From assembly GCF_039233145.1 (NCBI RefSeq), contig NZ_CP136419.1:904001-968000 (forward strand): a stretch of 64,000 nucleotides of DNA, written 5' to 3'. The stretch is from Moorella humiferrea (GTDB lineage Bacteria; Bacillota; DSM-521; Neomoorellales; Neomoorellaceae). Both the position numbers and the translations under genes were made by a program. Numbering within the stretch: the stretch's first letter is position 1; every line of letters begins with the position of its first letter. Shown piece after piece: positions 1 through 64,000 of the stretch. A model generated the notes under the pieces. That model ran no database searches. It was not told the DNA's origin and saw only the letters and a program-made list of their open reading frames with translations.

Positions 1-2
1 TC

Positions 3-815
3 CATATCGCCTTCACCGTGACGGCGCCTGAATTGGTGACCGACCCCAACCGCGGCTACCTTGGGATAGACACCAACCCAGATGGGGTAGCTCTGGCTAA
101 CGTTAATTATTTTGGCCAGCCCGAGCCCTGGCCGGAAGGCTTCACTGTTCCTTATCCCAAAGCCTTGCACAAATTTGCCGGAGAGTTTCAGACGATAGTA
201 CACCCGAACGGTTTCCTTTACATCAAGATACCGGAACTGGCTTACAGCCGCAGTTTTAGACGTACTTACCTCATCGGCGTTCTGGCCCAGGTAGTGGTGA
301 ACATCGCCAGAGTTTTAGGCAAATCTATCGCTATAGAAGACCTGGACTTCGGCAAAGACCGGCTGGACACCGATAAAAAGTTCAATCGCATGGCGGCCAA
401 TTTTCCTTACCGGAAGATAACCGAAGCTATTATCCGTAAAGCCTACAAAGAAGGCGTCGGCGTAAAGCCGGTCCGGCCAGCTCACACTTCCACCATCGGC
501 TATTGGAAATACATGGAGCGGTATGGGGTAACAATCCACCATGCCGCCGCATTGGCAATCGCCCGCCGGGCAATAGGTTTTAAAGAACACATCACCAAAG
601 AGTTAAAACAAAAAATCCAAGCCATTAAAGAAAAGCTGAACCAAAAGGCGAATTCCTTGCCTGGGGAAGGAAAAGGGATGACCCGAAAGGTGAAGCAGCA
701 AATCATGCGGCTGGGCGAAAAGGTTTCCGTTCATAACGGCTTAGACCGCTATAAACAGGAATCCTTTTATTCAGTCTGGCATGACTTGAAGCAGCTCGCT
801 TTATCAAGTAGGTGA
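3..815 (+). CDS. TnpB-like (IS200/IS605 OrfB family) RuvC-fold protein, 5' part outside window
   Basis: The reading frame is open from the left edge (a GTG lies at 18, but codons before it continue without a stop), so the gene very probably starts outside the window. It shows a RuvC-I-like strand (GIDTNPDGVALANV), a RuvC-II-like segment (IAIEDLDF) and a C-terminal RuvC-III-like segment (HHAAALAIARRAIGF), the order seen in TnpB/OrfB proteins of IS200/IS605 elements, which are RNA-guided nucleases. Two oddities: the CxxC zinc-ribbon pairs usually found between RuvC-II and RuvC-III are absent, and the position where RuvC-III normally has Asp appears to be His. It may therefore be a divergent or inactive subgroup. 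No tnpA is visible. Family call fairly sure, activity unknown. Confidence 0.7.
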   Translation, partial: HIAFTVTAPELVTDPNRGYLGIDTNPDGVALANVNYFGQPEPWPEGFTVPYPKALHKFAGEFQTIVHPNGFLYIKIPELAYSRSFRRTYLIGVLAQVVVNIARVLGKSIAIEDLDFGKDRLDTDKKFNRMAANFPYRKITEAIIRKAYKEGVGVKPVRPAHTSTIGYWKYMERYGVTIHHAAALAIARRAIGFKEHITKELKQKIQAIKEKLNQKANSLPGEGKGMTRKVKQQIMRLGEKVSVHNGLDRYKQESFYSVWHDLKQLALSSR

Positions 816-1110
816 CCCCGTTAGCCGGTATCGGACAAACCGGTAGGCCGCATCTAACAGATCGCGCGGAGGCGTCCGGCACCTGAAAGAATAAAGTGCT
901 GGACCACTTGACGGTCAACGCAAGGCGGGAACTTTTATGGTTCTCCTTAAGGCCGCGCCTTGCGCCCGTGAAGTGCCGTTCTCCCGTCCGGGTGAGACCC
1001 CCGGGGCCGAGGTCTCCCTGTCGCGCAGCCTGCTCCCAGGGGCAGGCAAATCAAATCCGAAAGGAGCGAAAAGCCTGGTCATGGGGAGGCCGCCTAATAA
1101 GGATTGATAT
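816..1110 (+). ncRNA. Structured region downstream of the TnpB-like gene (candidate guide/omega-type RNA or element right end)
   Basis: No convincing gene is present. The stretch contains stacked hairpins: AAGTG/CACTT at 894-898 and 905-909, a perfect 8-bp stem GCAAGGCG/CGCCTTGC at 920-927 and 956-963 that encloses GAAC/GTTC at 929-932 and 940-943, and GCCTGC/GCAGGC at 1028-1033 and 1042-1047. TnpB proteins are known to work with an RNA made from the 3' end of their gene and the element's right end, so this position fits. The RNA assignment and the limits are inference. Confidence 0.35.
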
Positions 1111-1208
1111 GATGTGTCAAGAATTGTTAGGTTTTTTGAACCAGGTTATAGCAAATCTGGTGAGATTGATTGTTTGGCTTCTTCCGGTTTGATAAGAAAG
1201 ACGCGGTA

Positions 1209-1237
1209 TTGATTTCCCACTTGGGCGGTGTTATAAT
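1209..1237 (+). promoter_or_regulatory. Sigma-A-type promoter of the tRNA gene
   Basis: TTGATT at 1209-1214 and TATAAT at 1232-1237 are separated by 17 bases and lie 16 bases before the tRNA 5' end. Confidence 0.75.
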
Positions 1238-1253
1238 ATCACGTGTGACTGAT

Positions 1254-1328
1254 GCTGATGTGGCTCAGGGGTAGAGCAGCGCACTCGTAATGCGCAGGTC
1301 GAGGGTTCGAATCCCTCCATCAGCTCCA
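1254..1328 (+). tRNA. tRNA-Thr(CGT), CCA encoded
   Basis: The acceptor stem GCTGATG (1254-1260) pairs with CATCAGC (1318-1324), followed by discriminator T and an encoded CCA (1326-1328). The anticodon arm GCGCA-CTCGTAA-TGCGC gives anticodon CGT, reading threonine codon ACG. The T arm has GGTTCGAAT. It has its own promoter and a terminator-like hairpin 10 bases downstream, so it is probably a single-gene transcript. Confidence 0.95.
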
Positions 1329-1338
1329 GGAATATCAA

Positions 1339-1369
1339 GGCCTCCGGGGTTTGAGACGGAGGCCATTTT
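1339..1369 (+). terminator. Rho-independent terminator of tRNA-Thr, target of intron insertion
   Basis: GGCCTCCG (1339-1346) pairs with CGGAGGCC (1357-1364), followed by ATTTT. The T tract is cut short by the sequence starting at 1370, which looks like a group II intron 5' end. Confidence 0.8.
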
Positions 1370-1458
1370 GTGCGCCCGGCATGGGCGTTACTTGGTGGTG
1401 AAAGTCCACTGCAGGCTAGGCAGCACCAGTCTGCTAGCCAAAGGCAGGGGTGCCCACT
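1370..1458 (+). mobile_element. 5' fragment of a group II (IIC-type) intron
   Basis: The stretch begins GTGCGCCCGGCATGGGC, a typical bacterial group II intron 5' end, and continues with a GGTGGTGAAAGTCCAC-like segment and the AAGGCAGGGGTG-like segment of domain I. Group IIC introns are known to insert just after terminator hairpins, exactly the position here. Similarity as I recognise it stops near 1458. No domain V, 3' end or intron-encoded reverse transcriptase follows, so it is a decayed remnant. Confidence 0.6.
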
Positions 1459-1546
1459 TGTTTGACGCATCAATAGACAACAGCATAGCTGTGGCGGAGT
1501 ATCTGGTTTCTTCGACGCAGTAGCGCAGTAGGACTTTTATGTGCAG

Positions 1547-1570
1547 CAAGCCGCCCAACTGGGCGGCTTG
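1547..1570. terminator. Strong hairpin between intron remnant and minus-strand gene
   Basis: CAAGCCGCCC (1547-1556) and GGGCGGCTTG (1561-1570) form a perfect 10-bp stem with a 4-base loop. It lies 44 bases past the end of the minus-strand gene at 1614-1997 and may terminate it, although the T tract is poor on both strands. Confidence 0.4.
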
Positions 1571-1613
1571 AGCTTTGAAGGAAGAGGAAGGTTGCTATCC
1601 CGGGGTTTTTAGG

Positions 1614-1997
1614 TTAGGGGTCTATTTGCACGGGTTCAATTTCAATAGCACAAATACGGTCTACAGGAATTATGATTTTCCTCATGATCTGTTTATCAAC
1701 GAGCTTGCCGCCGCTGAATACCTTCATGAAAAGGCAATCGCCATGCGCCGGAACTAGAACAACAAAACCCGGGATGAAAAACAATTTGGATCCGTTTATG
1801 ACTTTTTTGCAACAATCGCCGCACTCGAACTCAATGCCAATTTTTTTGTCTTCTTTTTTGTCCCCGTCTTTTTTGTCCTCGTCGAGTTGCAACTCGTTAA
1901 TGGCGGACTCCAGTTCTTCCAATACCGGGTCCTTTTTTTCAGGTAAACCCTCTTTAATCTTGTCAAAAATTGTATTTGTATTAGCCTCTTGAGACAT
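1614..1997 (-). CDS. Hypothetical protein, 127 aa
   Basis: The start was chosen at the ATG at 1997 (MSQEANTN) because AGGAGTG lies 6 bases upstream; a longer frame exists but lacks such a site. The first 55 residues are hydrophilic and Lys/Asp/Glu-rich, probably flexible. The C-terminal half is a compact beta-rich stretch with a Cys group (ECGDCCKK) and a later Cys. Similar to no family I can name. It has no close partner on its strand. It may be a small regulatory or spore-related protein, but the sequence does not show a function. Confidence 0.6.
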   Translation of the reverse strand: MSQEANTNTIFDKIKEGLPEKKDPVLEELESAINELQLDEDKKDGDKKEDKKIGIEFECGDCCKKVINGSKLFFIPGFVVLVPAHGDCLFMKVFSGGKLVDKQIMRKIIIPVDRICAIEIEPVQIDP

Positions 1998-2149
1998 GTG
2001 GATCACTCCTTTTTTTAATCTTTGATAATATAATATGGGTTCACGTGGAAAAGGTTCCATTTTAAGTTAAACAATTAAGCTAGAATTTAGGTATGAAGGG
2101 TGCTAGTTGTAGAACTATGATGAGGCCACGGCATGGGGGCCTAAGTTTT

Positions 2150-2178
2150 AGCCGTCCACCCGGGCGGCTTTAATTTTG
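2150..2178 (+). terminator. Terminator-like hairpin before the small membrane-protein cassette
   Basis: AGCCGTCC (2150-2157) can pair with GGGCGGCT (2162-2169, one G.T pair), followed by TTTAATTTT. It sits 20 bases before the first gene of the cassette, so it may act as an attenuator or end an upstream transcript. Confidence 0.45.
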
Positions 2179-2197
2179 GTGGGGAGGAGGCATGGTA

Positions 2198-2414
2198 ATG
2201 TCGGTGCAGGTCTTCCTGTACCATGACAGGTTGCAGAAGGATGTGAATAGCTTGACGGACTTGGTGCAGGAGCTGCGGGAGTGGAAGGCGAGCAAGGAAG
2301 AACGCCGAAAAAGCCTGGATGAGAAACTTGACCAGGCAGTGGGCCGTGGGGTTAAGTATCACCACGGCCGTAGCGCTGCTTGGGGCTATAGTGGCGCTGT
2401 TCGTGGGGCGGTGA
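2198..2414 (+). pseudogene. XhlA-like small membrane protein with a +1 frameshift
   Basis: The ATG at 2198 is preceded by GGGGAGGAGG at a good distance. The first frame encodes a coiled-coil-like stretch (HDRLQKDVNSLTDLVQELRE ...) up to about 2332 and then becomes Gly/Arg-rich nonsense ending at 2422. One frame over, from about 2337, the DNA encodes WAVGLSITTAVALLGAIV followed by ALFVGR and a stop at 2412-2414, a clear membrane helix. A coiled coil followed by a C-terminal helix is the layout of phage/PBSX XhlA proteins. Either one base has been gained or lost near 2333-2340, or frameshifting is used. XhlA is a family guess based on layout. Confidence 0.5.
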
Positions 2415-2418
2415 GAGC

Positions 2419-2532
2419 ATGAAAGGTTTCTGGAATGACCCGGACGGCTTAACTATCAACGAGTTTCCGGCACTGACAGTATTGCCGCTTTTTTTATTCG
2501 TGGGGGTAAAGCTGGCCCTGACTAATGACTAA
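2419..2532 (+). CDS. Small membrane protein, 37 aa
   Basis: The ATG at 2419 begins 4 bases after the stop of the restored frame of the previous gene. The product (MKGFWNDPDGLTINEFPALT...) has one hydrophobic segment, residues 19-34, and a polar start. The neighbouring genes are also tiny membrane proteins in the same direction, which suggests one cassette. The short length makes this tentative; the tight spacing and predicted helix support it. Confidence 0.45.
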   Translation: MKGFWNDPDGLTINEFPALTVLPLFLFVGVKLALTND

Positions 2533-2737
2533 AGATATTTCCTCAACACAGGTAGACTTTTTCACGGTGTTAACTTACCCCATCCTGGCCGTAGTGGCCC
2601 GACGGGCGATTGAGAATTTTGGCTGGCAACGCTTCAGGCCTCCTAAGCGCCCGCGCAAATGCGCTGGCACTGAGGAGGCTTATAATGGAATTAGTGGTAA
2701 GTGGAACTGCGCCGACGGGTCGAAGGGGGAGGAGTAA
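2525..2737 (+). CDS. Small protein with one membrane segment, 70 aa
   Basis: The ATG at 2525 lies inside the end of the previous gene (8-base overlap) and the stop directly touches the ATG of the next gene (2738). Residues 11-25 (DFFTVLTYPILAVVA) are hydrophobic; the C-terminal part is basic and then acidic. Overlapping tiny membrane genes next to an XhlA-like gene resemble a phage holin/lysis module, but no sequence match is recognised. The 3' end (GGGGGAGGAG) supplies the ribosome site of the next gene. Confidence 0.4.
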   Translation: MTKDISSTQVDFFTVLTYPILAVVARRAIENFGWQRFRPPKRPRKCAGTEEAYNGISGKWNCADGSKGEE

Positions 2738-4114
2738 ATGAGGCGAGAAAACAGTACGAATAAGAGGCCGGTCGTTGTTGTTTTAATGGTACTAGCGGCG
2801 ATTTTTCTTTTTGTTTGCCCAGCCTGGGCCGGAGGGGATAATATCGCAGTTTTCACCATAGGAAAAACCTCGTATTTACTAAACGGCGTCACTTTTGATA
2901 TGGATGTGGCACCATATATCAAAGATGGCAGAACTTACATACCGCTGCGCTATGTAGCAAAAGCGATGGGTATAACAGATGAAAACATCATTTGGGATCC
3001 TAAGATGAAAAAGGTCATGATTGTAAAGGAGAACCAGGTTGTTCAGCTTATTATTGGCAGCAATGAACTCACAATTAATGGAAAGGTTGTTGTGATGGAT
3101 GTTGCCCCGGAAGTAATAGCGGGCCGGGTCATGCTGCCCATTCGCTGGTTGGCTCACTCGTTGGGCGTTTCTATAGAATGGGATTCTGTATCCAAAACCA
3201 TTACTGTTGGGGGTTCTAACGAAACGGCCAAGGCAGGAACGCTTTCAGGTGACAACGGACAGGAAAAGGCCCTCGAAAAACCCGTTGTCGACTATAAAGC
3301 AATTCTCAAGGAATATAAGTGGTATGATAAAGAGAACAACGAGTGGATATGGCGTGTTCCCGTTCCGGAAGAAATGTATCAATATTACAGGAGTCAACCA
3401 AGAATCCATGAACGCATTTTAAAAGAATACATAGAACAGGTCAACAATTTAAGGCGGCGCGCAGAAGAGCTCCGGAGTTATATGGAATACTGGTATCAGC
3501 GCTGCAGGATTTTGCCAGGGGACTCTTATTACGAAGCATGGCAAAAATATCAAACGTATATGAGCGCATATAATCAAGCTCAAAGCGAACTCAAGCGAAT
3601 TTTATCAGAATATCAAAGGTTGCAGTGGTTGTATCAAGCGGCGGAGTATCGGCAGATCCGTGATGGTTACATACCATACGTAACGGAAGAGGGGAATTAC
3701 GAACTGGTAAGTACCCTGGCGGGAGTGCTTGCCGAAAAGGCGCCTCAAAACCCAGAAGAGAGAATAGAGTTAGCTGCATCTTTCGTCCAGGAAGCAATAC
3801 CCTACGTAAGTGAAAAGGGTGAGTACCCAAAGTATCCAGTGGAGACGTTGGTAGAAGGCGGGGACTGTGAAGATAAATCCATCTTACTGGCGGCAATTCT
3901 CAAGGCGATGGGTTACAAAACGGCGCTGTTGGTCTTCAGGGGCAATCCGGGTCACATGGCAATTGGAGTTGAATGCCCAAACTGTGAGGGCAGTTACTAC
4001 CTGAAGGACGGCGTTAAATACTTTTATCTTGAAACCACGTCGCCCGGTTGGGCGATCGGTGAGGTTCCATCGGAACACGCAGGAGAGGGCGCATTGGTTT
4101 ACGTTGTGCCGTAA
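2738..4114 (+). CDS. Secreted protein with copper-amine-oxidase-N-type domain and transglutaminase-like domain, 458 aa
   Basis: A signal peptide is visible (VVVVLMVLAAIFLFVCPAWA, about residues 12-31). Residues 40-155 contain two repeats of the type GRTYIPLRYVAKAMG / GRVMLPIRWLAHSLG, typical of the PF07833 'copper amine oxidase N-terminal' domain found in wall-associated proteins of spore formers. Residues 190-310 are charged and probably coiled coil. The C-terminal region has a transglutaminase-like Cys (GDCEDKS, Cys377), His (GHMAIG, His406) and an acidic residue (YLETT, Glu432), the usual triad order. It probably acts outside the membrane on peptide or wall substrates. Ribosome site GGGGGAGGAG at the start. 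The substrate cannot be told. Confidence 0.75.
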   Translation: MRRENSTNKRPVVVVLMVLAAIFLFVCPAWAGGDNIAVFTIGKTSYLLNGVTFDMDVAPYIKDGRTYIPLRYVAKAMGITDENIIWDPKMKKVMIVKENQVVQLIIGSNELTINGKVVVMDVAPEVIAGRVMLPIRWLAHSLGVSIEWDSVSKTITVGGSNETAKAGTLSGDNGQEKALEKPVVDYKAILKEYKWYDKENNEWIWRVPVPEEMYQYYRSQPRIHERILKEYIEQVNNLRRRAEELRSYMEYWYQRCRILPGDSYYEAWQKYQTYMSAYNQAQSELKRILSEYQRLQWLYQAAEYRQIRDGYIPYVTEEGNYELVSTLAGVLAEKAPQNPEERIELAASFVQEAIPYVSEKGEYPKYPVETLVEGGDCEDKSILLAAILKAMGYKTALLVFRGNPGHMAIGVECPNCEGSYYLKDGVKYFYLETTSPGWAIGEVPSEHAGEGALVYVVP

Positions 4115-4149
4115 AACGGTATAACGTGCTTTTGTTAGCCAAATAATGC

Positions 4150-4178
4150 TTACCCATAGAAGATAAATCTGTTATAAT
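4150..4178 (+). promoter_or_regulatory. Possible promoter for priA operon
   Basis: TATAAT at 4173-4178 is perfect; the -35 (TTACCC, 4150-4155, 17-base spacing) is poor. It lies 37 bases before the priA start. Confidence 0.45.
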
Positions 4179-4214
4179 AATTGCAATGGATCATGGAACC
4201 AGGAGGGGGTCGAG

Positions 4215-6467
4215 TTGACGAATTTAGTAGTGGAAGTTGCCGTCAGCTCGACCCCTGTTTACGCCGGCAATAATGACGGGACGCTAAGCTATCGAGTGGC
4301 GCCGGAATTGTCAGGGCAGGTACAAATGGGTTCCCTGGTCCTGGTGCCCCTGGGGAAGCGTAGGGCCGTTGGTGTCGTAGTCGCTATAAAGGAAAGAACT
4401 GACCGCACCGAGCTGAAGGACGTCGCCGCCGTCCTGGTAAAGGAGTTCCTGCCGCCGGAAATGATAGAAATCGGCCGTTATGTGGCCGGGCGCTATGTAT
4501 GCCCTTTGGCCGTGGCCGTTAATGCCCTTATGCCGCCGGCGGCGGGCCGCCGCCTGGAGCGGCGGTGGTGCTGGCTGCCCTCCGGGGAAGAAGGGGTGAA
4601 TGGCGCCATAAGTTTAGTTAGCTGCCTTCCCGCACCGGCGGGGGACGTGGCCGAATATCTATCCCGTCGCGGTGCGGCTTGGGAAAGCCAGCTGCTGCAG
4701 TTAGGGCCCAGACGGGAGGTAAGGGCGGCTCTGGAGGCTTTAAAAGCCCACGGCCTGGTCCGGAACGAGTGGTCCTGGCGGGGAATGCCGAAGGAGAGGC
4801 GCTTGCCCACGGACGTGGAGGGGGCGGCACAAGCCGCGGCGGTCAAGCCTGATGGGACAGGCCGGCACATAACCTTGGATGCGGCCCAGTTAAGGGCGGC
4901 CACCTCCATTAACGCCGCCCTGGGTCGCGGTGGGACATTTTTACTTTACGGGGTTACCGGCAGCGGGAAAACTGAAGTTTACTTGAGCTGCGCCGCCGAG
5001 GCCCTGGCCAGGGGATACCAGGTCATGTTCCTTGTACCGGAACATTCCTTAATCCCCCAGATGGTGACCAGAATAAACCAGAGGCTGGAGGCAGAGGTGG
5101 CCGTCGTCCATGGCGAACTGGCCGACGGGGAAAGGGCGGCCGTTTGGGAGCGGGCCCGCATTGGGAAGGTCCGGGTGATAGTCGGCACGCGGGCGGCCCT
5201 CTTTACCCCCATGCCGCGGTTAGGGCTCATCGTCGTTGATGAAGAACATGCCGGCAGTTATAAACAGGATACGGCGCCCCGCTATGACGCTCGGGAGGTG
5301 GCCATCAAGCGCGGGCAGCTCCAGAGGGCGGTGGTGGTCCTGGGGAGCGCCACCCCCAGCACCGAGATATTTTACCTGGCCGGCCAGGGAAAAATACATT
5401 TATTAGAACTACCGCAGCGGGCCGGAAATGCCGGCCTGCCCCGGGTGGAAATAGTTGACTTGCGGGCTGAGTTTCACGACGGTCACCACGGCATTTTAAG
5501 CCGGCGCCTGGTAGAAGAGATAAACGGCGTCCTGACGGCAGGACGCCAGGCTATCCTTTTTTTAAACCGGCGGGGGTACGCTCCTTACGTCCTCTGCCGT
5601 CAGTGCGGCCATGTTCCCTTGTGTCGCCACTGTGCCGTGGCCCTGACCTATCACCGTGACGGAACGCTGAGGTGCCACTATTGCGGCTACATAGAAAGGG
5701 CGGAAGGCAAATGCCCCGTCTGCGGGGGGAACCTCTCTCGCCTCGGTTCCGGCACCCAAAGGGTAGAAGAAGAGGTACGGGCCCTATGGCCTGGGGCAAG
5801 GATTTTACGGGCCGACAGGGATACTACGGCTAAAAAGGGGCAGTGGGAAAAGATTTACCGGACCTTTGCCGGTGGCGAAGCCGATATCCTTATCGGCACC
5901 CAGACCATAACCAAAGGCATGGATTTTCCCGGAGTAACCCTCGTGGGAGTGGTGAACGCCGATTTGTCTTTGTATCAGCCGGATTTTCGCGCCCGGGAAC
6001 GCACCTTTCAACTTTTAACCCAGGTGGCCGGGCGGGCCGGACGGCGGGACGCCCCGGGTACGGTCGTCATCCAGACCTACAATCCCCAGGATCCGGCCAT
6101 TGCTTTGGCCGCCTTCCAGGACTATCAGCGCTTTTATGCCCAGGAGATAGCAATGCGCCGGCGCCTGGGCTACCCCCCTTTTGTTAAACTGGTAAGGTTG
6201 GGATTTACCGGCTCAGATGAGGCAGAGGTGATAGCAGCTGCCCATGAAGTGGCCGAATTGATAAGTAACGCAGAGAGTAACATTCAGGTTCTGGGGCCTG
6301 CCCCCGGGTATCCTTCCCGCCTTAAGGACCTTTATCGCTGGCAATTGATGCTCAAGGTACCCGGTTGGTCGCGGTATAAAAACCGCCTGACCCCCATTTT
6401 AGCGCCCTATATTGGCCGCCGCACCATACGCATGATAGTAGATGTGGGGCCGATTAATCCCTGGTAA
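4215..6467 (+). CDS. priA: Primosomal protein N' (PriA helicase)
   Basis: PriA is the superfamily-2 3'-5' DNA helicase that recognises stalled forks and reloads the replicative helicase. The TTG start is placed by AGGAGGGGG 5 bases upstream. Seen in order: N-terminal DNA-binding domain; Walker [10 protein letters not shown] near residue 246; DEEH box ([12 protein letters not shown]); the zinc-binding insertion with CRQCG, CRHC, CHYCG and CPVCG near residues 460-505; and the helicase C-terminal motifs ([22 protein letters not shown]). At 750 aa the length is normal for Gram-positives. It heads a run of genes with def and fmt 19 bases downstream or overlapping, a common Firmicute order. Confidence 0.97.
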
Positions 6468-6486
6468 CAGGCAGGAGGCATGGGAA

Positions 6487-6954
6487 TTGGCAGTCTATCA
6501 GATTGTACTTTATCCCGACCCCTTATTGCGGGAAAAAGCCCAGGAAGTTAAAAAAATCACCCCTAACATATGGAAACTGCTGGACAATATGGCCGACACC
6601 ATGTACGCCGCACCCGGCGTAGGCCTGGCAGCGCCACAAATTGGGGTTTTAAAGCGGGTTATTGTCGTTGACGTAGGGGAGGGGCTGATTGAGCTCATTA
6701 ACCCGGAAATCGTAACCGCTCAAGGTAGGGAAATAGGGCCGGAAGGGTGCCTGAGCATTCCCGGAGCCCAAGGGGAAGTGCCACGGGCGGCCGCCGTGGT
6801 CGTACGGGGTTTAGACCGCCATGGCAGAACTAAAGAAATTAAGGCCGAAGGATTCCTGGCCCGGGCTCTACAGCACGAGATTGACCACCTCGACGGCGTC
6901 CTATTCATAGATAAAGTCGTGCGCTGGCTGGAGAACAAACCGGGGGAGGAGTAA
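6487..6954 (+). CDS. def: Peptide deformylase
   Basis: It removes the formyl group from the N-terminal methionine of new proteins, using a metal ion. The three diagnostic motifs are present: [18 protein letters not shown] (metal-binding Cys) and QHEIDHLDG (two metal-binding His and the catalytic Glu). The start is taken as TTG at 6487 ([12 protein letters not shown]), 8 bases after AGGAGG; a longer in-frame reading would overlap priA and lacks a site. The product is 155 aa. fmt follows after 3 bases, so addition and removal of formyl groups are coexpressed. Confidence 0.96.
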
Positions 6955-6957
6955 AAA

Positions 6958-7893
6958 ATGCGCCTGGTCTTTATGGGCACTCCTGATTTTGCCGTGCCCT
7001 CCCTTAGGGCCCTCCTCGATTCCCGGCATGAAGTCGTGGGCGTGGTGACCCAGCCGGACCGCCCCCGGGGCAGGGGTAAAAGGCTGCAGCCTCCTCCCGT
7101 CAAAGAAGCGGCACTGGCGGTGGGCTTGCCGGTGAGTCAACCGGCGGCCATGAAGGAGGAAGGGTTTCTTTTGGGTCTCAAGGCGTGGCGGCCGGAAGTC
7201 ATTGTCGTTGTTGCCTTCGGGCGAATCCTTCCGGAGGTCGTCCTGAAAATGCCGGAGAAGGGTTGTATCAATCTCCATGCTTCCCTTTTACCCCGTTACC
7301 GGGGCGCGGCCCCCATCCACCGGGCGGTGATGAACGGCGAAACCGAAACGGGCGTTACCACCATGTGGATGGCGCCGCAGCTGGACGCCGGCGACATCAT
7401 CCTCCAGGAAAGGGTACCCATTGGACCGGATGCGACTACCGGCGAGATCCACGATCGCTTGGCCTTGGTAGGGGCGGAACTCCTGGTTCGCACCCTCGAT
7501 CTGGTGGCCGCAGGGAGGGCTCCCCGCCATCCCCAGGATGAGGCCCTCGCCACCTATGCTCCGCCCCTCAGCCCGGAGGAAGAGGTTATTGATTGGACGC
7601 AGCCCGCGGAAAAGGTTTATAACCTCATCCGCGGTTTGAACCCATGGCCGGGGGCCTATACCTTAAGGAAGGGTTCCCGTCTAAAGGTTTACGGCGCCAA
7701 GATTTTGGATACGACTAACGTTGGTCCGCCTGGTCGGGTAGAGGCAATCCTGGAAGCAGGTTTTGTCGTTCAGACGGGCAGGGGAAGGCTTCTTATCACT
7801 GCCGTGCAGCCCGAAGGAAAAAAGGTGATGCCGGCGGACGCCTATTTACGCGGCTATCCCCTTATTCCGGGGGAGGTTTTAGGATGCGGATAA
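6958..7893 (+). CDS. fmt: Methionyl-tRNA formyltransferase
   Basis: It transfers a formyl group from 10-formyltetrahydrofolate to initiator Met-tRNA. The catalytic set is present: Asn105 and His107 in CINLHASLLPRYRG, and Asp143 in QLDAGDI, with the SLLPxYRG folate-binding loop. The C-terminal OB-fold-like domain for tRNA binding covers about residues 205-305. 311 aa is the normal length. GGGGGAGGAG precedes the ATG and the stop overlaps the next start by 10 bases. Confidence 0.97.
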   Translation: MRLVFMGTPDFAVPSLRALLDSRHEVVGVVTQPDRPRGRGKRLQPPPVKEAALAVGLPVSQPAAMKEEGFLLGLKAWRPEVIVVVAFGRILPEVVLKMPEKGCINLHASLLPRYRGAAPIHRAVMNGETETGVTTMWMAPQLDAGDIILQERVPIGPDATTGEIHDRLALVGAELLVRTLDLVAAGRAPRHPQDEALATYAPPLSPEEEVIDWTQPAEKVYNLIRGLNPWPGAYTLRKGSRLKVYGAKILDTTNVGPPGRVEAILEAGFVVQTGRGRLLITAVQPEGKKVMPADAYLRGYPLIPGEVLGCG

Positions 7894-8690
7894 AAAAGCG
7901 GTTGTTTATCGGCCTGCTGGCTCTAAGCCTTTTATTTATCACGGCAGTAATGGCCGGGGGCTGGTATCTCCTGGCCAATCATACCAGCGTATTAAACCGT
8001 GTCCTTTTGATCCTGGGCATCTTTACCCTGGCCGTCCTTTTTTTGATCATTGCCCTGGGGATCGCCGGGCTGGTGTTGATTTTATGGCAGGAACGGAGCC
8101 TGCCGTTTTTCCAGCGCTTGGGGATAATTGCCGTAAATACCCTGTTTCCCGTAGCCCTGGCCCTGGGCAGGCGTTTGGGGGTTAAAGAGGACGCCATTAA
8201 AGCCTCCTTCATTGAAATGAACAACCAGCTGGTGCGCCTGCAGGGCCTGCGCCTCGAACCCGAACGTATTCTCCTGCTGGCTCCCCACTGCTTGCAGTGG
8301 AGCGGCTGTCCCCATAAAATCACCATCGACGTCTCCAACTGCCGCCGTTGTGGTCGCTGTCCCGTGGATGCCCTCCATGCCCTGGCAGAGAAGTACGGCA
8401 TCCGCCTGGCCGTGGCCACGGGAGGGACTCTTGCCCGGCACTTTGTCAAACAATACCGGCCACGGGCGGTAGTGGCTATTGCCTGCGAACGGGATCTCAC
8501 CAGCGGTATTCAGGACACCCAGCCTCTGCCGGTGCTGGGGGTTGTAAATTTAAGGCCCCATGGCCCCTGCCTTAATACCCAGGTTAATCTAAATCAGGTA
8601 GAGGAGGCCGTTCAGTTTTTCCTATACGGAAAAGCAATGACCAGGCCCCAGGTATACAGGGAAGGGTGGAAAATAGGTAGCAGTGTTTAA
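7884..8690 (+). CDS. DUF116 family membrane protein, 268 aa
   Basis: Two N-terminal membrane helices (about residues 6-30 and 40-70) are followed by a cytoplasmic region rich in cysteines: CLQWSGC, CRRCGRC and later single Cys in VAIACERD and HGPCLNT. This pattern matches DUF116, a family known in Firmicutes and methanogens whose biochemical role is unclear; the Cys set could bind a metal or iron-sulfur cluster. It starts inside the end of fmt and ends over the start of rsmB, as is common in Moorella-like genomes. Function not inferred beyond a possible link to translation. Confidence 0.85.
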   Translation: MRIKKRLFIGLLALSLLFITAVMAGGWYLLANHTSVLNRVLLILGIFTLAVLFLIIALGIAGLVLILWQERSLPFFQRLGIIAVNTLFPVALALGRRLGVKEDAIKASFIEMNNQLVRLQGLRLEPERILLLAPHCLQWSGCPHKITIDVSNCRRCGRCPVDALHALAEKYGIRLAVATGGTLARHFVKQYRPRAVVAIACERDLTSGIQDTQPLPVLGVVNLRPHGPCLNTQVNLNQVEEAVQFFLYGKAMTRPQVYREGWKIGSSV

Positions 8691-10068
8691 ACCTTCGGTA
8701 AAGCTCCGTCCGGCCGCCTCGGCTCGGGAGGCGGCCCTGCAGGTAATTTACCGGGTGACCGAAGAAGGGGCCTACGCCAACCTGGCCCTGGACGAAGTCT
8801 TGAAGGCCGCCGGACTGGAAGGTCGTGAGCGCACCCTGGCGACGGAGCTGGCTTATGCCGCCATTAAGGCCTGGCATACCCTGGATTGGGCCGTCGGCCT
8901 TTTTTTAAAACATCCCTTTATTAAACTACCGCCGTGGATTCGCTGTCTGTTGCGCCTGGGCGGAGCCCAGCTCATGTTTTTCCCACGGATACCGGCGCGG
9001 GCGGCCATATACGAAACGGTGGAACTGGCCAAAAAATACGGTCACCGGGGTACTGCCGGCCTGGTCAACGGCGTCCTGCGCAGCCTGGAGCGAGGTAAAG
9101 AAAGCCTGCCTTATCCCGATCCGGCAGAAGATCCCGCCGGTTTTCTTGCCCTGCGCTATTATCATCCCCGCTGGCTGGTTGAAAAGTGGCTGGCCCAGTT
9201 CGGCTACCAAGAAACAGAAGCCCTGTGCCGCGCCGACAATGAACCTCCCCCCCTGGTCATTCGGGTTAACACCCTGAAAACAAACGCCACCGCCCTCGCC
9301 GCCCGCCTGGAAGGGGAGGGTGCTATAGTCTGCCCCACAACCTTTGCGCCGGAAGGCTTTATAGTCGAAGGTCTGGGAGGGGTGGAAGCCAGTCCTTCCT
9401 TTGCTGAAGGACTGTTCTACGTGCAGGATGAAGCATCCCAGCTGGTGAGTCTTGCTTTAAAACCGGCCCCGGGGTCCCTTGTCATCGATGCCAGCGCCGC
9501 CCCTGGCGGCAAAACAACCCATCTGGCCCAGCTTATGGGAAACAGCGGAACCATCCTTGCCTGTGACGTCCATCCTTCACGTCTGCAATTAATTAGGGAA
9601 AACTGCCGCCGCCTCGGCGTCACCTGCGTACAGCCGGTTCTGGCCGACGCCCGCGAACTGGGTGAAAGGTACCCGGAACGCGCCGATTATTTGCTCATCG
9701 ATGCTCCCTGCTCCGGGCTGGGAGTGCTGCGGCGGCGGCCCGATGCCCGCTGGCGCAAAGAGCCGGCCGGTATAAAGGAAATGGCAAAACTACAGCTGGA
9801 AATTCTTCTGGGAGCGGAAAAGGCCTTAAAACCCGGTGGTGTCCTGGTTTACAGCACCTGTTCCCTGGCCTCTGAGGAAAACCAGGAAGTCATCAGGCAG
9901 TTTCTGGAACAGGCGCCCCATTTCTCCCTTGTCTCTTTAAAACCATTCCTACCGGTCATACCCCAGGATATGGAGGAACAAGCCGGGCAGGGGTGGATCC
10001 AGCTGCTGCCCCAGCGCCACGGCACCGACGGGTTTTTCATGGCGCGTCTCAAGAAAGTCGACCTTTAA
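8683..10068 (+). CDS. rsmB: 16S rRNA (cytosine-967-C5)-methyltransferase RsmB (Sun)
   Basis: It methylates C967 of 16S rRNA using SAM. The N-terminal NusB-like RNA-binding domain covers about residues 8-150; the Rossmann methyltransferase domain has the SAM loop DASAAPGGKT, the DAPCSGLG motif IV and the catalytic YSTCSLASEEN motif VI. The GTG start at 8683 overlaps the previous stop by 8 bases. 461 aa is normal. A short AAAGGG-TTTT-CCCTTT hairpin spans the stop codon and may terminate the operon. Confidence 0.95.
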   Translation: MFKPSVKLRPAASAREAALQVIYRVTEEGAYANLALDEVLKAAGLEGRERTLATELAYAAIKAWHTLDWAVGLFLKHPFIKLPPWIRCLLRLGGAQLMFFPRIPARAAIYETVELAKKYGHRGTAGLVNGVLRSLERGKESLPYPDPAEDPAGFLALRYYHPRWLVEKWLAQFGYQETEALCRADNEPPPLVIRVNTLKTNATALAARLEGEGAIVCPTTFAPEGFIVEGLGGVEASPSFAEGLFYVQDEASQLVSLALKPAPGSLVIDASAAPGGKTTHLAQLMGNSGTILACDVHPSRLQLIRENCRRLGVTCVQPVLADARELGERYPERADYLLIDAPCSGLGVLRRRPDARWRKEPAGIKEMAKLQLEILLGAEKALKPGGVLVYSTCSLASEENQEVIRQFLEQAPHFSLVSLKPFLPVIPQDMEEQAGQGWIQLLPQRHGTDGFFMARLKKVDL

Positions 10069-10095
10069 AGGGTTTTCCCTTTTTATGTAGAATAA
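10067..10095 (+). promoter_or_regulatory. Sigma-H-like promoter before the signalling locus
   Basis: AAAGGGTTT (10067-10075) and GTAGAATAA (10087-10095) are separated by 11 bases. The known sigma-H consensus is RnAGGAwWW with RnnGAATww; the -10 is perfect and the -35 differs at one position. It sits 61 bases before the first gene. Confidence 0.5.
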
Positions 10096-10155
10096 GTTTG
10101 GCAGGAAAAAATTTTCCGTTGCCAATTTTTTAGGGTTTTGGAGGGCAAAAGATAT

Positions 10156-10665
10156 ATGGACGTGATGCCCTGGACGTCTTTGCTTTTTCAGTCGATACCG
10201 GAGGAGATTATTTTAGTTACCCTAGGCCTGGCCCTGGTGGGGAAATACCCCCGCATGCGAGGGATCGTTACAACGGGAATAATCGTGGCGGTTTTTTCTT
10301 TTTTCTTCCGCCGTCTGCCCCTGGGTTTCGGGATACATACCTTGAGCGGTATAGCGGTTATGGCACTGACCATGCACCTTGTTTTACGCCTTGATCTATG
10401 GCGGGGGCTGATGGCCGCATTTTTGAGCCTGGTGGCCTTAGGACTGGTGGAGAGCATTACCATCCCCGCCATGATTTTTTTGACCGGGATTCCCTTTGAA
10501 AGGGCCGTAACCGATCCCTGGCGGCGCATCCTTTTTCCTTTGCCGGAAGAAATCATTCTGGCTTTGGCGGCTTATATATTACGCCGGCGGCGCATATCCC
10601 TTCTTCCTAAAGATGAACCGCGGTTGGGATTAACCGGAAGGAAATACAAAGAAGGAAATAAATGA
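10156..10665 (+). CDS. Integral membrane protein, 169 aa, probable sensor partner of the adjacent kinase
   Basis: ATG at 10156 is chosen because GGAGGG lies 11 bases upstream. About five membrane helices span most of the length, with a basic tail (RRRRIS ... RKYKEGNK). The opening LLFQSIPEEIILVTLGLAL and the segment LVESITIPAMIFLTGIPF resemble, to my eye, the N-terminal membrane domain of AgrC-type kinases. The next gene overlaps it by 4 bases and encodes a kinase with only two helices, so the two may form a split sensor. Not confirmed by any recognised family motif. Confidence 0.55.
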   Translation: MDVMPWTSLLFQSIPEEIILVTLGLALVGKYPRMRGIVTTGIIVAVFSFFFRRLPLGFGIHTLSGIAVMALTMHLVLRLDLWRGLMAAFLSLVALGLVESITIPAMIFLTGIPFERAVTDPWRRILFPLPEEIILALAAYILRRRRISLLPKDEPRLGLTGRKYKEGNK

Positions 10666-11519
10666 TGAAGCAAAATAACCTCCTGTGGCTCATCATTTTG
10701 CTTGTTCTTTTTCAAAGCGTTATAATCAGCATTTTAAATATTAACTTCTACGTCGGCCGCGCTTTTCCCATTTTGCCCCTGGAAAGGACCACATTTGGTC
10801 ATTTATCACTGTCCTCCCTGCTGATGTTGAGTTCGGTGGGTTTGATATATGTTTTGTTTACGGCGGCGCGGCGGGAAAAGAAGATCATGCAGCAGGAGCT
10901 CTATATCGAAAATTTAAAGGAAAGCTTGAATAATTTAAGGGCCCAGCGCCACGATTTCATCAGCCACCTGCAGGCGGTTTACGGGCTACTGCAGTTGAAA
11001 AGGGACGAGGACGCCCTGGAGTACATAACTTCCATCTGCAGCATGGTGCGCCAGCCCACCCGCATCATCGAGGTCAACCAGCCGGTGCTGGCGGCCCTTT
11101 TGCAGACCAAGGCCGCCGTGGCGGAATCTCTGGGCATCGGCTTTCAGTTTGAAATAAACAGCGATTTGAAGGATTTTTTTCTGCCCCAGGCCGTGATAAC
11201 CAGCATCTTCGGCAACCTCCTGGACAATGCCGTTGAAGCCGCTCTGGCGGCCAGGCCCGGTGTAGAGAAGCGCATATGGCTGCGGATTTTTACTGCCGGT
11301 AATTATTACTGCTTTGAAGTGGGCAACACCGGACCGGTTATTCCCCTGGAGATGCAGCAGAAAATCTTTGAGAGGGGTTTTACCACCAAGAGGGAAGGCA
11401 AAGAAAACCACGGCCAGGGACTCTATATCGTCCGAAAACTGGTAACTGAATATAATGGCCGGATTGATGTGTTGAGCAGTGACCAGGGAACGGTATTCAC
11501 GATAAAATTTCCATTTTGA
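10662..11519 (+). CDS. Spo0B/AgrC-type sensor histidine kinase, 285 aa
   Basis: Two N-terminal membrane helices (about residues 8-28 and 46-68) are followed by a coiled region and a Spo0B-type alpha-helical phosphoacceptor segment QRHDFISHLQAVYGLLQL with His97. The GHKL ATPase domain has an N box (NLLDNAVEAAL) and a G box (GQGLYIVRKLV). Such kinases include AgrC and citrate/malate sensors. It overlaps the upstream membrane-protein gene by 4 bases and is followed by agrB and agrD, but no receiver-domain response regulator is encoded here. It probably senses the peptide made by the two downstream genes. Confidence 0.85.
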   Translation: MMKQNNLLWLIILLVLFQSVIISILNINFYVGRAFPILPLERTTFGHLSLSSLLMLSSVGLIYVLFTAARREKKIMQQELYIENLKESLNNLRAQRHDFISHLQAVYGLLQLKRDEDALEYITSICSMVRQPTRIIEVNQPVLAALLQTKAAVAESLGIGFQFEINSDLKDFFLPQAVITSIFGNLLDNAVEAALAARPGVEKRIWLRIFTAGNYYCFEVGNTGPVIPLEMQQKIFERGFTTKREGKENHGQGLYIVRKLVTEYNGRIDVLSSDQGTVFTIKFPF

Positions 11520-11541
11520 TTGCAAAAATTTTCTATCCCAA

Positions 11542-11570
11542 GGAGGAAATTGAAGAAATATGTAGAATAA
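11542..11570 (+). promoter_or_regulatory. Sigma-H-type promoter before agrB
   Basis: GGAGGAAAT (11542-11550) and GTAGAATAA (11562-11570), spaced 11 bases, match the known sigma-H consensus RnAGGAwWW / RnnGAATww at every defined position. The AGGAGG here is therefore more likely the -35 than a ribosome site: the ATG in its reach (11560) is followed directly by TAG. Confidence 0.6.
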
Positions 11571-11571
11571 T

Positions 11572-12252
11572 ATGGTAAAAACAACAAGTATTTATGGAGT
11601 AGGTAAAACATTGTTGAGTATCCATGATGTGGCCGGAACAGCGGCGGCATACCTGGTGACCCGACTGCCGGCAAACTACCGGCGACCGGAGGTCGAGGTG
11701 GTGGCCTTCGGCCTGGAAGTGCTCATTGGGGGTCTGCTCCAGCTCGCGGTTTTTGTGGCGACGGCCAGGTACCTGGGCCTGCTGCCGGAAATGACGGCAG
11801 CCCTCATTACCATGGCCACCTACCGCCTCTTGTCCGGCGGCCCCCACTGCAGCGCCTATTACCGCTGCTTGATATTGTCGGCGCTGACTTTAAACCTCTT
11901 AGCATTCATAGGGCACAGGCTGGCGTATTTTATGGCCGGAATATTACCGGCGGGTTTTCTCCTGGTATACGGCGTAAGCCTGTTAATCGCCCGGCGGCTG
12001 GCGCCCCGGGATACGGAAGCCGCTCCCATCATCAGTCCGGTGCGCCGCGCCAGGTTAAAAACGGCATGTTATCTGTGGCTGCTGGCATGGTTGGTACTGG
12101 TCTTACTTGGTTATTATCGGGGTTGGTCGCCCGGGGTTTTGATCGCGAGCATGGCGGCCCTAACTTGCCAGAGTTTATCCCTTACCCCTCTAGGTTTTAC
12201 CGTCGTGGGACGGGTGGACAGATTTTTAAAGCGCCTTTTGCCCCTGGGATGA
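11572..12252 (+). CDS. agrB: AgrB-like membrane peptidase
   Basis: AgrB proteins cut the C-terminal tail off AgrD and join the peptide into a (thio)lactone ring in the membrane. The diagnostic segment GGPHCSAYYRC is present, with catalytic His92 and Cys99 (numbered from 11572) seven residues apart as in Staphylococcus AgrB. Four to six hydrophobic segments follow. The ATG at 11572 lacks a ribosome site, and if the sigma-H promoter is used the transcript would start near 11578; TTG at 11611 or 11614 (M-L-S-I-H-D), with GGAG upstream, is a likely real start. agrD follows 24 bases after the stop. Confidence 0.9.
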   Translation: MVKTTSIYGVGKTLLSIHDVAGTAAAYLVTRLPANYRRPEVEVVAFGLEVLIGGLLQLAVFVATARYLGLLPEMTAALITMATYRLLSGGPHCSAYYRCLILSALTLNLLAFIGHRLAYFMAGILPAGFLLVYGVSLLIARRLAPRDTEAAPIISPVRRARLKTACYLWLLAWLVLVLLGYYRGWSPGVLIASMAALTCQSLSLTPLGFTVVGRVDRFLKRLLPLG

Positions 12253-12276
12253 AAATGGTATGGGAGGTGAAATTCC

Positions 12277-12411
12277 ATGTGGAAGAAGCTAGCAGCAGCG
12301 GCGGTTACTTTAAGTGTGGCCCTTGCCGTGCTGGTGGCCAATGCCGGGGCTTTACCTACCAGCCTCCTGGCGTGGCATCAACCTGAAGTGCCGGCCCGTT
12401 TGCGCAGATAA
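12277..12411 (+). CDS. agrD: Cyclic lactone autoinducer precursor (AgrD-like), 44 aa
   Basis: GGGAGGTGA stands before the ATG. The product has the AgrD plan: basic amphipathic leader (MWKKLAAAAVTLSVALAVL), a core around residues 25-33 (GALPTSLLAW allowing one before), and the acidic-type tail HQPEVPARLRR that AgrB would remove (QPEVP is the family signature). The Cys that normally closes the ring is replaced by Ser29, so the predicted ring is Ser29-Leu-Leu-Ala-Trp33, an ester-linked lactone of five residues. A Ser ring and a five-residue ring ending in Trp are each known from other AgrD peptides. Too short for most gene finders. Confidence 0.88.
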   Translation: MWKKLAAAAVTLSVALAVLVANAGALPTSLLAWHQPEVPARLRR

Positions 12412-12440
12412 AGGGTTAAAGGGTTTTATCTACTATAATT

Positions 12441-12468
12441 AAAGGGGATTAACTCCCCTTTTTTTTCA
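12441..12468 (+). terminator. Terminator of the agr-like operon
   Basis: AAGGGGA and TCCCCTT form a 7-bp stem around a TTAAC loop, followed by eight T residues, 31 bases after agrD. Confidence 0.85.
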
Positions 12469-12542
12469 TGAAGTTGATGCCACCGGTGGTTAATGTGGTA
12501 TATTATGGTTTAGCTTCACTAATAATAAAACAGGAGATGGTT

Positions 12543-13610
12543 ATGAATACCAGCATCGACCTCAGGGGTCTGCTGCCCGGAGAACTGGCGGAGCTGGCCG
12601 CTACCCTTGGGGTAGAGCCCTACCGCGGCCGCCAGCTCTTTCGCTGGCTCCATCGACGCCTGGCTACAAGCCTGGCGGTTATGACCGATCTGCCCGCGGA
12701 CTTCCGGGAACGACTGGCGGAAAAGGCCTTTCTCCTACCGGTAAAAGTAATGGATCGCCGTGTGGCGGACGGCGGGCTGACCCGCAAGCTGCTGCTAAGC
12801 CTGGTGGACGGTGAGCTCATCGAATGCGTTCTCATGATCTATGATGAAGGCCGCCGGAGGCTGACGGCTTGTTTGTCGAGCCAGGTGGGCTGCGCCATGG
12901 GATGCACCTTTTGTGCTACCGGACAAAGCGGGTTCCGCCGCAACTTGACGACAGGGGAAATCATCCTTCAGGCCCTGGCCTTAATGGAAGAGGTCCGCCG
13001 GGAGATGCCGGACGCACGCCTTAGCAATATCGTCTTTATGGGGATGGGAGAACCCCTCCTTAACTACCGGGCCGTGATAAAAGCGGCACGCATTTTCGAA
13101 CATCCGGATGGTTGGGGTATAAGCCACCGCCGTATAACCGTGTCTACCTGCGGGCTGGTACCCCAAATTAAGCGGCTGGCGGGAGAAAAACCGCCCTTGG
13201 AACTGGCCGTTTCCCTGCACGCCGCCACCAATGAACTGCGGGAGCGGTTAATGCCCATCAATAGGCGCTATCCCCTGGAAGAATTGATTCCGGCCTGCCG
13301 CCATTACGGTCGAGTTACCGGCCGGCGGATTACCTTTGAGTATGCCCTCATCGACGGCCTCAACGACCGTCGTCGCGACGCCCGGCGCCTGGTCGAGCTG
13401 CTTCGGGGCGTACCGGCCTTTGTCAACCTGATTCCTTTAAACCCCATCCCCGGCGATCCCTTTAGGGGTACGAACCGGGCAAAAGCCCGGATGTTTGCTT
13501 CCTGGCTTGAAGAGCATGGATTGGCGGCCGCCGTAAGGGAAAGCCGGGGCCGGGATATAGCCGCCGCCTGCGGCCAGCTGCGCGCCGAAGCCCACCGGGA
13601 GGTGTTTTGA
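12543..13610 (+). CDS. rlmN: Dual-specificity 23S rRNA/tRNA adenine-C2 methyltransferase RlmN
   Basis: This radical-SAM enzyme methylates A2503 of 23S rRNA and A37 of some tRNAs. The CAMGCTFC motif binds the 4Fe-4S cluster; GMGEPLLNY and the C-terminal ESRGRDIAAACGQL (methyl-carrier Cys region) are present. ATG at 12543 is chosen over an earlier in-frame ATG because AGGAG lies 6 bases before it. 355 aa is normal. It leads the cluster of FHA, PP2C, FtsW, PBP and PASTA kinase genes and overlaps the next start (TGATG). Confidence 0.95.
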   Translation: MNTSIDLRGLLPGELAELAATLGVEPYRGRQLFRWLHRRLATSLAVMTDLPADFRERLAEKAFLLPVKVMDRRVADGGLTRKLLLSLVDGELIECVLMIYDEGRRRLTACLSSQVGCAMGCTFCATGQSGFRRNLTTGEIILQALALMEEVRREMPDARLSNIVFMGMGEPLLNYRAVIKAARIFEHPDGWGISHRRITVSTCGLVPQIKRLAGEKPPLELAVSLHAATNELRERLMPINRRYPLEELIPACRHYGRVTGRRITFEYALIDGLNDRRRDARRLVELLRGVPAFVNLIPLNPIPGDPFRGTNRAKARMFASWLEEHGLAAAVRESRGRDIAAACGQLRAEAHREVF

Positions 13611-14362
13611 TGGACTTGCTGGAAAAAAATGAACGTTTCTGGCAGCGGCTGTTTGATAATCTTTTTCGCCGCGGTACCGGCGTACCTTTGCAACCGGTAG
13701 AAATCGCTAAAAGAATGGCAAAAACCATGCTGGCGCAGCGAACGGTAAGCGTCAGCAGGGTTTACGTGCCCAATATTTATTTAGTCCATTTAAATCCAGG
13801 GGACTTTGAACGCCTCTCGGCCTTTGAACACGCCCTGGCCGAAGAACTGGCCGACTATTTAAAAAGAAAAGCCGCCGAGCAAAATTTAACGATGGTTGGT
13901 GAACCCAGGGTGGAATTTGAAGTGGAGGAAGAGGTGGCGCCGGGAGATGTGCGCATCCACGCCCGCATGGAAGAAGGGCATTTAGAAGATAAAAAGTTTG
14001 AAACCGTCCAAGAGGACGACACTTTAATCTACAAAGGCGTCGCTGAGGAACGGGTCGAAGAGACGCGGCGGCCTTCCTTTAAGCTTGTCGTCACCGCCGG
14101 GCCGGACGCCGGGCGGACTTTCCTGCTGCGGCCAGGGAAACAGGTTATCGGGCGCCATCCGGCCTGTGATTTTCTCCTTACCGACGAGCAGGTGTCTCGC
14201 CGCCATTGTCAGCTGGAGGAAAGCCACCAGCGGGTTTTAGTGGTTGATTTGGGAAGCCGCAACGGTATGCTGATTAATGGTAAAAGGGTTGAGCGGGCTT
14301 TTTTGACGCCAGGGGATTGTATACAAGTCGGCCGCACCGTGTTAGAATTACAGTTAAGCTAA
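13610..14362 (+). CDS. FhaA-like protein: DUF3662 domain plus FHA domain, 250 aa
   Basis: Residues 1-110 (LLEKNERFWQRLFDNLFRRG ..., KRMAKTMLAQRTVSVSRVYVP) match the DUF3662 domain of actinobacterial and clostridial FhaA. The C-terminal FHA domain, about residues 160-250, keeps the phosphothreonine-binding signature IGRHPACDF, SRRHCQL and DLGSRNGMLING. FHA proteins bind threonine phosphates made by the PASTA kinase encoded downstream (18164-20008). ATG overlaps the rlmN stop; GGGAGG precedes it. Confidence 0.9.
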   Translation: MDLLEKNERFWQRLFDNLFRRGTGVPLQPVEIAKRMAKTMLAQRTVSVSRVYVPNIYLVHLNPGDFERLSAFEHALAEELADYLKRKAAEQNLTMVGEPRVEFEVEEEVAPGDVRIHARMEEGHLEDKKFETVQEDDTLIYKGVAEERVEETRRPSFKLVVTAGPDAGRTFLLRPGKQVIGRHPACDFLLTDEQVSRRHCQLEESHQRVLVVDLGSRNGMLINGKRVERAFLTPGDCIQVGRTVLELQLS

Positions 14363-14373
14363 TCTAAAAACGG

Positions 14374-14865
14374 GTGAGTACCGTGGCGGAAATTTTATTG
14401 GCCGGGTTGCGGTTTATCTTCGTCCTGCTCCTTTATTTATTTATCTGGCAGGCCTTAAGGCTTATGTATACGGAACTTTATCCGGCCTCCAGGGGCAAAA
14501 GCAGGCAAAAAACAATAGGGCGTCCGATTTTGACGGTTGTAGAAACAAAAAGTCCGGGGATAAAAAAAGGAGAAAAATACTTCCTCGGCGAAAATATTAC
14601 CATCGGCCGAGAGCCGGGAAACGATATCGTCATTGAAGATCTTCACGTTTCCACCCGTCATGCGTTAATTACCCGCCGCGGTGACGAATGGCATCTGATA
14701 GACCTCAAGAGCACCAACGGCACTTATGTAAATGGGAGGTTCTTGACCGGCCCCCATATTTTACGCCCAGGCGAGGAAATACGTATAGGCGGCGTAACCT
14801 TTAAAGTGGGGTGGGAGGATGCGAGCCGAAGCCCTTTCCCATACCGGACTGGTGCGGCCCGGTAA
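14374..14865 (+). CDS. FhaB-like membrane-anchored FHA domain protein
   Basis: One N-terminal membrane helix (LLAGLRFIFVLLLYLFIW) is followed by a linker and an FHA domain with IGREPGNDI, STRHALI and DLKSTNGTYVNG. It is the partner of the upstream FhaA-like protein, as in actinobacterial fhaA-fhaB-pstP-rodA-pbpA-pknB clusters. The start is GTG at 14374 or, with GGGTGAG better placed, GTG at 14383. The 3' end overlaps the phosphatase gene by 47 bases, which suggests translational coupling. Confidence 0.9.
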   Translation: MSTVAEILLAGLRFIFVLLLYLFIWQALRLMYTELYPASRGKSRQKTIGRPILTVVETKSPGIKKGEKYFLGENITIGREPGNDIVIEDLHVSTRHALITRRGDEWHLIDLKSTNGTYVNGRFLTGPHILRPGEEIRIGGVTFKVGWEDASRSPFPYRTGAAR

Positions 14866-15529
14866 TGAAGATTGTTTTATCAGCGACGTTAAGAGGGGTT
14901 TTTTCGCCGTTGCCGATGGTATGGGCGGGCACCAGGCCGGAGAAGTTGCCAGCTATCTGGCCTTAAGGGCTTTAAGCGACAGGCTTTTTGGTTTTTCGGA
15001 AGGTGAACCCCTGGTACGTTTGAAGAAGGCGGCGGAGTTCGCCAATGAGGTTGTTTACCGGAGTTCCCTGGCCGACCGCGACAGGTCAGGTATGGGTACG
15101 ACCTTGACCGCCGTGTGGATCTTGAACGGCAAGGCCTACCTGGTACATATCGGCGACAGCCGTGCCTATCTGTACCGCGACGGACAGTTACAGGTTTTAA
15201 CCGACGATCATTCTTATGTAGGTGAACTTGTGCGTATGGGAGGCCTCACGGCGGAAGAGGCCCGGGTTCACCCGCGGCGCAATATCTTAACTCGGGCCCT
15301 GGGTACCGATGAAAGGGCAGACATCGACAGCCGCGAAATAGCATTGAAACCGGGCGATCGCCTGCTTTTGTGTACCGACGGCCTTTATGAGGTCGCTTCC
15401 GATGCCGAACTGGCCGATGTCCTCAACAGGCACGGTGAACTGTCTGTGGCGGCGAAGGAACTGCTGCGTTTGGCCCTGGAGCGGGGCGGACCGGACAACG
15501 TAACGGTGGTGTTGGCCCTTTATGAGTAA
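14819..15529 (+). CDS. stp: PP2C-family Ser/Thr protein phosphatase
   Basis: It removes phosphate from targets of the PASTA kinase, using two metal ions. Motifs are typical of bacterial PP2C: RPGNEDCF, VADGMGGHQAGE (metal-binding Asp), SGMGTTLTAV, HIGDSRAYLYRDG, DDHSYVGELV, LCTDGLYEV and GGPDNVTVVL. 236 aa matches Stp/PrpC. ATG is preceded by GTGGGAGG, inside the fhaB-like gene. Confidence 0.95.
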   Translation: MRAEALSHTGLVRPGNEDCFISDVKRGFFAVADGMGGHQAGEVASYLALRALSDRLFGFSEGEPLVRLKKAAEFANEVVYRSSLADRDRSGMGTTLTAVWILNGKAYLVHIGDSRAYLYRDGQLQVLTDDHSYVGELVRMGGLTAEEARVHPRRNILTRALGTDERADIDSREIALKPGDRLLLCTDGLYEVASDAELADVLNRHGELSVAAKELLRLALERGGPDNVTVVLALYE

Positions 15530-16775
15530 CGGTGTCGGCCCTCGCAGGGGGCGGGAGATGCGCCTGCTCCTGTGGCCTTCTTTAATCTTGGTGGCCGGAT
15601 ACGGTTATATGGCGACCTTGGCTACCGACCGGCCTGCCTGGTCTCCCGACTATGCCCTGGTCCTTTTGCTGGCGGGTTACTGGGGAGTACATTTTATTTT
15701 AAAGGCCGTCCGTCACGGCGGCGATGAGTATCTTTTTCCCCTGGCGGCCATGCTCACGGCTTTAGGGCTTGTATTTTTATATCGCCTGGATGCCGGCCTC
15801 GCTTACCGCCAGATTATTTGGACGGCGGTGGGGCTCTTGGTGTTTATAGTGGTGGCCGTGGGCTTTCGCGATTATCAGCGTCTGGAGCAGTATCCCTATC
15901 TCTTTTTATCCCTGGGACTTTTTTTCCTCGTTATAACCGTCCTAATGGGAACGCGTATCGGCGGCGCCAAGAGTTGGTTGACGCTGGGAACTTTCCGCAT
16001 GCAGCCGGTAGAAGCGGTAAAAGTCCTCATGGTCATGTATTTGACGGGATATTTAAGCGAGAAAAGGGAACTTTTGGTCCAGGGCGGCGGACGCTCCGTA
16101 TGGGGACCGCTGCTGGTGGTCGTGTGTCTGGCTGTATTCCTGCTGATTCTCCAGCGGGATCTCGGTTCGGCCTTAATCCTTCTGGTAACTTTCCTGGCCA
16201 TGCTTTACCTCTCTACCGAGCGCCTGCGATTTTGCCTGGCGGGGGGAGCCCTTTTTGGTGTGGGAGCGGTGCTGGCTTATCTGATTTTCCCGCATTTGAG
16301 GACGCGCATCAATGTATGGCTCGACCCCTGGGCCGATTACAGCGGGGCTGGTTACCAGATCGTTCAGTCATTGATCACCCTGGGAAGCGGCGGTATCTTT
16401 GGGACGGGCCTGGGTCTGGGTTATTCCCAGGTCATACCGGCCGTCGCCACCGACTTTATTTTTGCCACCATGGGTGAAGAAATGGGTTTAATGGGCAGCC
16501 TGGGTGTGATCCTCCTTTACCTGTTGTTTAGCATCAGGGGTTTTCGTGCCGCCCTGAAGGCTACCGACGAGCAGGGGGTCCTGCTGGCCGGAGGTCTCAC
16601 GATACTCATCACCTTTCAGGCTTTGATAATCATAGCCGGCGTTACCAAGCTCCTGCCTTTGACGGGAGTAACCCTCCCCTTTGTCAGTTACGGCGGCAGC
16701 TCCCTGGTGATCAGCTATCTGCTGCTGGCTTTAATTTTAAACGTCAGCGAGACCGGCGGGGAGATAAAACCGTGA
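15522..16775 (+). CDS. ftsW: FtsW/RodA/SpoVE family peptidoglycan polymerase
   Basis: A SEDS-family glycosyltransferase with about ten membrane helices. Signature segments are seen: GARTW-like GGAKSWLTLGTFRMQPVEAVK, FLLILQRDLGSALIL, GSGGIFGTGLGLGYSQ, DFIFATMGEEMG and the C-terminal PFVSYGGSSLV. 417 aa is normal. The ATG at 15522 overlaps the phosphatase stop by 8 bases. Pairing with the next gene (a class B PBP) suggests the two form one polymerase-transpeptidase unit. Whether it serves division, elongation or sporulation cannot be told from sequence; the symbol is family-level. Confidence 0.9.
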   Translation: MSNGVGPRRGREMRLLLWPSLILVAGYGYMATLATDRPAWSPDYALVLLLAGYWGVHFILKAVRHGGDEYLFPLAAMLTALGLVFLYRLDAGLAYRQIIWTAVGLLVFIVVAVGFRDYQRLEQYPYLFLSLGLFFLVITVLMGTRIGGAKSWLTLGTFRMQPVEAVKVLMVMYLTGYLSEKRELLVQGGGRSVWGPLLVVVCLAVFLLILQRDLGSALILLVTFLAMLYLSTERLRFCLAGGALFGVGAVLAYLIFPHLRTRINVWLDPWADYSGAGYQIVQSLITLGSGGIFGTGLGLGYSQVIPAVATDFIFATMGEEMGLMGSLGVILLYLLFSIRGFRAALKATDEQGVLLAGGLTILITFQALIIIAGVTKLLPLTGVTLPFVSYGGSSLVISYLLLALILNVSETGGEIKP

Positions 16776-18157
16776 AAAGGGGCGTTCGGCACCTGGCCCT
16801 GGCCACAGGCATATTTTTTACCGTTCTTATTCTTTACGTTACCTATATCCAGGCCGTTGCCGGGGAAAGGCTTTATTTAAATCCCCTCAATCCCCGTTTA
16901 CAAGCTGTGGAAAAAGAAACAATACGAGGAACGATTTATGATCGGGACGGCAGGGTTCTGGCGCGGACGGTCGAAATTGCCGGCCGGCTCCAGCGCCAGT
17001 ATCCCTTCGGTCCGGCAGCGGCCCAGATAGTTGGATACGTTTCCAGCCGTTTCGGGAGCAGCGGCCTTGAGGCCGTCCGGGACGGCGATCTCCTGGGTCT
17101 TACCGGATGGCAGCGCCTGAGCAACATGGGAAGGCGTTTGGCGGGCCAGGTTGCCCGGGGTAACAATCTGTATCTTACTTTAGACGTCGAACTGCAGAAG
17201 CTGGCAACGTCACTCCTCGCCGGACGGCGGGGGGCGGTTGTCGCCCTGGACCCGCGCAGCGGTGCCGTGCTGGTGCTGGCCAGCAGCCCCACCTTTGATC
17301 CCAACAGGCTGGAGGAGGAATGGCAGCGGATAAACAGCACTGCCGCCGGCAGTCCCCTTCTTAACCGGGCTATACAGGGCCTTTATCCCCCCGGTTCGAT
17401 TATGAAGCTGGTTACGGCGACGGCGGCCCTGGAAGCCGATCCTAGCCTCTGGCAGCGCGATTTTTACTGTCCCGGTTACCTGGAAGTAGAAGGATGGAAG
17501 CTGACTTGTCCCCGGCCCCACGGCCATCTGACTTTTGAAGAGGCAATGATGTATTCTTGCAATGTGACCTTCGCTGCCCTGGCCCTGGAAACCGGCGGAG
17601 ATAAATTCAAGGAGACGGCTACCCTTTATGGCTTTAACAGACCCTTGGAGTTCGAACTGCCGGTAGCAACATCACGCATTCCCGAGGGCTTAGACACCGC
17701 CAATCTGGGGGAGGGGGCGATTGGTCAGGGTGCCGTGCTGGCCACGCCCCTGGAGATGGCCATGGTGGCGGCGGCTATTGCCAATAAAGGGATTCTGATG
17801 CAACCCTATTTAGTGGAAAAGGTTACGGCGGCAGACGGCCGTCCTCTGTGGGGGGCCGTACCGCGGGTTCTGCAAGTGGTATCCGGAGGGGAAGTAGCTG
17901 TTCGTATCAAGGACGCCATGGTAGCTACAGTTAACGGAGGGACGGCTACGGCTGCCGGCCTGGCGGGAGTGCCGGTCGCGGCTAAAACGGGTTCCGCCCA
18001 AAATCCGGGAGGGGAAGCCCATGCCTGGCTGGTGGCCTTTGCGCCCGCATCAGAACCCCGCGTCGCTGTAGCCGTTATCGTGGAGAATGCCGGTGCAGGC
18101 GGTGCGGTGGCGGCTCCCATTGCGCGGGAAATTTTGGCGGCAGCCTTAAGGCGGTGA
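16772..18157 (+). CDS. pbpA: Class B penicillin-binding protein (PbpA-like transpeptidase)
   Basis: One N-terminal membrane anchor (about residues 7-28), a short dimerisation region, then the transpeptidase domain with the three active-site motifs: SxxK (PPGSIMKLVTA), SxN (YSCNVTF) and KTG (AAKTGSAQNPGG). 461 aa fits the short PbpA type found next to RodA/FtsW in actinobacteria and clostridia. GTG start overlaps ftsW by 4 bases. It cross-links glycan strands made by the SEDS partner. Confidence 0.93.
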   Translation: MKRGVRHLALATGIFFTVLILYVTYIQAVAGERLYLNPLNPRLQAVEKETIRGTIYDRDGRVLARTVEIAGRLQRQYPFGPAAAQIVGYVSSRFGSSGLEAVRDGDLLGLTGWQRLSNMGRRLAGQVARGNNLYLTLDVELQKLATSLLAGRRGAVVALDPRSGAVLVLASSPTFDPNRLEEEWQRINSTAAGSPLLNRAIQGLYPPGSIMKLVTATAALEADPSLWQRDFYCPGYLEVEGWKLTCPRPHGHLTFEEAMMYSCNVTFAALALETGGDKFKETATLYGFNRPLEFELPVATSRIPEGLDTANLGEGAIGQGAVLATPLEMAMVAAAIANKGILMQPYLVEKVTAADGRPLWGAVPRVLQVVSGGEVAVRIKDAMVATVNGGTATAAGLAGVPVAAKTGSAQNPGGEAHAWLVAFAPASEPRVAVAVIVENAGAGGAVAAPIAREILAAALRR

Positions 18158-18163
18158 ACAGTC

Positions 18164-20008
18164 ATGGATAAAATGATCGGTAAAATCCTTGAAGGTAGAT
18201 ATGAAATACTGGATGAGCTAGGCGGCGGAGGTATGGCCCGGGTCTACCGGGGTCAGGACCGCCTGCTCCACCGTTTCGTTACCATCAAAATATTGCGGGA
18301 ACAATTTGCCAGCGATCAGGACTTCTTAACCCGCTTCCAGAAGGAAGCCCAGGCCGTAGCCAGGTTGTCTCATCCCAATGTGGTGAGCATCTACGATGTA
18401 GGTCAGGAAGATGGTATTCATTACCTGATTATGGAATACGTAGAAGGTCGGTCGCTAAAGGAGGTAATCAGCGAAAGGGGTCAGCTGCCGCCCCGGGAAG
18501 CAGTCGACATTGCCCTGCAGATCTGCGATGCTTTAGAACACGCCCATGAGAACGGTATTATCCATCGGGATATCAAACCCCACAATATCCTCATTACCCG
18601 CAACGGCCGGGTAAAAGTAACGGATTTCGGCATCGCCCAGGCGGCCAGCGAGGCCACTATGGCTTACGGCGGTACCATGATCGGTTCCGTGCACTACTTG
18701 GCCCCGGAACAGGCCCGGGGTGGGTTGACCGGTCCGGCAGCAGATATCTACTCCTTTGGTATTGTTCTCTATGAAATGCTCACGGGGGAGCTGCCCTTTA
18801 AAGGCGAGACGCCGGTGGCCGTGGCCATCAAGCATATCCAGGAAACGCCCCGCCCCCCGCGGGAGATAAATCCCGACGTGCCCCCGGCCCTAGAGCGCAT
18901 TGTTATGCGCGCCCTGGAAAAGGAACCGGAACGGCGCTATCCATCTGCCGCCGCCCTGCGTTCCGACCTGCTGGCGATAAAGGGCGCTCTGGCGGAAGAC
19001 ACCTTTGCCACCCAGGTTTTACCCGTGGTGGAAGATGATCCTCCGGCGCCTGAAGGTCGGCCGCGGCGGCGGCCGCGGGTGTGGGCGTGGGTTTTGACGG
19101 CGCTGGTTTTTCTAAGTCTGGCCGGCGCAGGATTGTGGGCGGGATTCCGTTACTACCTCATGGTTGGGGAGACGGTGGTTCCTGGGGTAATAGGGCTTAA
19201 TGAAAGCCAGGCTTTAGATCGGCTGGCGACCGCGGGCTTACGCGGTCAGGTCGGCAGCCGCCAGTACAGTACGGAAGTGCCGGCGGGACAGGTAATGGCC
19301 CAGGAGCCCGCGGCCGGTGAAAAGGTGCGCCGGGGCCGCATTGTCGTTTTGACCGTCAGCCAGGGCAGCCGCTTAGTAACGGTACCTTCGGTAATCGGGT
19401 TGACGGAGAGAGATGCCCGGCTGCGCCTGGAAAATGAGGGCTTCCGGGTAGCCGCCGATTCCTTAAAGGTATATAACCCAAGCATTCCCCAGGGGTCGGT
19501 GGTGGAGCAAAATCCGCCAGGAAACAGCAAGCAGCCCGAGGGTACGGAAGTCCGGCTGATTATCAGCAAGGGCCCCGAACCCCAATTGATTCCCGCACCA
19601 TCTTTAATAGGCAAAACCCTGACCGAAGCCCAGCAGGAACTGGCTGCGGCCAAATTACAGCAAGGCACCATCACCTACCAGCGGAGCGAAGAACAGTTCG
19701 CGGGGATAGTTATTTCCCAGGACCCGCGGCCGGGGGCCAGTATTCTGCAGGGAAGCGCCGTTAACCTGGTAGTCAGCCAGGGTCCGGGGCCGGCCCAGAA
19801 ACAGCTGGGGCTTACCATTCCCCCGGCACCTGATGACAAGGAACATGAGATCCGCGTCGTGGTTGAGGACGCCAAGGGGAGTAACGAAGTATTGAAGAGG
19901 AAACAGCAGCCCGGTCAAGAGATTCAAGCCGTAATAACCTATTACGGCAAAGGGACCCTCCGGGTCCTGCGCGACGGCAATCTCATATACGAACGCAATT
20001 TGCCATAA
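18164..20008 (+). CDS. prkC: PASTA-domain Ser/Thr protein kinase (PrkC/StkP type)
   Basis: The cytoplasmic kinase domain (residues 12-275) has the glycine loop GGGGMARVY, the VTIKIL lysine, catalytic HRDIKPHN (His134, Asp136), DFG and APEQ. A membrane helix lies near residues 307-328. Three extracellular PASTA repeats follow (about 330-395, 398-465, 468-535), each with a PxVIG/PSLIG start; they bind wall fragments in this family. The last 75 residues form an unassigned tail. 614 aa. The ATG lies 6 bases after pbpA. With the phosphatase and two FHA proteins upstream it forms a complete wall-sensing phosphorylation module. Confidence 0.96.
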   Translation: MDKMIGKILEGRYEILDELGGGGMARVYRGQDRLLHRFVTIKILREQFASDQDFLTRFQKEAQAVARLSHPNVVSIYDVGQEDGIHYLIMEYVEGRSLKEVISERGQLPPREAVDIALQICDALEHAHENGIIHRDIKPHNILITRNGRVKVTDFGIAQAASEATMAYGGTMIGSVHYLAPEQARGGLTGPAADIYSFGIVLYEMLTGELPFKGETPVAVAIKHIQETPRPPREINPDVPPALERIVMRALEKEPERRYPSAAALRSDLLAIKGALAEDTFATQVLPVVEDDPPAPEGRPRRRPRVWAWVLTALVFLSLAGAGLWAGFRYYLMVGETVVPGVIGLNESQALDRLATAGLRGQVGSRQYSTEVPAGQVMAQEPAAGEKVRRGRIVVLTVSQGSRLVTVPSVIGLTERDARLRLENEGFRVAADSLKVYNPSIPQGSVVEQNPPGNSKQPEGTEVRLIISKGPEPQLIPAPSLIGKTLTEAQQELAAAKLQQGTITYQRSEEQFAGIVISQDPRPGASILQGSAVNLVVSQGPGPAQKQLGLTIPPAPDDKEHEIRVVVEDAKGSNEVLKRKQQPGQEIQAVITYYGKGTLRVLRDGNLIYERNLP

Positions 20009-20018
20009 GGAGGATGGT

Positions 20019-20885
20019 ATGGAAGGCATCCTTTTAAGGCGCTACGGTGGATTTTATTATGTTGAAAGCGAAGGCCGTGTTCTGACCTGCCGCGCGCGTG
20101 GTCGTTTAAAGCGTGAAGGCGAGCTCCTGCCCGGCGACCGGGTAGAAGTGACTGTTTTAGGCCCGGGAGAAGGGGTGATCGAGGGGGTTAGACCCCGGAG
20201 CACCCTTCTGGAACGCCCTTCCGTGGCCAACGTCGAACAGGCAATTATCGTCTTTTCTTTAAGCACCCCGCCTCCCGATCTGGAGCTCCTCGACCGCCTG
20301 CTTTTTTTAAGCAGCGTCAAAGGTATCCGGGCCGTAATCGTCTGGAATAAAGCCGACGAGGCACTAAAAGAGCACCTGGAACTGCCAGGACTTTACCGGC
20401 AGATCGGCTATCAGGTTTTAATCGCCAGCGCCCGCACCGGGCGGGGGGTGGATGGGCTGCAGGAGATTTTGTCCGGGCGTCTCAGCACCTTTGCCGGCCC
20501 ATCCGGAGTGGGTAAATCTTCCCTTTTAAACGCCATCCATCCCGCCCTTAACCTGCGCACCGGTGAAGTGAGCGTAAAAAGCGGCCGCGGCCGCCATACC
20601 ACCCGTCATGCCGAGTTAATCCGGCTGCCCGGCGGCGGCTGGGTGGCCGATACCCCCGGTTTCAGCCGCCTGGATTTACCCTCTATGGACCACCAGGAGG
20701 TTGCCGCCCATTTTCCCGAAATGGAACCGTATATAGGCAGGTGTCGTTTTAATTCCTGCCTGCACAGGTGCGAACCCGGATGTGCCGTGGTCGCGGCAGC
20801 AGCCACGGGAGAAATCACCAGGCATCGCTATGAACATTATCTTAAATTTTTGGAGGAAATAATCGCCAAAGAAAGGAGTTATTAA
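20019..20885 (+). CDS. rsgA: Ribosome small subunit-dependent GTPase A (RsgA/YloQ)
   Basis: A circularly permuted GTPase that helps late 30S assembly. Order seen: N-terminal OB fold, G4 (WNKADE), G1 (GPSGVGKSSLLN), G3 (DTPGF), and the C-terminal zinc-binding module with CRFNSCLHRCEPGC. 288 aa. AAGGAGG precedes the ATG. The prkC-rsgA-rpe order is the standard Firmicute arrangement. Confidence 0.96.
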   Translation: MEGILLRRYGGFYYVESEGRVLTCRARGRLKREGELLPGDRVEVTVLGPGEGVIEGVRPRSTLLERPSVANVEQAIIVFSLSTPPPDLELLDRLLFLSSVKGIRAVIVWNKADEALKEHLELPGLYRQIGYQVLIASARTGRGVDGLQEILSGRLSTFAGPSGVGKSSLLNAIHPALNLRTGEVSVKSGRGRHTTRHAELIRLPGGGWVADTPGFSRLDLPSMDHQEVAAHFPEMEPYIGRCRFNSCLHRCEPGCAVVAAAATGEITRHRYEHYLKFLEEIIAKERSY

Positions 20886-20888
20886 TCC

Positions 20889-21545
20889 TTGCCTATAATT
20901 GCCCCCTCCCTGCTGGCCGCCGATTTTACCAACCTGCAGGCGGAAATAGATGACGTAGCCGCTGCCGGCGCCGACTGGTTGCATTTGGACATTATGGACG
21001 GCCATTTCGTCCCTAATATCACTTTTGGGCCCGATTTGGTAGCCGCTTTAAGGCCGAAAAGCCAGTTGGTTTTTGACGTACATCTAATGATCGCGCACCC
21101 GGAAGAATTTATAAACGCCTTTGCCGCTGCCGGTGCCGATTATATCAGCGTTCACGTCGAGGCCTGTGTTCACCTGCACCGGGTTTTACAACAAATCCAC
21201 GCCGCCGGCTGCCGGGCGGCCGTAGCCCTAAACCCGGCGACGCCCTTGACGGTGCTGGAACATATCCTTTCAGAGGTGGATATGGTATTGCTGATGACGG
21301 TAAACCCGGGATTCGGCGGCCAGGAGTTTATCCCGGCCATGCTGCCGAAAATAGCCTCCCTGGCGGCCATGCTGCGGGAGCGAAAAAAAGTAGATGTTTT
21401 GCTGGCGGTGGACGGAGGCATTACTCCGGAAACGGCCCGTGAGGCCTGCCGGGCGGGTGCCGACGTATTGGTGGCCGGTTCGGCAATTTTCGGTCGTAAG
21501 AATCGGGCCGCCGCCATTAACGCTTTACGCGGAGTAGCATCTTAA
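20889..21545 (+). CDS. rpe: Ribulose-phosphate 3-epimerase
   Basis: It interconverts ribulose 5-phosphate and xylulose 5-phosphate in the pentose phosphate pathway. TIM-barrel signatures are present: PSLLAADF, HLDIMDGHFVPNITFGP, DVHLMI, NPGFGGQ and the phosphate-binding AVDGGI ... AGSAIFG. TTG start 3 bases after rsgA, with AAAGGAG upstream. 218 aa is normal. Ribulose 5-phosphate also feeds the riboflavin genes just downstream. Confidence 0.96.
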   Translation: MPIIAPSLLAADFTNLQAEIDDVAAAGADWLHLDIMDGHFVPNITFGPDLVAALRPKSQLVFDVHLMIAHPEEFINAFAAAGADYISVHVEACVHLHRVLQQIHAAGCRAAVALNPATPLTVLEHILSEVDMVLLMTVNPGFGGQEFIPAMLPKIASLAAMLRERKKVDVLLAVDGGITPETAREACRAGADVLVAGSAIFGRKNRAAAINALRGVAS

Positions 21546-21557
21546 GGCACTTCTTTC

Positions 21558-21586
21558 TTGACGCCGTCCATTTCCAGGTCTATAAT
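21558..21586 (+). promoter_or_regulatory. Sigma-A promoter of the riboflavin operon
   Basis: TTGACG (21558-21563) and TATAAT (21581-21586) with 17-base spacing, just before the FMN riboswitch. Confidence 0.85.
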
Positions 21587-21593
21587 TACATTA

Positions 21594-21706
21594 ACGTCCT
21601 TCGGGGTGAGGTGCAATTCCTTACCGGCGGTAAAAGCCCGCGAGCCGTATGGCAGACCCGGTGCAATTCCGGGGCCGACAGTGAAAGTCTGGATGGGAGA
21701 AGGCGT
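21594..21706 (+). promoter_or_regulatory. FMN riboswitch (RFN element)
   Basis: The conserved RFN elements are in order: CTTCGGGGTGAGGTG, ACCGGCGGTAAA with AGCCCGCGAGC, GGTGCAATTCC, GGCCGACAGTGAAAGTC and GGATGGGAGAAGG. FMN binding is known to favour the downstream terminator, so the rib genes are shut off when flavin is plentiful. Limits are approximate. Confidence 0.95.
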
Positions 21707-21725
21707 TGTATCTTTTCTGTTATCT

Positions 21726-21753
21726 AACCCCGGAGGCTGCCCCGGGGTTTTTT
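21726..21753 (+). terminator. Riboswitch-controlled terminator
   Basis: AACCCCGG (21726-21733) and CCGGGGTT (21742-21749) form an 8-bp stem followed by six T, between the FMN aptamer and ribD: the expression platform. Confidence 0.9.
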
Positions 21754-21783
21754 AATGTCTGAAAACGCAAGGAGCAAATGCCC

Positions 21784-22896
21784 ATGCAGCCCCAAGACAT
21801 TCAGTATATGCGCCGGGCCCTGGAACTGGCCCGGCTGGGCCTGGGACGTACGAGCCCCAACCCCGCCGTGGGGGCTGTGATTGTTCGGGACGGCCGGGTG
21901 GTGGGGGAAGGTTACCACCAAAAGGCCGGCACGCCCCACGCCGAAATCCATGCCCTGCGGGCGGCGGGAGAAGCGGCCCGGGGAGCCACCCTTTACGTTA
22001 CCCTCGAGCCCTGCTGTCATTACGGCCGCACACCGCCGTGCACGGAGGCCATCAAGGGTGCGGGGATACGGCGGGTGGTGGCGGCCATGGCCGATCCCAA
22101 CCCCAAGGTTGCCGGCGGCGGTTTCCAAGACCTGCGCCGGGCCGGTATTGAAGTGGAAACAGGTCTTCTGGAAGACGAAGCCCGGCGGCTCAATGAAGCC
22201 TTCATCAAATATATAACCACCGGCCGGCCCTGGGTGACCATGAAGGTGGCCATGACCCTGGACGGAAAAATCGCCACCCGCACCGGTGCCTCACGCTGGA
22301 TTACCGGCCCGGAAGCCAGATTAAAGGCCCATGAACTCCGGGATACCCATGACGCCGTCCTCGTGGGTATCGGTACCGTACTGGCCGACGACCCCGCACT
22401 CACCACCCGCCTGCCGGGAAACAGGGGCCGTGACCCGGTGCGGGTTATTTTGGACAGCCGCCTGAGAATACCCTTGACGGCGAAGGTTTTACACCTGCCT
22501 TCTTCCGCTCCCACCCTGGTGGCCACCACCGCCGCCGCCCCGGCGGAAGTTAGGGAGCGACTGCAGGCAATGGGCGTCGAAGTCCTGATATTTCCGGAAG
22601 AAGACGGGCGCGTCGCCTGGGAGCCGCTGTTGGCCGAACTGGCCGGGCGCCAGCTTACGAGCATCCTGGTGGAGGGCGGAGCGGGAGTGAACGCCAGTGC
22701 CCTGGCTTGCGGGGTGGTAGACAAAGTGGTGACCTTTATTGCACCGAAGATTTTCGGCGGCCTCGCCGCTCCCGGGCCGGTAGGAGGGGAAGGGGTGGCC
22801 ACCCCCGGGGAGGCCTGGCAATTGGAGGGGATGGAAGCAACACCCTGCGGTGATGATGTGATGATCAGCGCTTATCTGGTGAAAAGAAGGGGATAA
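21784..22896 (+). CDS. ribD: Bifunctional pyrimidine deaminase/reductase RibD
   Basis: It performs the second and third steps of riboflavin synthesis. The N-terminal deaminase has the zinc site HAEIHAL and PCCHYGRTPPC; the C-terminal half is the NADPH-dependent reductase (VTMKVAMTLDGKIAT, DAVLVGIGTVLADDP, VEGGAGVN). AAGGAG lies 9 bases before the ATG at 21784; another ATG six bases earlier is too close to it. About 370 aa, normal. First gene after the FMN riboswitch. Confidence 0.96.
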   Translation: MQPQDIQYMRRALELARLGLGRTSPNPAVGAVIVRDGRVVGEGYHQKAGTPHAEIHALRAAGEAARGATLYVTLEPCCHYGRTPPCTEAIKGAGIRRVVAAMADPNPKVAGGGFQDLRRAGIEVETGLLEDEARRLNEAFIKYITTGRPWVTMKVAMTLDGKIATRTGASRWITGPEARLKAHELRDTHDAVLVGIGTVLADDPALTTRLPGNRGRDPVRVILDSRLRIPLTAKVLHLPSSAPTLVATTAAAPAEVRERLQAMGVEVLIFPEEDGRVAWEPLLAELAGRQLTSILVEGGAGVNASALACGVVDKVVTFIAPKIFGGLAAPGPVGGEGVATPGEAWQLEGMEATPCGDDVMISAYLVKRRG

Positions 22897-22898
22897 AG

Positions 22899-23549
22899 GT
22901 GTTCACCGGCCTGGTCGAAGAAATAGGGGTGGTCCGCCGGGTGGAAGCTGCGCCCATGGGGGCCCGCCTTACCATTGCCGTGAAGGAAATAATCGCTGGG
23001 ACCAGGGTGGGCGACAGCATAGCCGTCAACGGCGCCTGCCTGACCGTCGTTGAGTTAATGCCGGCGGCGATCGTCGCCGAGGTAATGGCAGAAACTTTAA
23101 GGGTAACCAACCTCGGTTCTCTAAAACCCGGGGACAAAGTAAACCTGGAACGGGCCCTGCGCCTGGGAGACCGTCTGGGCGGTCACCTGGTAAGCGGTCA
23201 CGTCGACGGCGTGGGCGAAATTAAAAGCAAGCGCCGGGTGGGAATCGCCTGGGAGATGGAGGTCGCAGTTCCCGCAGGCCTGGAACGATATATTGCCCCC
23301 AAGGGCTCCCTGGCCCTCGATGGTACGAGCCTGACGGTTATCGATATAAAAGGCAATAAGGTCGCTGTCGGCCTTATTCCCCATACCGCCGCCCATACCA
23401 TCCTGGGTGTCAAGGGACCGGGCGATAAGGTAAATGTAGAGGTGGACCTGCTGGCCCGTTATTTAGAAAGGCTCCTCGCCCGTACTCCAAAAGAAGGGGG
23501 CGGGGAGGGGTTGACCTGGGAATTTCTAGCCGCCAACGGCTTTATTTAA
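22899..23549 (+). CDS. ribE: Riboflavin synthase alpha subunit
   Basis: It dismutates two 6,7-dimethyl-8-ribityllumazine molecules into riboflavin and its precursor. The start MFTGLVEEIG is diagnostic, and the two homologous lumazine-binding halves are visible (SIAVNGACLTVVE ... SLALDGTSLTVIDI; LSGHVDG-like LVSGHVDGVG). GTG start 2 bases after ribD. The extra glycine-rich tail (KEGGGEG...) is unremarkable. 216 aa. Confidence 0.96.
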   Translation: MFTGLVEEIGVVRRVEAAPMGARLTIAVKEIIAGTRVGDSIAVNGACLTVVELMPAAIVAEVMAETLRVTNLGSLKPGDKVNLERALRLGDRLGGHLVSGHVDGVGEIKSKRRVGIAWEMEVAVPAGLERYIAPKGSLALDGTSLTVIDIKGNKVAVGLIPHTAAHTILGVKGPGDKVNVEVDLLARYLERLLARTPKEGGGEGLTWEFLAANGFI

Positions 23550-23561
23550 GTAAGGAAGAAG

Positions 23562-24785
23562 GTGCCTATCGTGGTGGAAGAACAGATCAAATTCAATACG
23601 ATTGAAGAGGCAATCGAGGATATACGTAACGGACGGATGGTAGTGGTGGTTGACGATGAGGATCGGGAAAATGAAGGGGACGTGATTATTGCGGCGGAAA
23701 AGGTTACCCCCGAAGCCATAAATTTCATGGCCACCCATGCCCGGGGTCTTATCTGCGTTCCCATGGAAGGCCGGCGCCTGGACGAGCTGGAGTTGACCCC
23801 CATGGTTTCGCAAAATACGGAAACCATGGGAACGGCCTTTACCGTATCCGTCGACGCGGCGGAAGTGACGACGGGCATTTCCGCCTTTGAACGGGCCCTC
23901 ACCGTTAAAAAGCTTATCGATCCCCGCACCAGGCCGGAAGATCTGCGCCGGCCGGGACATATATTCCCCTTAAGGGCCAAAGAGGATGGCGTCTTGAGAC
24001 GGGCCGGTCATACCGAAGCGGCCGTGGACCTCGCCCGCCTGGCGGGGTTATATCCGGCCGGGGTTATTTGCGAGATTATGAATCCCGACGGCACCATGGC
24101 CCGGGTGCCCCAGCTATATAAATTCTGCCAGGAGCACGGTTTAAAGCTCATTACCATTGCCGATTTAATTAAGTATCGCCGCCGGACGGAAAAGCTCGTC
24201 CGCCGGGTGGCCGAGGCCGACCTGCCTACCGCCTACGGACACTTTAAGGCCGTGGCTTATGAAGAAATAATGAGCGGTAAGGGGCATCTGGCCCTGGTTA
24301 AGGGCGATATCGACGGCGAAAATCCAATACTGGTCCGGGTCCATTCCGAATGTTTGACGGGGGACGTTTTCGGATCTTTACGCTGCGATTGCGGTGAACA
24401 GCTCCAGCAGGCCATGACCATGATTGAGGCCGAAGGTCGCGGCGTTGTCCTCTATATGCGCCAGGAAGGCCGGGGCATCGGCCTCCTCAATAAAATAAAG
24501 GCCTACAAACTCCAGGAAGAAGGCAAGGATACGGTAGAAGCCAATGAAGCCCTGGGCTTTCCGGCCGACCTCAGGGACTACGGCATCGGTGCCCAGATCC
24601 TGGCTGACTTGGGTGTGAAAAAGATCCGGCTTCTCACCAACAATCCGAAAAAGATCGCCGGGCTGGAAGGTTATGGCCTGCAAGTTGTGGAAAGGGTTCC
24701 CATCGAGATGTGTCCCAACCGGGTCAACAGGCGGTACCTGAAGACAAAAAAGGAAAAACTGGGCCACCTGCTGCAGATAAGTTGA
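23562..24785 (+). CDS. ribBA: Bifunctional DHBP synthase / GTP cyclohydrolase II
   Basis: The N-terminal half (to about residue 205) is 3,4-dihydroxy-2-butanone 4-phosphate synthase ([38 protein letters not shown]). The C-terminal half is GTP cyclohydrolase II with the zinc Cys set ([17 protein letters not shown]) and [10 protein letters not shown]. It supplies both starting blocks of riboflavin. 407 aa. GTG start 12 bases after ribE. In Gram-positive rib operons ribH normally follows at once; here a 253-bp palindromic element intervenes. Confidence 0.96.
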
Positions 24786-24808
24786 GAAAAATGCAGGTAT
24801 TATTAAAG

Positions 24809-25061
24809 GGCAGGGTATGTCCCTGCGCCACTCAAAAGCTTCGCGCCGACAGGACAACGGCTAGGTTCGGACCGTTGCACGCCGCCTGCGGATTGCCAAT
24901 GAAAAAGCTTCTGGTTCCGCAAGCCTTCTATCATCTATGAGGTTACGCTTGTTTCCTTACAAAGGTGCGCTCAGGCGTCCTCGGCGCCGGCAACGGTTGC
25001 CTCACCTAGCCTGTCCTGTTACCGGCGCTGCGCTATTCGCGGCTCAGGGACATACCCTGCC
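24809..25061. repeat. Long imperfect palindrome (MITE-like foldback element) between ribBA and ribH
   Basis: The ends are a perfect 17-base inverted repeat: GGCAGGGTATGTCCCTG (24809-24825) and its complement (25045-25061). Further in, ACAGGACA plus GGCTAGGT (24849-24866) match 25004-25019, and ACCGTTGC (24871-24878) matches 24990-24997. The whole 253 bases would fold into one long imperfect hairpin. No gene is inside. Clear target duplications are not seen. It could be a non-autonomous transposon or a structured RNA within the operon. Confidence 0.75.
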
Positions 25062-25095
25062 ATTAACAACATTAAGCAAAGGAGGCCTTTTCCCT

Positions 25096-25569
25096 ATGCC
25101 CAATATTTTGACGGGCCAGTTCCAGGCTCAAGGGTTAAAATTCGGCATCGTCGTCAGCCGTTTCAACGAGTTTATTACTACAAAGCTCCTCGACGGAGCT
25201 TTGGATGCCCTACTACGCCACGGCGCCGATCCGGCGGCAATTGACGTGGCTTGGGTGCCGGGAGCCTTTGAAATCCCTCTCGCGGCCCAAAAAATGGCGG
25301 CCCGGGGTTATGACGCCGTTATCTGCCTGGGCGCCGTCATCCGCGGCGCCACTCCCCATTTTGAATATGTGGCCGCCGAGGTCACCAAGGGCGTTGCCCA
25401 GGTGGGGCTAAACAGCGGCATTCCCGTTATTTACGGCTTGATTACTGCCGATACCATCGAGCAGGCCGTCGAGCGGGCCGGTACAAAGGCCGGCAATAAA
25501 GGTTTCGACGCCGCCATGGCGGCCATGGAAATGGCCAATCTCTTTAAAACTATGGCTGGGCAGGGGTAG
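25096..25569 (+). CDS. ribH: 6,7-dimethyl-8-ribityllumazine synthase
   Basis: It joins the RibBA and RibD products to make lumazine, the riboflavin synthase substrate, as a large capsid-like assembly. Motifs: [50 protein letters not shown] and the C-terminal [23 protein letters not shown] lies 10 bases before the ATG. 157 aa. It presumably shares the riboswitch transcript if reading continues through the palindrome upstream. Confidence 0.96.
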
Positions 25570-25572
25570 AAG

Positions 25573-26139
25573 ATGCGCATAGGAATCATAAGCGACACCC
25601 ACGGCGACGGGGCCGCTTGGGAACAGGCCCTGGCCAACTGTTTTCGGAATGTGGACATGATAGTTCACGCCGGCGACGTCCTTTACCACGGTCCCCGCAA
25701 CCCCATTGTGGCTACCTATGCCCCCAAAGATCTGGCGACCCTTATTAAAGAAGCGTCCGTACCCCTTTTAATCGCCCGGGGTAATTGCGACGCGGAAGTT
25801 GATAGTATGGTTTTAAATCTTCCCCTCATGGAACAGGTAGTCGTCCAAATGGGCAGGCGCCGTCTTGTGGCCCAGCACGGCCATCGTTTGGTCGCAGGCG
25901 ATGCCGAACAGCTGGCCGCATATTACCAGGCGGATCTCTGGATAAGCGGCCATACCCATGTGGCTAGGCTCATCGCCTCCCAGGGACGTCTCTTCGTCAA
26001 TCCCGGCAGTCCAAGTTTGCCCCACAGCGGCCCCCTGGGAAACATCAAGACGGTGGCATTGGCCGATGAAGAAGGGGTGAAAATTCTGGCTGTGGCAACC
26101 GGGGAAGTTCTGCAGGAGATGGCCTGGCCGCAAAAGTAA
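25573..26139 (+). CDS. YfcE-family metallophosphoesterase
   Basis: Calcineurin-like fold with the metal-binding series SDTHGD, HAGDV, RGNCD, QHGH and SGHTHVA, followed by NPGSPSLP, the order seen in YfcE/MJ0936 phosphodiesterases. The physiological substrate of this family is not settled. 188 aa. Starts 3 bases after ribH and ends before a strong bidirectional terminator, so it is the last gene of the riboflavin transcript. Confidence 0.93.
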   Translation: MRIGIISDTHGDGAAWEQALANCFRNVDMIVHAGDVLYHGPRNPIVATYAPKDLATLIKEASVPLLIARGNCDAEVDSMVLNLPLMEQVVVQMGRRRLVAQHGHRLVAGDAEQLAAYYQADLWISGHTHVARLIASQGRLFVNPGSPSLPHSGPLGNIKTVALADEEGVKILAVATGEVLQEMAWPQK

Positions 26140-26158
26140 ATATAATGATAGAAGGATA

Positions 26159-26184
26159 AAACCCGGGGTTTGTACCCCGGGTTT
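26159..26184. terminator. Bidirectional terminator between yfcE-like gene and rpmB
   Basis: A 10-bp stem (AAACCCGGGG / CCCCGGGTTT) with a TTTGTA loop, A-rich before and T-rich after, between two convergent genes. Confidence 0.88.
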
Positions 26185-26205
26185 ATTTAAATACTTTTAT
26201 ACCCC

Positions 26206-26394
26206 TCATACCGCCCGTTGAACCTTGCCTGAGCGCAGGCAACGGGTGCATACATAGACCTTTTTCGGCGTCCCGTTTAGAAGGACTTTTACCCGTTGGA
26301 GATTGGGCGACCACGTGCGCTTAGTCTTAATATTGGAGTGGCTGACTTGGTTGCCGGTGGTAGTCTTTTTGCCGCAGATGCTGCAGACGGCCAT
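26206..26394 (-). CDS. rpmB: Ribosomal protein bL28 (zinc-binding form)
   Basis: 62-aa L28 starting [20 protein letters not shown]. It has two Cys pairs, CSIC near the start and CTRC near the end, that would bind zinc (the C+ form). Residues [13 protein letters not shown] are typical of L28. The ATG at 26394 has GAGGTG 6 bases upstream; an earlier GTG overlaps that site and is less likely. It is a single gene facing the riboflavin operon. Confidence 0.96.
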
Positions 26395-26512
26395 TTGTTT
26401 CACCTCGCTTTTCTCCCTACGGGCGATATTTTACCAGAGAAAGGCTCATAAGGCAAGGAGGGAACGCCTTCAGTCCTGTTGAAATAATAAAAAAGGGGTG
26501 GTGATTCTTGCA

Positions 26513-26749
26513 ATGAACGGCGAAAAAAAAGCCAGGGTCGTTCACCTGCAGATAACGCCGGAACTTGCCGTACTTGAAGTGCTGCAGGCATATCCTGAAG
26601 TGCGCCAGGTGTTTTCCCGCTATGGTATGGGCTGCCTGGAGTGCATGGGAGCTGTCAATGAAACCATAGCCGACTGTGCCCGTAGCCACGGGGTTAACCT
26701 GGAAGAACTGTTGCAGGATTTAAATAGAGCTATCGGGACCCGGAGATGA
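26513..26749 (+). CDS. DUF1858 domain protein
   Basis: A small protein with the DUF1858 pattern (ITPELAVLEVLQAYPEVRQVFSRYGMGCLECMGA), including the paired Cys in GCLECMG. In this family the domain stands alone or is fused to redox proteins; it may bind a metal or cluster but its role is not established. ATG at 26513 is preferred because GGGGTGGTGA precedes it. recG follows 6 bases later, but a functional tie is not evident. Confidence 0.88.
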   Translation: MNGEKKARVVHLQITPELAVLEVLQAYPEVRQVFSRYGMGCLECMGAVNETIADCARSHGVNLEELLQDLNRAIGTRR

Positions 26750-26755
26750 GGCTGA

Positions 26756-28798
26756 ATGGATAAACGTTCGGTTGCAGCGTTAAAATATGTGGGGACCCAA
26801 AGGGCAGTACGTCTTAAAAAGCTGGGCATAAAGACCGTCGGTGATCTTCTCTGGTACTTTCCCCGCCGCTATGAAGACCGGCGCCTGTTGAAGGGTCTGG
26901 CAACACTGGTTCCCGGGGAAAAAGCCACCGTCAGGGTAATGATAAAAGGCTGGGAAGAAAGGGAAGTCCGTCCCAACCTCCGTCTCCTCCGCGCCCTCGT
27001 CGAAGACGGAGAGGGAAGGGGTTATGCCCTTTGGTTCAACCAGCCTTTCGTAAGACGCCGCCTGAAATTAGGCGGCGAAGTCTTCCTTACGGGAAAGGTT
27101 AACTATCATAATTTCCTTCCTGAAATTCAGGTTACCGACTATGAAGTGGCGGGAAGCGGGGAAGACGGCCTGCATGCGGGGCGCATCGTCCCGTTCTACC
27201 CCCTTACTGGCGGTCTGAGCCAGCGCTGGCTCCGGCTGATTGTACACCAGGCTTTAAAGGAAACAGCAGGGAAGATACCGGAAATACTGCCTCCCTCTTT
27301 ATGCACACGATACCGTCTTATTCCGCGCTGCCGGGCCCTGGAGTACATCCACTTCCCCCCCGACCCCGCCGCCCTCCACCAGGCCCGGCGACGTCTTAAA
27401 TATGAAGAGTTGCTGATCTGGGAGCTGGCTTTAGTTTTGAGCCGCCGGGAACGGGAAGACGGCCGTCCGGGAATTGCCCATACCCGGGACAACGAGATGG
27501 TGCGGCGCTTTATCGCCGCACTGCCTTTTAACCTTACCGGGGCCCAGGAACGGGTGCTAGGCGAGATTCTGGCGGATATGGAAAAGCCGCGGCCTATGGC
27601 CCGCCTCCTTCAGGGCGACGTAGGGTCGGGCAAAACGGTGGTGGCGGCAGCGGCCATGGTGAAGGCGGTGGGGGGAGGATGGCAGGCAGCCTTAATGGCC
27701 CCTACCGAGGTCCTGGCCGAACAGCACGGCCGCACCCTGCATCGCCTCCTGGCGCCTTTGGGAATACCGGTTGCCGTATTGACGGGCAACACCCCGCGCG
27801 CCGAACGCGAAGCAATTCTGTCCGGACTGATTACCGGTCGGCTGCCCTTGGTAGTGGGCACCCATACTCTGATTCAGGAAAATGTGGACTTTAAGGCCCT
27901 GGGACTGGTGGTCATCGACGAGCAGCACCGTTTCGGCGTAGGACAGCGGGCCGCCCTCCAGGCCAAGGGTGATGCACCTGACCTGCTGGTCATGACGGCT
28001 ACGCCCATCCCCCGCACACTGGCCCTGGCAATCTACGGTGATCTGGAGATATCTCTCCTGGACGAGATGCCGCCGGGAAGACAGCCAGTTACTACATATG
28101 TATTAACGGAAAAACAGCGCGCAAAGGCCTACCAGCTGATCCGCAAGGAAATTGCCAGGGGGCATCAGGCCTACGTAATCTGTCCTCTGATCGATGAAAG
28201 CGAAGGGATAGCGGCGGAAGCCGCCACCGCCATGTATCAAAAGCTTAAGGAAGAAGTGTTTCCGGAATATAAGATAGGCCTGCTCCACGGTCGCCTGAAA
28301 CCATCCGTCAAGGAAGAGGTAATGGAGTCTTTTCGTAGGGGTGACCTCGCTGTCCTGGTGGCGACGACCGTCGTTGAGGTGGGCGTAGATGTGCCCAACG
28401 CCACGGTGATGCTGATCGAGGGGGCGGAAAGGTTGGGGCTGGCCCAGCTCCACCAGCTGCGGGGCCGGGTGGGGCGCGGTCCGGGGACGTCCTATTGTCT
28501 CCTAATGGCCGGAAACGATGGAGCGGCCCGGGAAAGGCTTAAGATATTGGCCACAAATAGTGACGGGTTTGCCATTGCCGAAGCTGATCTGCGCCTCAGG
28601 GGACCAGGGGAATTTTTCGGCACCCGCCAGCACGGACTGCCAGAATTTCGCCTGGCGACCCTTCCCGATGACCTTCGTATTCTGGAACATGCCCGCGAAG
28701 ACGCCCATAGAATTTGCCAGGAAAACCTGTGGCAGCAGCCGGAGTATTACGGCCTTTATCTGGCGGCGAAGGAAAAAATGGATGAACTGAAATTATAA
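26756..28798 (+). CDS. recG: ATP-dependent DNA helicase RecG
   Basis: RecG drives branch migration and fork reversal. The N-terminal wedge/OB domain is followed by Walker A (GDVGSGKTV), the DEQHRFG box, TATPIPRT, and C-terminal helicase motifs (ATTVVEVGVDVPNA, QLHQLRGRVGRG). The TRG-like ending includes RGPGEFFGTRQHGLPEFR. 680 aa, normal. ATG 6 bases after the DUF1858 gene with GAGG-type spacing. Confidence 0.96.
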   Translation: MDKRSVAALKYVGTQRAVRLKKLGIKTVGDLLWYFPRRYEDRRLLKGLATLVPGEKATVRVMIKGWEEREVRPNLRLLRALVEDGEGRGYALWFNQPFVRRRLKLGGEVFLTGKVNYHNFLPEIQVTDYEVAGSGEDGLHAGRIVPFYPLTGGLSQRWLRLIVHQALKETAGKIPEILPPSLCTRYRLIPRCRALEYIHFPPDPAALHQARRRLKYEELLIWELALVLSRREREDGRPGIAHTRDNEMVRRFIAALPFNLTGAQERVLGEILADMEKPRPMARLLQGDVGSGKTVVAAAAMVKAVGGGWQAALMAPTEVLAEQHGRTLHRLLAPLGIPVAVLTGNTPRAEREAILSGLITGRLPLVVGTHTLIQENVDFKALGLVVIDEQHRFGVGQRAALQAKGDAPDLLVMTATPIPRTLALAIYGDLEISLLDEMPPGRQPVTTYVLTEKQRAKAYQLIRKEIARGHQAYVICPLIDESEGIAAEAATAMYQKLKEEVFPEYKIGLLHGRLKPSVKEEVMESFRRGDLAVLVATTVVEVGVDVPNATVMLIEGAERLGLAQLHQLRGRVGRGPGTSYCLLMAGNDGAARERLKILATNSDGFAIAEADLRLRGPGEFFGTRQHGLPEFRLATLPDDLRILEHAREDAHRICQENLWQQPEYYGLYLAAKEKMDELKL

Positions 28799-28881
28799 TG
28801 GAATTATTTAACATAAAAACAGGGCATGTTTTAAAGGGAAAGGGGCTATAATAGATTTAAAAATTAACCGGAGGTGGGAGG

Positions 28882-29277
28882 ATGCAGGTGGAAAAGGGAG
28901 AGCATTCCTTGCTGGCATATTTCCCCAGCAGCACCAAGGCCCAGGAAGCCGTAAGCGCCTTGAAGGCTGCGGGGATAACCACGGTCCAGTTTGATCGTGT
29001 GGGCCGTTTCGGCACCCGCTATAACGATCGGTATAACAATCCCCTGGCCAGCCAGGGCAATACCATTACCGGCCTAACCCAGTATTCTGCCGACGTCAAT
29101 CCTGGAGTGAAGACCGATACCAGGGCCCTGCTGGCCGCCGATCCCGCCGTCAGCGGCATAGGTCTTAAGGAATACGGCGTCGCCGGGAATAAAGGTTTTT
29201 TGGTAACGGTGGTGACTACGGCTTCCCGCGTAAAGGAAGCACGGGAAATCCTTGAAGCCCATGGCGCCATGTTATAA
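28882..29277 (+). CDS. Conserved-looking hypothetical protein, 131 aa
   Basis: GGAGGTGGGAGG precedes the ATG. The N-terminal 45 residues (LLAYFPSSTKAQEAVSALKAAGITTVQFDRV) and the last 30 (GFLVTVVTTASRVKEAREILEAHGA) look like the two halves of a ferredoxin-like fold seen in small stress proteins; the middle is Asn/Gly-rich. The upstream GCATG (28824) and TATAATA (28847) spaced 18 bases might be a forespore-type or sigma-A promoter. It sits next to a spore-protein gene, hinting at a sporulation role, but I do not recognise the family. Confidence 0.65.
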   Translation: MQVEKGEHSLLAYFPSSTKAQEAVSALKAAGITTVQFDRVGRFGTRYNDRYNNPLASQGNTITGLTQYSADVNPGVKTDTRALLAADPAVSGIGLKEYGVAGNKGFLVTVVTTASRVKEAREILEAHGAML

Positions 29278-29319
29278 TCAAAAAAATCAAAATATAGCTT
29301 CTCAGCCAAATACTACTAA

Positions 29320-29348
29320 GCATAAAAAAGGGCCGCCGGCTCATACTA
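29320..29348 (+). promoter_or_regulatory. Sigma-G-type forespore promoter of the SASP gene
   Basis: GCATA (29320-29324) and CATACTA (29342-29348) with 17-base spacing fit the known sigma-G consensus (GHATR, CATWHTA) fully. It lies 32 bases before the SASP start. Confidence 0.8.
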
Positions 29349-29380
29349 AGAATGCACAAAGGAAAAGGAGGTGAAACTGA

Positions 29381-29749
29381 ATGCCGCGTGGAGGAAGGAC
29401 CAACAGGCTCCTCATTCCCCAGGCCCGCAGCCAAATGGAAAGGTTCAAACAGGAAGTGGCCAACGAGCTGGGGATTACCAATTACGACGGCTATCTGGGT
29501 GACCTGCCCTCCAAGGTTAACGGTTCTGTAGGGGGGCTCATGGTAAAAAAGATGATCGCTGCTTATGAGCAGACCCTGAGCAATCAGGCAGCCGGCGGCC
29601 TTGGTGGTGCTGACGTTGAACTGGGTGCCGCCCAGAACGTTACCGGTCGGATCAGCGGGCCCAACCCCGCCTATAATGCCGGTGGCCAGAAGCTAAATAT
29701 CAATGCCCAACAGTACAACCCCGGTGGTCTGGGCGGTTTGACCCAGTAA
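29381..29749 (+). CDS. Alpha/beta-type small acid-soluble spore protein
   Basis: These proteins coat spore DNA. The core RFKQEVANELGITNYDGYLGDL and SVGGLMVKKMIAAYEQTL are the two conserved SASP helices, including the E-V-A site cut by the GPR protease. At 122 aa it is longer than the usual 60-75 aa because of a Gly/Asn/Gln-rich tail (NPGGLGGLTQ end). AAGGAGGTGA precedes the ATG. Its protease gene lies just across the terminator on the other strand, facing it. Confidence 0.93.
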   Translation: MPRGGRTNRLLIPQARSQMERFKQEVANELGITNYDGYLGDLPSKVNGSVGGLMVKKMIAAYEQTLSNQAAGGLGGADVELGAAQNVTGRISGPNPAYNAGGQKLNINAQQYNPGGLGGLTQ

Positions 29750-29766
29750 CGACCGGAGTTATTCTC

Positions 29767-29796
29767 AAAGATGGCGGGTTTTTCCCGCCATCTTTA
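29767..29796. terminator. Bidirectional terminator between SASP gene and gpr
   Basis: A perfect 12-bp stem (AAAGATGGCGGG / CCCGCCATCTTT) with a five-T loop directly touches the gpr stop codon. Confidence 0.92.
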
Positions 29797-30786
29797 TTAA
29801 TGTAAAGGCACGGCAGCACCTGCCTGAAGCAGAGTATTATGCAGGGTTCTATTAAGGGCATTGCCAATTACCCAGGCCAAATTATGGACGAGGTCGTCTA
29901 TCTCTTTAGGGGTGACCGTAAGATTCCCGCCGAAGGGCGCCAGGACGTTGCGCGCGAGATTTTGAGCCATGATCTGGTCGAGGTTTATATTTGTTCCCGG
30001 AAACGCCTGCTGGAGCTGATTTAAGACTTCATAGATTATAACTCCGGCATGGACGACGGTGGGTATACCGATGGCAATAACAGGAATGCCCATGGTTTCA
30101 ATATTAATGCCGGTACGTTTATTTCCTACCCCCGATCCCGGGTTAATACCGGTATCCGTAATTTGGATGCTGCTGCCGATGCGGCCTAGGTCACCGGCGG
30201 CTAGGGCGTCAATGGCGATTAAAATCCGCGGCCGGGTTTTTTCGACGACCCCCCTTAATATCTCCGCGGTTTCAATGCCCGTAGTTCCGAGTACGCCGGG
30301 GGCCAGGGCGCTGACCGGACGTGTACCCGGAGGCAGGTTTTGCGGCGCAAACTTTAACAGGTGTCTGGTAACCGTAAATTGATTAACCACTTTGGGACCC
30401 AGGGAGTCCGGCGTTGCTTCCCAGTTGCCCAGCCCCACTACCAGCACGGGGTCGCTGGGGCCGATCTGCCATTTTTGTAATAGAACGCCCAGTTTTTGTG
30501 CCAAGAGGGAAGCAATTTCCTCGTGGACCGGCGGATTTTCATAGCGCAGGGCCGGAGCATCAATGGTTATGTAAGTTCCCTGGGGTTTACCCATAGCTTG
30601 GGCGCCGGCGGCGTTAAAAATGGTGATTGTGGTGACGGTGGCGTTGGCATATTTCTCTTTGTCTTCCCGAACGCCTGGAACCTCTTGCCGTGTTGCTCCC
30701 CTGAGAAGATCATGGGCTTCAACGGCCAGATCGAGGACGACGCCTGTCAGGCGGTAAAATTCGGCGCGTTCCACTTTTGTTTTCAC
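29797..30786 (-). CDS. gpr: GPR endopeptidase (germination protease)
   Basis: It degrades SASPs at germination. Typical segments: TRTDLAVEA-like VVLDLAVEAHDLL, the YITIDAPALR stretch, VVGLGNWEATPDSLGPKVV, APGVLGTTGIET and IAIDALAAGDLGRIGSSIQITDTGI. The pro-region lies at the N terminus. 329 aa from the GTG at 30786; since AAGGGGTG overlaps that codon, GTG at 30774 (four codons later) may be the true start. Convergent with its substrate gene. Confidence 0.96.
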   Translation of the reverse strand: MKTKVERAEFYRLTGVVLDLAVEAHDLLRGATRQEVPGVREDKEKYANATVTTITIFNAAGAQAMGKPQGTYITIDAPALRYENPPVHEEIASLLAQKLGVLLQKWQIGPSDPVLVVGLGNWEATPDSLGPKVVNQFTVTRHLLKFAPQNLPPGTRPVSALAPGVLGTTGIETAEILRGVVEKTRPRILIAIDALAAGDLGRIGSSIQITDTGINPGSGVGNKRTGINIETMGIPVIAIGIPTVVHAGVIIYEVLNQLQQAFPGTNINLDQIMAQNLARNVLAPFGGNLTVTPKEIDDLVHNLAWVIGNALNRTLHNTLLQAGAAVPLH

Positions 30787-30893
30787 CCCTTTTAGACCCT
30801 GTCTTCAGGTTAACCATATTAAGAAAAATTATGCATGCGACAGGAAATGTTAAAGGAAATGTTGAATATTTGCCCTTGGGGAAGGTGAGACTG

Positions 30894-31061
30894 ATGGAAG
30901 TAAAATGTGCCCTCTGCGGCCGTAAAGAGGAAATTACCAAGGTACATAAAGATTACCGCCGGTTGGCGAAGGATAAAAATGCAGTTTATACCTGCGAAAT
31001 CTGCCGCGCCCGGTTGCGCTACCAGGCCCTGCAGACCCAGAAACCCGAAAAACCTTTATAA
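30894..31061 (+). CDS. YlaI-like DUF2197 zinc-ribbon protein, 55 aa
   Basis: ATG at 30894 follows GGGGAAGGTGAG. The product has CALCG near the start and CEIC near residue 33, a two-pair zinc ribbon, with YRRLAKDKNAVYTC and RARLRYQAL between, the layout of DUF2197 (B. subtilis YlaI). The function of the family is unknown. A strong promoter for the next gene begins 8 bases after its stop, so it is transcribed separately. Confidence 0.85.
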   Translation: MEVKCALCGRKEEITKVHKDYRRLAKDKNAVYTCEICRARLRYQALQTQKPEKPL

Positions 31062-31068
31062 GAGACAA

Positions 31069-31097
31069 TTGACAGCGAAAAAACTATATAGTATAAT
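31069..31097 (+). promoter_or_regulatory. Consensus sigma-A promoter of the selenoprotein operon
   Basis: TTGACA (31069-31074) and TATAAT (31092-31097) with 17-base spacing: a full consensus match. The start point would be near 31104, just before the GAGGAGGG ribosome site. Confidence 0.9.
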
Positions 31098-31119
31098 CTT
31101 AGCCGAGGAGGGAAAAAAG

Positions 31120-31401
31120 ATGGAAATTCGCATTAGCCCCAAAGCCGAGCAATATATCAAAGAGAAATCCGATACCATTACTATTAAATTAGAAATGTGC
31201 GGCGGTTGAGCCGGGATATCCATTCGACCTGCCGTGCATGCAGGTGCGCCGGCCGATGTGAAAAACTTTATTTTACAGCAGGTAAACGGTTTAAAGGTAT
31301 ATCTTCAGAAAGGGATAAAGGCCTCCCGCGGTCTTGATGTGGAGCTCGTGGGTTTTGGCCCCTTTAAACAACTGGTAGTCGATGGTGTCCAAAATTATTA
31401 A
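31120..31401 (+). CDS. HesB-like selenoprotein, UGA at codon 30 read as selenocysteine
   Basis: GAGGAGGG lies before the ATG at 31120. The frame reads 29 codons ending KLEMCGG, meets TGA at 31207-31209, and then continues in the same frame with AGISIRPAVHAGAPADVKNF ... VELVGFGPFKQLVVDGVQNY to a TAA at 31399-31401, 93 codons in all. The two halves make one HesB/IscA-like protein with a Cys-x-x-Sec redox motif (Cys27, Sec30). A HesB-like selenoprotein family is known in anaerobic bacteria. A hairpin follows the UGA at the right distance. Thioredoxin is 21 bases downstream, in keeping with a redox role. Ordinary gene callers would split or drop it. Confidence 0.9.
31207..31250 (+). promoter_or_regulatory. 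Candidate bacterial SECIS element
   Basis: Starting at the UGA (31207), a stem ACCTGC (31227-31232) / GCAGGT (31240-31245) carries a 7-base loop CGTGCAT with an apical GU, about 24-30 bases after the UGA. Bacterial SECIS hairpins are known to lie just downstream of UGA with G/U in the apical loop. Confidence 0.65.
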
Positions 31402-31422
31402 GATTTGTGGAGGGAAAGAAAA

Positions 31423-31749
31423 ATGAGCAAAGCCATTAATGTTGACGGCAGTGCCTTTGAAGCCGAGGTTCTGTCGGCACCGTTACCGGTGGTGGTCGAT
31501 TTTTGGGCGGCCTGGTGCGGTCCTTGCCGGATGATGGCCCCGGTGCTGGATCAACTGGCCGAAGACTATGCCGGCAATGTAAAATTCACCAAGGTTAACG
31601 TTGATGAAAACCAGGAATTGGCGGCCCGTTACGGTATTATGAGTATTCCCACCCTTGTCATCTTTAAGGACGGCCGGGAAGTGGGGCGAGTCATCGGCTA
31701 TATGCCCAAGGATAAACTCAAGGAGCAGTTGGACGCGGCCATAAATTAA
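31423..31749 (+). CDS. trxA: Thioredoxin
   Basis: Classic thioredoxin fold with the active site WCGPC (FWAAWCGPCRMMAPVL), the PTLVIFKDG cis-proline loop and a C-terminal GYMPKDKLKEQL helix. ATG at 31423 with GGAGGG upstream; 108 aa. It lies 21 bases after the selenoprotein gene and is probably cotranscribed, suggesting it reduces, or works beside, the Cys-x-x-Sec protein. Confidence 0.96.
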   Translation: MSKAINVDGSAFEAEVLSAPLPVVVDFWAAWCGPCRMMAPVLDQLAEDYAGNVKFTKVNVDENQELAARYGIMSIPTLVIFKDGREVGRVIGYMPKDKLKEQLDAAIN

Positions 31750-31776
31750 TGTTTCCCCTATGAACGGAGAGGTGTT

Positions 31777-31965
31777 ATGGCCCGCCGTGCCTATATTGAC
31801 GTTGCACGCTGTGACGGGTATGAAGGTTGCCCGGCTATGCAGATTTGCCCAACTAAATCTTTTTTACGTGAAGAGAAGGATGAACCCTGGTTTATTGGTC
31901 CGACCTGTCTTGGGTGCGGCCGCTGTGTAATGGCCTGCGACAGGCAGGCCATCCGTTTAGTTTAG
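31777..31965 (+). CDS. Small 4Fe-4S ferredoxin-type protein, 62 aa
   Basis: The C-terminal half has a complete CxxCxxCxxxC motif (CLGCGRCVMAC). The N-terminal half has a looser set (RCDGYEGCPAMQICP), spaced like an incomplete second cluster. ACGGAGAGG precedes the ATG. Gene order thioredoxin-ferredoxin plus terminator suggests one redox operon from 31069 on. The partner enzyme is not evident. Confidence 0.85.
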   Translation: MARRAYIDVARCDGYEGCPAMQICPTKSFLREEKDEPWFIGPTCLGCGRCVMACDRQAIRLV

Positions 31966-32010
31966 CAAGGGTCACCGGTTATAAATTACCGGGACCCTTG
32001 TTTTTTATTT
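31966..32010 (+). terminator. Terminator of the selenoprotein-thioredoxin-ferredoxin operon
   Basis: CAAGGGTC / GGGACCCTTG-type 8-bp stem extended by CCGGT/ACCGG (one bulged A), followed by TTTTTTATTTT. Confidence 0.9.
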
Positions 32011-32071
32011 TAACAAAGCAGGCTTTAATTAAATTGCGTCGAACTAAATACAATAAAGGGGGATTGGGCAA

Positions 32072-33106
32072 ATGCTCCAAAAAGTCCGGGTAGAAGACAG
32101 CGTGGGTACGGTGCTGGCCCACGATCTCACAAAAATAGTCCCGGGAGAATTTAAGGGGCGACGCTTTAAGAAAGGACATATTATTCAGGCGGAAGACATC
32201 CCCGAGCTGCTGCGCATGGGTAAAGAACACCTTTATGTACTGGCCCTGGGGCCGGACGAGGTGCATGAAGACGAGGCTGCAATTCGCCTGGCAAGGGCGG
32301 TAGCGGGCGACGGCGATCACGGCCTGGAGTTTAGCGAACCCCAGGAGGGAAAAGTAAATATAATCGCCACCAGGGACGGCCTGTTAAAGATAAACCTGGC
32401 AGTCCTGGAGGAGGTGAATAACAGGCCGGACGTCATCCTGGCCACCCTGCACAACAACTATCCGGTGAGGGCGGGCCAGGTGGTGGCCGGTACACGGCTC
32501 ATTCCCCTGGTAGGGCCGCGGGCGGAGATTGAAAGGATAGAGGAAGTCTGCCGCCGGGCCGGGGGGATCATCCGGGTGGCGCCCTACCGCCGGCTGCGGG
32601 TCGGTCTGATCACCACCGGCAACGAGGTTTACAAAGGGCGGATAAAGGACGCCTTTGGCCCTGTGGTTAGGGCCAAGATTGCCGCCTATGGTTCTGAGGT
32701 GGTGCGGGAAGAGGTCGTCCCTGATGATGCCGAAGCAATACGGCAGGCCATCGCCACCATGATAGCCGCCGGCATGGAAATGGTGGTGCTAACGGGGGGT
32801 ATGTCGGTAGATCCCGACGACGTGACGCCGGAAGGCATTCGCCGCAGCGGGGCGGAAGTCGTCACCTACGGCGCTCCGGTGCTGCCGGGGGCCATGTTTA
32901 TGCTGGCCTACCTGGGGGAGGTGCCGGTTATGGGCCTGCCGGGTTGCGTCATGTATTACCGGGCGACGATTTTTGATCTAGTGTTGCCGCGGGTTTTGGC
33001 GGGGGAAAGGCTTACGCGCAAAGATATAGCCGGGCTGGCGGCCGGGGGCCTCTGTCAGGGCTGCCCCCAGTGCCGCTACCCGGCCTGTGCCTTCGGTAAA
33101 GGATAA
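32072..33106 (+). CDS. Molybdopterin-binding (MoeA/CinA-type) protein with Cys-rich tail, 344 aa
   Basis: The MoCF-binding domain covers about residues 170-310, with VGLITTGNEVYKGRIKDAFGP, VLTGGMSVDPDDVTPEGIR and PVMGLPGCVMYY. The N-terminal 160 residues (DSVGTVLAHDLTKIVPG) resemble the start of MoeA-like proteins. An unusual C-terminal tail, GGLCQGCPQCRYPACAFGKG, has four Cys and might carry a metal or cluster. AAGGGGGA precedes the ATG. It may insert or check molybdenum or tungsten cofactor for an oxidoreductase; the convergent indolepyruvate and aryl-CoA genes next door are possible but unproved partners. Confidence 0.85.
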   Translation: MLQKVRVEDSVGTVLAHDLTKIVPGEFKGRRFKKGHIIQAEDIPELLRMGKEHLYVLALGPDEVHEDEAAIRLARAVAGDGDHGLEFSEPQEGKVNIIATRDGLLKINLAVLEEVNNRPDVILATLHNNYPVRAGQVVAGTRLIPLVGPRAEIERIEEVCRRAGGIIRVAPYRRLRVGLITTGNEVYKGRIKDAFGPVVRAKIAAYGSEVVREEVVPDDAEAIRQAIATMIAAGMEMVVLTGGMSVDPDDVTPEGIRRSGAEVVTYGAPVLPGAMFMLAYLGEVPVMGLPGCVMYYRATIFDLVLPRVLAGERLTRKDIAGLAAGGLCQGCPQCRYPACAFGKG

Positions 33107-33112
33107 CTCTCC

Positions 33113-34372
33113 TTAGCTTTCCCGGTAGTCGAAAACGCGCCGGGTTTTCTTTTCGCTGCGCGGCAGGCTCCCCAAAGGTACTGCTTCAACGTCGGCTAGG
33201 ATGCCGATGCGGTTTTTAATCTGCCGCTGGCATTCGGCGGCAACCATCTCGCCTTCATGGCCGGGGAGATATTCGATCTTTACCAGCATTCGGTCTTTAC
33301 CGTGCTCCCGGGTAAGGATAAGCTGATATTCGCTCCCGGCTCCGGGTGTGAGCTGCAAAACATGATCAATCTGTCCCGGATAAATATTAACGCCTTTAAT
33401 TTTTACCATGTCGTCGGTGCGGCCCAGGACGCGCTCGATCATGGGGAAGGGGGAGCCGCATGAACAGGCTTCGACCTTCAAACACGTAAGATCATGGGTG
33501 CGGTAGCGCAGCAGGGGCATGCCTTCTTTAGTGAGGGTTGTTATCACCAGTTCCCCCATTTCACCTGGCGGCAGCTGCCGGCCTGTTGCCGGGTCAATAA
33601 CCTCCAGGAGCAGATGGTCGGTAAAGATATGGATGCCTTCATGGGCGGGGCAGTCCAGGCCGATGCCGGGACCATAGATTTCCGTTAGCCCGTAAATGTC
33701 AAAGGTTTCAATGCCTAAAAGCTCCTCGATGCGGCGGCGCATTTTTTCACCCCACCGCTCCGAACCGAATAAGCCTACCCTCAGGGCCAGTCGATCACGC
33801 AGGCCGCGGCGTTCGATTTCTTCGCCCAGAAAAAGGGCGTAAGAAGCGGTCGCCGTTAAAACGGTAGCCTGAAGGTCGATGAGCATTTCCAGCTGCTTTT
33901 CCGTATTGCCGGGACCGGTGGGGATGGCCATGGCTCCCAGGCGTTCAACGCCTGCCTGAAAACCTATGCCTGCCGTCCACAGGCCGTAACCAGGTGTAAT
34001 CTGTACCCGATCGCGGTTGGTCACGCCGGCCATGGCCAGACAGCGGGCCATCATTTCCGCCCAGGCGGCGACATCACCGGCGGTATAAGGGATGATTATG
34101 GGTTTACCCGTTGTACCGGATGATGAATGGATGCGAATAACCTTTTCTTCCGGAACGGCCATAAGCTCTAAGGGCCTGCCGTTACGGAGCTCCCATTTAT
34201 CGGTTAAGGGAACGGCCTCCAGATCGGCCGCCGTCCGGATGTCACCGGGGCGTATACCGGCATCCGTAAGTTTTTTGCGGTAATAGGGCGAACTGTCAAA
34301 GAGGCGCTGCACCAGGGCCTGCAGGGCCGGTGCCTGCTGTCGATAAAGGCCTTCGTAATCAAACTGAGCCAT
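33113..34372 (-). CDS. Phenylacetate-CoA ligase family enzyme (PaaK)
   Basis: AMP-forming acyl-CoA ligase of the PaaK type, 419 aa: YYRKKLTDAGIRPGDI, the phosphate loop HSSSGTTGKPI, EIYGPGIGLDC, and YRTHDLT, plus the C-terminal PaaK lid with VKIKGVNIYPGQ. It would activate arylacetates to CoA thioesters or, run backwards, make ATP from arylacetyl-CoA. It is the third gene of the iorA-iorB operon (3-base gap after iorB), whose enzyme makes arylacetyl-CoA, so ATP formation in aromatic amino acid fermentation is a fair inference. Confidence 0.92.
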   Translation of the reverse strand: MAQFDYEGLYRQQAPALQALVQRLFDSSPYYRKKLTDAGIRPGDIRTAADLEAVPLTDKWELRNGRPLELMAVPEEKVIRIHSSSGTTGKPIIIPYTAGDVAAWAEMMARCLAMAGVTNRDRVQITPGYGLWTAGIGFQAGVERLGAMAIPTGPGNTEKQLEMLIDLQATVLTATASYALFLGEEIERRGLRDRLALRVGLFGSERWGEKMRRRIEELLGIETFDIYGLTEIYGPGIGLDCPAHEGIHIFTDHLLLEVIDPATGRQLPPGEMGELVITTLTKEGMPLLRYRTHDLTCLKVEACSCGSPFPMIERVLGRTDDMVKIKGVNIYPGQIDHVLQLTPGAGSEYQLILTREHGKDRMLVKIEYLPGHEGEMVAAECQRQIKNRIGILADVEAVPLGSLPRSEKKTRRVFDYRES

Positions 34373-34375
34373 GTT

Positions 34376-34954
34376 TTACACCTCCAGGGCGCGCCGGCCC
34401 AATGCAAAGGCCCGGCGGTTTATATCGTGAACGCGCGGTGGAAGAAGATTTAAGGCCTCATTAAGGAGCAACTCCGCCGGGAAGGGTAAACCGAGATTGG
34501 CCAGTGCGCCGAGCATAACTATGTTCAGGGCACGGGGACTGCCGGCTTTAACGGCAAGATCCAGGGCGTCAAAGGAGTAACATGCGGGCACGTTTCTCCG
34601 CAGGTAAGTCAGAATATCTTCCAGGGGATAAGGAGTGCTGCCTAAGGCGGCCAGAACCGGTATAATCGGAGACGTAGACACCAGGGCTTTGCCGCCGGGA
34701 CGCAGATACTTCAAGTTACGGCAGGCCTCGGCGGGTTCCAGGGCAAGAAGAACGTCGGCGGAACCTAAGGGTATTAAGGGACCGCCTTCAGCAAGGCCCA
34801 GGCGTACATGGCTGACGACGCTGCCCTCCCGCTGGGCCATGCCGATGGTTTCGGCCGTCCGAACCGGCAGCCCGGCCTTTACGGCCGCACTCGCCAGGGC
34901 CCGGGAGGCGAGGATTATACCCTGGCCGCCGACACCGGCAATAAGGATATCCAC
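34376..34954 (-). CDS. iorB: Indolepyruvate ferredoxin oxidoreductase, beta subunit
   Basis: 192 aa from GTG at 34954 (MDILIAGVGGQG...), with GAGGTGG upstream inside the iorA end. The gamma-type oxidoreductase domain signature GVGGQGIILASRALA and REGSVVSHVRLG are present. With IorA it oxidises indolepyruvate and other aryl pyruvates to aryl-CoA, passing electrons to ferredoxin. Overlap with neighbours is tight (1-3 bases), so it is one operon with iorA and the ligase. Confidence 0.95.
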   Translation of the reverse strand: MDILIAGVGGQGIILASRALASAAVKAGLPVRTAETIGMAQREGSVVSHVRLGLAEGGPLIPLGSADVLLALEPAEACRNLKYLRPGGKALVSTSPIIPVLAALGSTPYPLEDILTYLRRNVPACYSFDALDLAVKAGSPRALNIVMLGALANLGLPFPAELLLNEALNLLPPRVHDINRRAFALGRRALEV

Positions 34955-34955
34955 C

Positions 34956-36737
34956 TTATTCCACCTCCTCAATGGCCGCTGTCGGGCAAATTTGAGCACA
35001 GAGGCCGCATCCGGTGCACGTCGCGTTGATGGTCACCCCGTGGTCAGTCGGCACCAATGCCGGACAGCCCAGCTCGTTGATACAGGTACGGCAATCAATA
35101 CAGGCCTCCGGATTGACCCGGCAGCGGGTGGAGGGTTTTGCCATCTGGGGACAGGGGTGACGCAGTATTACCACCGAGGGTCCTTCGGCGGCCAGTGCCC
35201 TTCGAGCCGCTGCCATGGTGGCTTCCAGATCCATGGGATCGGCGGTTATGACCGTTTCGACGCCGCAGGCCTCGACTACCCGGCCTATATCGACGGCCAC
35301 TCTGCCGCCTTCTGCGGCCAGTCCGGGGTGAGACTGATGGCCCGTCATGGCCGTTGTCTCATTATCGAGGACGACTACTGTCAGGCGAACTCTCTGGTGG
35401 ACGGCGTTGACCAGAGGAGGCAGGCCGGCATGGAAAAAGGTAGAATCTCCGATAAAGGCCACAAGTCGGGTACCGGGTTGAACGCGGGCCAGACCCTGGG
35501 CCAGCCCCAGGCTTGCTCCCATACAAAGGCAGGTATCCATGGCCTTTAAAGGAGGTGCCGCACCGAGGGTATAGCAGCCAATGTCGCCGGTAAAGATGAC
35601 GTCCAAGTCCCTGGCGGCCTGTTTAAAGGCATAGAATGAGCCACGATGGGGGCAGCCGGCGCAGAAGAGGGGAGGACGCGCCGGCAAGGGCGGCGGGGGA
35701 GGTAAGGCGGCTGCAGCGGCGTTTTGTTCCAGATTTAAGAAACGGGCAATGGCCGTAGCTACCTTCTCGACGTTAAATTCCCCTTCCCGGGGCAGAAGGC
35801 CGTCATGCTTACCTGATATTTCCACAGACAGATGGTGGCGCCAGGCAAGGCTGATTACCTGTTCCTCAATTACTGGTTCCTGCTCTTCGACGACGAGGAT
35901 TTTTTCCATCCGGCGCAAAAAGTCCTTGACGGGTTCTTCCGGCAGTGGGTAGGGCGTCCCGATTTTCAATACCGACAGTTTTAGCCCCAGACGTCTTAAA
36001 GCTTCCAGCACGTAAAAATAGGAAGGTCCGCCCGCAATGACTCCTATAGGCCCTTCCAGGTGGGCCTTATTGAAGGAGGTGGCCGCAAATTCGGCCCTGG
36101 CCCGTTCCTGCTGTCCGTTCAACCAAACATGCTGGCGGGCGGACAGGGAGGGCATAATCACCCACCGGGGATCCTTAACAAAACCCGGCACCGGCGGCCG
36201 CGGCGGGATGTCGCCCACCTCGACTTCCTGGCAGGCGTGGCTGACCCGGGTTGTTGGACGGACGATAACGGGCAGATTTAAGGTCTCCGATAGAGTAAAG
36301 GCATATTTGGTCATTTCGTAGGCTTCCTGGGGGCAGGAAGGGTCCAGGACGGGCAATTTGGCAAAGCGGGCAAAAAGACGGGTATCCTGCTCCGTCTGGG
36401 AGCTGTGGGGACCGGGGTCGTCGGCCACTACCAGGACTAAACCGCCCTTGACGCCGATGTAGGCCAGGCTCATGACGGCGTCGACGGCGACGTTTAAACC
36501 CATTTGCTTCATGCTGGCCATGGCCCGGGCACCGGCGTAGGAAGCTCCGGCGGCAATTTCAACGGCGACCTTTTCATTGACCGACCATTCGGTGTACACC
36601 CCCGCTTCTGGACCAAAATGCATCAGGGTGGTCATGATTTCGGAAGCGGGTGTGCCGGGATATGAAGTAGCAACCCGGACGCCAGCTTCCAGGGCTCCCC
36701 GGGCGATGGCTTCATTACCCATGAGCAATACCGCCAC
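34956..36737 (-). CDS. iorA: Indolepyruvate ferredoxin oxidoreductase, alpha subunit
   Basis: 593 aa. The N-terminal pyrimidine-binding domain begins MGNEAIARGALEAGVRVATSYPGTPASEI; the thiamine diphosphate domain has GDIGCYTLG and GDSTFFHAGL ... VVLDNETTAMTGHQ; the C-terminal ferredoxin domain has CIDCRTCINELGCP and CTGCGLCAQICP for two 4Fe-4S clusters. This is the standard IorA arrangement. GTG start. It leads the iorA-iorB-ligase operon on the minus strand; a terminator-like hairpin lies in the leader. Confidence 0.96.
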   Translation of the reverse strand: MAVLLMGNEAIARGALEAGVRVATSYPGTPASEIMTTLMHFGPEAGVYTEWSVNEKVAVEIAAGASYAGARAMASMKQMGLNVAVDAVMSLAYIGVKGGLVLVVADDPGPHSSQTEQDTRLFARFAKLPVLDPSCPQEAYEMTKYAFTLSETLNLPVIVRPTTRVSHACQEVEVGDIPPRPPVPGFVKDPRWVIMPSLSARQHVWLNGQQERARAEFAATSFNKAHLEGPIGVIAGGPSYFYVLEALRRLGLKLSVLKIGTPYPLPEEPVKDFLRRMEKILVVEEQEPVIEEQVISLAWRHHLSVEISGKHDGLLPREGEFNVEKVATAIARFLNLEQNAAAAALPPPPPLPARPPLFCAGCPHRGSFYAFKQAARDLDVIFTGDIGCYTLGAAPPLKAMDTCLCMGASLGLAQGLARVQPGTRLVAFIGDSTFFHAGLPPLVNAVHQRVRLTVVVLDNETTAMTGHQSHPGLAAEGGRVAVDIGRVVEACGVETVITADPMDLEATMAAARRALAAEGPSVVILRHPCPQMAKPSTRCRVNPEACIDCRTCINELGCPALVPTDHGVTINATCTGCGLCAQICPTAAIEEVE

Positions 36738-36774
36738 AATTTCTCTCTCCCTTAAGATTTATGCTTTAAGGCAC

Positions 36775-36814
36775 AAAAAACCGGGCCGCAGCCCGGTCAT
36801 AGCTTTCCTGCTAT
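36775..36814 (-). terminator. Terminator-like hairpins in the iorA leader (possible attenuator)
   Basis: Read on the minus strand, ATAGC/GCTAT (36799-36814) precedes CCGGGC/GCCCGG (36781-36796), which is followed by six T (36775-36780), about 38 bases before iorA. Since no minus-strand gene lies close upstream, this is likely an attenuator of the iorA operon. No T-box signature is found. Confidence 0.5.
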
Positions 36815-36924
36815 CCTCGGCTCTGCTAGCACTAGGCTAACTTAACTAACTAACTAAACTCAAAGCTAAAAACCTTTTTTAAGAGTATAACATAATGTCC
36901 GGCGGGAATCTAGCGGAAAATAAA

Positions 36925-37080
36925 AAAGTGCCGTTCCCTTACGGAACGGCAGAGTGAGGCCGCCGGTGGGTGACCGGCGGCTTGGGAGAGGAGAAACCGG
37001 AGGAAGAGCTCATGGGGGAGGGTTAATAAAATAACCCTAAGCTCTTCACGGTAAACCTGTTAAAGCAGGTTTACCAGTAA
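36925..37080 (+). ncRNA. Hairpin-rich intergenic region upstream of rsmD: candidate CsfG-like sporulation RNA
   Basis: Four near-perfect hairpins in 150 bases: 9 bp at 36929-36951, 9 bp at 36959-36981, a two-level hairpin (AAGAGCT/AGCTCTT around AGGGTTA/TAACCCT) at 37004-37046, and 10 bp at 37050-37075. Between the second and third is an unpaired purine run with GGGAGAGGAG and CCGGAGGA. No open frame fits. In B. subtilis the sporulation RNA CsfG is encoded directly upstream of ylbH (rsmD), and CsfG is reported to be widespread in spore formers, so position and shape suggest a homologue. Strand is inferred. Confidence 0.5.
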
Positions 37081-37161
37081 ATATTATTGCTGCCCGTAGG
37101 AGAGTTTATACATGGGAAGGAAAATTTTTGTGTTATAATAAGTTCAACGAAGGTGTTTTTT

Positions 37162-37740
37162 ATGTTAAGAATCATTGCCGGTCAGGCCCGCGGGCAGCGC
37201 CTGCGTACCCCTAAAGGCTCTGGCACCCGCCCTACCAGTGAGCGGGTACGGGAAGCCCTTTTTAACATTTTGGGCCCGCGGGTAATAGAAGCATTGTTTC
37301 TCGACCTTTTTGCCGGAAGCGGGGCGGTGGGCCTGGAAGCCTTAAGCCGGGGGGCGAAGGAGGCCTTTTTTATAGAACACGACCGCCGTGCCCTGTCATG
37401 CTTGAAGGCCAACTTGCAGGCAACGGGCTTTAACGACAGGGCCCACATCCTGGCCATGGATGTACGCCGGGCCCTGGCGGAGCTGCGGCGACGGGACCTG
37501 GTTTTCGACCTAATTTTTGTTGATCCCCCCTACCGGATGGGTTGGGGCGATATAATCCTACCGGCGATTGTACCCCTTGTTTTACCGGCAGGCTTGGTAA
37601 TCATGGAAACAGCAGCGGTTGAAGCGGTACCGGAAAACGCCGATATGAAATTGACGTGTAGACGGATTTACGGCGACACGGCATTAAACTTTTATCAGAG
37701 GGTAGGAGGGCTGGCTGATGGAGTTTCTGAGCCTGATTGA
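37162..37740 (+). CDS. rsmD: 16S rRNA (guanine-966-N2)-methyltransferase RsmD
   Basis: It methylates G966 of 16S rRNA. Motifs: MLRIIAGQARGQRLRTPKG (diagnostic start), RPTSERVREALFNIL, LFAGSGAVGLEALSRGA (SAM site) and the catalytic DPPYRM. ATG at 37162 with CGAAGGTG upstream; an earlier in-frame start is not supported. 192 aa. TATAAT at 37134 suggests its own promoter. The next gene overlaps it by 23 bases. Confidence 0.95.
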   Translation: MLRIIAGQARGQRLRTPKGSGTRPTSERVREALFNILGPRVIEALFLDLFAGSGAVGLEALSRGAKEAFFIEHDRRALSCLKANLQATGFNDRAHILAMDVRRALAELRRRDLVFDLIFVDPPYRMGWGDIILPAIVPLVLPAGLVIMETAAVEAVPENADMKLTCRRIYGDTALNFYQRVGGLADGVSEPD

Positions 37741-38230
37741 AGAGATGGAAAAATTGATTGAAAAAAGTCCCCATATCCCCTTTACCGGCAGGGTTTTTCT
37801 CGACGGCGACCTGTTCCTCGATTATTTGGACCGGCTGCGGACGGCCCTGCCTGAGGAAGTACGTCAGGCCCAGTGGATTCGTCAGGAAAAGGAGCGCCTG
37901 CTGGAAGAAGCCCGGCAGAAAGCCGCGACCCTATTGGCGGATGCGGAAAAACGGGCGGAGATGCTGGCCGGCGAAAACGAACTGGTACGTAAGGCCCGTG
38001 CCCAGGCTACTGAAATTATAGGGCGGGCCCGGCATTTGGCAGACGAAATGAAAGCCGGGGCATTGAGCTATGCCGACGGCCTTTTGGAAAAGCTGGAGGA
38101 GAGTTTAAATCAGGCCCTCGCCCAGGTACGTTTAGGACGCCAGGAGCTTAAATCTTATCCTGCGGGGGGAGCGGCGGCCCCGGAAGCTGCGGCGACGGCT
38201 CCGAAATTAGAGAATCAAGAACGGCGATAA
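37718..38230 (+). CDS. Coiled-coil protein, 170 aa
   Basis: ATG at 37718 inside the end of rsmD; GGAGGG precedes it. The sequence is strongly helical and charged (QEKERLLEEARQKAATLLAD, NELVRKARAQATEIIGRARH), with the heptad look of DivIVA-type or ATPase b/H-type stalk proteins, and an Ala/Pro-rich end. Such a gene commonly sits near rsmD and coaD in clostridial genomes; here coaD is absent. Its last 16 bases overlap the end of the convergent ylbJ gene. No function assigned. Confidence 0.7.
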   Translation: MEFLSLIEEMEKLIEKSPHIPFTGRVFLDGDLFLDYLDRLRTALPEEVRQAQWIRQEKERLLEEARQKAATLLADAEKRAEMLAGENELVRKARAQATEIIGRARHLADEMKAGALSYADGLLEKLEESLNQALAQVRLGRQELKSYPAGGAAAPEAAATAPKLENQERR

Positions 38231-39447
38231 AGGAAGTAACGGGCGCCAAAGCCCAGGGCGGCCAGGCAGAATAGAAGGAGCAAGATGGTTAAAGCAAACC
38301 CCGTATAATACCACCATAAAGTAAAAAACGTCACCCGGGAAAAGGCAAGGGCGTCGGGAGCGAGGGCCTGAAGAACGGGACGGACCGGTCCTTGACAGAA
38401 GCGGACAAGGAGGGCTGCCAGGCAGCCGTGGAGAAAACGGGCGGTGAGGAAGGGTCCCAGGCGTAAATCGGTGTGGCTGATCATGGCCGCCACCTGGCCG
38501 CATATGGACAGTCCAGCCCATCCCATAATGATGCTGACGGCGGTCAGTTGTTCGGTTAACGGGACGGCGGCTTCCGTGGCCAATTTGGTGCCCATGGTCA
38601 TTTCGAAAAGGCCGGCGGCCAGGGCACGGCAGGTATCCCGGCTCAGGCCGAAGGGGTGAAAGAGGAAAAAGAGGAGCCGCGATATGGGTGCCAGGAGGCC
38701 GAGAATTGTCGCCACCTGGATGATCACGCTGAATAAGATTATAAAACCACCGATTGTAATCAAAGTCATAAAAGAACGGGTGACGGAATCGCCTATAAGC
38801 TGCCCCAGGGGGCGGCCGTCCTTTCGCTGGGCCTGAAGCATGGCCTGCCAGGCGCGGTGGGGTAAGGCAAGGAGATTGTAACTGGCCGGAGGTGAGGCTT
38901 GACGACGGTAACCGTAAAAACGAAATAAGATGCCGAGAAAGAAATTGGCGCCGTAGTGGGCTCCGGCCAGGATGGGTCCCAGGGAGGGTTCCTGGAGCAT
39001 ACCTACGGCCACCGCTCCCAGCATGAAGAGGGGGCTGGCATTGTTGGTAAAACAGATCAGCCTTTCCCCTTCCACCCTGGTAATAAGGCCCTGCTGACGC
39101 AGCTGGGCGGTAAGCATGGCGCTGATGGGCGCACCGGAAGTGTAACCCATGGCCATAATGAAGGCACCGCTTCCCGGTACATTAAAAAGGGGGCGCATAA
39201 TCGGTTCCAGAAGAACCCCTAAAAAATGAACGACGCCGAGCCCCATAAAAAGCTGGGAGATAATAAAAAAGGGAAGGAGGGCCGGCACTACTATTTCCCA
39301 CCATGCTTTCAAGCCCTGCAGGGCCGCCTGAAAAACCTGCTGGGGAAATAGAACGATAGCAAAGGCAAGAATCGTTACGGCGGCAACTGCAAGTAAAGGG
39401 CCCATTCCCCGGACGATGAAAATCAAATGGCGGCGCACTGCGGTCAC
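38215..39447 (-). CDS. ylbJ: Sporulation integral membrane protein YlbJ
   Basis: 410 aa with about eight membrane helices and two Gate-type (nucleoside-transporter-like) halves: FFIISQLFMGLGVVHFLG, MAMGYTSGAPISAMLTAQL, CFTNNASPLFMLGAVAVGM and the C-terminal ALAAGLFEMTMGTKLATEA. YlbJ is needed for spore cortex formation in B. subtilis. Its place beside rsmD matches the ylb region of Bacillus. It is a single gene with a promoterless-looking upstream; it converges on the coiled-coil gene. Confidence 0.9.
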   Translation of the reverse strand: MTAVRRHLIFIVRGMGPLLAVAAVTILAFAIVLFPQQVFQAALQGLKAWWEIVVPALLPFFIISQLFMGLGVVHFLGVLLEPIMRPLFNVPGSGAFIMAMGYTSGAPISAMLTAQLRQQGLITRVEGERLICFTNNASPLFMLGAVAVGMLQEPSLGPILAGAHYGANFFLGILFRFYGYRRQASPPASYNLLALPHRAWQAMLQAQRKDGRPLGQLIGDSVTRSFMTLITIGGFIILFSVIIQVATILGLLAPISRLLFFLFHPFGLSRDTCRALAAGLFEMTMGTKLATEAAVPLTEQLTAVSIIMGWAGLSICGQVAAMISHTDLRLGPFLTARFLHGCLAALLVRFCQGPVRPVLQALAPDALAFSRVTFFTLWWYYTGFALTILLLLFCLAALGFGARYFLYRRS

Positions 39448-39532
39448 CCCTGAGGGACGTCCTGTTATGCAATATACGCTGCCGTGTGGAATTTAGAAGC
39501 AAAAAACATGTGATTAAAATTACAAAAGTTAA

Positions 39533-39562
39533 TTGACTTTTATATTAGCTCGTACGTACTAT
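39533..39562 (+). promoter_or_regulatory. Promoter of ackA
   Basis: TTGACT (39533-39538) and TACTAT (39557-39562), 18-base spacing, 35 bases before the ackA start. Confidence 0.7.
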
Positions 39563-39597
39563 ATTGTTAACGACAAAATTAATGGAGGTATTTTAAA

Positions 39598-40785
39598 TTG
39601 AAGATCCTCGTTTTAAACTGCGGCAGTTCTTCAGTAAAATACCAGCTTTTCGATATGCAGCGGGAGGAAGTGATGGCCCGGGGACTGGTGGAAAGAATCG
39701 GCATCACCGGTTCGATGCTGACCCACCGCCCCGCAGGTAGAGAAAAATTAGTGCGGGAAACAGAAATACCCGATCATAAAGTAGCCATCCGCCTCTGCCT
39801 GGAAGCTTTAACCGATTCCCAATGGGGCGTTATAAAAGACTATAAGGAAATAAGCGCCGTAGGCCACAGGATAGTCCACGGCGGCACTTTTCCCAGCGCG
39901 GTATTGGTCAATGATTCTACGAAAAAAGCCATTGCCGAGCTGGAAGCCCTGGCGCCTTTACATAACGGGCCGGCCCTCCGCGGCATCGAGGCCTGCGAGG
40001 CCATCCTTCCCGGTACTCCCCAGGTGACGGTTTTTGACACCGCCTTTCACCAGAGTATGCCGGACTATGCCTATACCTACAGCTTGCCTTATGAGCTATG
40101 CAAAAAATATCTCATCCGGCGTTATGGTGCCCACGGCACTTCCCACCATTATGTAGCCCTGCGGGCTGCGGAACTGGTTGGTAAGCCCTTGAATGAACTC
40201 AAAGTGATTACCTGCCACTTGGGCAACGGCTCCAGTATTACCGCCATCAAGAACGGCAAATCCTGGGATACCAGCATGGGTTTCACCCCTCTGGCCGGCC
40301 TGACCATGGGCACCCGCTGCGGCGATATCGACCCGGCCATCGTTACTTTTCTAATGGAAAAAGAAGGCCTGACGCCCGGGGAAATGGATGAACTCATGAA
40401 CCGTCGCTCGGGGGTCCTTGGTGTTTCGGGTTTGAGCAGCGATTTTCGCGATATCGAAGCGGCCATGGACGAAGGAAATGAACGAGCGCGCCTGGCCTGG
40501 GATATTTTTGTCCATACGGCCAAAAAATACATCGGCGCCTATACGGCGGTGTTGAACGGCCTGGACGTTCTGGTATTCACCGCCGGCCTGGGAGAAAACT
40601 CCCCAAGGGCTAGGGAAGCCATCTGTCGGGATATGGATTACCTTGGAATCAAAATCGATGCCGCTAAAAACCAGGTCCGGGGACAGGAAAGGGAAATTAC
40701 CGCCCCGGGCGCCAGGGTGCGTACCTTCGTCATACCTACCAATGAGGAGCTGATGATCGCCAGGGAAACCCTGGCCCTGCTTTAG
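39598..40785 (+). CDS. ackA: Acetate kinase
   Basis: It converts acetyl phosphate and ADP to acetate and ATP, the ATP-forming step of acetogenesis. Motifs: NCGSSSVKYQLFD, HRIVHGG, FDTAFHQSMP, YGAHGTSHHYVALRAA and FTAGLGENSP. TTG start with TGGAGG 9 bases upstream. 395 aa, normal. A phosphotransacetylase gene does not accompany it, which is known in Moorella-type acetogens that use PduL-type enzymes elsewhere. Confidence 0.97.
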   Translation: MKILVLNCGSSSVKYQLFDMQREEVMARGLVERIGITGSMLTHRPAGREKLVRETEIPDHKVAIRLCLEALTDSQWGVIKDYKEISAVGHRIVHGGTFPSAVLVNDSTKKAIAELEALAPLHNGPALRGIEACEAILPGTPQVTVFDTAFHQSMPDYAYTYSLPYELCKKYLIRRYGAHGTSHHYVALRAAELVGKPLNELKVITCHLGNGSSITAIKNGKSWDTSMGFTPLAGLTMGTRCGDIDPAIVTFLMEKEGLTPGEMDELMNRRSGVLGVSGLSSDFRDIEAAMDEGNERARLAWDIFVHTAKKYIGAYTAVLNGLDVLVFTAGLGENSPRAREAICRDMDYLGIKIDAAKNQVRGQEREITAPGARVRTFVIPTNEELMIARETLALL

Positions 40786-40814
40786 AAACCTTTTGCCCGG
40801 GAAGTCCTTTGCGG

Positions 40815-40844
40815 TTGACAGGTAGACGGCCTTTCCGGTATAAT
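40815..40844 (+). promoter_or_regulatory. Consensus promoter of the DUF177-rpmF-fap/fab region
   Basis: TTGACA (40815-40820) and TATAAT (40839-40844), 18-base spacing, both perfect. The start point would be near 40851, next to the GTG start of the first gene. Confidence 0.88.
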
Positions 40845-40851
40845 CAACAGG

Positions 40852-41397
40852 GTGAATGTGGTGAAAATTGGCGTCGGCGATTTAAAGGCCAGGCCGGGTG
40901 GTGAAATAGAATTTAAAGGCCAGGAGAAATGGTCCCGTTTAGCCACCGCCGCCGGCAGTGTACCTGTCATTGCACCGGTGCGTGTGACCGGCAAGGTTAC
41001 CAATACAGGTAAGACCCTCCTTGTAGAAGGTCAGGTGGCGACGACCCTGGAATTGACGTGCGATCGCTGCCTGGAGAAATACAGGTATCCCTTAGTGGCG
41101 GCCCTGGAAGAAGAGTACGGAAGTACAAAGACCCCGGGCGAGGAGGGGACGGGAATTGGTGAAGAGACCGGGGTGCGGCCTTTGGTCGGTGATTTTATTG
41201 ATTTAAAACCGGCGATGGAAGAAGCCCTCCTCCTGGCCATCCCGATGAAATGGCTCTGCCGGGAAAACTGCCGGGGTCTGTGTCCCCACTGCGGACGCAA
41301 CTTAAATGAAGGCCTGTGTCAATGCGATACACGAACGCTGGATCCGCGTCTGGCCGTGCTAGAAGAATTGCTGCGCGAAAGGGAAGGAGAGAGTTAG
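40852..41397 (+). CDS. DUF177 / YceD family protein
   Basis: The family is found beside rpmF across bacteria and is linked to 23S rRNA accumulation in E. coli and plants. Features: LTCDRCLEKYRYPLVAALEEEYG with one Cys pair, DFIDLKPAMEEALLLAIPMKWLC, and a C-terminal Cys set (CRGLCPHCGRNLNEGLCQCD) that may bind zinc. The GTG at 40852 coincides with the expected transcript start, so it may be leaderless; GTG at 40861 with GGTGA upstream is the alternative. 178-181 aa. Confidence 0.9.
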   Translation: MNVVKIGVGDLKARPGGEIEFKGQEKWSRLATAAGSVPVIAPVRVTGKVTNTGKTLLVEGQVATTLELTCDRCLEKYRYPLVAALEEEYGSTKTPGEEGTGIGEETGVRPLVGDFIDLKPAMEEALLLAIPMKWLCRENCRGLCPHCGRNLNEGLCQCDTRTLDPRLAVLEELLREREGES

Positions 41398-41398
41398 A

Positions 41399-41584
41399 TT
41401 GGGAGTACCTAAAAGAAGAGTATCCAAAGCCCGGAAGAATAAACGCCGTTCTATCTGGAGTCAGATGCAGCCCCCTGCACTGGTGGAATGCCCCCAGTGT
41501 CACCAGCTGAAGTTAAACCACCGGGTTTGCCCCAAGTGCGGCTATTATAAGGGGCGGGAAGTTATTAAAGTAGCGGAACAGTAA
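41399..41584 (+). CDS. rpmF: Ribosomal protein bL32 (zinc-binding form)
   Basis: 61 aa, starting MGVPKRRVSKARKNKRRS, the L32 signature, with a zinc ribbon formed by CPQCHQLKLNHRVCPKCG. TTG start directly after the DUF177 stop, AAGGAGAG upstream. A terminator follows 18 bases after the stop, before the fapR promoter. Confidence 0.96.
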   Translation: MGVPKRRVSKARKNKRRSIWSQMQPPALVECPQCHQLKLNHRVCPKCGYYKGREVIKVAEQ

Positions 41585-41602
41585 AGTACGATACAACGTC
41601 GG

Positions 41603-41627
41603 CCGGCAATAATTGCCGGTTTTTTTA
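41603..41627 (+). terminator. Terminator after rpmF
   Basis: CCGGCAA/TTGCCGG 7-bp stem with a TAA loop followed by seven T. Confidence 0.88.
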
Positions 41628-41628
41628 C

Positions 41629-41657
41629 TTGCATAAATCTACCATAATCGTTATACT
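41629..41657 (+). promoter_or_regulatory. Promoter of fapR and the fatty acid operon
   Basis: TTGCAT (41629-41634) and TATACT (41652-41657), 17-base spacing, immediately after the rpmF terminator. Confidence 0.7.
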
Positions 41658-41667
41658 AAAACTATGG

Positions 41668-41692
41668 CCTGGTAATATTAATTGGTACCAGG
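41668..41692 (+). promoter_or_regulatory. Candidate FapR operator
   Basis: CCTGGTA (41668-41674) and TACCAGG (41686-41692) form an 11-base-spaced inverted repeat at about +5 to +29 of the fapR promoter. FapR is known to repress its own operon through GTACC/GGTAC-containing palindromes, relieved by malonyl-CoA. The half-sites here contain that core. Confidence 0.6.
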
Positions 41693-41707
41693 TTCGAGGT
41701 GATAATT

Positions 41708-42262
41708 TTGGGCCGCCGAAGTAATAAAGAAGAGCGTCAGGAAGCCCTTCGCCGTTACCTGCGCATCAACCCCTTTGCCACCGATGAAGAGCTGGCGGAG
41801 AAATTTAAAGTGAGCGTTCCCACCATAAGGCTCGACCGCCTGGCCCTGGGGATTCCTGAAGTCCGGGAGCGTATTATGGCCATGGCGCGGGAGGCCAGGA
41901 CGCGCGTCCGCGGCGTGACGACGGAAGATATAGTGGGAGAACTGGTGGAACTGCAACCCGGGTCTTTAGGAATATCCATTTTGGAGATTACGCCCCAGAT
42001 GCTGGTACAGCCGGCAGGGGTCGCCCGCGGCCATTATCTTTTCGCCCAGGCCCACACCTTGGCCCTGGCGACTGTAGGCGCCGAAGTCGTTCTTACCAGC
42101 AGTGCCCGGGTACGCTACCGACGTTCGGTGTATGCGGGTGAACGTGTTGTGGCCAGAGCCATGGTAAAGGTTAAAAAAGGCAACGCCTGCCTGGTGTCGG
42201 TACATTCCCGGGTAAACGGCGAAATCGTCTTTAAAGGCCAGTTTATTATTATAACACCGTAA
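41708..42262 (+). CDS. fapR: Fatty acid and phospholipid regulator FapR
   Basis: N-terminal DeoR-like helix-turn-helix (ATDEELAEKFKVSVPTIRLD) and C-terminal hot-dog fold that binds malonyl-CoA (GHYLFAQAHTLALATVGA, ARVRYRRSVYAGERVVARA, VKKGNACLVSVHSRVNGEIVFKGQF, split here by commas as separate segments). TTG at 41708 with GAGGTGAT upstream is the preferred start; GTG at 41699 overlaps that site. 184 aa. It sits first in the operon it is expected to repress. Confidence 0.94.
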   Translation: MGRRSNKEERQEALRRYLRINPFATDEELAEKFKVSVPTIRLDRLALGIPEVRERIMAMAREARTRVRGVTTEDIVGELVELQPGSLGISILEITPQMLVQPAGVARGHYLFAQAHTLALATVGAEVVLTSSARVRYRRSVYAGERVVARAMVKVKKGNACLVSVHSRVNGEIVFKGQFIIITP

Positions 42263-42291
42263 GGCAACATTTTTTACGGAGGCGGGAGTAA

Positions 42292-43311
42292 TTGCAAATT
42301 GCCGTTGACGCCATGGGGGGCGATCACGCACCAGGGGAAATCGTCCGGGGAGCGGTGGAAGCCGCCAGGGAAAGGATCGCCGATATTATTTTGGTCGGCG
42401 ATCAGAGGGTGCTGGAACCGGAACTGAACCCCCTGCATCCCCCCGCCAATATTGACATCGTCCACACCGAACAGGTTGTAGCCATGGACGAACAGCCGGC
42501 CCTGGCTTTACGGCGCAAGCGGGATGCTTCCATCATGGTTGCCACCCGTCTTGTGAAGGAAGGACGGGCGGCGGCCGTTGTTTCCGCGGGTAGCACCGGC
42601 GCCCAGATGGCGGCAGCCCTCCTGGTTCTGGGCCGCAGCGGTAAAATCCAGCGGCCAGCCATCGCCACCCTGATTCCCACCTTGAAAGGGCCGAAACTTT
42701 TGCTCGACGCCGGGGCTAATGTCGACTGCCGGCCGGAACACCTCTTAGAGTTTGCCATGATGGGCAATGTTTATGCTGCCAGGGTAATGGGCATCCGCGA
42801 GCCCCGGGTGGGGCTTCTCAACATAGGAACAGAAGCATGTAAAGGCAATGAGCAGACTTTAGGTGCCTTTAACATGTTGAAGGCTGCGAACTTAAATTTT
42901 ATCGGCAATATTGAAGGCCGGGACATTTTCACCGGCGACACGGACGTCATCGTGTGCGACGGTTTTGTAGGTAACGTGCTTTTAAAATTTGGCGAAGGAA
43001 TGGCCCAGGCCCTTTTTACGATGATCGCCGGAGAAGTGAAAAAAACCCTCAGGGCCAAAATCGGGGCGGCCCTCGTACTCCCGGCTTTGCGTGCATTGAA
43101 AAAACAGGTGGATTATACAGAATACGGCGGCGCGCCGCTATTGGGCGTACAGGGAGTGAGCATTATCTGCCATGGCAGCTCCAACGCCCGTGCCATCAAA
43201 AACGCCATCAAGGTTGCCGTCCGCTGCGTCGAAGAGGGCCTGGTGACGGGATTGGGGCAGCTGCCCGGCGTGAACACAGGGGAGGAGGTAATTCAATGCC
43301 GGCCCTGTTGA
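42292..43311 (+). CDS. plsX: Phosphate acyltransferase PlsX
   Basis: It makes acyl phosphate from acyl-ACP for phospholipid synthesis. Signature segments: IAVDAMGGDHAPGEIVRGA, VVSAGSTGAQMAAAL, LLDAGANVDCRPEHL and GNVLLKFGEG. TTG start with GGAGGCGGGAG upstream; 339 aa. Stop overlaps fabH by 16 bases. The fapR-plsX-fab order is that of Bacillus and clostridia. Confidence 0.96.
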   Translation: MQIAVDAMGGDHAPGEIVRGAVEAARERIADIILVGDQRVLEPELNPLHPPANIDIVHTEQVVAMDEQPALALRRKRDASIMVATRLVKEGRAAAVVSAGSTGAQMAAALLVLGRSGKIQRPAIATLIPTLKGPKLLLDAGANVDCRPEHLLEFAMMGNVYAARVMGIREPRVGLLNIGTEACKGNEQTLGAFNMLKAANLNFIGNIEGRDIFTGDTDVIVCDGFVGNVLLKFGEGMAQALFTMIAGEVKKTLRAKIGAALVLPALRALKKQVDYTEYGGAPLLGVQGVSIICHGSSNARAIKNAIKVAVRCVEEGLVTGLGQLPGVNTGEEVIQCRPC

Positions 43312-44318
43312 GGCCCGTGGGTATTGTCGGCACCGGTTCCTGCCTGCCGGAACGCATCCTTACCAATGCGGAACTAGAACAAATGGTGGACACTAGCGAT
43401 GAATGGATACGTACCCGGACCGGTATTCGGGAAAGGAGAATAGCTGACGGAAATACGGCCGCTTCCGATCTCGCCGTTCCGGCGGCGGAGAGGGCCCTGG
43501 AGGCAGCCGGGGTAACGGCAAAAGCAGTTGACCTCATTATCGTCGCCACCGTAACCCCGGATAACCTTTTTCCCGCCACGGCCTGCCTGGTTCAGGAACG
43601 CCTGGGTATAAAAGGAGCCGCCGCCTTCGATTTGTCGGCCGGCTGCAGCGGTTTTATCTACGCCCTGGGGGCCGCCGCCCAGTTTATTGCCAGCGGTATA
43701 TATGAAACGGCCCTGGTGATCGGCGTCGAGGTTTTAAGCAAGATTATCAACTGGCAGGACCGCAGTACCTGTGTCCTTTTCGGCGACGGTGCGGGGGCCG
43801 TCGTCCTTAAGGCCGTAAATCCAGGGGAAGGGCTTTTGGGCCTGTACCTGGGGGCCGACGGAGGCGGCGCTTCCCTTCTAACCCTTCCCGCCGGGGGATC
43901 GCGTCTGCCCGCCAGTCCCACTACCGTCGCCGAGGGACTGCACACCATTCATATGAACGGCCCGGAGGTATTTAAATTTGCCGTACGGGTGATGGGAGAG
44001 GCCTCCCTTAAGGCCCTGGCGCAGGCGGGTCTGAAGAAAGAAGACGTCGATTTTTTAATTCCCCACCAGGCCAATATGCGCATCATTGAAGCGGCCACCA
44101 AACGCTTAGGACTGTCACGGGAAAAGGTATACGTCAACCTCGACCGTTATGGTAATATGTCCAGCGCTTCCATTCCGGTGGCCTTAGATGAAGCCTACCG
44201 GGAAGGCCGTTTAAAACCCGGCGATAAAATAGTGCTGGTGGCCTTCGGCGCCGGTCTGACGTGGGGGGCCGCCGTATTGTCCTGGAATCTGGCAGGACCG
44301 GAAAGGAGGGGAGAATAA
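43296..44318 (+). CDS. fabH: Beta-ketoacyl-ACP synthase III
   Basis: It condenses acetyl-CoA (or a branched primer) with malonyl-ACP to start fatty acid synthesis. Catalytic Cys in DLSAGCSGFIYAL, His in DFLIPHQANMRI and Asn in NLDRYGNMSSASIP. 340 aa. GGGGAGGAGG precedes the ATG inside plsX. TAATG overlap with fabK suggests coupled translation. Confidence 0.96.
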   Translation: MPALLRPVGIVGTGSCLPERILTNAELEQMVDTSDEWIRTRTGIRERRIADGNTAASDLAVPAAERALEAAGVTAKAVDLIIVATVTPDNLFPATACLVQERLGIKGAAAFDLSAGCSGFIYALGAAAQFIASGIYETALVIGVEVLSKIINWQDRSTCVLFGDGAGAVVLKAVNPGEGLLGLYLGADGGGASLLTLPAGGSRLPASPTTVAEGLHTIHMNGPEVFKFAVRVMGEASLKALAQAGLKKEDVDFLIPHQANMRIIEAATKRLGLSREKVYVNLDRYGNMSSASIPVALDEAYREGRLKPGDKIVLVAFGAGLTWGAAVLSWNLAGPERRGE

Positions 44319-45256
44319 TGTTAAAGACCGTGATCTGCGACCTCCTGGGGATAACTTATCCCATAATCCAGGGAGGGATGGCCTGGGTGGCCACCGGCGA
44401 GCTGGCGGCTGCCGTGTCCGCCGCTGGGGGGCTAGGCATTATCGGAGCCGGCAACGCGCCGCCGGAAGTAGTCCGCCGGGAAATAGCCAAAGTACGGGAA
44501 CGGACGGACCGTCCCTTCGGCGTCAATATTTACTATATGTCACCCTATGTAGAAGAACTGATAGACCTGGTATGCGCAGAAAAGGTGCCGGTAGTTACCA
44601 CCGGAGCCGGTAACCCCGGAAAACACCTGCCGAAACTAAAGGAAGCCGGGGTGAAGGTCATCCCCGTGGTGGCCTCCGTAGCCCTGGCCAAGAGGTTGGA
44701 GCGTTTGGGGGTCGACGCCCTGGTGGCCGAGGGGATGGAATGTGGCGGCCACATTGGGGAAATAGCCACCATGCCCCTGGTGCCCCAGATCGTCGATGCC
44801 GTACATATACCGGTAATCGCCGCCGGCGGTATAGCCGACGGCCGCGGCCTGGCGGCGGCCCTGGCCCTGGGCGCGGCAGGGGTGCAGATGGGCACCCGCT
44901 TTATCTGCGCTGAGGAATGCACCGTCCACCCCAACTATAAAAACGCCGTGTTGAAAGCCGGGGATCGGGACGCCGTCGTCACGGGTATGCCGGGACACTA
45001 TGTCCGGGTGTTGAAAAATAAGCTGACCCGTCAGTTTGAAGAACTGGCCGCCAGGGGAGCTTCCTGGGAGGAGATGGACCGCCTGGGTGCCGGCAAGCTG
45101 CGGGCGGCGGTGGAAGGCGATGCGGAGTACGGGTCCCTTATGGCTGGCCAGAGCGCGGCCTTGGTGCGGGAAATCAAACCTGCGGCAGCGATAATCGAAG
45201 AAGTGGTGGCCGAAGCAGAAGAGATCATCTCCCGCCTGAGCAAACTGGTGAGGTAA
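44318..45256 (+). CDS. fabK: Enoyl-ACP reductase II (FMN-dependent FabK)
   Basis: It reduces enoyl-ACP with NAD(P)H using FMN. Nitronate-monooxygenase-like TIM barrel: YPIIQGGMAWVATGELAAAV, GIIGAGNAPPE, VTTGAGNPGKHLP, EGMECGGHIGEIATM and AGGIADGRGLAAALALGA. ATG at 44318 with AAAGGAGGGG upstream; 312 aa. The FabK type instead of FabI would make triclosan ineffective, as known for other FabK users. A palindromic 450-base gap separates it from fabD. Confidence 0.94.
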   Translation: MLKTVICDLLGITYPIIQGGMAWVATGELAAAVSAAGGLGIIGAGNAPPEVVRREIAKVRERTDRPFGVNIYYMSPYVEELIDLVCAEKVPVVTTGAGNPGKHLPKLKEAGVKVIPVVASVALAKRLERLGVDALVAEGMECGGHIGEIATMPLVPQIVDAVHIPVIAAGGIADGRGLAAALALGAAGVQMGTRFICAEECTVHPNYKNAVLKAGDRDAVVTGMPGHYVRVLKNKLTRQFEELAARGASWEEMDRLGAGKLRAAVEGDAEYGSLMAGQSAALVREIKPAAAIIEEVVAEAEEIISRLSKLVR

Positions 45257-45397
45257 AAATATCCGCGGCGATATTTGCGCGAAGCCGCAAGCAGGTGGCT
45301 ATTATAGTTGGGATATGTCCCGGAGTCGCGAATAGTGGACCCATCCATTAGGGCCAGGCGCCCGTTCCAAGAACAAGGAAAATGGAGGCTGAACAAG

Positions 45398-45638
45398 GGG
45401 CTGGGGAGTACAGGCGGAAGGCGACTTGGATCGAGGCGTCAGCAAACTCAGCGAAGCTGCAGCGAGGCGGCGGTGAACGGGATGGGGATCGTGACGTAAT
45501 CTTAGGAACCAAGAGTTACATTCCCTGCCGCGATTCTCCAAAGAGATAAAGCCAAGCCACCCCCGCCGCCGAGCAAAGCTGAGCGCTAAGTTTGCTAGCC
45601 GAGAACCATCGGAGCCTGGAGCCTGTACCCCCCAGCCC
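45398..45638. repeat. Long imperfect palindrome (MITE-like foldback element or structured RNA) between fabK and fabD
   Basis: The 453-base gap 45257-45708 has no credible gene. GGGCTGGGGAGTACAGGC (45398-45415) pairs with 45621-45638 (17 of 18), AGCAAACTCAGCG (45441-45453) with 45584-45596 (12 of 13), and GGCGGCGG (45466-45473) with 45563-45570. The centre has a small hairpin GTAATCTT/AAGAGTTAC. Weaker pairing seems to extend outside the ends. It resembles the 24809-25061 element in plan, though not in end sequence. Confidence 0.72.
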
Positions 45639-45708
45639 GAAGAAGCTAGAGTGCGGATCAACCAGTAGTCGCCATTCTGGCAGAACTTTATCTTCGGAGG
45701 AATTTTTT

Positions 45709-46647
45709 ATGCCAGGTATAGTCTTTGTCTTTCCCGGTCAGGGATCCCAGTATGTAGGTATGGGGCGGGAGTTGGCCGACCGGTATCCTGAAGCGGCGGC
45801 CGTGTTCCAGGAGGCGGAAGCCGCCTTGGGCCGGCCCCTGGCGCGCCTCTGTTTTAACGGACCAGCAGAAGAGCTGACGCTTACGGAAAACACCCAACCG
45901 GCGGTGCTGACGGTAAGCGTGGCCTGCTACCGCGTTTTGCAGGCCCACGGCGTCGTCCCGGCGGCTGTGGCCGGGCACAGCCTGGGAGAGTACAGCGCCC
46001 TGGTGGCGGCCGGCAGTCTAACCTTTGCCGAGGCGGTTAAACTGGTAGCCAAGCGGGCACAGCTCATGGCCACAGCCGTGCCCGCCGGGCAGGGAGGAAT
46101 GGCGGCGGTTTTGGGCCTGGACGCCGAGAAAGTGGTCACCCTCTGCCGGGAAGTAAAGGAAGGCACGGTCGAGGCGGCAAATTTTAACGCCCCGGGCCAG
46201 GTGGTGGTCGCCGGGGATCGCCAGGGGCTTTCCTCCCTAACGCGCCTGGCAAAGGAAGCAGGAGCTAAGCGGGTAATTCCTTTGCAGGTCAGCGGCCCCT
46301 TCCATTCCAGCCTCATGGCGCCGGCCGCACGGGAACTGGCCGATGTATTACAAAAAGTACCCCTTGCCGATCCCGTGGTACCCCTGGTAAGCAACGTAAC
46401 GGCCGATTACGTTTATACGGCAGCCGCAGTCAGGGAAAACCTGGTGAAACAGGTGGCCAGCCCGGTACGCTGGGAGGAGGGTATCCGCCGTCTGGTGGAA
46501 GACGGTTACCATACCTTTGTCGAGGTGGGTCCCGGCAATGTATTGAGCGGGCTGATCAAACGCATCGACCGTCGGGCCGTCGTCGGTCAGGTGGAAAATA
46601 TAGAAACCCTGGAGAAAACCCTTGCTTTACTGCAGGAGGCCAAATAA
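45709..46647 (+). CDS. fabD: Malonyl-CoA:ACP transacylase
   Basis: It loads malonyl groups onto ACP. Motifs: [12 protein letters not shown], the nucleophile elbow [10 protein letters not shown] (Ser) and the later His in GPFHSSLM. 312 aa from ATG at 45709, with CGGAGG 8 bases upstream. The long palindrome upstream could affect how much fabK message reaches it. Confidence 0.96.
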
Positions 46648-46648
46648 A

Positions 46649-47398
46649 ATGGAATTGCAGGAACAGGTAGCCATAGTCACCGGGGCTTCCCGGGGAATCG
46701 GCCGGGCTGCGGCCATGGCCCTGGCGGGGGCCGGTGCCAGGGTGGTGGTAAATTACGTCCGTCAGGCCGCGGCGGCTGAGGAGGTAGCGGCCGCCATCAA
46801 AGATAACGGAGGCGAGGCCATTACCGTTGCCGGCGATGTGGGCGATTATGAGGCGGCTAAAAATCTAATCCAGACTGCCGTAGAACATTTCGGCAGGCTG
46901 GATATTCTCGTCAATAACGCCGGGATTGCCCGGGACGGCCTTGCCGCCCGCTTAAAACCGGAAGATTGGGAGGCCGTTCTCCGTACCAATTTGACGGGCG
47001 TATTCAACTGCTGTCAGGCAGCTTTAAAACCCATGCTGCGGCAGCGTTACGGCCGGATTATCAATGTCACTTCGGTTGTTGGGTTGCGCGGCAATGCCGG
47101 GCAGGTGAATTATGCCGCCGCCAAGGCCGGGATCATCGGTTTTACCAAATCCCTGGCTAAAGAGGTGGCTTCCCGGGGTATCCTGGTTAATGCCGTGGCT
47201 CCCGGGTTTATCGCCACGGAAATGACGGCGGTTCTCCAGGAAGGGTTAAAGGAAGAATTTTACCGCCATATCCCCCTGGGGCGATCCGGCACACCCGAGG
47301 AAATCGCCGACGTTATTCTCTTTCTGGCATCGCCGGCGTCCCGTTACATCACCGGTCAAGTCATAGTTGTTGACGGCGGCTTGACACTAACCCTTTAG
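46649..47398 (+). CDS. fabG: 3-oxoacyl-ACP reductase
   Basis: SDR-family enzyme that reduces 3-ketoacyl-ACP with NADPH. Motifs: [16 protein letters not shown], the catalytic Ser (NVTSVVG), Tyr-x-x-x-Lys (YAAAKAG) and the end [14 protein letters not shown]. 249 aa; ATG 1 base after the fabD stop with GCAGGAGG inside fabD. Confidence 0.96.
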
Positions 47399-47413
47399 GA
47401 GGATTGAACTTAA

Positions 47414-47665
<252 letters not shown>

Positions 47666-47670
47666 AAAAC

Positions 47671-47700
47671 AAAAAAGGAGGTCCCGTACCATAACGGGAC
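47671..47700 (+). promoter_or_regulatory. Ribosome-site-like AAAAAAGGAGG joined to a 7-bp hairpin between acpP and fabF
   Basis: AAAAAAGGAGG (47671-47681) runs straight into GTCCCGT/ACGGGAC (47681-47687 and 47694-47700). No start codon follows it at a usable distance, so it may be an mRNA processing or stability element that sets the high acpP level. Confidence 0.35.
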
Positions 47701-47725
47701 TTCCCTTATAGAATGGGGGATAGCT

Positions 47726-48961
47726 TTGCCGCAACGTGTCGTCATCACCGGTCTGGGAGCCATCACCCCTGTAGGTACGGGCAAGGACAATTTCTGGCAG
47801 GCCCTGGTGGCGGGCAAGTCGGGCATCGGCCCCATTACCCGCTTTGACGCCGGTGAAATGCCCGTTCGCTTTGCCGGTGAAGTAAAAGATTTTGATCCCG
47901 GTTTGTTCTTTGACCGTAAGGAAGCCCGGCGTATGGATCGTTTTGCCCAGTATGCGGTAGCGGCGGCCCGCATGGCGGTAGAAGACGCCAAACTCGACCT
48001 GGAAAGGGAAGATCGCGACCGGATAGGGGTTATCTTTGCCACCGGCATCGGCGGCATGGAAACCTTTGAAGAGCAGACCAGGGTCCTTATGGAAAAGGGT
48101 CCCAACCGTGTCAGCCCCTTTTTCGTTCCCATGATGATCGCTAACATGGCCGCGGGACAAATATCTATTCATTTAGGCGTCCGCGGGGTAAACTTTACGG
48201 TAGTCAATGCCTGCGCCTCCGGAGCCAATGCCATCGGCGAGGCCTTCCGCACCCTGCAGCGGGGCGATGCCGATGTGATAATCACCGGGGGCAGCGAGGC
48301 CAGCGTGACACCCCTGACGGTTGCCGGCTTTGCGGCCATGAAAGCCCTGTCCACCCGCAATGATGCGCCGGAAAGGGCCAGCCGTCCTTTTGACAGAGGA
48401 CGCGACGGTTTTGTCCTCGGTGAAGGTGCGGGAGTGATGGTTCTGGAAACCCTGGAACACGCCGTCGCCCGGGGTGCCGCCATTTATGCAGAGATTGTAG
48501 GATATGGCTGCACAGCAGACGCCTACCATATCACGGCGCCCGCTCCCGACGGAGCGGCGGCGAGTCGGGCCATGACTTTGGCCCTGGAGGATGCGGGGTT
48601 GAAGCCGGAAGAAATAGATTACATCAACGCCCATGGTACCTCTACCGAGCTTAACGACCGCCAGGAAACCCTGGCCATTAAGAAGGTTTTCGGTGAACAT
48701 GCTTACAGGCTGGCCATCAGCTCCACCAAGTCCATGACGGGGCATCTTCTGGGGGCCGCCGGAGCAGTGGAGCTCGTGGCCACGGCCCTTACCGTCCATA
48801 CCGGCGTCATTCACCCGACTATTAATTATGAAGAGCCTGATCCTGAGTGCGATCTGGATTACGTACCCAATGCAGCCAGGCAGCAGGAGATACGCGCGGC
48901 TATATCCAATTCCTTCGGCTTTGGCGGGCATAACGTAACCATAGCCCTGCGAAGAATATAA
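47726..48961 (+). CDS. fabF: Beta-ketoacyl-ACP synthase II
   Basis: Chain-elongating condensing enzyme. Catalytic Cys in [13 protein letters not shown], the two His in [11 protein letters not shown] and [12 protein letters not shown], and the end [19 protein letters not shown] start with GGGGGA upstream; 411 aa, normal. Confidence 0.96.
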
Positions 48962-48974
48962 CGGAGGTTTTCCA

Positions 48975-49676
48975 TTGGACGACAACAGATGGGAGCAGCT
49001 ACGGCATTTTTGCCGGCGTTTTCAACTGGAAATTGACGAGCTGGACGGACTCAATACAGCCCTGATCCATCCTACTTATGCATATGAACACCACTTACCC
49101 AGTAACAATCAGCGGATGGAATTTTTGGGAGATGCCGTTCTGGGCCTCGTTATCGCCACCTATCTTTACCTGGAATTTCCGGATTTACCGGAAGGCGATT
49201 TGACCAGAATGCGGGCGGCCATTGTCTGTGAAGGCAGCCTGGCCAAAGTGGCCAGGGAAATCGGCTTAAGCGACTTGCTCCTTTTGGGCCAGGGGGAGGA
49301 AAACAGCGGTGGTCGGCAGCGTTCCTCCAACCTGGCCGACGCCCTGGAGGCGGTCATCGGCAGCCTTTATCTATCCGGAGGAATAGAAACGGCCCGGAAG
49401 TTCATCCTTCAGGTTTTTGCTCCGGTATTAAAAATACTAAAAGATAAAAGCGTCATTGACAGCAAATCGGCCCTTCAGGAGTTGATCCAAAAGCGCGGCC
49501 CGGAAAATGTAACTTATAAGATTCTGGAAGAATGGGGGCCGGACCACGCCAAACAATATAAAGCCGGTGTATTCTATCAAAATCGCCTTCTGGCCACCGG
49601 GGAAGGGCGCAGTAAAAAAGAAGCTGAACAGGAAGCCGCCAGAGCTGCACTGGCACTAATAAAAATCCAGGAATAA
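48975..49676 (+). CDS. rnc: Ribonuclease III
   Basis: It cuts double-stranded RNA in rRNA processing. The signature NQRMEFLGDAVLGLVI and the second acidic site DALEAVIGSLYL form the RNase III domain; the C-terminal dsRNA-binding domain (residues 160-230) ends GRSKKEAEQEAARAAL. TTG start with GGAGG 7 bases upstream; 233 aa. Precedes smc, as in Bacillus, with spoVS between them. Confidence 0.96.
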   Translation: MDDNRWEQLRHFCRRFQLEIDELDGLNTALIHPTYAYEHHLPSNNQRMEFLGDAVLGLVIATYLYLEFPDLPEGDLTRMRAAIVCEGSLAKVAREIGLSDLLLLGQGEENSGGRQRSSNLADALEAVIGSLYLSGGIETARKFILQVFAPVLKILKDKSVIDSKSALQELIQKRGPENVTYKILEEWGPDHAKQYKAGVFYQNRLLATGEGRSKKEAEQEAARAALALIKIQE

Positions 49677-49710
49677 TGGGCAATTTAATTTATTCAGTCC
49701 ATTCTTTCAG

Positions 49711-49740
49711 GAAGGAATTGGTGGCTTCCATGTCGAATAA
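49711..49740 (+). promoter_or_regulatory. Sigma-H-type promoter of spoVS
   Basis: GAAGGAATT (49711-49719) and GTCGAATAA (49732-49740), 12-base spacing, match RnAGGAwWW / RnnGAATww at all defined positions. spoVS of B. subtilis is known to depend on sigma-H. Confidence 0.8.
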
Positions 49741-49782
49741 GATATGGGTTCAATGGGGGGTAAAGATAGGGAGGAGGAAGCA

Positions 49783-50043
49783 ATGGAGGTTCTAAAAGTT
49801 TCGGCCCAGTCCAATCCTAAATCCGTAGCTGGTGCCCTGGCAGCTGTATTCCGTCAGTACGGCAAGGCCGAGGTCCAGGCCGTAGGCGCCGGAGCCGTCA
49901 ACCAGGCCGTCAAGGCCATAGCCATCGCCCGGGGGTTTATAGCCCCCAATGGTATTGATTTAGTAATGATACCGGCCTTTACAGAAATTAATATCAACGG
50001 GGAAGAAAGAACGGCGATAAAATTTATCGTTGAGCCGCGATAA
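49783..50043 (+). CDS. spoVS: Stage V sporulation protein S
   Basis: 86 aa: MEVLKVSAQSNPKSVAGALA, VQAVGAGAVNQAVKAIAIARGF and TEININGEERTAIKF, nearly invariant in SpoVS. It is a small Alba-like nucleic-acid-binding protein that affects septation and engulfment timing. GGGAGGAGG precedes the ATG. Its sigma-H-type promoter lies 43 bases upstream. Confidence 0.97.
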   Translation: MEVLKVSAQSNPKSVAGALAAVFRQYGKAEVQAVGAGAVNQAVKAIAIARGFIAPNGIDLVMIPAFTEININGEERTAIKFIVEPR

Positions 50044-50100
50044 TTCTTCAAACCCAACTGCTCTCTGAGCAGTTTTCTTTATTTTTTTGAGGAGGCGGAA

Positions 50101-53100
50101 ATGTATCTTAAATTTATAGAGCTTCAAGGTTTCAAGACCTTCGCCGAACGCGTCAAGCTGGAGTTGGGCCCGGGGCTAACGGCCATTGTCGGGCCGAATG
50201 GCAGCGGCAAGAGCAACATTGCCGATGCCATCCTCTGGGTTTTGGGGGAACAGAGCGCCAAAATTTTGCGCGGGTCGCGTATGGACGACGTAATTTTTGC
50301 CGGCAGTGAAAAACGGCGCCCGGTAGGTATGGCCGAGGTCACTTTACACCTGGATAACAGCGACGGCAGCCTGCCCCTGGACTACCAGGAGATAGCTGTC
50401 ACCCGGCGTTTTTTTCGTTCCGGCGAAGGTGAATATTATATCAACAGGGTTCCTTGCCGTCTGCGGGACATCCAGGAGTTGTTTTTAGATACAGGGTCCG
50501 GCAGAGGGGGGCTTTCTATTGTCGGTCAGGGCCGCTTGGAAGAAATTTTTACCGCCCGTCCGGAAGATAGAAGAGCGGTCCTCGAAGAGGCTGCCGGCAT
50601 TGCCCGCTACCGCTCGCGCAAAAAAGAAGCCGAACAGCGCCTGGAAGCCGTGGAGGCCGATTTAATACGCATAGAGGATCTAATTATGGGTTTAAAGGAA
50701 CAGTTGGAACCGGCGGCAATGGAGGCGGCCCGCGCCCGGCGTTATCAAAAATTAAACCGGATTTTAAAGCTCATAGAATTAATTATCAAGGCCGGAGAAG
50801 CAAAGGAGATAGAAGTACGCCACCGACAAAGCCTGGAACGTTTAAAGGAGCTGGGGACCGACCTGGAAAGGTTAAAGACCAGGGAAGAACTTCTTGCCGC
50901 CAGAGCCGGCGAAATACAACTCCGGCAGCAGCAGCGTGCGGTGCTGAAGGAGCGGTACCGGCAGGAACTGCAGGGATTAAGGGAACGCCTGGTCGGCGTC
51001 GGGGGAAAGATCAACCTGGTCCGGGAAAAGCTGGCCGATATAGCCCGGCAACAGGAGGAAGATGCCAACCGTCAGCAGCAGCTGGAGGAGGAAAAAAACG
51101 CTCTAGCAGCCGCCCTGGCTGCTCTGAACCGGGAAAGAGAAGAGAACGTCCGGGAACAGGCCCGCCTGGAACAGGAAATTACCGGCGGCCGGCAGAGGGA
51201 AAAAAACCTCCAGGCAGAAGTCCTTGAGCTGGAGGCGGAACTGGAAAAGATAAAGACCGACCTCTTCCAGGTGGCCCATGAACGCGCCGCCTGCCACAAC
51301 GAGCTCGTACGTCTGGAAGAAAAGCGGACTTCCATAGAGCGCCTGGCAGAGCACAAAGGACGCCAGCTTAAGGAATGGCAGCATGAAAGGGAGGCCCTTA
51401 AAAAGCAACTTGAGGCCGGGCAAGAACAGCTACAGCAGCTGGAAGCAGAATTAAAGAGACTTGAAGAGGAAAAAGCAGTTCTGGAAGGGGAACGGCGCCT
51501 TAAAGAGCAGGAACTCGCCACCCTGGAAAGGGAACTGGCCGGGTGGCAGGAACGCCGCCGGACCCTGGCCGCTCAAATAAAAGTCTGGCATCAGGCCCAG
51601 GACGAATATGAAGGTTTTACTGAAGGCGTTAAATTTATCATGCAGGCCAGCAAAAGGGGGGAGACCGCTTTAAGGGGTGTCCTGGATGTAGTGGTAGAAC
51701 GATTAAAGGTACCGGCAGAGCTAACCTTAGCCATTGAAGCGGCCCTGGGCGGGGCGGCCCAGCAAATCCTGGTGAGGACGGCGGAGGATGCTGAAGCCGT
51801 CATCCATTTTCTTAAAACCCGGGGGCGGGGTCGGGTTACCATCCTGCCCCTGGCCTGGCTGGAGCCCCGCCGCTGGCCGACCTGGGCCAGTTGGGCTTTA
51901 CAAGAGCCGGGAGTGCTAGGCATAGCGGCTGGCCTCGTCGTTTGCGATGAAGAAGTACGACCGGCGGTTGATTATCTCCTGGGCCAAATTTTGGTCGTAG
52001 ACCATATCCGTCGGGCCGTCGCCCTGGGGGAAAGATTAAGGCCGCCCGTCCGCCTGGTTACCGTTGAGGGGGATTTAATCCAGCCCCGGGGACCGGTTAC
52101 CGGAGGAAATGTCGGACAGAGGGGCGGTTACCTGCAGCGTCGTCAGGCCATCCAGCGGAGTGAGGCCGAACTGGCCGAACTAGACGCAAAAATCAAAGAA
52201 GCAAAGGTTAAGAGCGCAAGCTTACAGGAAATACTGGCAAAATACCGTCTGGACTTACAGCGGGTCACGGAGGGGCTCTTTGACTGCCGCGGCAGGCTCC
52301 AAAACCTCTTGCACCGCCAGGGTGAGCGCAAAGAGGACCTGGTCCGCCTGGAAGAAAAAATTGCCGTGCTTACTGAAGAAATGGACCAGGGCACCGGTGA
52401 CTTCCAGGACCTGAACAAAGAGCGGGCGGAAAAACAAGAACTCTTGGACAGGTTGGCAGCCATGGAAGACGGATTGAACCTCCGTTTGACCGAACTCCAG
52501 GGAGAAGTGGCTGCTTGCCAGCAGCGCCTTGCTTCCTGCCGCCAGGAGCTGGCCGTCAATCAGGCCCGCCTTCAGGCCTTAAATAATGCTTTTGAACAAT
52601 TAAACCGCCGGGAAGGGGAGCTGGCCCGGCAACAGGAAAAGTGGCAGCGTCGCCAGGAAGAACTGGCTTCCGCCCGGGAGCAGGCTTCTTCCCTGGAAAA
52701 CGAGCTTAAGGGAGAACTGGAAAGGCTGGTCGGGGAAGAAGAAAGGCTTCGGGACGCCTGCCGACAGCTTACGGAAAAATTGACCGGTCTGGAAGAGGAA
52801 GTCGCCGTCCATGCCGCCGAGGAGGAGAAAGTGGTCCGAGAGCTGGAAAAATTAAGGGTCGAGAGGGACAAAATCCTTGCCCGCCGGCAACAAGAAGAGG
52901 TAAATATAGCCCGCCTGGAAACAGCCCTGGCGGCCGTCCACGGCGAGCTGACAGAACGCTACGGTTCCCAATGGCAAAAGGCATTGCAAAAACCCCGGCC
53001 GTATCTCCGGAAAAAGGCCCCTTACGTCCGGGAACGCCTCAAGGCAAAGCTGGAAAGTTTAGGCGAAGTCAACCTGGGAGCCATCGAGGTTTACGAAGGT

Positions 53101-53664
53101 TTAAAGACCCGCGTCGATGAATTGGAGCGGCAGAAAAAGGACCTGGAAGAAGGCCGAGCGGCCCTGCACCAGGTGATAACCGAGATGGAACGTTTAATGG
53201 CCCGGCAGCTCAAGGCCACCTTTAACGCCGTCCAGGAGCATTTTGCCGCCATCTTCCAGGAACTCTTCAACGGCGGCGAGGCCCGCCTGGAGCTGACCGG
53301 CAACGGGGATATTTTGGACGCCGGCCTGGAGATCATTGCCCGGCCGCCGGGAAAGAAACCCCAGCATCTGGCCCTTTTGTCAGGGGGGGAAAAGGCCCTG
53401 ACGGCAGTGGCCTTCATCTTCGCCCTCTTAAAAGTTAAGCCCAGTGCCTTTTGCATCTTCGACGAGGTGGATACGGCCCTGGATGAAGCCAATGTCGAGC
53501 GCTTTGCCCGGATGCTGCGTCAGTTCGCCGAACGGACGCAAATTATCGTTATCACCCACCGCCAGGGCACCATGGCCGCAGCCGACGTCCTCTACGGCGT
53601 GACCATGACGGAACAAGGCGTCTCCCGCCTCGTTTCGGTACGGCTGGAGCAACTGCCGGCTTAA
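50101..53664 (+). CDS. smc: Chromosome segregation ATPase SMC
   Basis: 1187 aa. Walker [15 protein letters not shown] near residue 32, long coiled coils (about 165-500 and 680-1020), the hinge at about 505-680 ([11 protein letters not shown] ... [11 protein letters not shown] ... RGPVTGGN), and the C-terminal ABC signature [14 protein letters not shown] with Walker [26 protein letters not shown] precedes the ATG. In most Firmicutes ftsY follows; here a terminator and accessory genes follow. Confidence 0.97.
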
Positions 53665-53671
53665 ACACAGA

Positions 53672-53704
53672 GAAGCCCCGCCCGTTCTGGCCGGGGCTTC
53701 TTGT
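53672..53704 (+). terminator. Terminator after smc
   Basis: GAAGCCCCG (53672-53680) pairs with CGGGGCTTC (53692-53700), followed by TTG; a 9-bp stem. Confidence 0.8.
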
Positions 53705-53712
53705 GTCCACGG

Positions 53713-53880
53713 CTATTCTTTATCCCTTTTCGTAGTCAAATTATTGGGCGGCGTCTTGTACGGGTTTTCGCGTAAAACCTCTCCCTTTGCCTCCAAGTTC
53801 CACAACTCTTCCGGGGATTCCTCGCGTATGAGTTCGTGCCGGAAAGTTTTCTGACGGTCGCTGATTTCTTTATCCGTCAT
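53713..53880 (-). CDS. Hypothetical protein, 55 aa
   Basis: ATG at 53880 (MTDKEISDRQKTFRHELIRE), with GGAGGTG 7 bases upstream. Very hydrophilic, no Cys, no membrane part. The middle (EESPEELWNLEAKGEVLREN) may be a helix. It is the first gene of the apparently accessory stretch after smc; I do not recognise it. Confidence 0.55.
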   Translation of the reverse strand: MTDKEISDRQKTFRHELIREESPEELWNLEAKGEVLRENPYKTPPNNLTTKRDKE

Positions 53881-53938
53881 AACGGCACCTCCAGGAAAAG
53901 TTTCCAAGCAAGGATTAGTTTTCCCTTTGTTGGCCGAG

Positions 53939-53977
53939 AAATACCCTATAAACTAAAGGCAGGGTATTTTTATTTTT
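53939..53977 (+). terminator. Terminator or attenuator upstream of the first ECF operon
   Basis: AAATACCCT (53939-53947) pairs with AGGGTATTT (53961-53969), followed by a long T tract to 53977, about 50 bases before the sigma-factor gene. Confidence 0.6.
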
Positions 53978-54028
53978 TTACGTCTTAATAAATAGAGAAG
54001 CCAGTAAACAGGAGGGGAGGGTATATAC

Positions 54029-54568
54029 CTGGAAAAAGATTTAATCAGACGGGCTGCAGCTGGAGATGAATGGGCCTTCACGCGGGTAGTAGAACTTTTT
54101 AGTCCCTTCCTTCTGGCGATAATCTTACCAATCGTAGGTGGTAAGGAAACAGCGGAGGATATCTTACAGGAGACTTTTATTCAGGTTTACCGTTCCCTTC
54201 ACACCTTTCGCGGCGGTAGTTTCAAACGCTGGCTGGCCCGTATTGCTATCAATAAAGCGATTGATTGGAAACGCAAAGGAAAAAGCAATTTAGAGATGAT
54301 AGTAGAATATCCCGGGCAGTTGGAGGTATTCAAGGTTGCCCCGCTGACTTCTGTGGAAAATGAAGTAATTTACAGGGAAACAGTAGCCAACTTACAGTCT
54401 TTATGCCGGGAATTACCCGAAAGTTATCGCCATGCTTTTACGGGCTATTATTTTGACGGCAAAAGTTATCGAGAATTGGCAGCTGAAGCCGGCGTTACAG
54501 TAAAAACGGTGGAATCGCGTTTATATCGCGCTCGCAGAATACTAAGAGAGAAGTTAAAGGGGGGTTAA
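54029..54568 (+). CDS. ECF-type RNA polymerase sigma factor with apparent CTG start, 179 aa
   Basis: Sigma-2 region: DLIRRAAAGDEWAFTRVVEL, AEDILQETFIQVYRSLHTFR and FKRWLARIAINKAIDWKRK; sigma-4 region: LPESYRHAFTGYYFDGKSYR and VKTVESRLYRARRILREKL. The frame is open from 54008, yet no ATG, GTG or TTG occurs before the codon at 54296, which would cut away all of sigma-2. A CTG at 54029 stands 8 bases after GGGAGG and gives a normal-length protein; an ATA at 54023 is also possible. Next to an anti-sigma gene (1 base apart by frame). Confidence 0.85.
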   Translation: MEKDLIRRAAAGDEWAFTRVVELFSPFLLAIILPIVGGKETAEDILQETFIQVYRSLHTFRGGSFKRWLARIAINKAIDWKRKGKSNLEMIVEYPGQLEVFKVAPLTSVENEVIYRETVANLQSLCRELPESYRHAFTGYYFDGKSYRELAAEAGVTVKTVESRLYRARRILREKLKGG

Positions 54569-55051
54569 GTGGTGCCGCATTACAGTCGCCGGGAATGGCG
54601 GTTATACAAGGACGAACTGTTACCGGAAGGGGTGCGGAGGGCCATGGAGGATCACCTGCGGCACTGTGAAGCTTGCCTTGAAAATTACCTGGCTGCCTTC
54701 GAGTCCCAGGATGAAACGGCGGCTGCCGGAATCCTTTCCCCTGATTTTTCCGCCAGAGTTGCCCGCAGGGTTGCCGGAATGGGCGCCCGGCAAAAGTATA
54801 AGACGGGTCCGGGCGGTAACTGGGTTGCCAGGGCCATCCAGTATTATACCATAGCGGCTGCCGTTACCCTTCTGCTTTTGGCCGGAGGATGGTTCGACTT
54901 TATGGTTTCAGAAGCCATGCATAGCCAGGTGCGGGTAGCAAGAATCGCGCAGACCCTCGAGGAGAAAATTTCCTTCGGATGGTCCGAGCGCCTGTTTGAA
55001 AACGCTACTGATAAACTTACGGAAATTATCGATAAGGAGGTTGCCAATTAG
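54569..55051 (+). CDS. Zinc-finger anti-sigma factor with one membrane helix
   Basis: The first 45 residues (REWRLYKDELLPEG ... HLRHCEACLENYL) keep the HxxxCxxC core of the ZAS/zf-HC2 anti-sigma domain. A membrane helix lies about residues 91-113 (YYTIAAAVTLLLLAGGWF). The outer part is short. It would hold the upstream sigma factor at the membrane. GTG at 54569 or 54572 after AAGGGGGG; 160 aa. Confidence 0.85.
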   Translation: MVPHYSRREWRLYKDELLPEGVRRAMEDHLRHCEACLENYLAAFESQDETAAAGILSPDFSARVARRVAGMGARQKYKTGPGGNWVARAIQYYTIAAAVTLLLLAGGWFDFMVSEAMHSQVRVARIAQTLEEKISFGWSERLFENATDKLTEIIDKEVAN

Positions 55052-55873
55052 ATGGGTAAAAGCAAATTAATAAGTTTTATATTATCCTTTTTTCCCGGCC
55101 TTGGCCATTTCTACCTGGGTCTGATGAACCGTGGTATAGCCTTCATGGCAACGTTCTTCGGCTGGATGGCGCTGGTAATATTGGCCAGCGTCATCACCGG
55201 GTTCAAAGGTTTTATTGCGCTGTTAATATTACTCCCCCTTATCTGGCTCTACAGTTTATTTGACGCCGTCCAACTGTGCGGTCGCCTCCAATCCGGGGAA
55301 ACGGTTTCCGATAGTTCCCCCCTGGCGGAGCTGAGTGAGAGTCTAGTCAACGGTTATAAGAGCAGGTTATGGGCGTTGCTGTTTAGCATTATCCCGGGCG
55401 CCGGGCATATGTACCTTGGCTGGCAGCAGCGGGGGCTGGGGTTTATGTCTACATTTTTCCTGGCCATGTTTCTTATGGAATGGTTGCGCTTAAGCCTTTT
55501 CTTTTTCATGCTGCCGGTGATCTGGCTGTATAGTTTCTTTGATGTTATGCAAATGGTTTCGAACGACATATCGGTTCCGGCCAGCGAAGGAAGTTTTTCT
55601 ACCTGGCTGTTAGAAAGACAACGTTGGGTGGGTCTTGTTTTAATTGGTCTGGGCATTCTTATTATATTTGACCGCATGGTTGTTCCTTACCTTAGCTATG
55701 AATTAATAAACTTCATCAAAACGGGATTTATAGCGGCAATATTTATCGGCGGGGGCTTAAGGCTGGCTCTGGGAAGTAAGATTGACCTGCCGGCGACAGA
55801 AGAAAAGACGGGAGTATCCTCAAATAATGAATTGATGGAGGGTGAAAGATGCAATCACAGGGAAAATCCATAA
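55052..55873 (+). CDS. Multi-pass membrane protein with internal duplication, 273 aa
   Basis: Two similar blocks are seen: SFFPGLGHFYLGLMNRGIAFM-type at residues 13-33 (with ATFFGW) and SIIPGAGHMYLGWQQRGLGFM at about 110-130 (with STFFLA), each followed by PLIWLYSLFD / PVIWLYSFFD. This is a TM2-like PGxGxxYLG repeat. The C-terminal part has two more helices and a polar tail. Overlaps the next gene by 25 bases. Probably a target of the sigma/anti-sigma pair, perhaps an envelope stress protein. Confidence 0.75.
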   Translation: MGKSKLISFILSFFPGLGHFYLGLMNRGIAFMATFFGWMALVILASVITGFKGFIALLILLPLIWLYSLFDAVQLCGRLQSGETVSDSSPLAELSESLVNGYKSRLWALLFSIIPGAGHMYLGWQQRGLGFMSTFFLAMFLMEWLRLSLFFFMLPVIWLYSFFDVMQMVSNDISVPASEGSFSTWLLERQRWVGLVLIGLGILIIFDRMVVPYLSYELINFIKTGFIAAIFIGGGLRLALGSKIDLPATEEKTGVSSNNELMEGERCNHRENP

Positions 55874-56847
55874 GGCAATGGCGGGTAGGTTCCTTTTCCA
55901 CGGCACTGGCGCTGATTTTGTTTGGCGTGGCTACCCTGGTGTACAGGCACGAGCCGGGCTATGTTCCCCAATTAATAAATAACTGGTGGCCGGTGGTGCT
56001 CATATTGCTGGGTTTGGAAATTTTTCTGGCGGGTTATTTTTGCCGCGACGATGTACCCCGGCTAAAATATGATTTTTTGGCTTTAATTCTTGTCCTCGTG
56101 ATAGTAATTATCAGTCTGGTAATTTATGTTTTCAACAGCAGCAGTTTGGCTGCCAGGTTGACCCAGGCCCTTGGCGCGGCAAGCTATACGGTTGATCTGC
56201 CGGAAAAAAGGTTGTCTGTGGCGGAAGGAGTGAAGAAAATTGCAGTCCAGGGGCCGGGACGCGAGTGGCATAACCTGCAGCTACGTTCGGGTAGTTCTGC
56301 CGATCAAATAGTATTTTTTGGCCAGGCGATGGTTACAGCTACATCTGAAGCGGAAGCAAGGGAGATGGCTCGCAATGCTGGCTTATTTACCCGCCAGGTT
56401 GGCGATACCCTCTTTTTGGAATTGAGGGAGGTACCTTTATACCAGGGATTTGGGCCTTCTGCCAGGATATCAGGCAGCACCTTGATTCTCCCTGCTGGTT
56501 TGGCAGTAGAGGTAGCTGGCGATAAGATTGGGGCAGGACTGGAGATGGTTTTGGATTACCTGGAAGCAGACTGGTCTATTACTAACTCGGGGCCTATCCG
56601 GGTGACGTTAAATCGGGGTATAAACGTTCAAATTGAAGCTTACTCCCGGGCTGCCGAAATGTTTCAGGGAAATATTAACTGGAAGATTCAAAACAGGTTA
56701 ACTTCTACGGCCCCCTCGGATCAGAAATTACCCGTGCCTCCGTACAATCAACCGGAACCAGAAGTGATGGCCCGGGCTACTGTTGGCGAAGGCGGGCCGC
56801 TTTTGAAACTGTTTTCCCGGGATGCGATTATGATAAATACCCGGTAA
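55849..56847 (+). CDS. LiaF-like membrane protein, 332 aa
   Basis: Two to three N-terminal helices (STALALILFGVATLVYRH, WWPVVLILLGLEIFLAGYF, FLALILVLVIVIISLVIYVF) of the type seen in DUF5668/LiaI-LiaF proteins, then an extracytoplasmic beta-rich domain resembling the toast-rack fold (ARISGSTLILPAGLAVEVAG ..., MVLDYLEADWSITNSGPIRV). LiaF-like proteins control envelope stress responses. It is the last gene of the first ECF operon. GGAGGGTGA precedes the ATG. Confidence 0.7.
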   Translation: MQSQGKSIRQWRVGSFSTALALILFGVATLVYRHEPGYVPQLINNWWPVVLILLGLEIFLAGYFCRDDVPRLKYDFLALILVLVIVIISLVIYVFNSSSLAARLTQALGAASYTVDLPEKRLSVAEGVKKIAVQGPGREWHNLQLRSGSSADQIVFFGQAMVTATSEAEAREMARNAGLFTRQVGDTLFLELREVPLYQGFGPSARISGSTLILPAGLAVEVAGDKIGAGLEMVLDYLEADWSITNSGPIRVTLNRGINVQIEAYSRAAEMFQGNINWKIQNRLTSTAPSDQKLPVPPYNQPEPEVMARATVGEGGPLLKLFSRDAIMINTR

Positions 56848-56927
56848 AAAGGGTTCGAGCGCTGTCACAAAATCCTCTTTGCCGGTGTTATAGTTACAGC
56901 AGGGGTTTTAAAGGGAGGGAGGTTCCC

Positions 56928-57464
56928 ATCAAATCTGCGGAATTTGAAGCCCTGTTTCAAAGCTTCTATCCCCTGGTGTACCGGCGGCTGTATTATCTCC
57001 TGGGGGAGCGGGCGGCGGCCGAGGACCTGACCCAGGAAGTCTTCCTCAAGCTGTACTACCAGCCGCCCCGGGAAAAAAGCAACCTGGGCGGCTGGCTGTT
57101 GCGGGTGGCCGCCAACCTGGCCTACAACTACCTGCGCGGCGAAGAGCGGCGCCGCCGCCGCGAGGAGAACCAAGCCAGGGAGGAGGGCGGCGTTATCCCC
57201 CTGGAGGAAGCGGTCATCCGCAGCCAGGAGGCGCGGCTGGTCCATCAATGCCTGGCCAAGCTCCCGCCCCGGCACCGCATCTGCCTGCTGTTAAAGAACG
57301 CAGGTCATACTTACGCCGAGATCGCCGCGGTCATCCAGGTGGATAAAAACTCGGTGGGTACCATCCTGGCCCGGGCGCGGCGGCACTTCATAGCTTTATA
57401 CAGCGAATTGGAAGGGAGGGACGACCATGTGTCCGGAGGAGGGCATTCTTCAGGCCTATCTTGA
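56928..57464 (+). CDS. ECF-type RNA polymerase sigma factor with apparent ATC start, 178 aa
   Basis: Sigma-2: FEALFQSFYPLVYRRLYYLL, AAAEDLTQEVFLKLYYQP, GGWLLRVAANLAYNYLRGE; sigma-4: LAKLPPRHRICLLLKNAGHT and YAEIAAVIQVDKNSVGTILA. No ATG, GTG or TTG exists upstream until 56976 (a GTG inside sigma-2). The ATC at 56928 is 5 bases after GGGAGGGAGG, the ideal distance, and begins I-K-S-A-E-F-E. The anti-sigma gene overlaps the end by 38 bases. Confidence 0.82.
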   Translation: MKSAEFEALFQSFYPLVYRRLYYLLGERAAAEDLTQEVFLKLYYQPPREKSNLGGWLLRVAANLAYNYLRGEERRRRREENQAREEGGVIPLEEAVIRSQEARLVHQCLAKLPPRHRICLLLKNAGHTYAEIAAVIQVDKNSVGTILARARRHFIALYSELEGRDDHVSGGGHSSGLS

Positions 57465-58548
57465 TGGCGAACTGGATTTGGATATGGCAAGCCGGGTAGC
57501 GGGCCATTTGGCTGCATGTACCGCCTGCCGGGAAAGGTTGCACGGCCTGGAGAAACTGGCAGCGGGCACCGGTGCTGCCCTGGCGCCTTACCGGCGGGAA
57601 ACCGAGGCCATGGGTCGTCCTGTACGGGTTCCCCCCATGAGCCTCCCGCCCGGTAGCAACCGGCCCCTGACTAAAACAAGGAGGATCGGCGACATGATCC
57701 GGCAGCACAAGTGGTTTTCCGGTGCAGCGGCGGCCGCCTTGGCTTTGGCCGTCTTCTTAAGCTGGGCCCCGGGCCGCAGCCTGGCCGCCCAGTTCCTCAA
57801 CGTTTTCCGCATGGAGAAAATCCAGGTGGTGAAGATCACCCCCGAAGATATGGCCCAACTGGATAAACTTTTAAGCGGCCAGGGGGGAGAAGTGGACATC
57901 AAGAACTTTGGCCGGGTAGAGGTGCGAAAGCCAGATAGGGCGGAGTTAAGGGTGAAAAAGGTGGAGCCGGACCAGGTGGCAGCCCTCAGCGGTTTACAAC
58001 TGGACCTGCCCGCCACCCTGGCCGGGCGGGCAAGGGCGGCCGTATACATTGAGCAGGCCCCGACCATCACCTTCACCCCCGATGTGGAAAACCTCAACAG
58101 CTATCTCCGGAAACACGGCGGCGTCCCGCTGCCGGCCGAACTGGCGGGCAAGTCCTTCACCTTGAGCATCCCGCCCCTGGTCATAGCCGACTATGGCCAG
58201 CCGGGCAAAGGTTTTACCCTGTACGCCGCCCGCGACCTGACAATCGACGCGCCCCAGGGGGTCGACCCGGTAGCCCTGCGCGAGGCCCTGCTCAACCTGC
58301 CCTTCCTGCCCGAAAACTTGCGCCGGCAACTGGCGGCCATCAAAGACTGGCAGCACACCCTGCCCATCCCGCAGACCCAGGGTATGGCGGCGCGGGAGAT
58401 CACGGTCAACGGCAACCAGGGGGTATACTTTAGCGACGGCGCTACTAACGGCAAGATTATCCTGGCCTGGCGCCAGGGTAATAGCTGGCGGGCTATCACC
58501 GGCCTATCCCTGGATGAAGCCCTGCGGGTGGCGGCGGAGGTCAAATAA
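57427..58548 (+). CDS. Membrane anti-sigma factor, zf-HC2 type, 373 aa
   Basis: The zinc finger (ILQAYLDGELDLDMASRVAGH, LAACTACRERL) holds the His and Cys ligands. A membrane helix lies about residues 97-117 (WFSGAAAAALALAVFLSWAP). The outer domain (residues 125-373) includes repeats of the LPATLAGRARAAVYIEQAPT kind and ends with a DUF4367-like QGMAAREITVNGNQGVYFSD stretch. ATG overlaps the sigma gene; the ABC ATPase gene starts at its last base. Confidence 0.85.
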   Translation: MCPEEGILQAYLDGELDLDMASRVAGHLAACTACRERLHGLEKLAAGTGAALAPYRRETEAMGRPVRVPPMSLPPGSNRPLTKTRRIGDMIRQHKWFSGAAAAALALAVFLSWAPGRSLAAQFLNVFRMEKIQVVKITPEDMAQLDKLLSGQGGEVDIKNFGRVEVRKPDRAELRVKKVEPDQVAALSGLQLDLPATLAGRARAAVYIEQAPTITFTPDVENLNSYLRKHGGVPLPAELAGKSFTLSIPPLVIADYGQPGKGFTLYAARDLTIDAPQGVDPVALREALLNLPFLPENLRRQLAAIKDWQHTLPIPQTQGMAAREITVNGNQGVYFSDGATNGKIILAWRQGNSWRAITGLSLDEALRVAAEVK

Positions 58549-59465
58549 TGGCCTTAATTGAAGCACGGAATTTGACCAAAATCTATGGCCGGCAAGTAGC
58601 CTGCCGGGAGATCTGCCTTTCCGTAGAGGAAGGGCAGATCTTTGGCCTCTTAGGACCCAACGGCGCCGGCAAGAGTACCCTGGTAAAGATGCTGGTGGGC
58701 CTGGTCTACCCCACGGCCGGGGAGGCAAAGGTTGCCGGCTACACGCCCCAGGACATCAGGGGCCGGCGCCGGGTGGGTTTTTTACCGGAGAACTTCCGCC
58801 TCCACGGCTGGATGAAAGGAGAAGAGCTATTGACCTTTCACGCCCGGCTGGCGGGCCTGGAAGGCAGGGCCGCCAGCCGGCGGGCTCATGAAGTCCTGGA
58901 ACTGGTGGGCCTGGCCGGGGAGGGCCAGAAACTGGTTGCCGATTACAGTAAAGGCATGCAGCAGCGCCTGGGCCTGGCTGCCGCCCTGGTGGGCGACCCG
59001 CGGGTGGTCTTCCTGGACGAGCCCACCTCGGCCCTGGACCCCCTGGGCCGGCTACAGGTGCGGGAGATCCTCCTGGCCCTGAAGGAAGCCGGCAAGACCG
59101 TCTTTTTAAACAGCCACCTGTTGAGCGAGGTGGAGCAGGTATGCGACCGGGTGGCCATCATCAACCGGGGTACGGTGGTGGCCGCCGGCCGCCTGGATGA
59201 ACTTCAAGCCGGCCCGGCGACGGTCGCCATCAGGTTGGCTGGCCTGACAAGAGAACTGGTGGCGGAGCTACGCCGGCGTTACCCCGAACTACAACTGGAA
59301 GGTGACCGGCTCACCCTGGCCCTGGGCGGCCGGGAGGAAATCGCCGATCTGGTGGCCCGGCTGGTGGCCGGGGGTTGCCGCATCTATGAAGTGAGGCCCG
59401 GCCATAGTTCCCTGGAAGACGTCTTTGTCCACCTGGTGCGGGAGGGGGAGCAGGTATGTGGTTGA
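58548..59465 (+). CDS. ABC transporter ATP-binding protein
   Basis: Walker A GPNGAGKSTL, Q loop, signature YSKGMQQRLGLA, Walker B VVFLDEPTSALDP and H loop NSHLLSEVE are all intact: an ABC-2-type exporter ATPase (CcmA family), 305 aa. It starts at the last base of the anti-sigma gene and overlaps the permease by 10 bases, so the whole is one sigma-controlled operon. Substrate unknown; envelope or antimicrobial export is the usual role of such operons. Confidence 0.95.
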   Translation: MALIEARNLTKIYGRQVACREICLSVEEGQIFGLLGPNGAGKSTLVKMLVGLVYPTAGEAKVAGYTPQDIRGRRRVGFLPENFRLHGWMKGEELLTFHARLAGLEGRAASRRAHEVLELVGLAGEGQKLVADYSKGMQQRLGLAAALVGDPRVVFLDEPTSALDPLGRLQVREILLALKEAGKTVFLNSHLLSEVEQVCDRVAIINRGTVVAAGRLDELQAGPATVAIRLAGLTRELVAELRRRYPELQLEGDRLTLALGGREEIADLVARLVAGGCRIYEVRPGHSSLEDVFVHLVREGEQVCG

Positions 59466-60328
59466 TGGCCCTCTTTACCTTCCGGGAGGCCTGGCGGAAA
59501 AAGGTGGCCCTCATCGCCGGCGCCCTCACCCTGGCCTTCCTCATCCTGTACGGCACCGGTCTGCACTTTATTACCAGGGACATGGTGAATACCGCCAATC
59601 CCGCCGCCGCCGCCAGTTACTATGCCATGATGCAGGCGGTTACCCTTTTTGTCCTGGGGATTTACCTGGCCAGTTTCCTGGCGGCCGGCCTGGCCGTCCT
59701 GGCCGCCGTGGGCAGCGTCGCCGGAGAAATCGAAAACGGCACCCTGTACACCCTGGCGGTACGGCCCCTGTCCCGCCGCGACCTGCTCCTGGGGAAATTC
59801 CTGGGCCTGGCGGCCATGCTGGTCACCTACGCCGCCCTCTTTTTCCTGGCCCTGGCCAGCCTGGTGTACTGGCAAACGGGTCTGGTCATTCCCGGGCTGG
59901 TGCCAGCCCTGGGCCTCTTTATCCTGGAGCCCCTGGTTCTCCTGGCCGTCACCATGCTGGGGACCACCAGGCTAAGTACCCTGGGTAACGGCGTCCTGGC
60001 CTTCGCCCTCTACGCCCTGGCCGTAGTCGGGGGTATGATAGAACAGATCGGCGCCCTGGTGGAGAGCACCGCTGCCATTTATACAGGTGTGGTCACCAGC
60101 CTCATCCTGCCGGCGGACGCCGTCTACCGCCGGCTGGTGGCGACGGTGGTCGACCGGCTCCCCGTCGGCAACGGCCAGGATATTCCCCGCTTTATCAATC
60201 CCCAGTCGATGCTGGGGCCTTTTGGCAGCCAGTCCACCCCCAGCGACTGGATGCTCCTCTATACCCTGGTCTATATCGTCGTTCTGCTGGCGGCGGCAGT
60301 TTACGTCTTTAACCGGCGCGATATTTAA
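59456..60328 (+). CDS. ABC-2 type permease
   Basis: About six membrane helices: FREAWRKKVALIAGALTLAF, YAMMQAVTLFVLGIYLASFL, the GEIENGTLYTLAVRPLSRRDLLLGKFLG loop typical of ABC-2 permeases (here as two parts), and a C-terminal helix VYIVVLLAAAVYVFNRRDI. 290 aa. Partner of the upstream ATPase. GAGGGGGAGCAGG before the ATG. Confidence 0.92.
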   Translation: MWLMALFTFREAWRKKVALIAGALTLAFLILYGTGLHFITRDMVNTANPAAAASYYAMMQAVTLFVLGIYLASFLAAGLAVLAAVGSVAGEIENGTLYTLAVRPLSRRDLLLGKFLGLAAMLVTYAALFFLALASLVYWQTGLVIPGLVPALGLFILEPLVLLAVTMLGTTRLSTLGNGVLAFALYALAVVGGMIEQIGALVESTAAIYTGVVTSLILPADAVYRRLVATVVDRLPVGNGQDIPRFINPQSMLGPFGSQSTPSDWMLLYTLVYIVVLLAAAVYVFNRRDI

Positions 60329-60459
60329 GGGAAGCCTTTTGACGTTAGTGCAAGGGGATTACCATTGAGCCTTTTCAGCAAGCTTCCTTTTACCGGTATA
60401 ATATCCCTGCCACCCCGGACCTGGAAGGCGGAACCCGGAAATACTTTTCCACCCCATAT

Positions 60460-62035
60460 CACTAGCGTTGCATAAAAATTTTTAGCACAGTGCAAGGCAA
60501 TATATGGAAGGAAGAATATGTTATATAATAACATTAATGGTGTATACAACCATGCATTTTCTTCCTTCACTGGCCAAAGGACTTAGGTTATCAGGGGTAG
60601 TCCTTATCCACATATTGCCATATAAAGTTGCTTAAAGAACTAAGGGGTCATAAGTTACGTCGTTTAAATAATCAGCTTCGCCAGCTAAAACTTGCTTTAC
60701 TAAATCCTGATAGATGCCTTCATAGTCTATCTTGTGCCGCCCATAAGACCTTCGTTTGGGTTTACGGTGCAGGCTTTGGACGAAGAAGGTAAAGGGCTCA
60801 TATAGACAGGTGCGTATTAAACGTTTAATAGTGAGCAATGGTCCTTGATAGCCGGCCTTTAATTGCAGCATAACCATCAGGCAGTAGGTTATTAGCGCTA
60901 TGAAGAGCTGGTTTTCTACAGCCTGTTCGCTTTTACCATAAAAATGTTTCACCTGCAGGTGTTGTTTCATCCATTTGAAGAAGAGTTCTATCTGCCAGCG
61001 CTTACGATAAATCTCGCTTAATTCTTCCGCCGGTAACTCGAAATCATTGGTGACTATAATTACCGGTTGCCCTTGGGTATCTTCGGTTGTTATCAGCCGT
61101 AAAGGGTGCTTCATTTTGGTAACTCCATCTTTGCCAAGGTAAACAAGCTGTTCCTTTTTAACCTTGCTGTCAGGGTTTACCGGCAACTCGGCGATTATTT
61201 CTACCAGAGCATTACCCTTTAAGCGGCTGGCAAAGCGGACGCCTTCTTCACAGTATCTGTCAAACTTCTTGTAATCGACATAGCCGCGGTCAAAGACGTT
61301 TAAGGCTTCTTCTTCCTCTACTACGAGGGTATCCATCTGGGTTTTATCTGCCTTCCGGGCCGGGGTGACAATTGCTTTATCAGGTAGAACCTCTTCTTCA
61401 CAGAACTTTAAGCGCAGGTGGAGTTTTATCCCGCTTTTAGTCCTGCGAAACTCGGCCCAGAGGTACTGGGTAAAACAGAGACTAATGATAGTGGAATCGA
61501 TGAGGTAAATACGTCCTGCGGTATTTCTTAAGTTTTCAAAGCCGATTTCCCGGCCTATCCGGGTGGTGAGATGGCTGAATAATAGCCGGATGAATTGCGG
61601 CGATAAATCCCTTAAACGGCGCGCTATCTGGGAGAAACTGATACTCTCTAAATTGATAGCCCGGCTAAATTGCGGGTCATTGAAGCTATTGCTGATATCC
61701 CGCAAGCCATTAAGTTGTTCCAGCTGAGCGAAGGCTATTAGTTTAATGAGTTGAAGGGAATTTAGCTTCTTAGCGTACTTATCGACCCCCATACCGGCGG
61801 TTAACTGCCAAAAATAGTCGTTAGAAACCGGAGCAAACAGTTGATGAAATGTGGATAATGTGGTATCCTTACCTTGCATTTGGGCCTCCTTATGTTAGAG
61901 GTTGGGGCAAGGACTACCCTCAATCTCTAGTATAAGGAGTTTTTTCTTGCAAGGCTAGGTTATTTCAGGAATTTGGCTGTTTTTTGGGCGTTATGTCCCT
62001 TGACAAGTTTATTTTTTCTTTATGCAACGCTAGTG
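60460..62035. mobile_element. IS4-family insertion sequence, 1576 bp
   Basis: Perfect 17-bp terminal inverted repeats CACTAGCGTTGCATAAA (60460-60476) and its complement (62019-62035) enclose a full transposase gene. Inner inverted repeats GGGTAGTCCTT (60595-60605) and AAGGACTACCC (61909-61919) lie close to the transposase ends. Ten-base flanks do not match (left CACCCCATAT-type, right CCGAAATAGG), so no target duplication is seen. The left end lies 131 bases after the ABC permease. Confidence 0.9.
60632..61879 (-). CDS. IS4-family DDE transposase, 415 aa
   Basis: The DDE motifs are intact: first Asp in IYLIDSTIISL, second Asp in LNVFDRGYVDYKKFD, and the Y-(2)-R-(3)-E-(6)-K signature in YRKRWQIELFFKWMKQHL. 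The N-terminal domain (FHQLFAPVSNDYFWQL, LEQLNGLRDISNSFN) is the DUF4372 type. AAGGAGGCCCAA precedes the ATG. No frameshift; the element may be active. Confidence 0.95.
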   Translation of the reverse strand: MQGKDTTLSTFHQLFAPVSNDYFWQLTAGMGVDKYAKKLNSLQLIKLIAFAQLEQLNGLRDISNSFNDPQFSRAINLESISFSQIARRLRDLSPQFIRLLFSHLTTRIGREIGFENLRNTAGRIYLIDSTIISLCFTQYLWAEFRRTKSGIKLHLRLKFCEEEVLPDKAIVTPARKADKTQMDTLVVEEEEALNVFDRGYVDYKKFDRYCEEGVRFASRLKGNALVEIIAELPVNPDSKVKKEQLVYLGKDGVTKMKHPLRLITTEDTQGQPVIIVTNDFELPAEELSEIYRKRWQIELFFKWMKQHLQVKHFYGKSEQAVENQLFIALITYCLMVMLQLKAGYQGPLLTIKRLIRTCLYEPFTFFVQSLHRKPKRRSYGRHKIDYEGIYQDLVKQVLAGEADYLNDVTYDPLVL

Positions 62036-62133
62036 CCGAAATAGGAATAGTTGAAATTAGGTTGCCTTAACAGGACTAGAAAAAGGAATAAGTAAAGCCT
62101 TTTTGGAAGGTGGGGGGATACTCTAGACTTGCC

Positions 62134-62709
62134 ATGAAAAGAAACATATCCGTAGCAATAATTTTTGCCGCCTTAATTACCTTGATATTAGGTAGTACGT
62201 ACTGGTATATAGAATGGTTTGGGTGGAATACGGCTCCCAAGCGAGCTGATGTGATTATAGTGTTAGGTGCTGCTGTTTGGGCGAATGGTCCAAGCCCGGC
62301 TTTAATGGAACGTATTACACTGGCCGAAACTCTTTATCAACAGGGATATGCGCCGGCGCTAATTACGACAGGCGGCATTGGGAGATTTAATCCTACCCCG
62401 GAAGGAAGCGCCGCCCGGCAGGTTCTTATTTCCCATGGTATCCCTGCCAATGTAATTTATGAGGAAGTCACTTCGAGCAACACCAGGGAAAACCTGGTTG
62501 GGGCCCTCAACATTATGCGCAAACACGATTGGAAAAGTGCGATTATTGTCACCCATGATTTTCACCTTTTACGGGCCATGACCGAAGCTCGCCGGCTAGG
62601 CATAGAGGTTTCCGGCGCCGGTGTCCATGAAACAGCCATGTTTAGGCCGCCGCTGGTACTACGAGAGGTAATCGCTAACCTGGTTAAAGCGATCGGGTAT
62701 AACTTGTAA
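62134..62709 (+). CDS. YdcF/SanA-like DUF218 protein
   Basis: One N-terminal membrane helix (ISVAIIFAALITLILGSTYW), then a DUF218 domain: ADVIIVLGAAVWANGPSPAL, ALITTGGIG, ARQVLISHGIP, SSNTRENLVGA and TVTHDFHLLRA-like IIVTHDFHLLRAM. This family (YdcF, SanA, ElyC) is tied to envelope metabolism; the exact reaction is not known. ATG at 62134 (MKRNIS) fits the helix; a GTG at 62110 is possible, since GGAAGGTGG is upstream. About 191 aa. No operon partner. Confidence 0.88.
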   Translation: MKRNISVAIIFAALITLILGSTYWYIEWFGWNTAPKRADVIIVLGAAVWANGPSPALMERITLAETLYQQGYAPALITTGGIGRFNPTPEGSAARQVLISHGIPANVIYEEVTSSNTRENLVGALNIMRKHDWKSAIIVTHDFHLLRAMTEARRLGIEVSGAGVHETAMFRPPLVLREVIANLVKAIGYNL

Positions 62710-63001
62710 ATGTATCTTTGCTAAGTGCGTAATAAGGTCTTTCATTAAAAGGGGTGTAATCCTAGCCTAAATAAGCGTAATGCTTAAATAGTTATAGACA
62801 AAAGATGGTAAATTGGTATCCTAAAATGACGGTCTACCTTTTATTTAGCTTTGTTAACAGTCATTACCACCTTACAGCCTGCGCCCGATCATCTCAATCG
62901 CCAAAAGAAATCGAGGAGGCAGTAGCCCTTGTAAATGGTCTGCAATCTTCTCTCTCTTGTAATTCGGCTGGTCACCCAGCAGCCACTTGATGCGGTAGGC
63001 A
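62710..63001. other. Intergenic region with a possible gene remnant
   Basis: AT-richer than its neighbours up to about 62870; no promoter or terminator stands out. On the minus strand from about 62990 to 62877 one frame reads RIKWLLGDQPNYKREKIADH and LQGLLPPRFLLAIEMIGRRL before a stop. It looks protein-like but has no standard start codon and a stop just upstream, so it may be a decayed fragment. Confidence 0.3.
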
Positions 63002-64000
63002 TTACCTCCTCGGTATTACGGTAGACCGCAACGCATCCCACATCTCACCGGGCACCAGCCCCAAGCGCCAGATGGCGATGCCGTCAAGGCCGTAACGCTT
63101 GGCGATACCGACTTTGGTTAAAATACTTGCCGGAGTTTCGGCGGGGGCGGAAATACCGAGTACCAGCTTTTCCGGCGGAACAAGAGCCCTGGCTATCTCC
63201 ACAGCCTGCTTGACAAGGCTTACCGGCTCCGGCGTGGAACCGTAGTCATAGGCCATGATTATGATCCGGTCGGCAAGCCCTCCCAGGGCCTTATAATCGT
63301 ACCCCTGATAGGCGCTGTTGGGGGCGTGGAGGGTGAGGGTTAAGGCAAGGCCGGCAGCTTTAATTCGCCCCGCAAGGTTTCCCACGAACCTGGTGAAGCT
63401 GTCCCGCACCGCCTGCAACTCCTCGCCTGTGTCTTGATAACCTAAACCCTCAAAGTCCAGGTTAATGCCCTGGTACAATACCGCTTCTGCCATTATGTCG
63501 TTAACCGCCCTATTCATCGCCACCTCATCGGCCAGCAGGGAAGAAAGGGTACCGTCCCCGTCGGTTACGTGGACGACCATTTCGGTTTTTAGGTTATACT
63601 CCCTGGCCGCTTTTAGCACCCTTTCCCAGCCGTCCGGCCGCTGCCAGCCGGTCCTGCTCCTGGTCAGGAGTTTTCCTTCTTTGTCCAGGCTGTACCAGCC
63701 CAGGGCCAGCTCGTCTACAATATCCGTGTTTCCTGCCGCGTATTCCGGGTAGGGCCGGCCAAAGAGGTTGGTCCAGCTGCTGGTTCTCTCGTCGCCCAGG
63801 GCATAAAAACCGATCACCGTCATCGCCGCGGGCGGGGAAGTAATCCGGACTTCCATAAGGGCGCCGTCCCAATCCACCCGGCAGCCGAAGGCTTCGCTGA
63901 AAAACCTTAAGGGTATCAACGTCCGGCCGTTAAGGATCTGCGGGGGCACATCCAGGGGTATGGGGGTGCCGTTATGGTAGGCGGTATTGTTGTCGATCTG
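63002..64000 (-). CDS. Glycoside hydrolase family 18-type protein with copper-amine-oxidase-N domain, 5' end outside window
   Basis: The frame is open to the right edge (residues QIDNNTAYHNGTPIPLD precede a GTG at 63949), so the start lies outside. The first 50 visible residues (LNGRTLIPLRFFSEAFGCRV) are a PF07833 repeat. The rest is a TIM barrel with the GH18 catalytic pattern in GINLDFEGLGY (Asp and Glu) and ADRIIIMAYDYGSTPEPVSL, and an end like YaaH/SleL spore-cortex lysins. It probably acts on wall or cortex glycan. Ends with AGGAGG over its stop. Confidence 0.88.
   Translation of the reverse strand, partial: QIDNNTAYHNGTPIPLDVPPQILNGRTLIPLRFFSEAFGCRVDWDGALMEVRITSPPAAMTVIGFYALGDERTSSWTNLFGRPYPEYAAGNTDIVDELALGWYSLDKEGKLLTRSRTGWQRPDGWERVLKAAREYNLKTEMVVHVTDGDGTLSSLLADEVAMNRAVNDIMAEAVLYQGINLDFEGLGYQDTGEELQAVRDSFTRFVGNLAGRIKAAGLALTLTLHAPNSAYQGYDYKALGGLADRIIIMAYDYGSTPEPVSLVKQAVEIARALVPPEKLVLGISAPAETPASILTKVGIAKRYGLDGIAIWRLGLVPGEMWDALRSTVIPRR

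Follow-up and report, generated by a model that had tools for sequence, protein, structure and literature searches.

An in-frame UGA gene of the CC/Se motif (seleno)protein family beside thioredoxin in Moorella humiferrea

The locus analysed here raises two connected questions: does an in-frame TGA in a short reading frame of Moorella humiferrea end a gene or encode selenocysteine (Sec), and what might the full-length product do? The window, i.e., the whole stretch of 64,000 nucleotides that was analysed, covers positions 904001–968000 of a single-contig 2.67-Mb genome. Under the standard code, the ORF tool ends the frame at TGA 31207–31209. Read through, the frame runs from ATG 31120 over 29 codons, the TGA and 63 further codons to TAA 31399–31401, forming the one chain that had originally been predicted: MEIRISPKAEQYIKEKSDTITIKLEMCGGUAGISIRPAVHAGAPADVKNFILQQVNGLKVYLQKGIKASRGLDVELVGFGPFKQLVVDGVQNY. 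This 93-residue product possesses a single cysteine (Cys27) and a single Sec (Sec30). Its closest named relatives, from Moorella mulderi, M. stamsii and M. sulfitireducens, are 90–94% identical at this gene. We regard it as almost certain that 31120–31401 is one gene in which the UGA is read as Sec, and that its product is a selenoprotein of the family described by the model NF041239.

Table 1. Features of the selenoprotein locus, in window coordinates.
Feature	Position	Strand	Basis
Consensus promoter TTGACA-17-TATAAT	31069..31097	+	12/12 consensus positions; a match, not proof of activity
Ribosome-binding site GAGGAGGG	31105..31112	+	Sequence; 7 nt before ATG
Selenoprotein gene of the CC/Se motif family; product of 93 residues including Sec30	31120..31401	+	NF041239, read-through translation, homologues
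Cys27-Gly-Gly-Sec30 redox motif; Sec codon TGA 31207–31209	31198..31209	+	Sequence, translation, alignment
bSECIS hairpin, loop CGUGCAU	31227..31245	+	Fold, covariation, loss in Cys members
trxA, thioredoxin, likely redox partner	31423..31749	+	TIGR01068, 134 bits (cut-off 96.8); adjacency
Small 4Fe-4S ferredoxin-like protein	31777..31965	+	Fer4-type Pfam matches, all just under curated cut-offs
Intrinsic terminator closing the three-gene unit	about 31964..32002	+	−25.5 kcal/mol (z −6.7), followed by a U-rich run

The full-consensus promoter and the downstream trxA and ferredoxin genes, all named in the original prediction, were found (Table 1), and the ferredoxin-like gene is kept in this place in the genus. 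A gene for a small CxxC protein containing DUF2197 (30894–31061) lies directly upstream of the selenoprotein gene and is likewise kept in the genus. Elsewhere in the window there is an FMN riboswitch (21592–21708; 112.5 bits).

The host genome carries the complete set of Sec genes to which the original prediction had pointed: selA (617 bits), selB (378 bits, above the cut-off), selD (408 bits) and selC, the last as a tRNA-Sec scoring 71.9 bits (gathering score 47) and called by ARAGORN as tRNA-SeC with anticodon tca. The host selD (locus L019) itself contains one in-frame TGA, and SelD is therefore probably a selenoprotein too.

Conservation extends past the UGA. In ten Moorella-type sequences compared, the TGA is invariant (10/10), dN/dS averages 0.085 upstream of this codon and 0.057 downstream, and third codon positions make up 56 of the 83 variable sites beyond it; judged from these substitutions, protein-level selection is equally strong on either side. 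Homologues do not stop at residue 29, as about 80 family members continue past the UGA, and the expected cysteine is present at position 30 in many non-Sec relatives.

The stem-loop claimed to follow the UGA, with six base pairs and a seven-base loop, lies where it had been placed: A31227–C31232 pairs with G31240–U31245 around the 7-nt loop CGUGCAU (−8.6 kcal/mol), just 3′ of the UGA and with the conserved loop G expected of a SECIS element. Its energy is ordinary by itself (z −1.59; 14 of 200 shuffles are as good), and folding one 51-nt piece containing the UGA and the sequence behind it was uninformative (z −1.18); the significance of the hairpin comes from conservation rather than from energy. 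The conserved form is CCUGC-CGUGNNN-GCAGG, with the loop 23 nt after the UGA and the same register in most Sec members. Five or more of the six stem positions are paired in 63 of 77 Sec members vs 3 of 20 non-Sec rows, and the loop reads CGTG in 62 of 77 vs 1 of 20; three of the rows scored as non-Sec have their Sec one or more columns off and therefore work against the contrast. The hairpin is thus lost in Cys members.

Codon choice within the hairpin follows the same pattern. The third base of codon 38, for Ala or Thr, is C in all 62 cases, and 63 of 72 Val39 codons are GTG, whereas only 188 of the 675 Val codons in these genes are GTG (GTT:GTC:GTA:GTG = 190:107:190:188). Each of the five core pairs forms in all 30 sequences compared in register (100%), a figure that partly results from picking these rows for an in-register hairpin; the comparison with Cys members is free of that selection. 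These 30 sequences contain 15 double-sided changes, compared with 4.1 ± 1.5 in shuffles, and none of 500 shuffles reaches 15. Given the machinery and this conservation, SelB and Sec-tRNA(UCA) would decode UGA30 via the hairpin 23 nt downstream.

The product scores 98.2 bits against NF041239, "CC/Se motif family (seleno)protein" (Moor_selen_rel; cut-off 40), with residues 1–90 aligned to model positions 1–91. Of 398 genomes sampled from the phylum, 85 have matches over the cut-off, a spread far above chance, and most of the matches contain a TGA. About 100 family members were extracted and aligned; 80 Sec and 17 non-Sec members were examined, and 14 of the latter have CC at the site.

The original prediction called the product HesB-like. 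As the name of a known family this label was rejected on model cut-offs, and what survives of the claim is the fold and a deep common ancestry. TIGR01911 (HesB-like selenoprotein) gives no match to the protein at E up to 1, NF038090 (IscA_HesB_Se) scores 12.4 bits against a cut-off of 85, and PF01521 (Fe-S_biosyn) does not match the protein. When 199 genomes of the phylum were searched with PF01521, the host genome gave no match, and two CC relatives reach 13.6–15.0 bits on this model against a gathering score of 26.3.

Nor would such a gene be generally missed in routine annotation, as had been supposed: an NCBI (seleno)protein model and a RefSeq selenoprotein entry now exist. A 2026 review lists a "CC/Se motif family selenoprotein" (NF041239, CxxU) as a hypothetical protein predicted in Moorella thermoacetica, gives its RefSeq selenoprotein entry, and treats HesB-like selenoproteins as a separate entry (PMC13188914); a 2022 review contains the same M. 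thermoacetica entry without a family (PMC9312934). The M. thermoacetica list of 2006 comprises SelD, two FdhA, HdrA, FrhD and glutaredoxin, and the CC/Se protein is absent from it (PMC1794560). The 2026 review cites two papers for the CC/Se family (PMC2398784 and PMC5029168), in whose main texts Moorella does not appear. Both the gene and its standing as a selenoprotein are thus already catalogued and the family is known as a predicted selenoprotein, which makes the finding itself ordinary.

The fold of the protein can be approached by structure prediction. An AlphaFold model, built on an alignment of only nine rows of natural sequences, has a pLDDT of 87.6 and the element order E-H-E-E-E-E-E-E, with Sec30 in the turn between strands 19–29 and 32–41. 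The top seven Foldseek hits in the PDB are all IscA, SufA or DsrR (E 2e-4). With VIA-align, IscA reaches Z 9.0 over 87 residues (1r94, 1x0g) and the ten best rows all have the IscA fold, whereas the best unrelated chain reaches Z 3.0. Profile comparison by hhalign relates the family to HesB-like selenoproteins (96.8%, E 2e-10), placing Sec on Sec, and to canonical IscA (94.7%), while the best of 20 column-shuffled profiles gives E 0.099; the family profile run against PDB sequences produced chance matches only. The protein is therefore very probably, as modelled, a single IscA/HesB-type domain, in which Sec30 would occupy the β2–β3 turn at the place of Sec in HesB-like selenoproteins. Weak HMM matches hinted at kinship with bacilliredoxins, but this was dropped in view of the IscA-type fold predicted.

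The C-terminal Cys-x-Cys cluster ligands of IscA are absent from the 93-residue chain, and since this Cys-Gly-Cys is missing, carriage of an Fe–S cluster in the IscA manner is unlikely. A true A-type (IscA/HesB) carrier, using Sec30 and Cys27 as ligands and delivering clusters to the ferredoxin whose gene is the second one downstream, would suit the predicted fold and the ferredoxin-like gene downstream in the genus. However, one Cys and one Sec in the whole protein, relatives with no cysteine or with only two Sec (see below) and the unmatched PF01521 speak against it. Moreover, outside the window's own family the ferredoxin was detected at a single locus, of the same order, whereas linkage to redox partners recurs in other lineages. 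We consider this reading improbable.

The adjacency to thioredoxin, from which a partner had been proposed, is not confined to this locus. In every Moorella-type locus long enough to show it, trxA lies about 16–40 bp downstream. A thioredoxin–thioredoxin reductase fusion (TIGR01292, 375.6 bits, plus a Trx domain) is encoded directly upstream of the family gene in L052/L053/L062, and a thioredoxin-like protein followed by a DsbD/CcdA-type membrane protein is encoded downstream in L051/L065/L066. On the family tree, which has few columns and many open forks, these appear as three separate gains in three lineages. Weaker evidence comes from L025 and its kin, where trxA follows some 0.9–1.05 kb downstream, past a regulator gene on the opposite strand. 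In L070/L076/L079, a gene similar to CoA-disulfide reductase is located upstream (493 bits, below the cut-off of 578.8). Outside those lineages a thioredoxin gene adjoins only a minority of family members, and the partner is therefore not shared by the whole family. No relative is encoded in any plasmid record.

The partner cysteine is variable in position. Relative to Sec it is found at −3, as in the CGGU motif that the original prediction had read as Cys-x-x-Sec and that translation and alignment bear out, in 26 members, at +1 in 20, at +3 in nine and at −1 in three. Thirteen Sec members, including the close relative L024, have no cysteine at all, which means that a Cys27–Sec30 bond is not essential to the family, and five relatives have only two Sec.

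The most surprising by-product of the analysis is a set of relatives with consecutive Sec residues. In L117–L121, two consecutive in-frame TGA codons (Sec-Sec) stand where Cys members have CC, with a hairpin 24–27 nt after the first TGA; the gene upstream in L118–L121 is of the aldehyde:ferredoxin-oxidoreductase type (AFOR_C, 365 bits on a cluster representative). When these proteins are read as CC, two of three pass NF041239 (45.6 and 44.6 bits; L118 scores 35.9). The family is given with one Sec in PMC13188914. Further two-TGA loci are present in the phylum genome survey.

Other unusual copies were also observed. A second paralogue within the window's genus (L094 1–4301 of G237, and L104 of G013) carries Ala in place of Sec and Val or Ile in place of Cys27; with the chain conserved (63.5 bits), the redox site has been lost. 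Family-like copies in L080 and G383:C13 contain a TAA or TAG close to where the match begins and represent decayed copies or wrong starts.

For the window protein, a thioredoxin-linked selenol/thiol redox role on an IscA-type scaffold is suggested by gene position and motif, and we think it rather likely. Sec30 would attack an oxidised substrate, a selenenylsulfide with Cys27 or a mixed bond would form next, and the thioredoxin encoded next door would reset Sec30. Taken as a whole, the explanation that we favour, a Sec-decoded NF041239 protein of IscA-type fold with a thioredoxin-linked redox role, appears probable.

Alternatively, the protein might bind or reduce a metalloid or organometal (As, Se or Hg species), with vicinal CC/UC/CU/UU or CxxU as the ligand site. 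Many members do have vicinal CC, UC or UU motifs, and some are clustered with ArsR-type regulators and an SBF-family transporter. Yet neither the window nor most lineages show this context, and the window protein has no vicinal pair, which leaves such a function unlikely here. The members located near ArsR-type regulators and/or an SBF-family transporter (L088, L086, L110, L080) are mostly of the CC kind, and their neighbourhood is possibly a metalloid-resistance setting.

The idea that the UGA is a true stop, yielding a 29-residue peptide or marking a decaying gene with occasional read-through at most, agrees with the standard-code end of the frame but is refuted in substance, and keeps next to no likelihood, in view of purifying selection past the UGA, the covarying SECIS, the full Sec machinery and the Cys found at this position in many non-Sec relatives.

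Returning to the favoured redox reading, we tentatively suggest, short of calling it probable, that NF041239 is a separate redox-adapted branch of IscA/HesB proteins in which a selenol replaces cluster ligation. In such a branch the partner Cys would have moved repeatedly (CxxU, UC, CU, UxxC or Sec alone), one sub-branch would have acquired UU, and a thioredoxin-linked oxidoreductase would have arisen on a fold other than that of thioredoxin. Most selenoproteins are thioredoxin-like, and an IscA-type scaffold performing Sec thiol redox chemistry would, if true, be a useful exception. The analysis adds a modest amount that is new, namely the probable fold and ancestry of a family that PMC13188914 and PMC9312934 give only as a hypothetical protein, together with a likely electron partner, SECIS covariation, a recurrent thioredoxin linkage and double-Sec relatives.

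Among known systems, the bacilliredoxins BrxA/BrxB show a short, weak likeness to the window protein around CGGU-AG..RPA (15 bits, far below the cut-off); they have the thioredoxin fold, unlike the IscA fold predicted here. The A-type proteins IscA, SufA and DsrR (PF01521) share the fold of the predicted model (Z 8.1–9.0), and the window protein differs from them in having neither their C-terminal Cys-Gly-Cys nor a PF01521 match. HesB-like selenoproteins (TIGR01911, UxGP) agree with it in predicted fold and order of elements, with Sec aligned to Sec; however, in place of their GU(G/S)GP it has GUAG, along with a different conserved stretch, PAVxAGxP. From NF041239 the window protein shows no difference: it is a member of this family, matching the model over its full length and possessing the CxxU motif as listed in PMC13188914.
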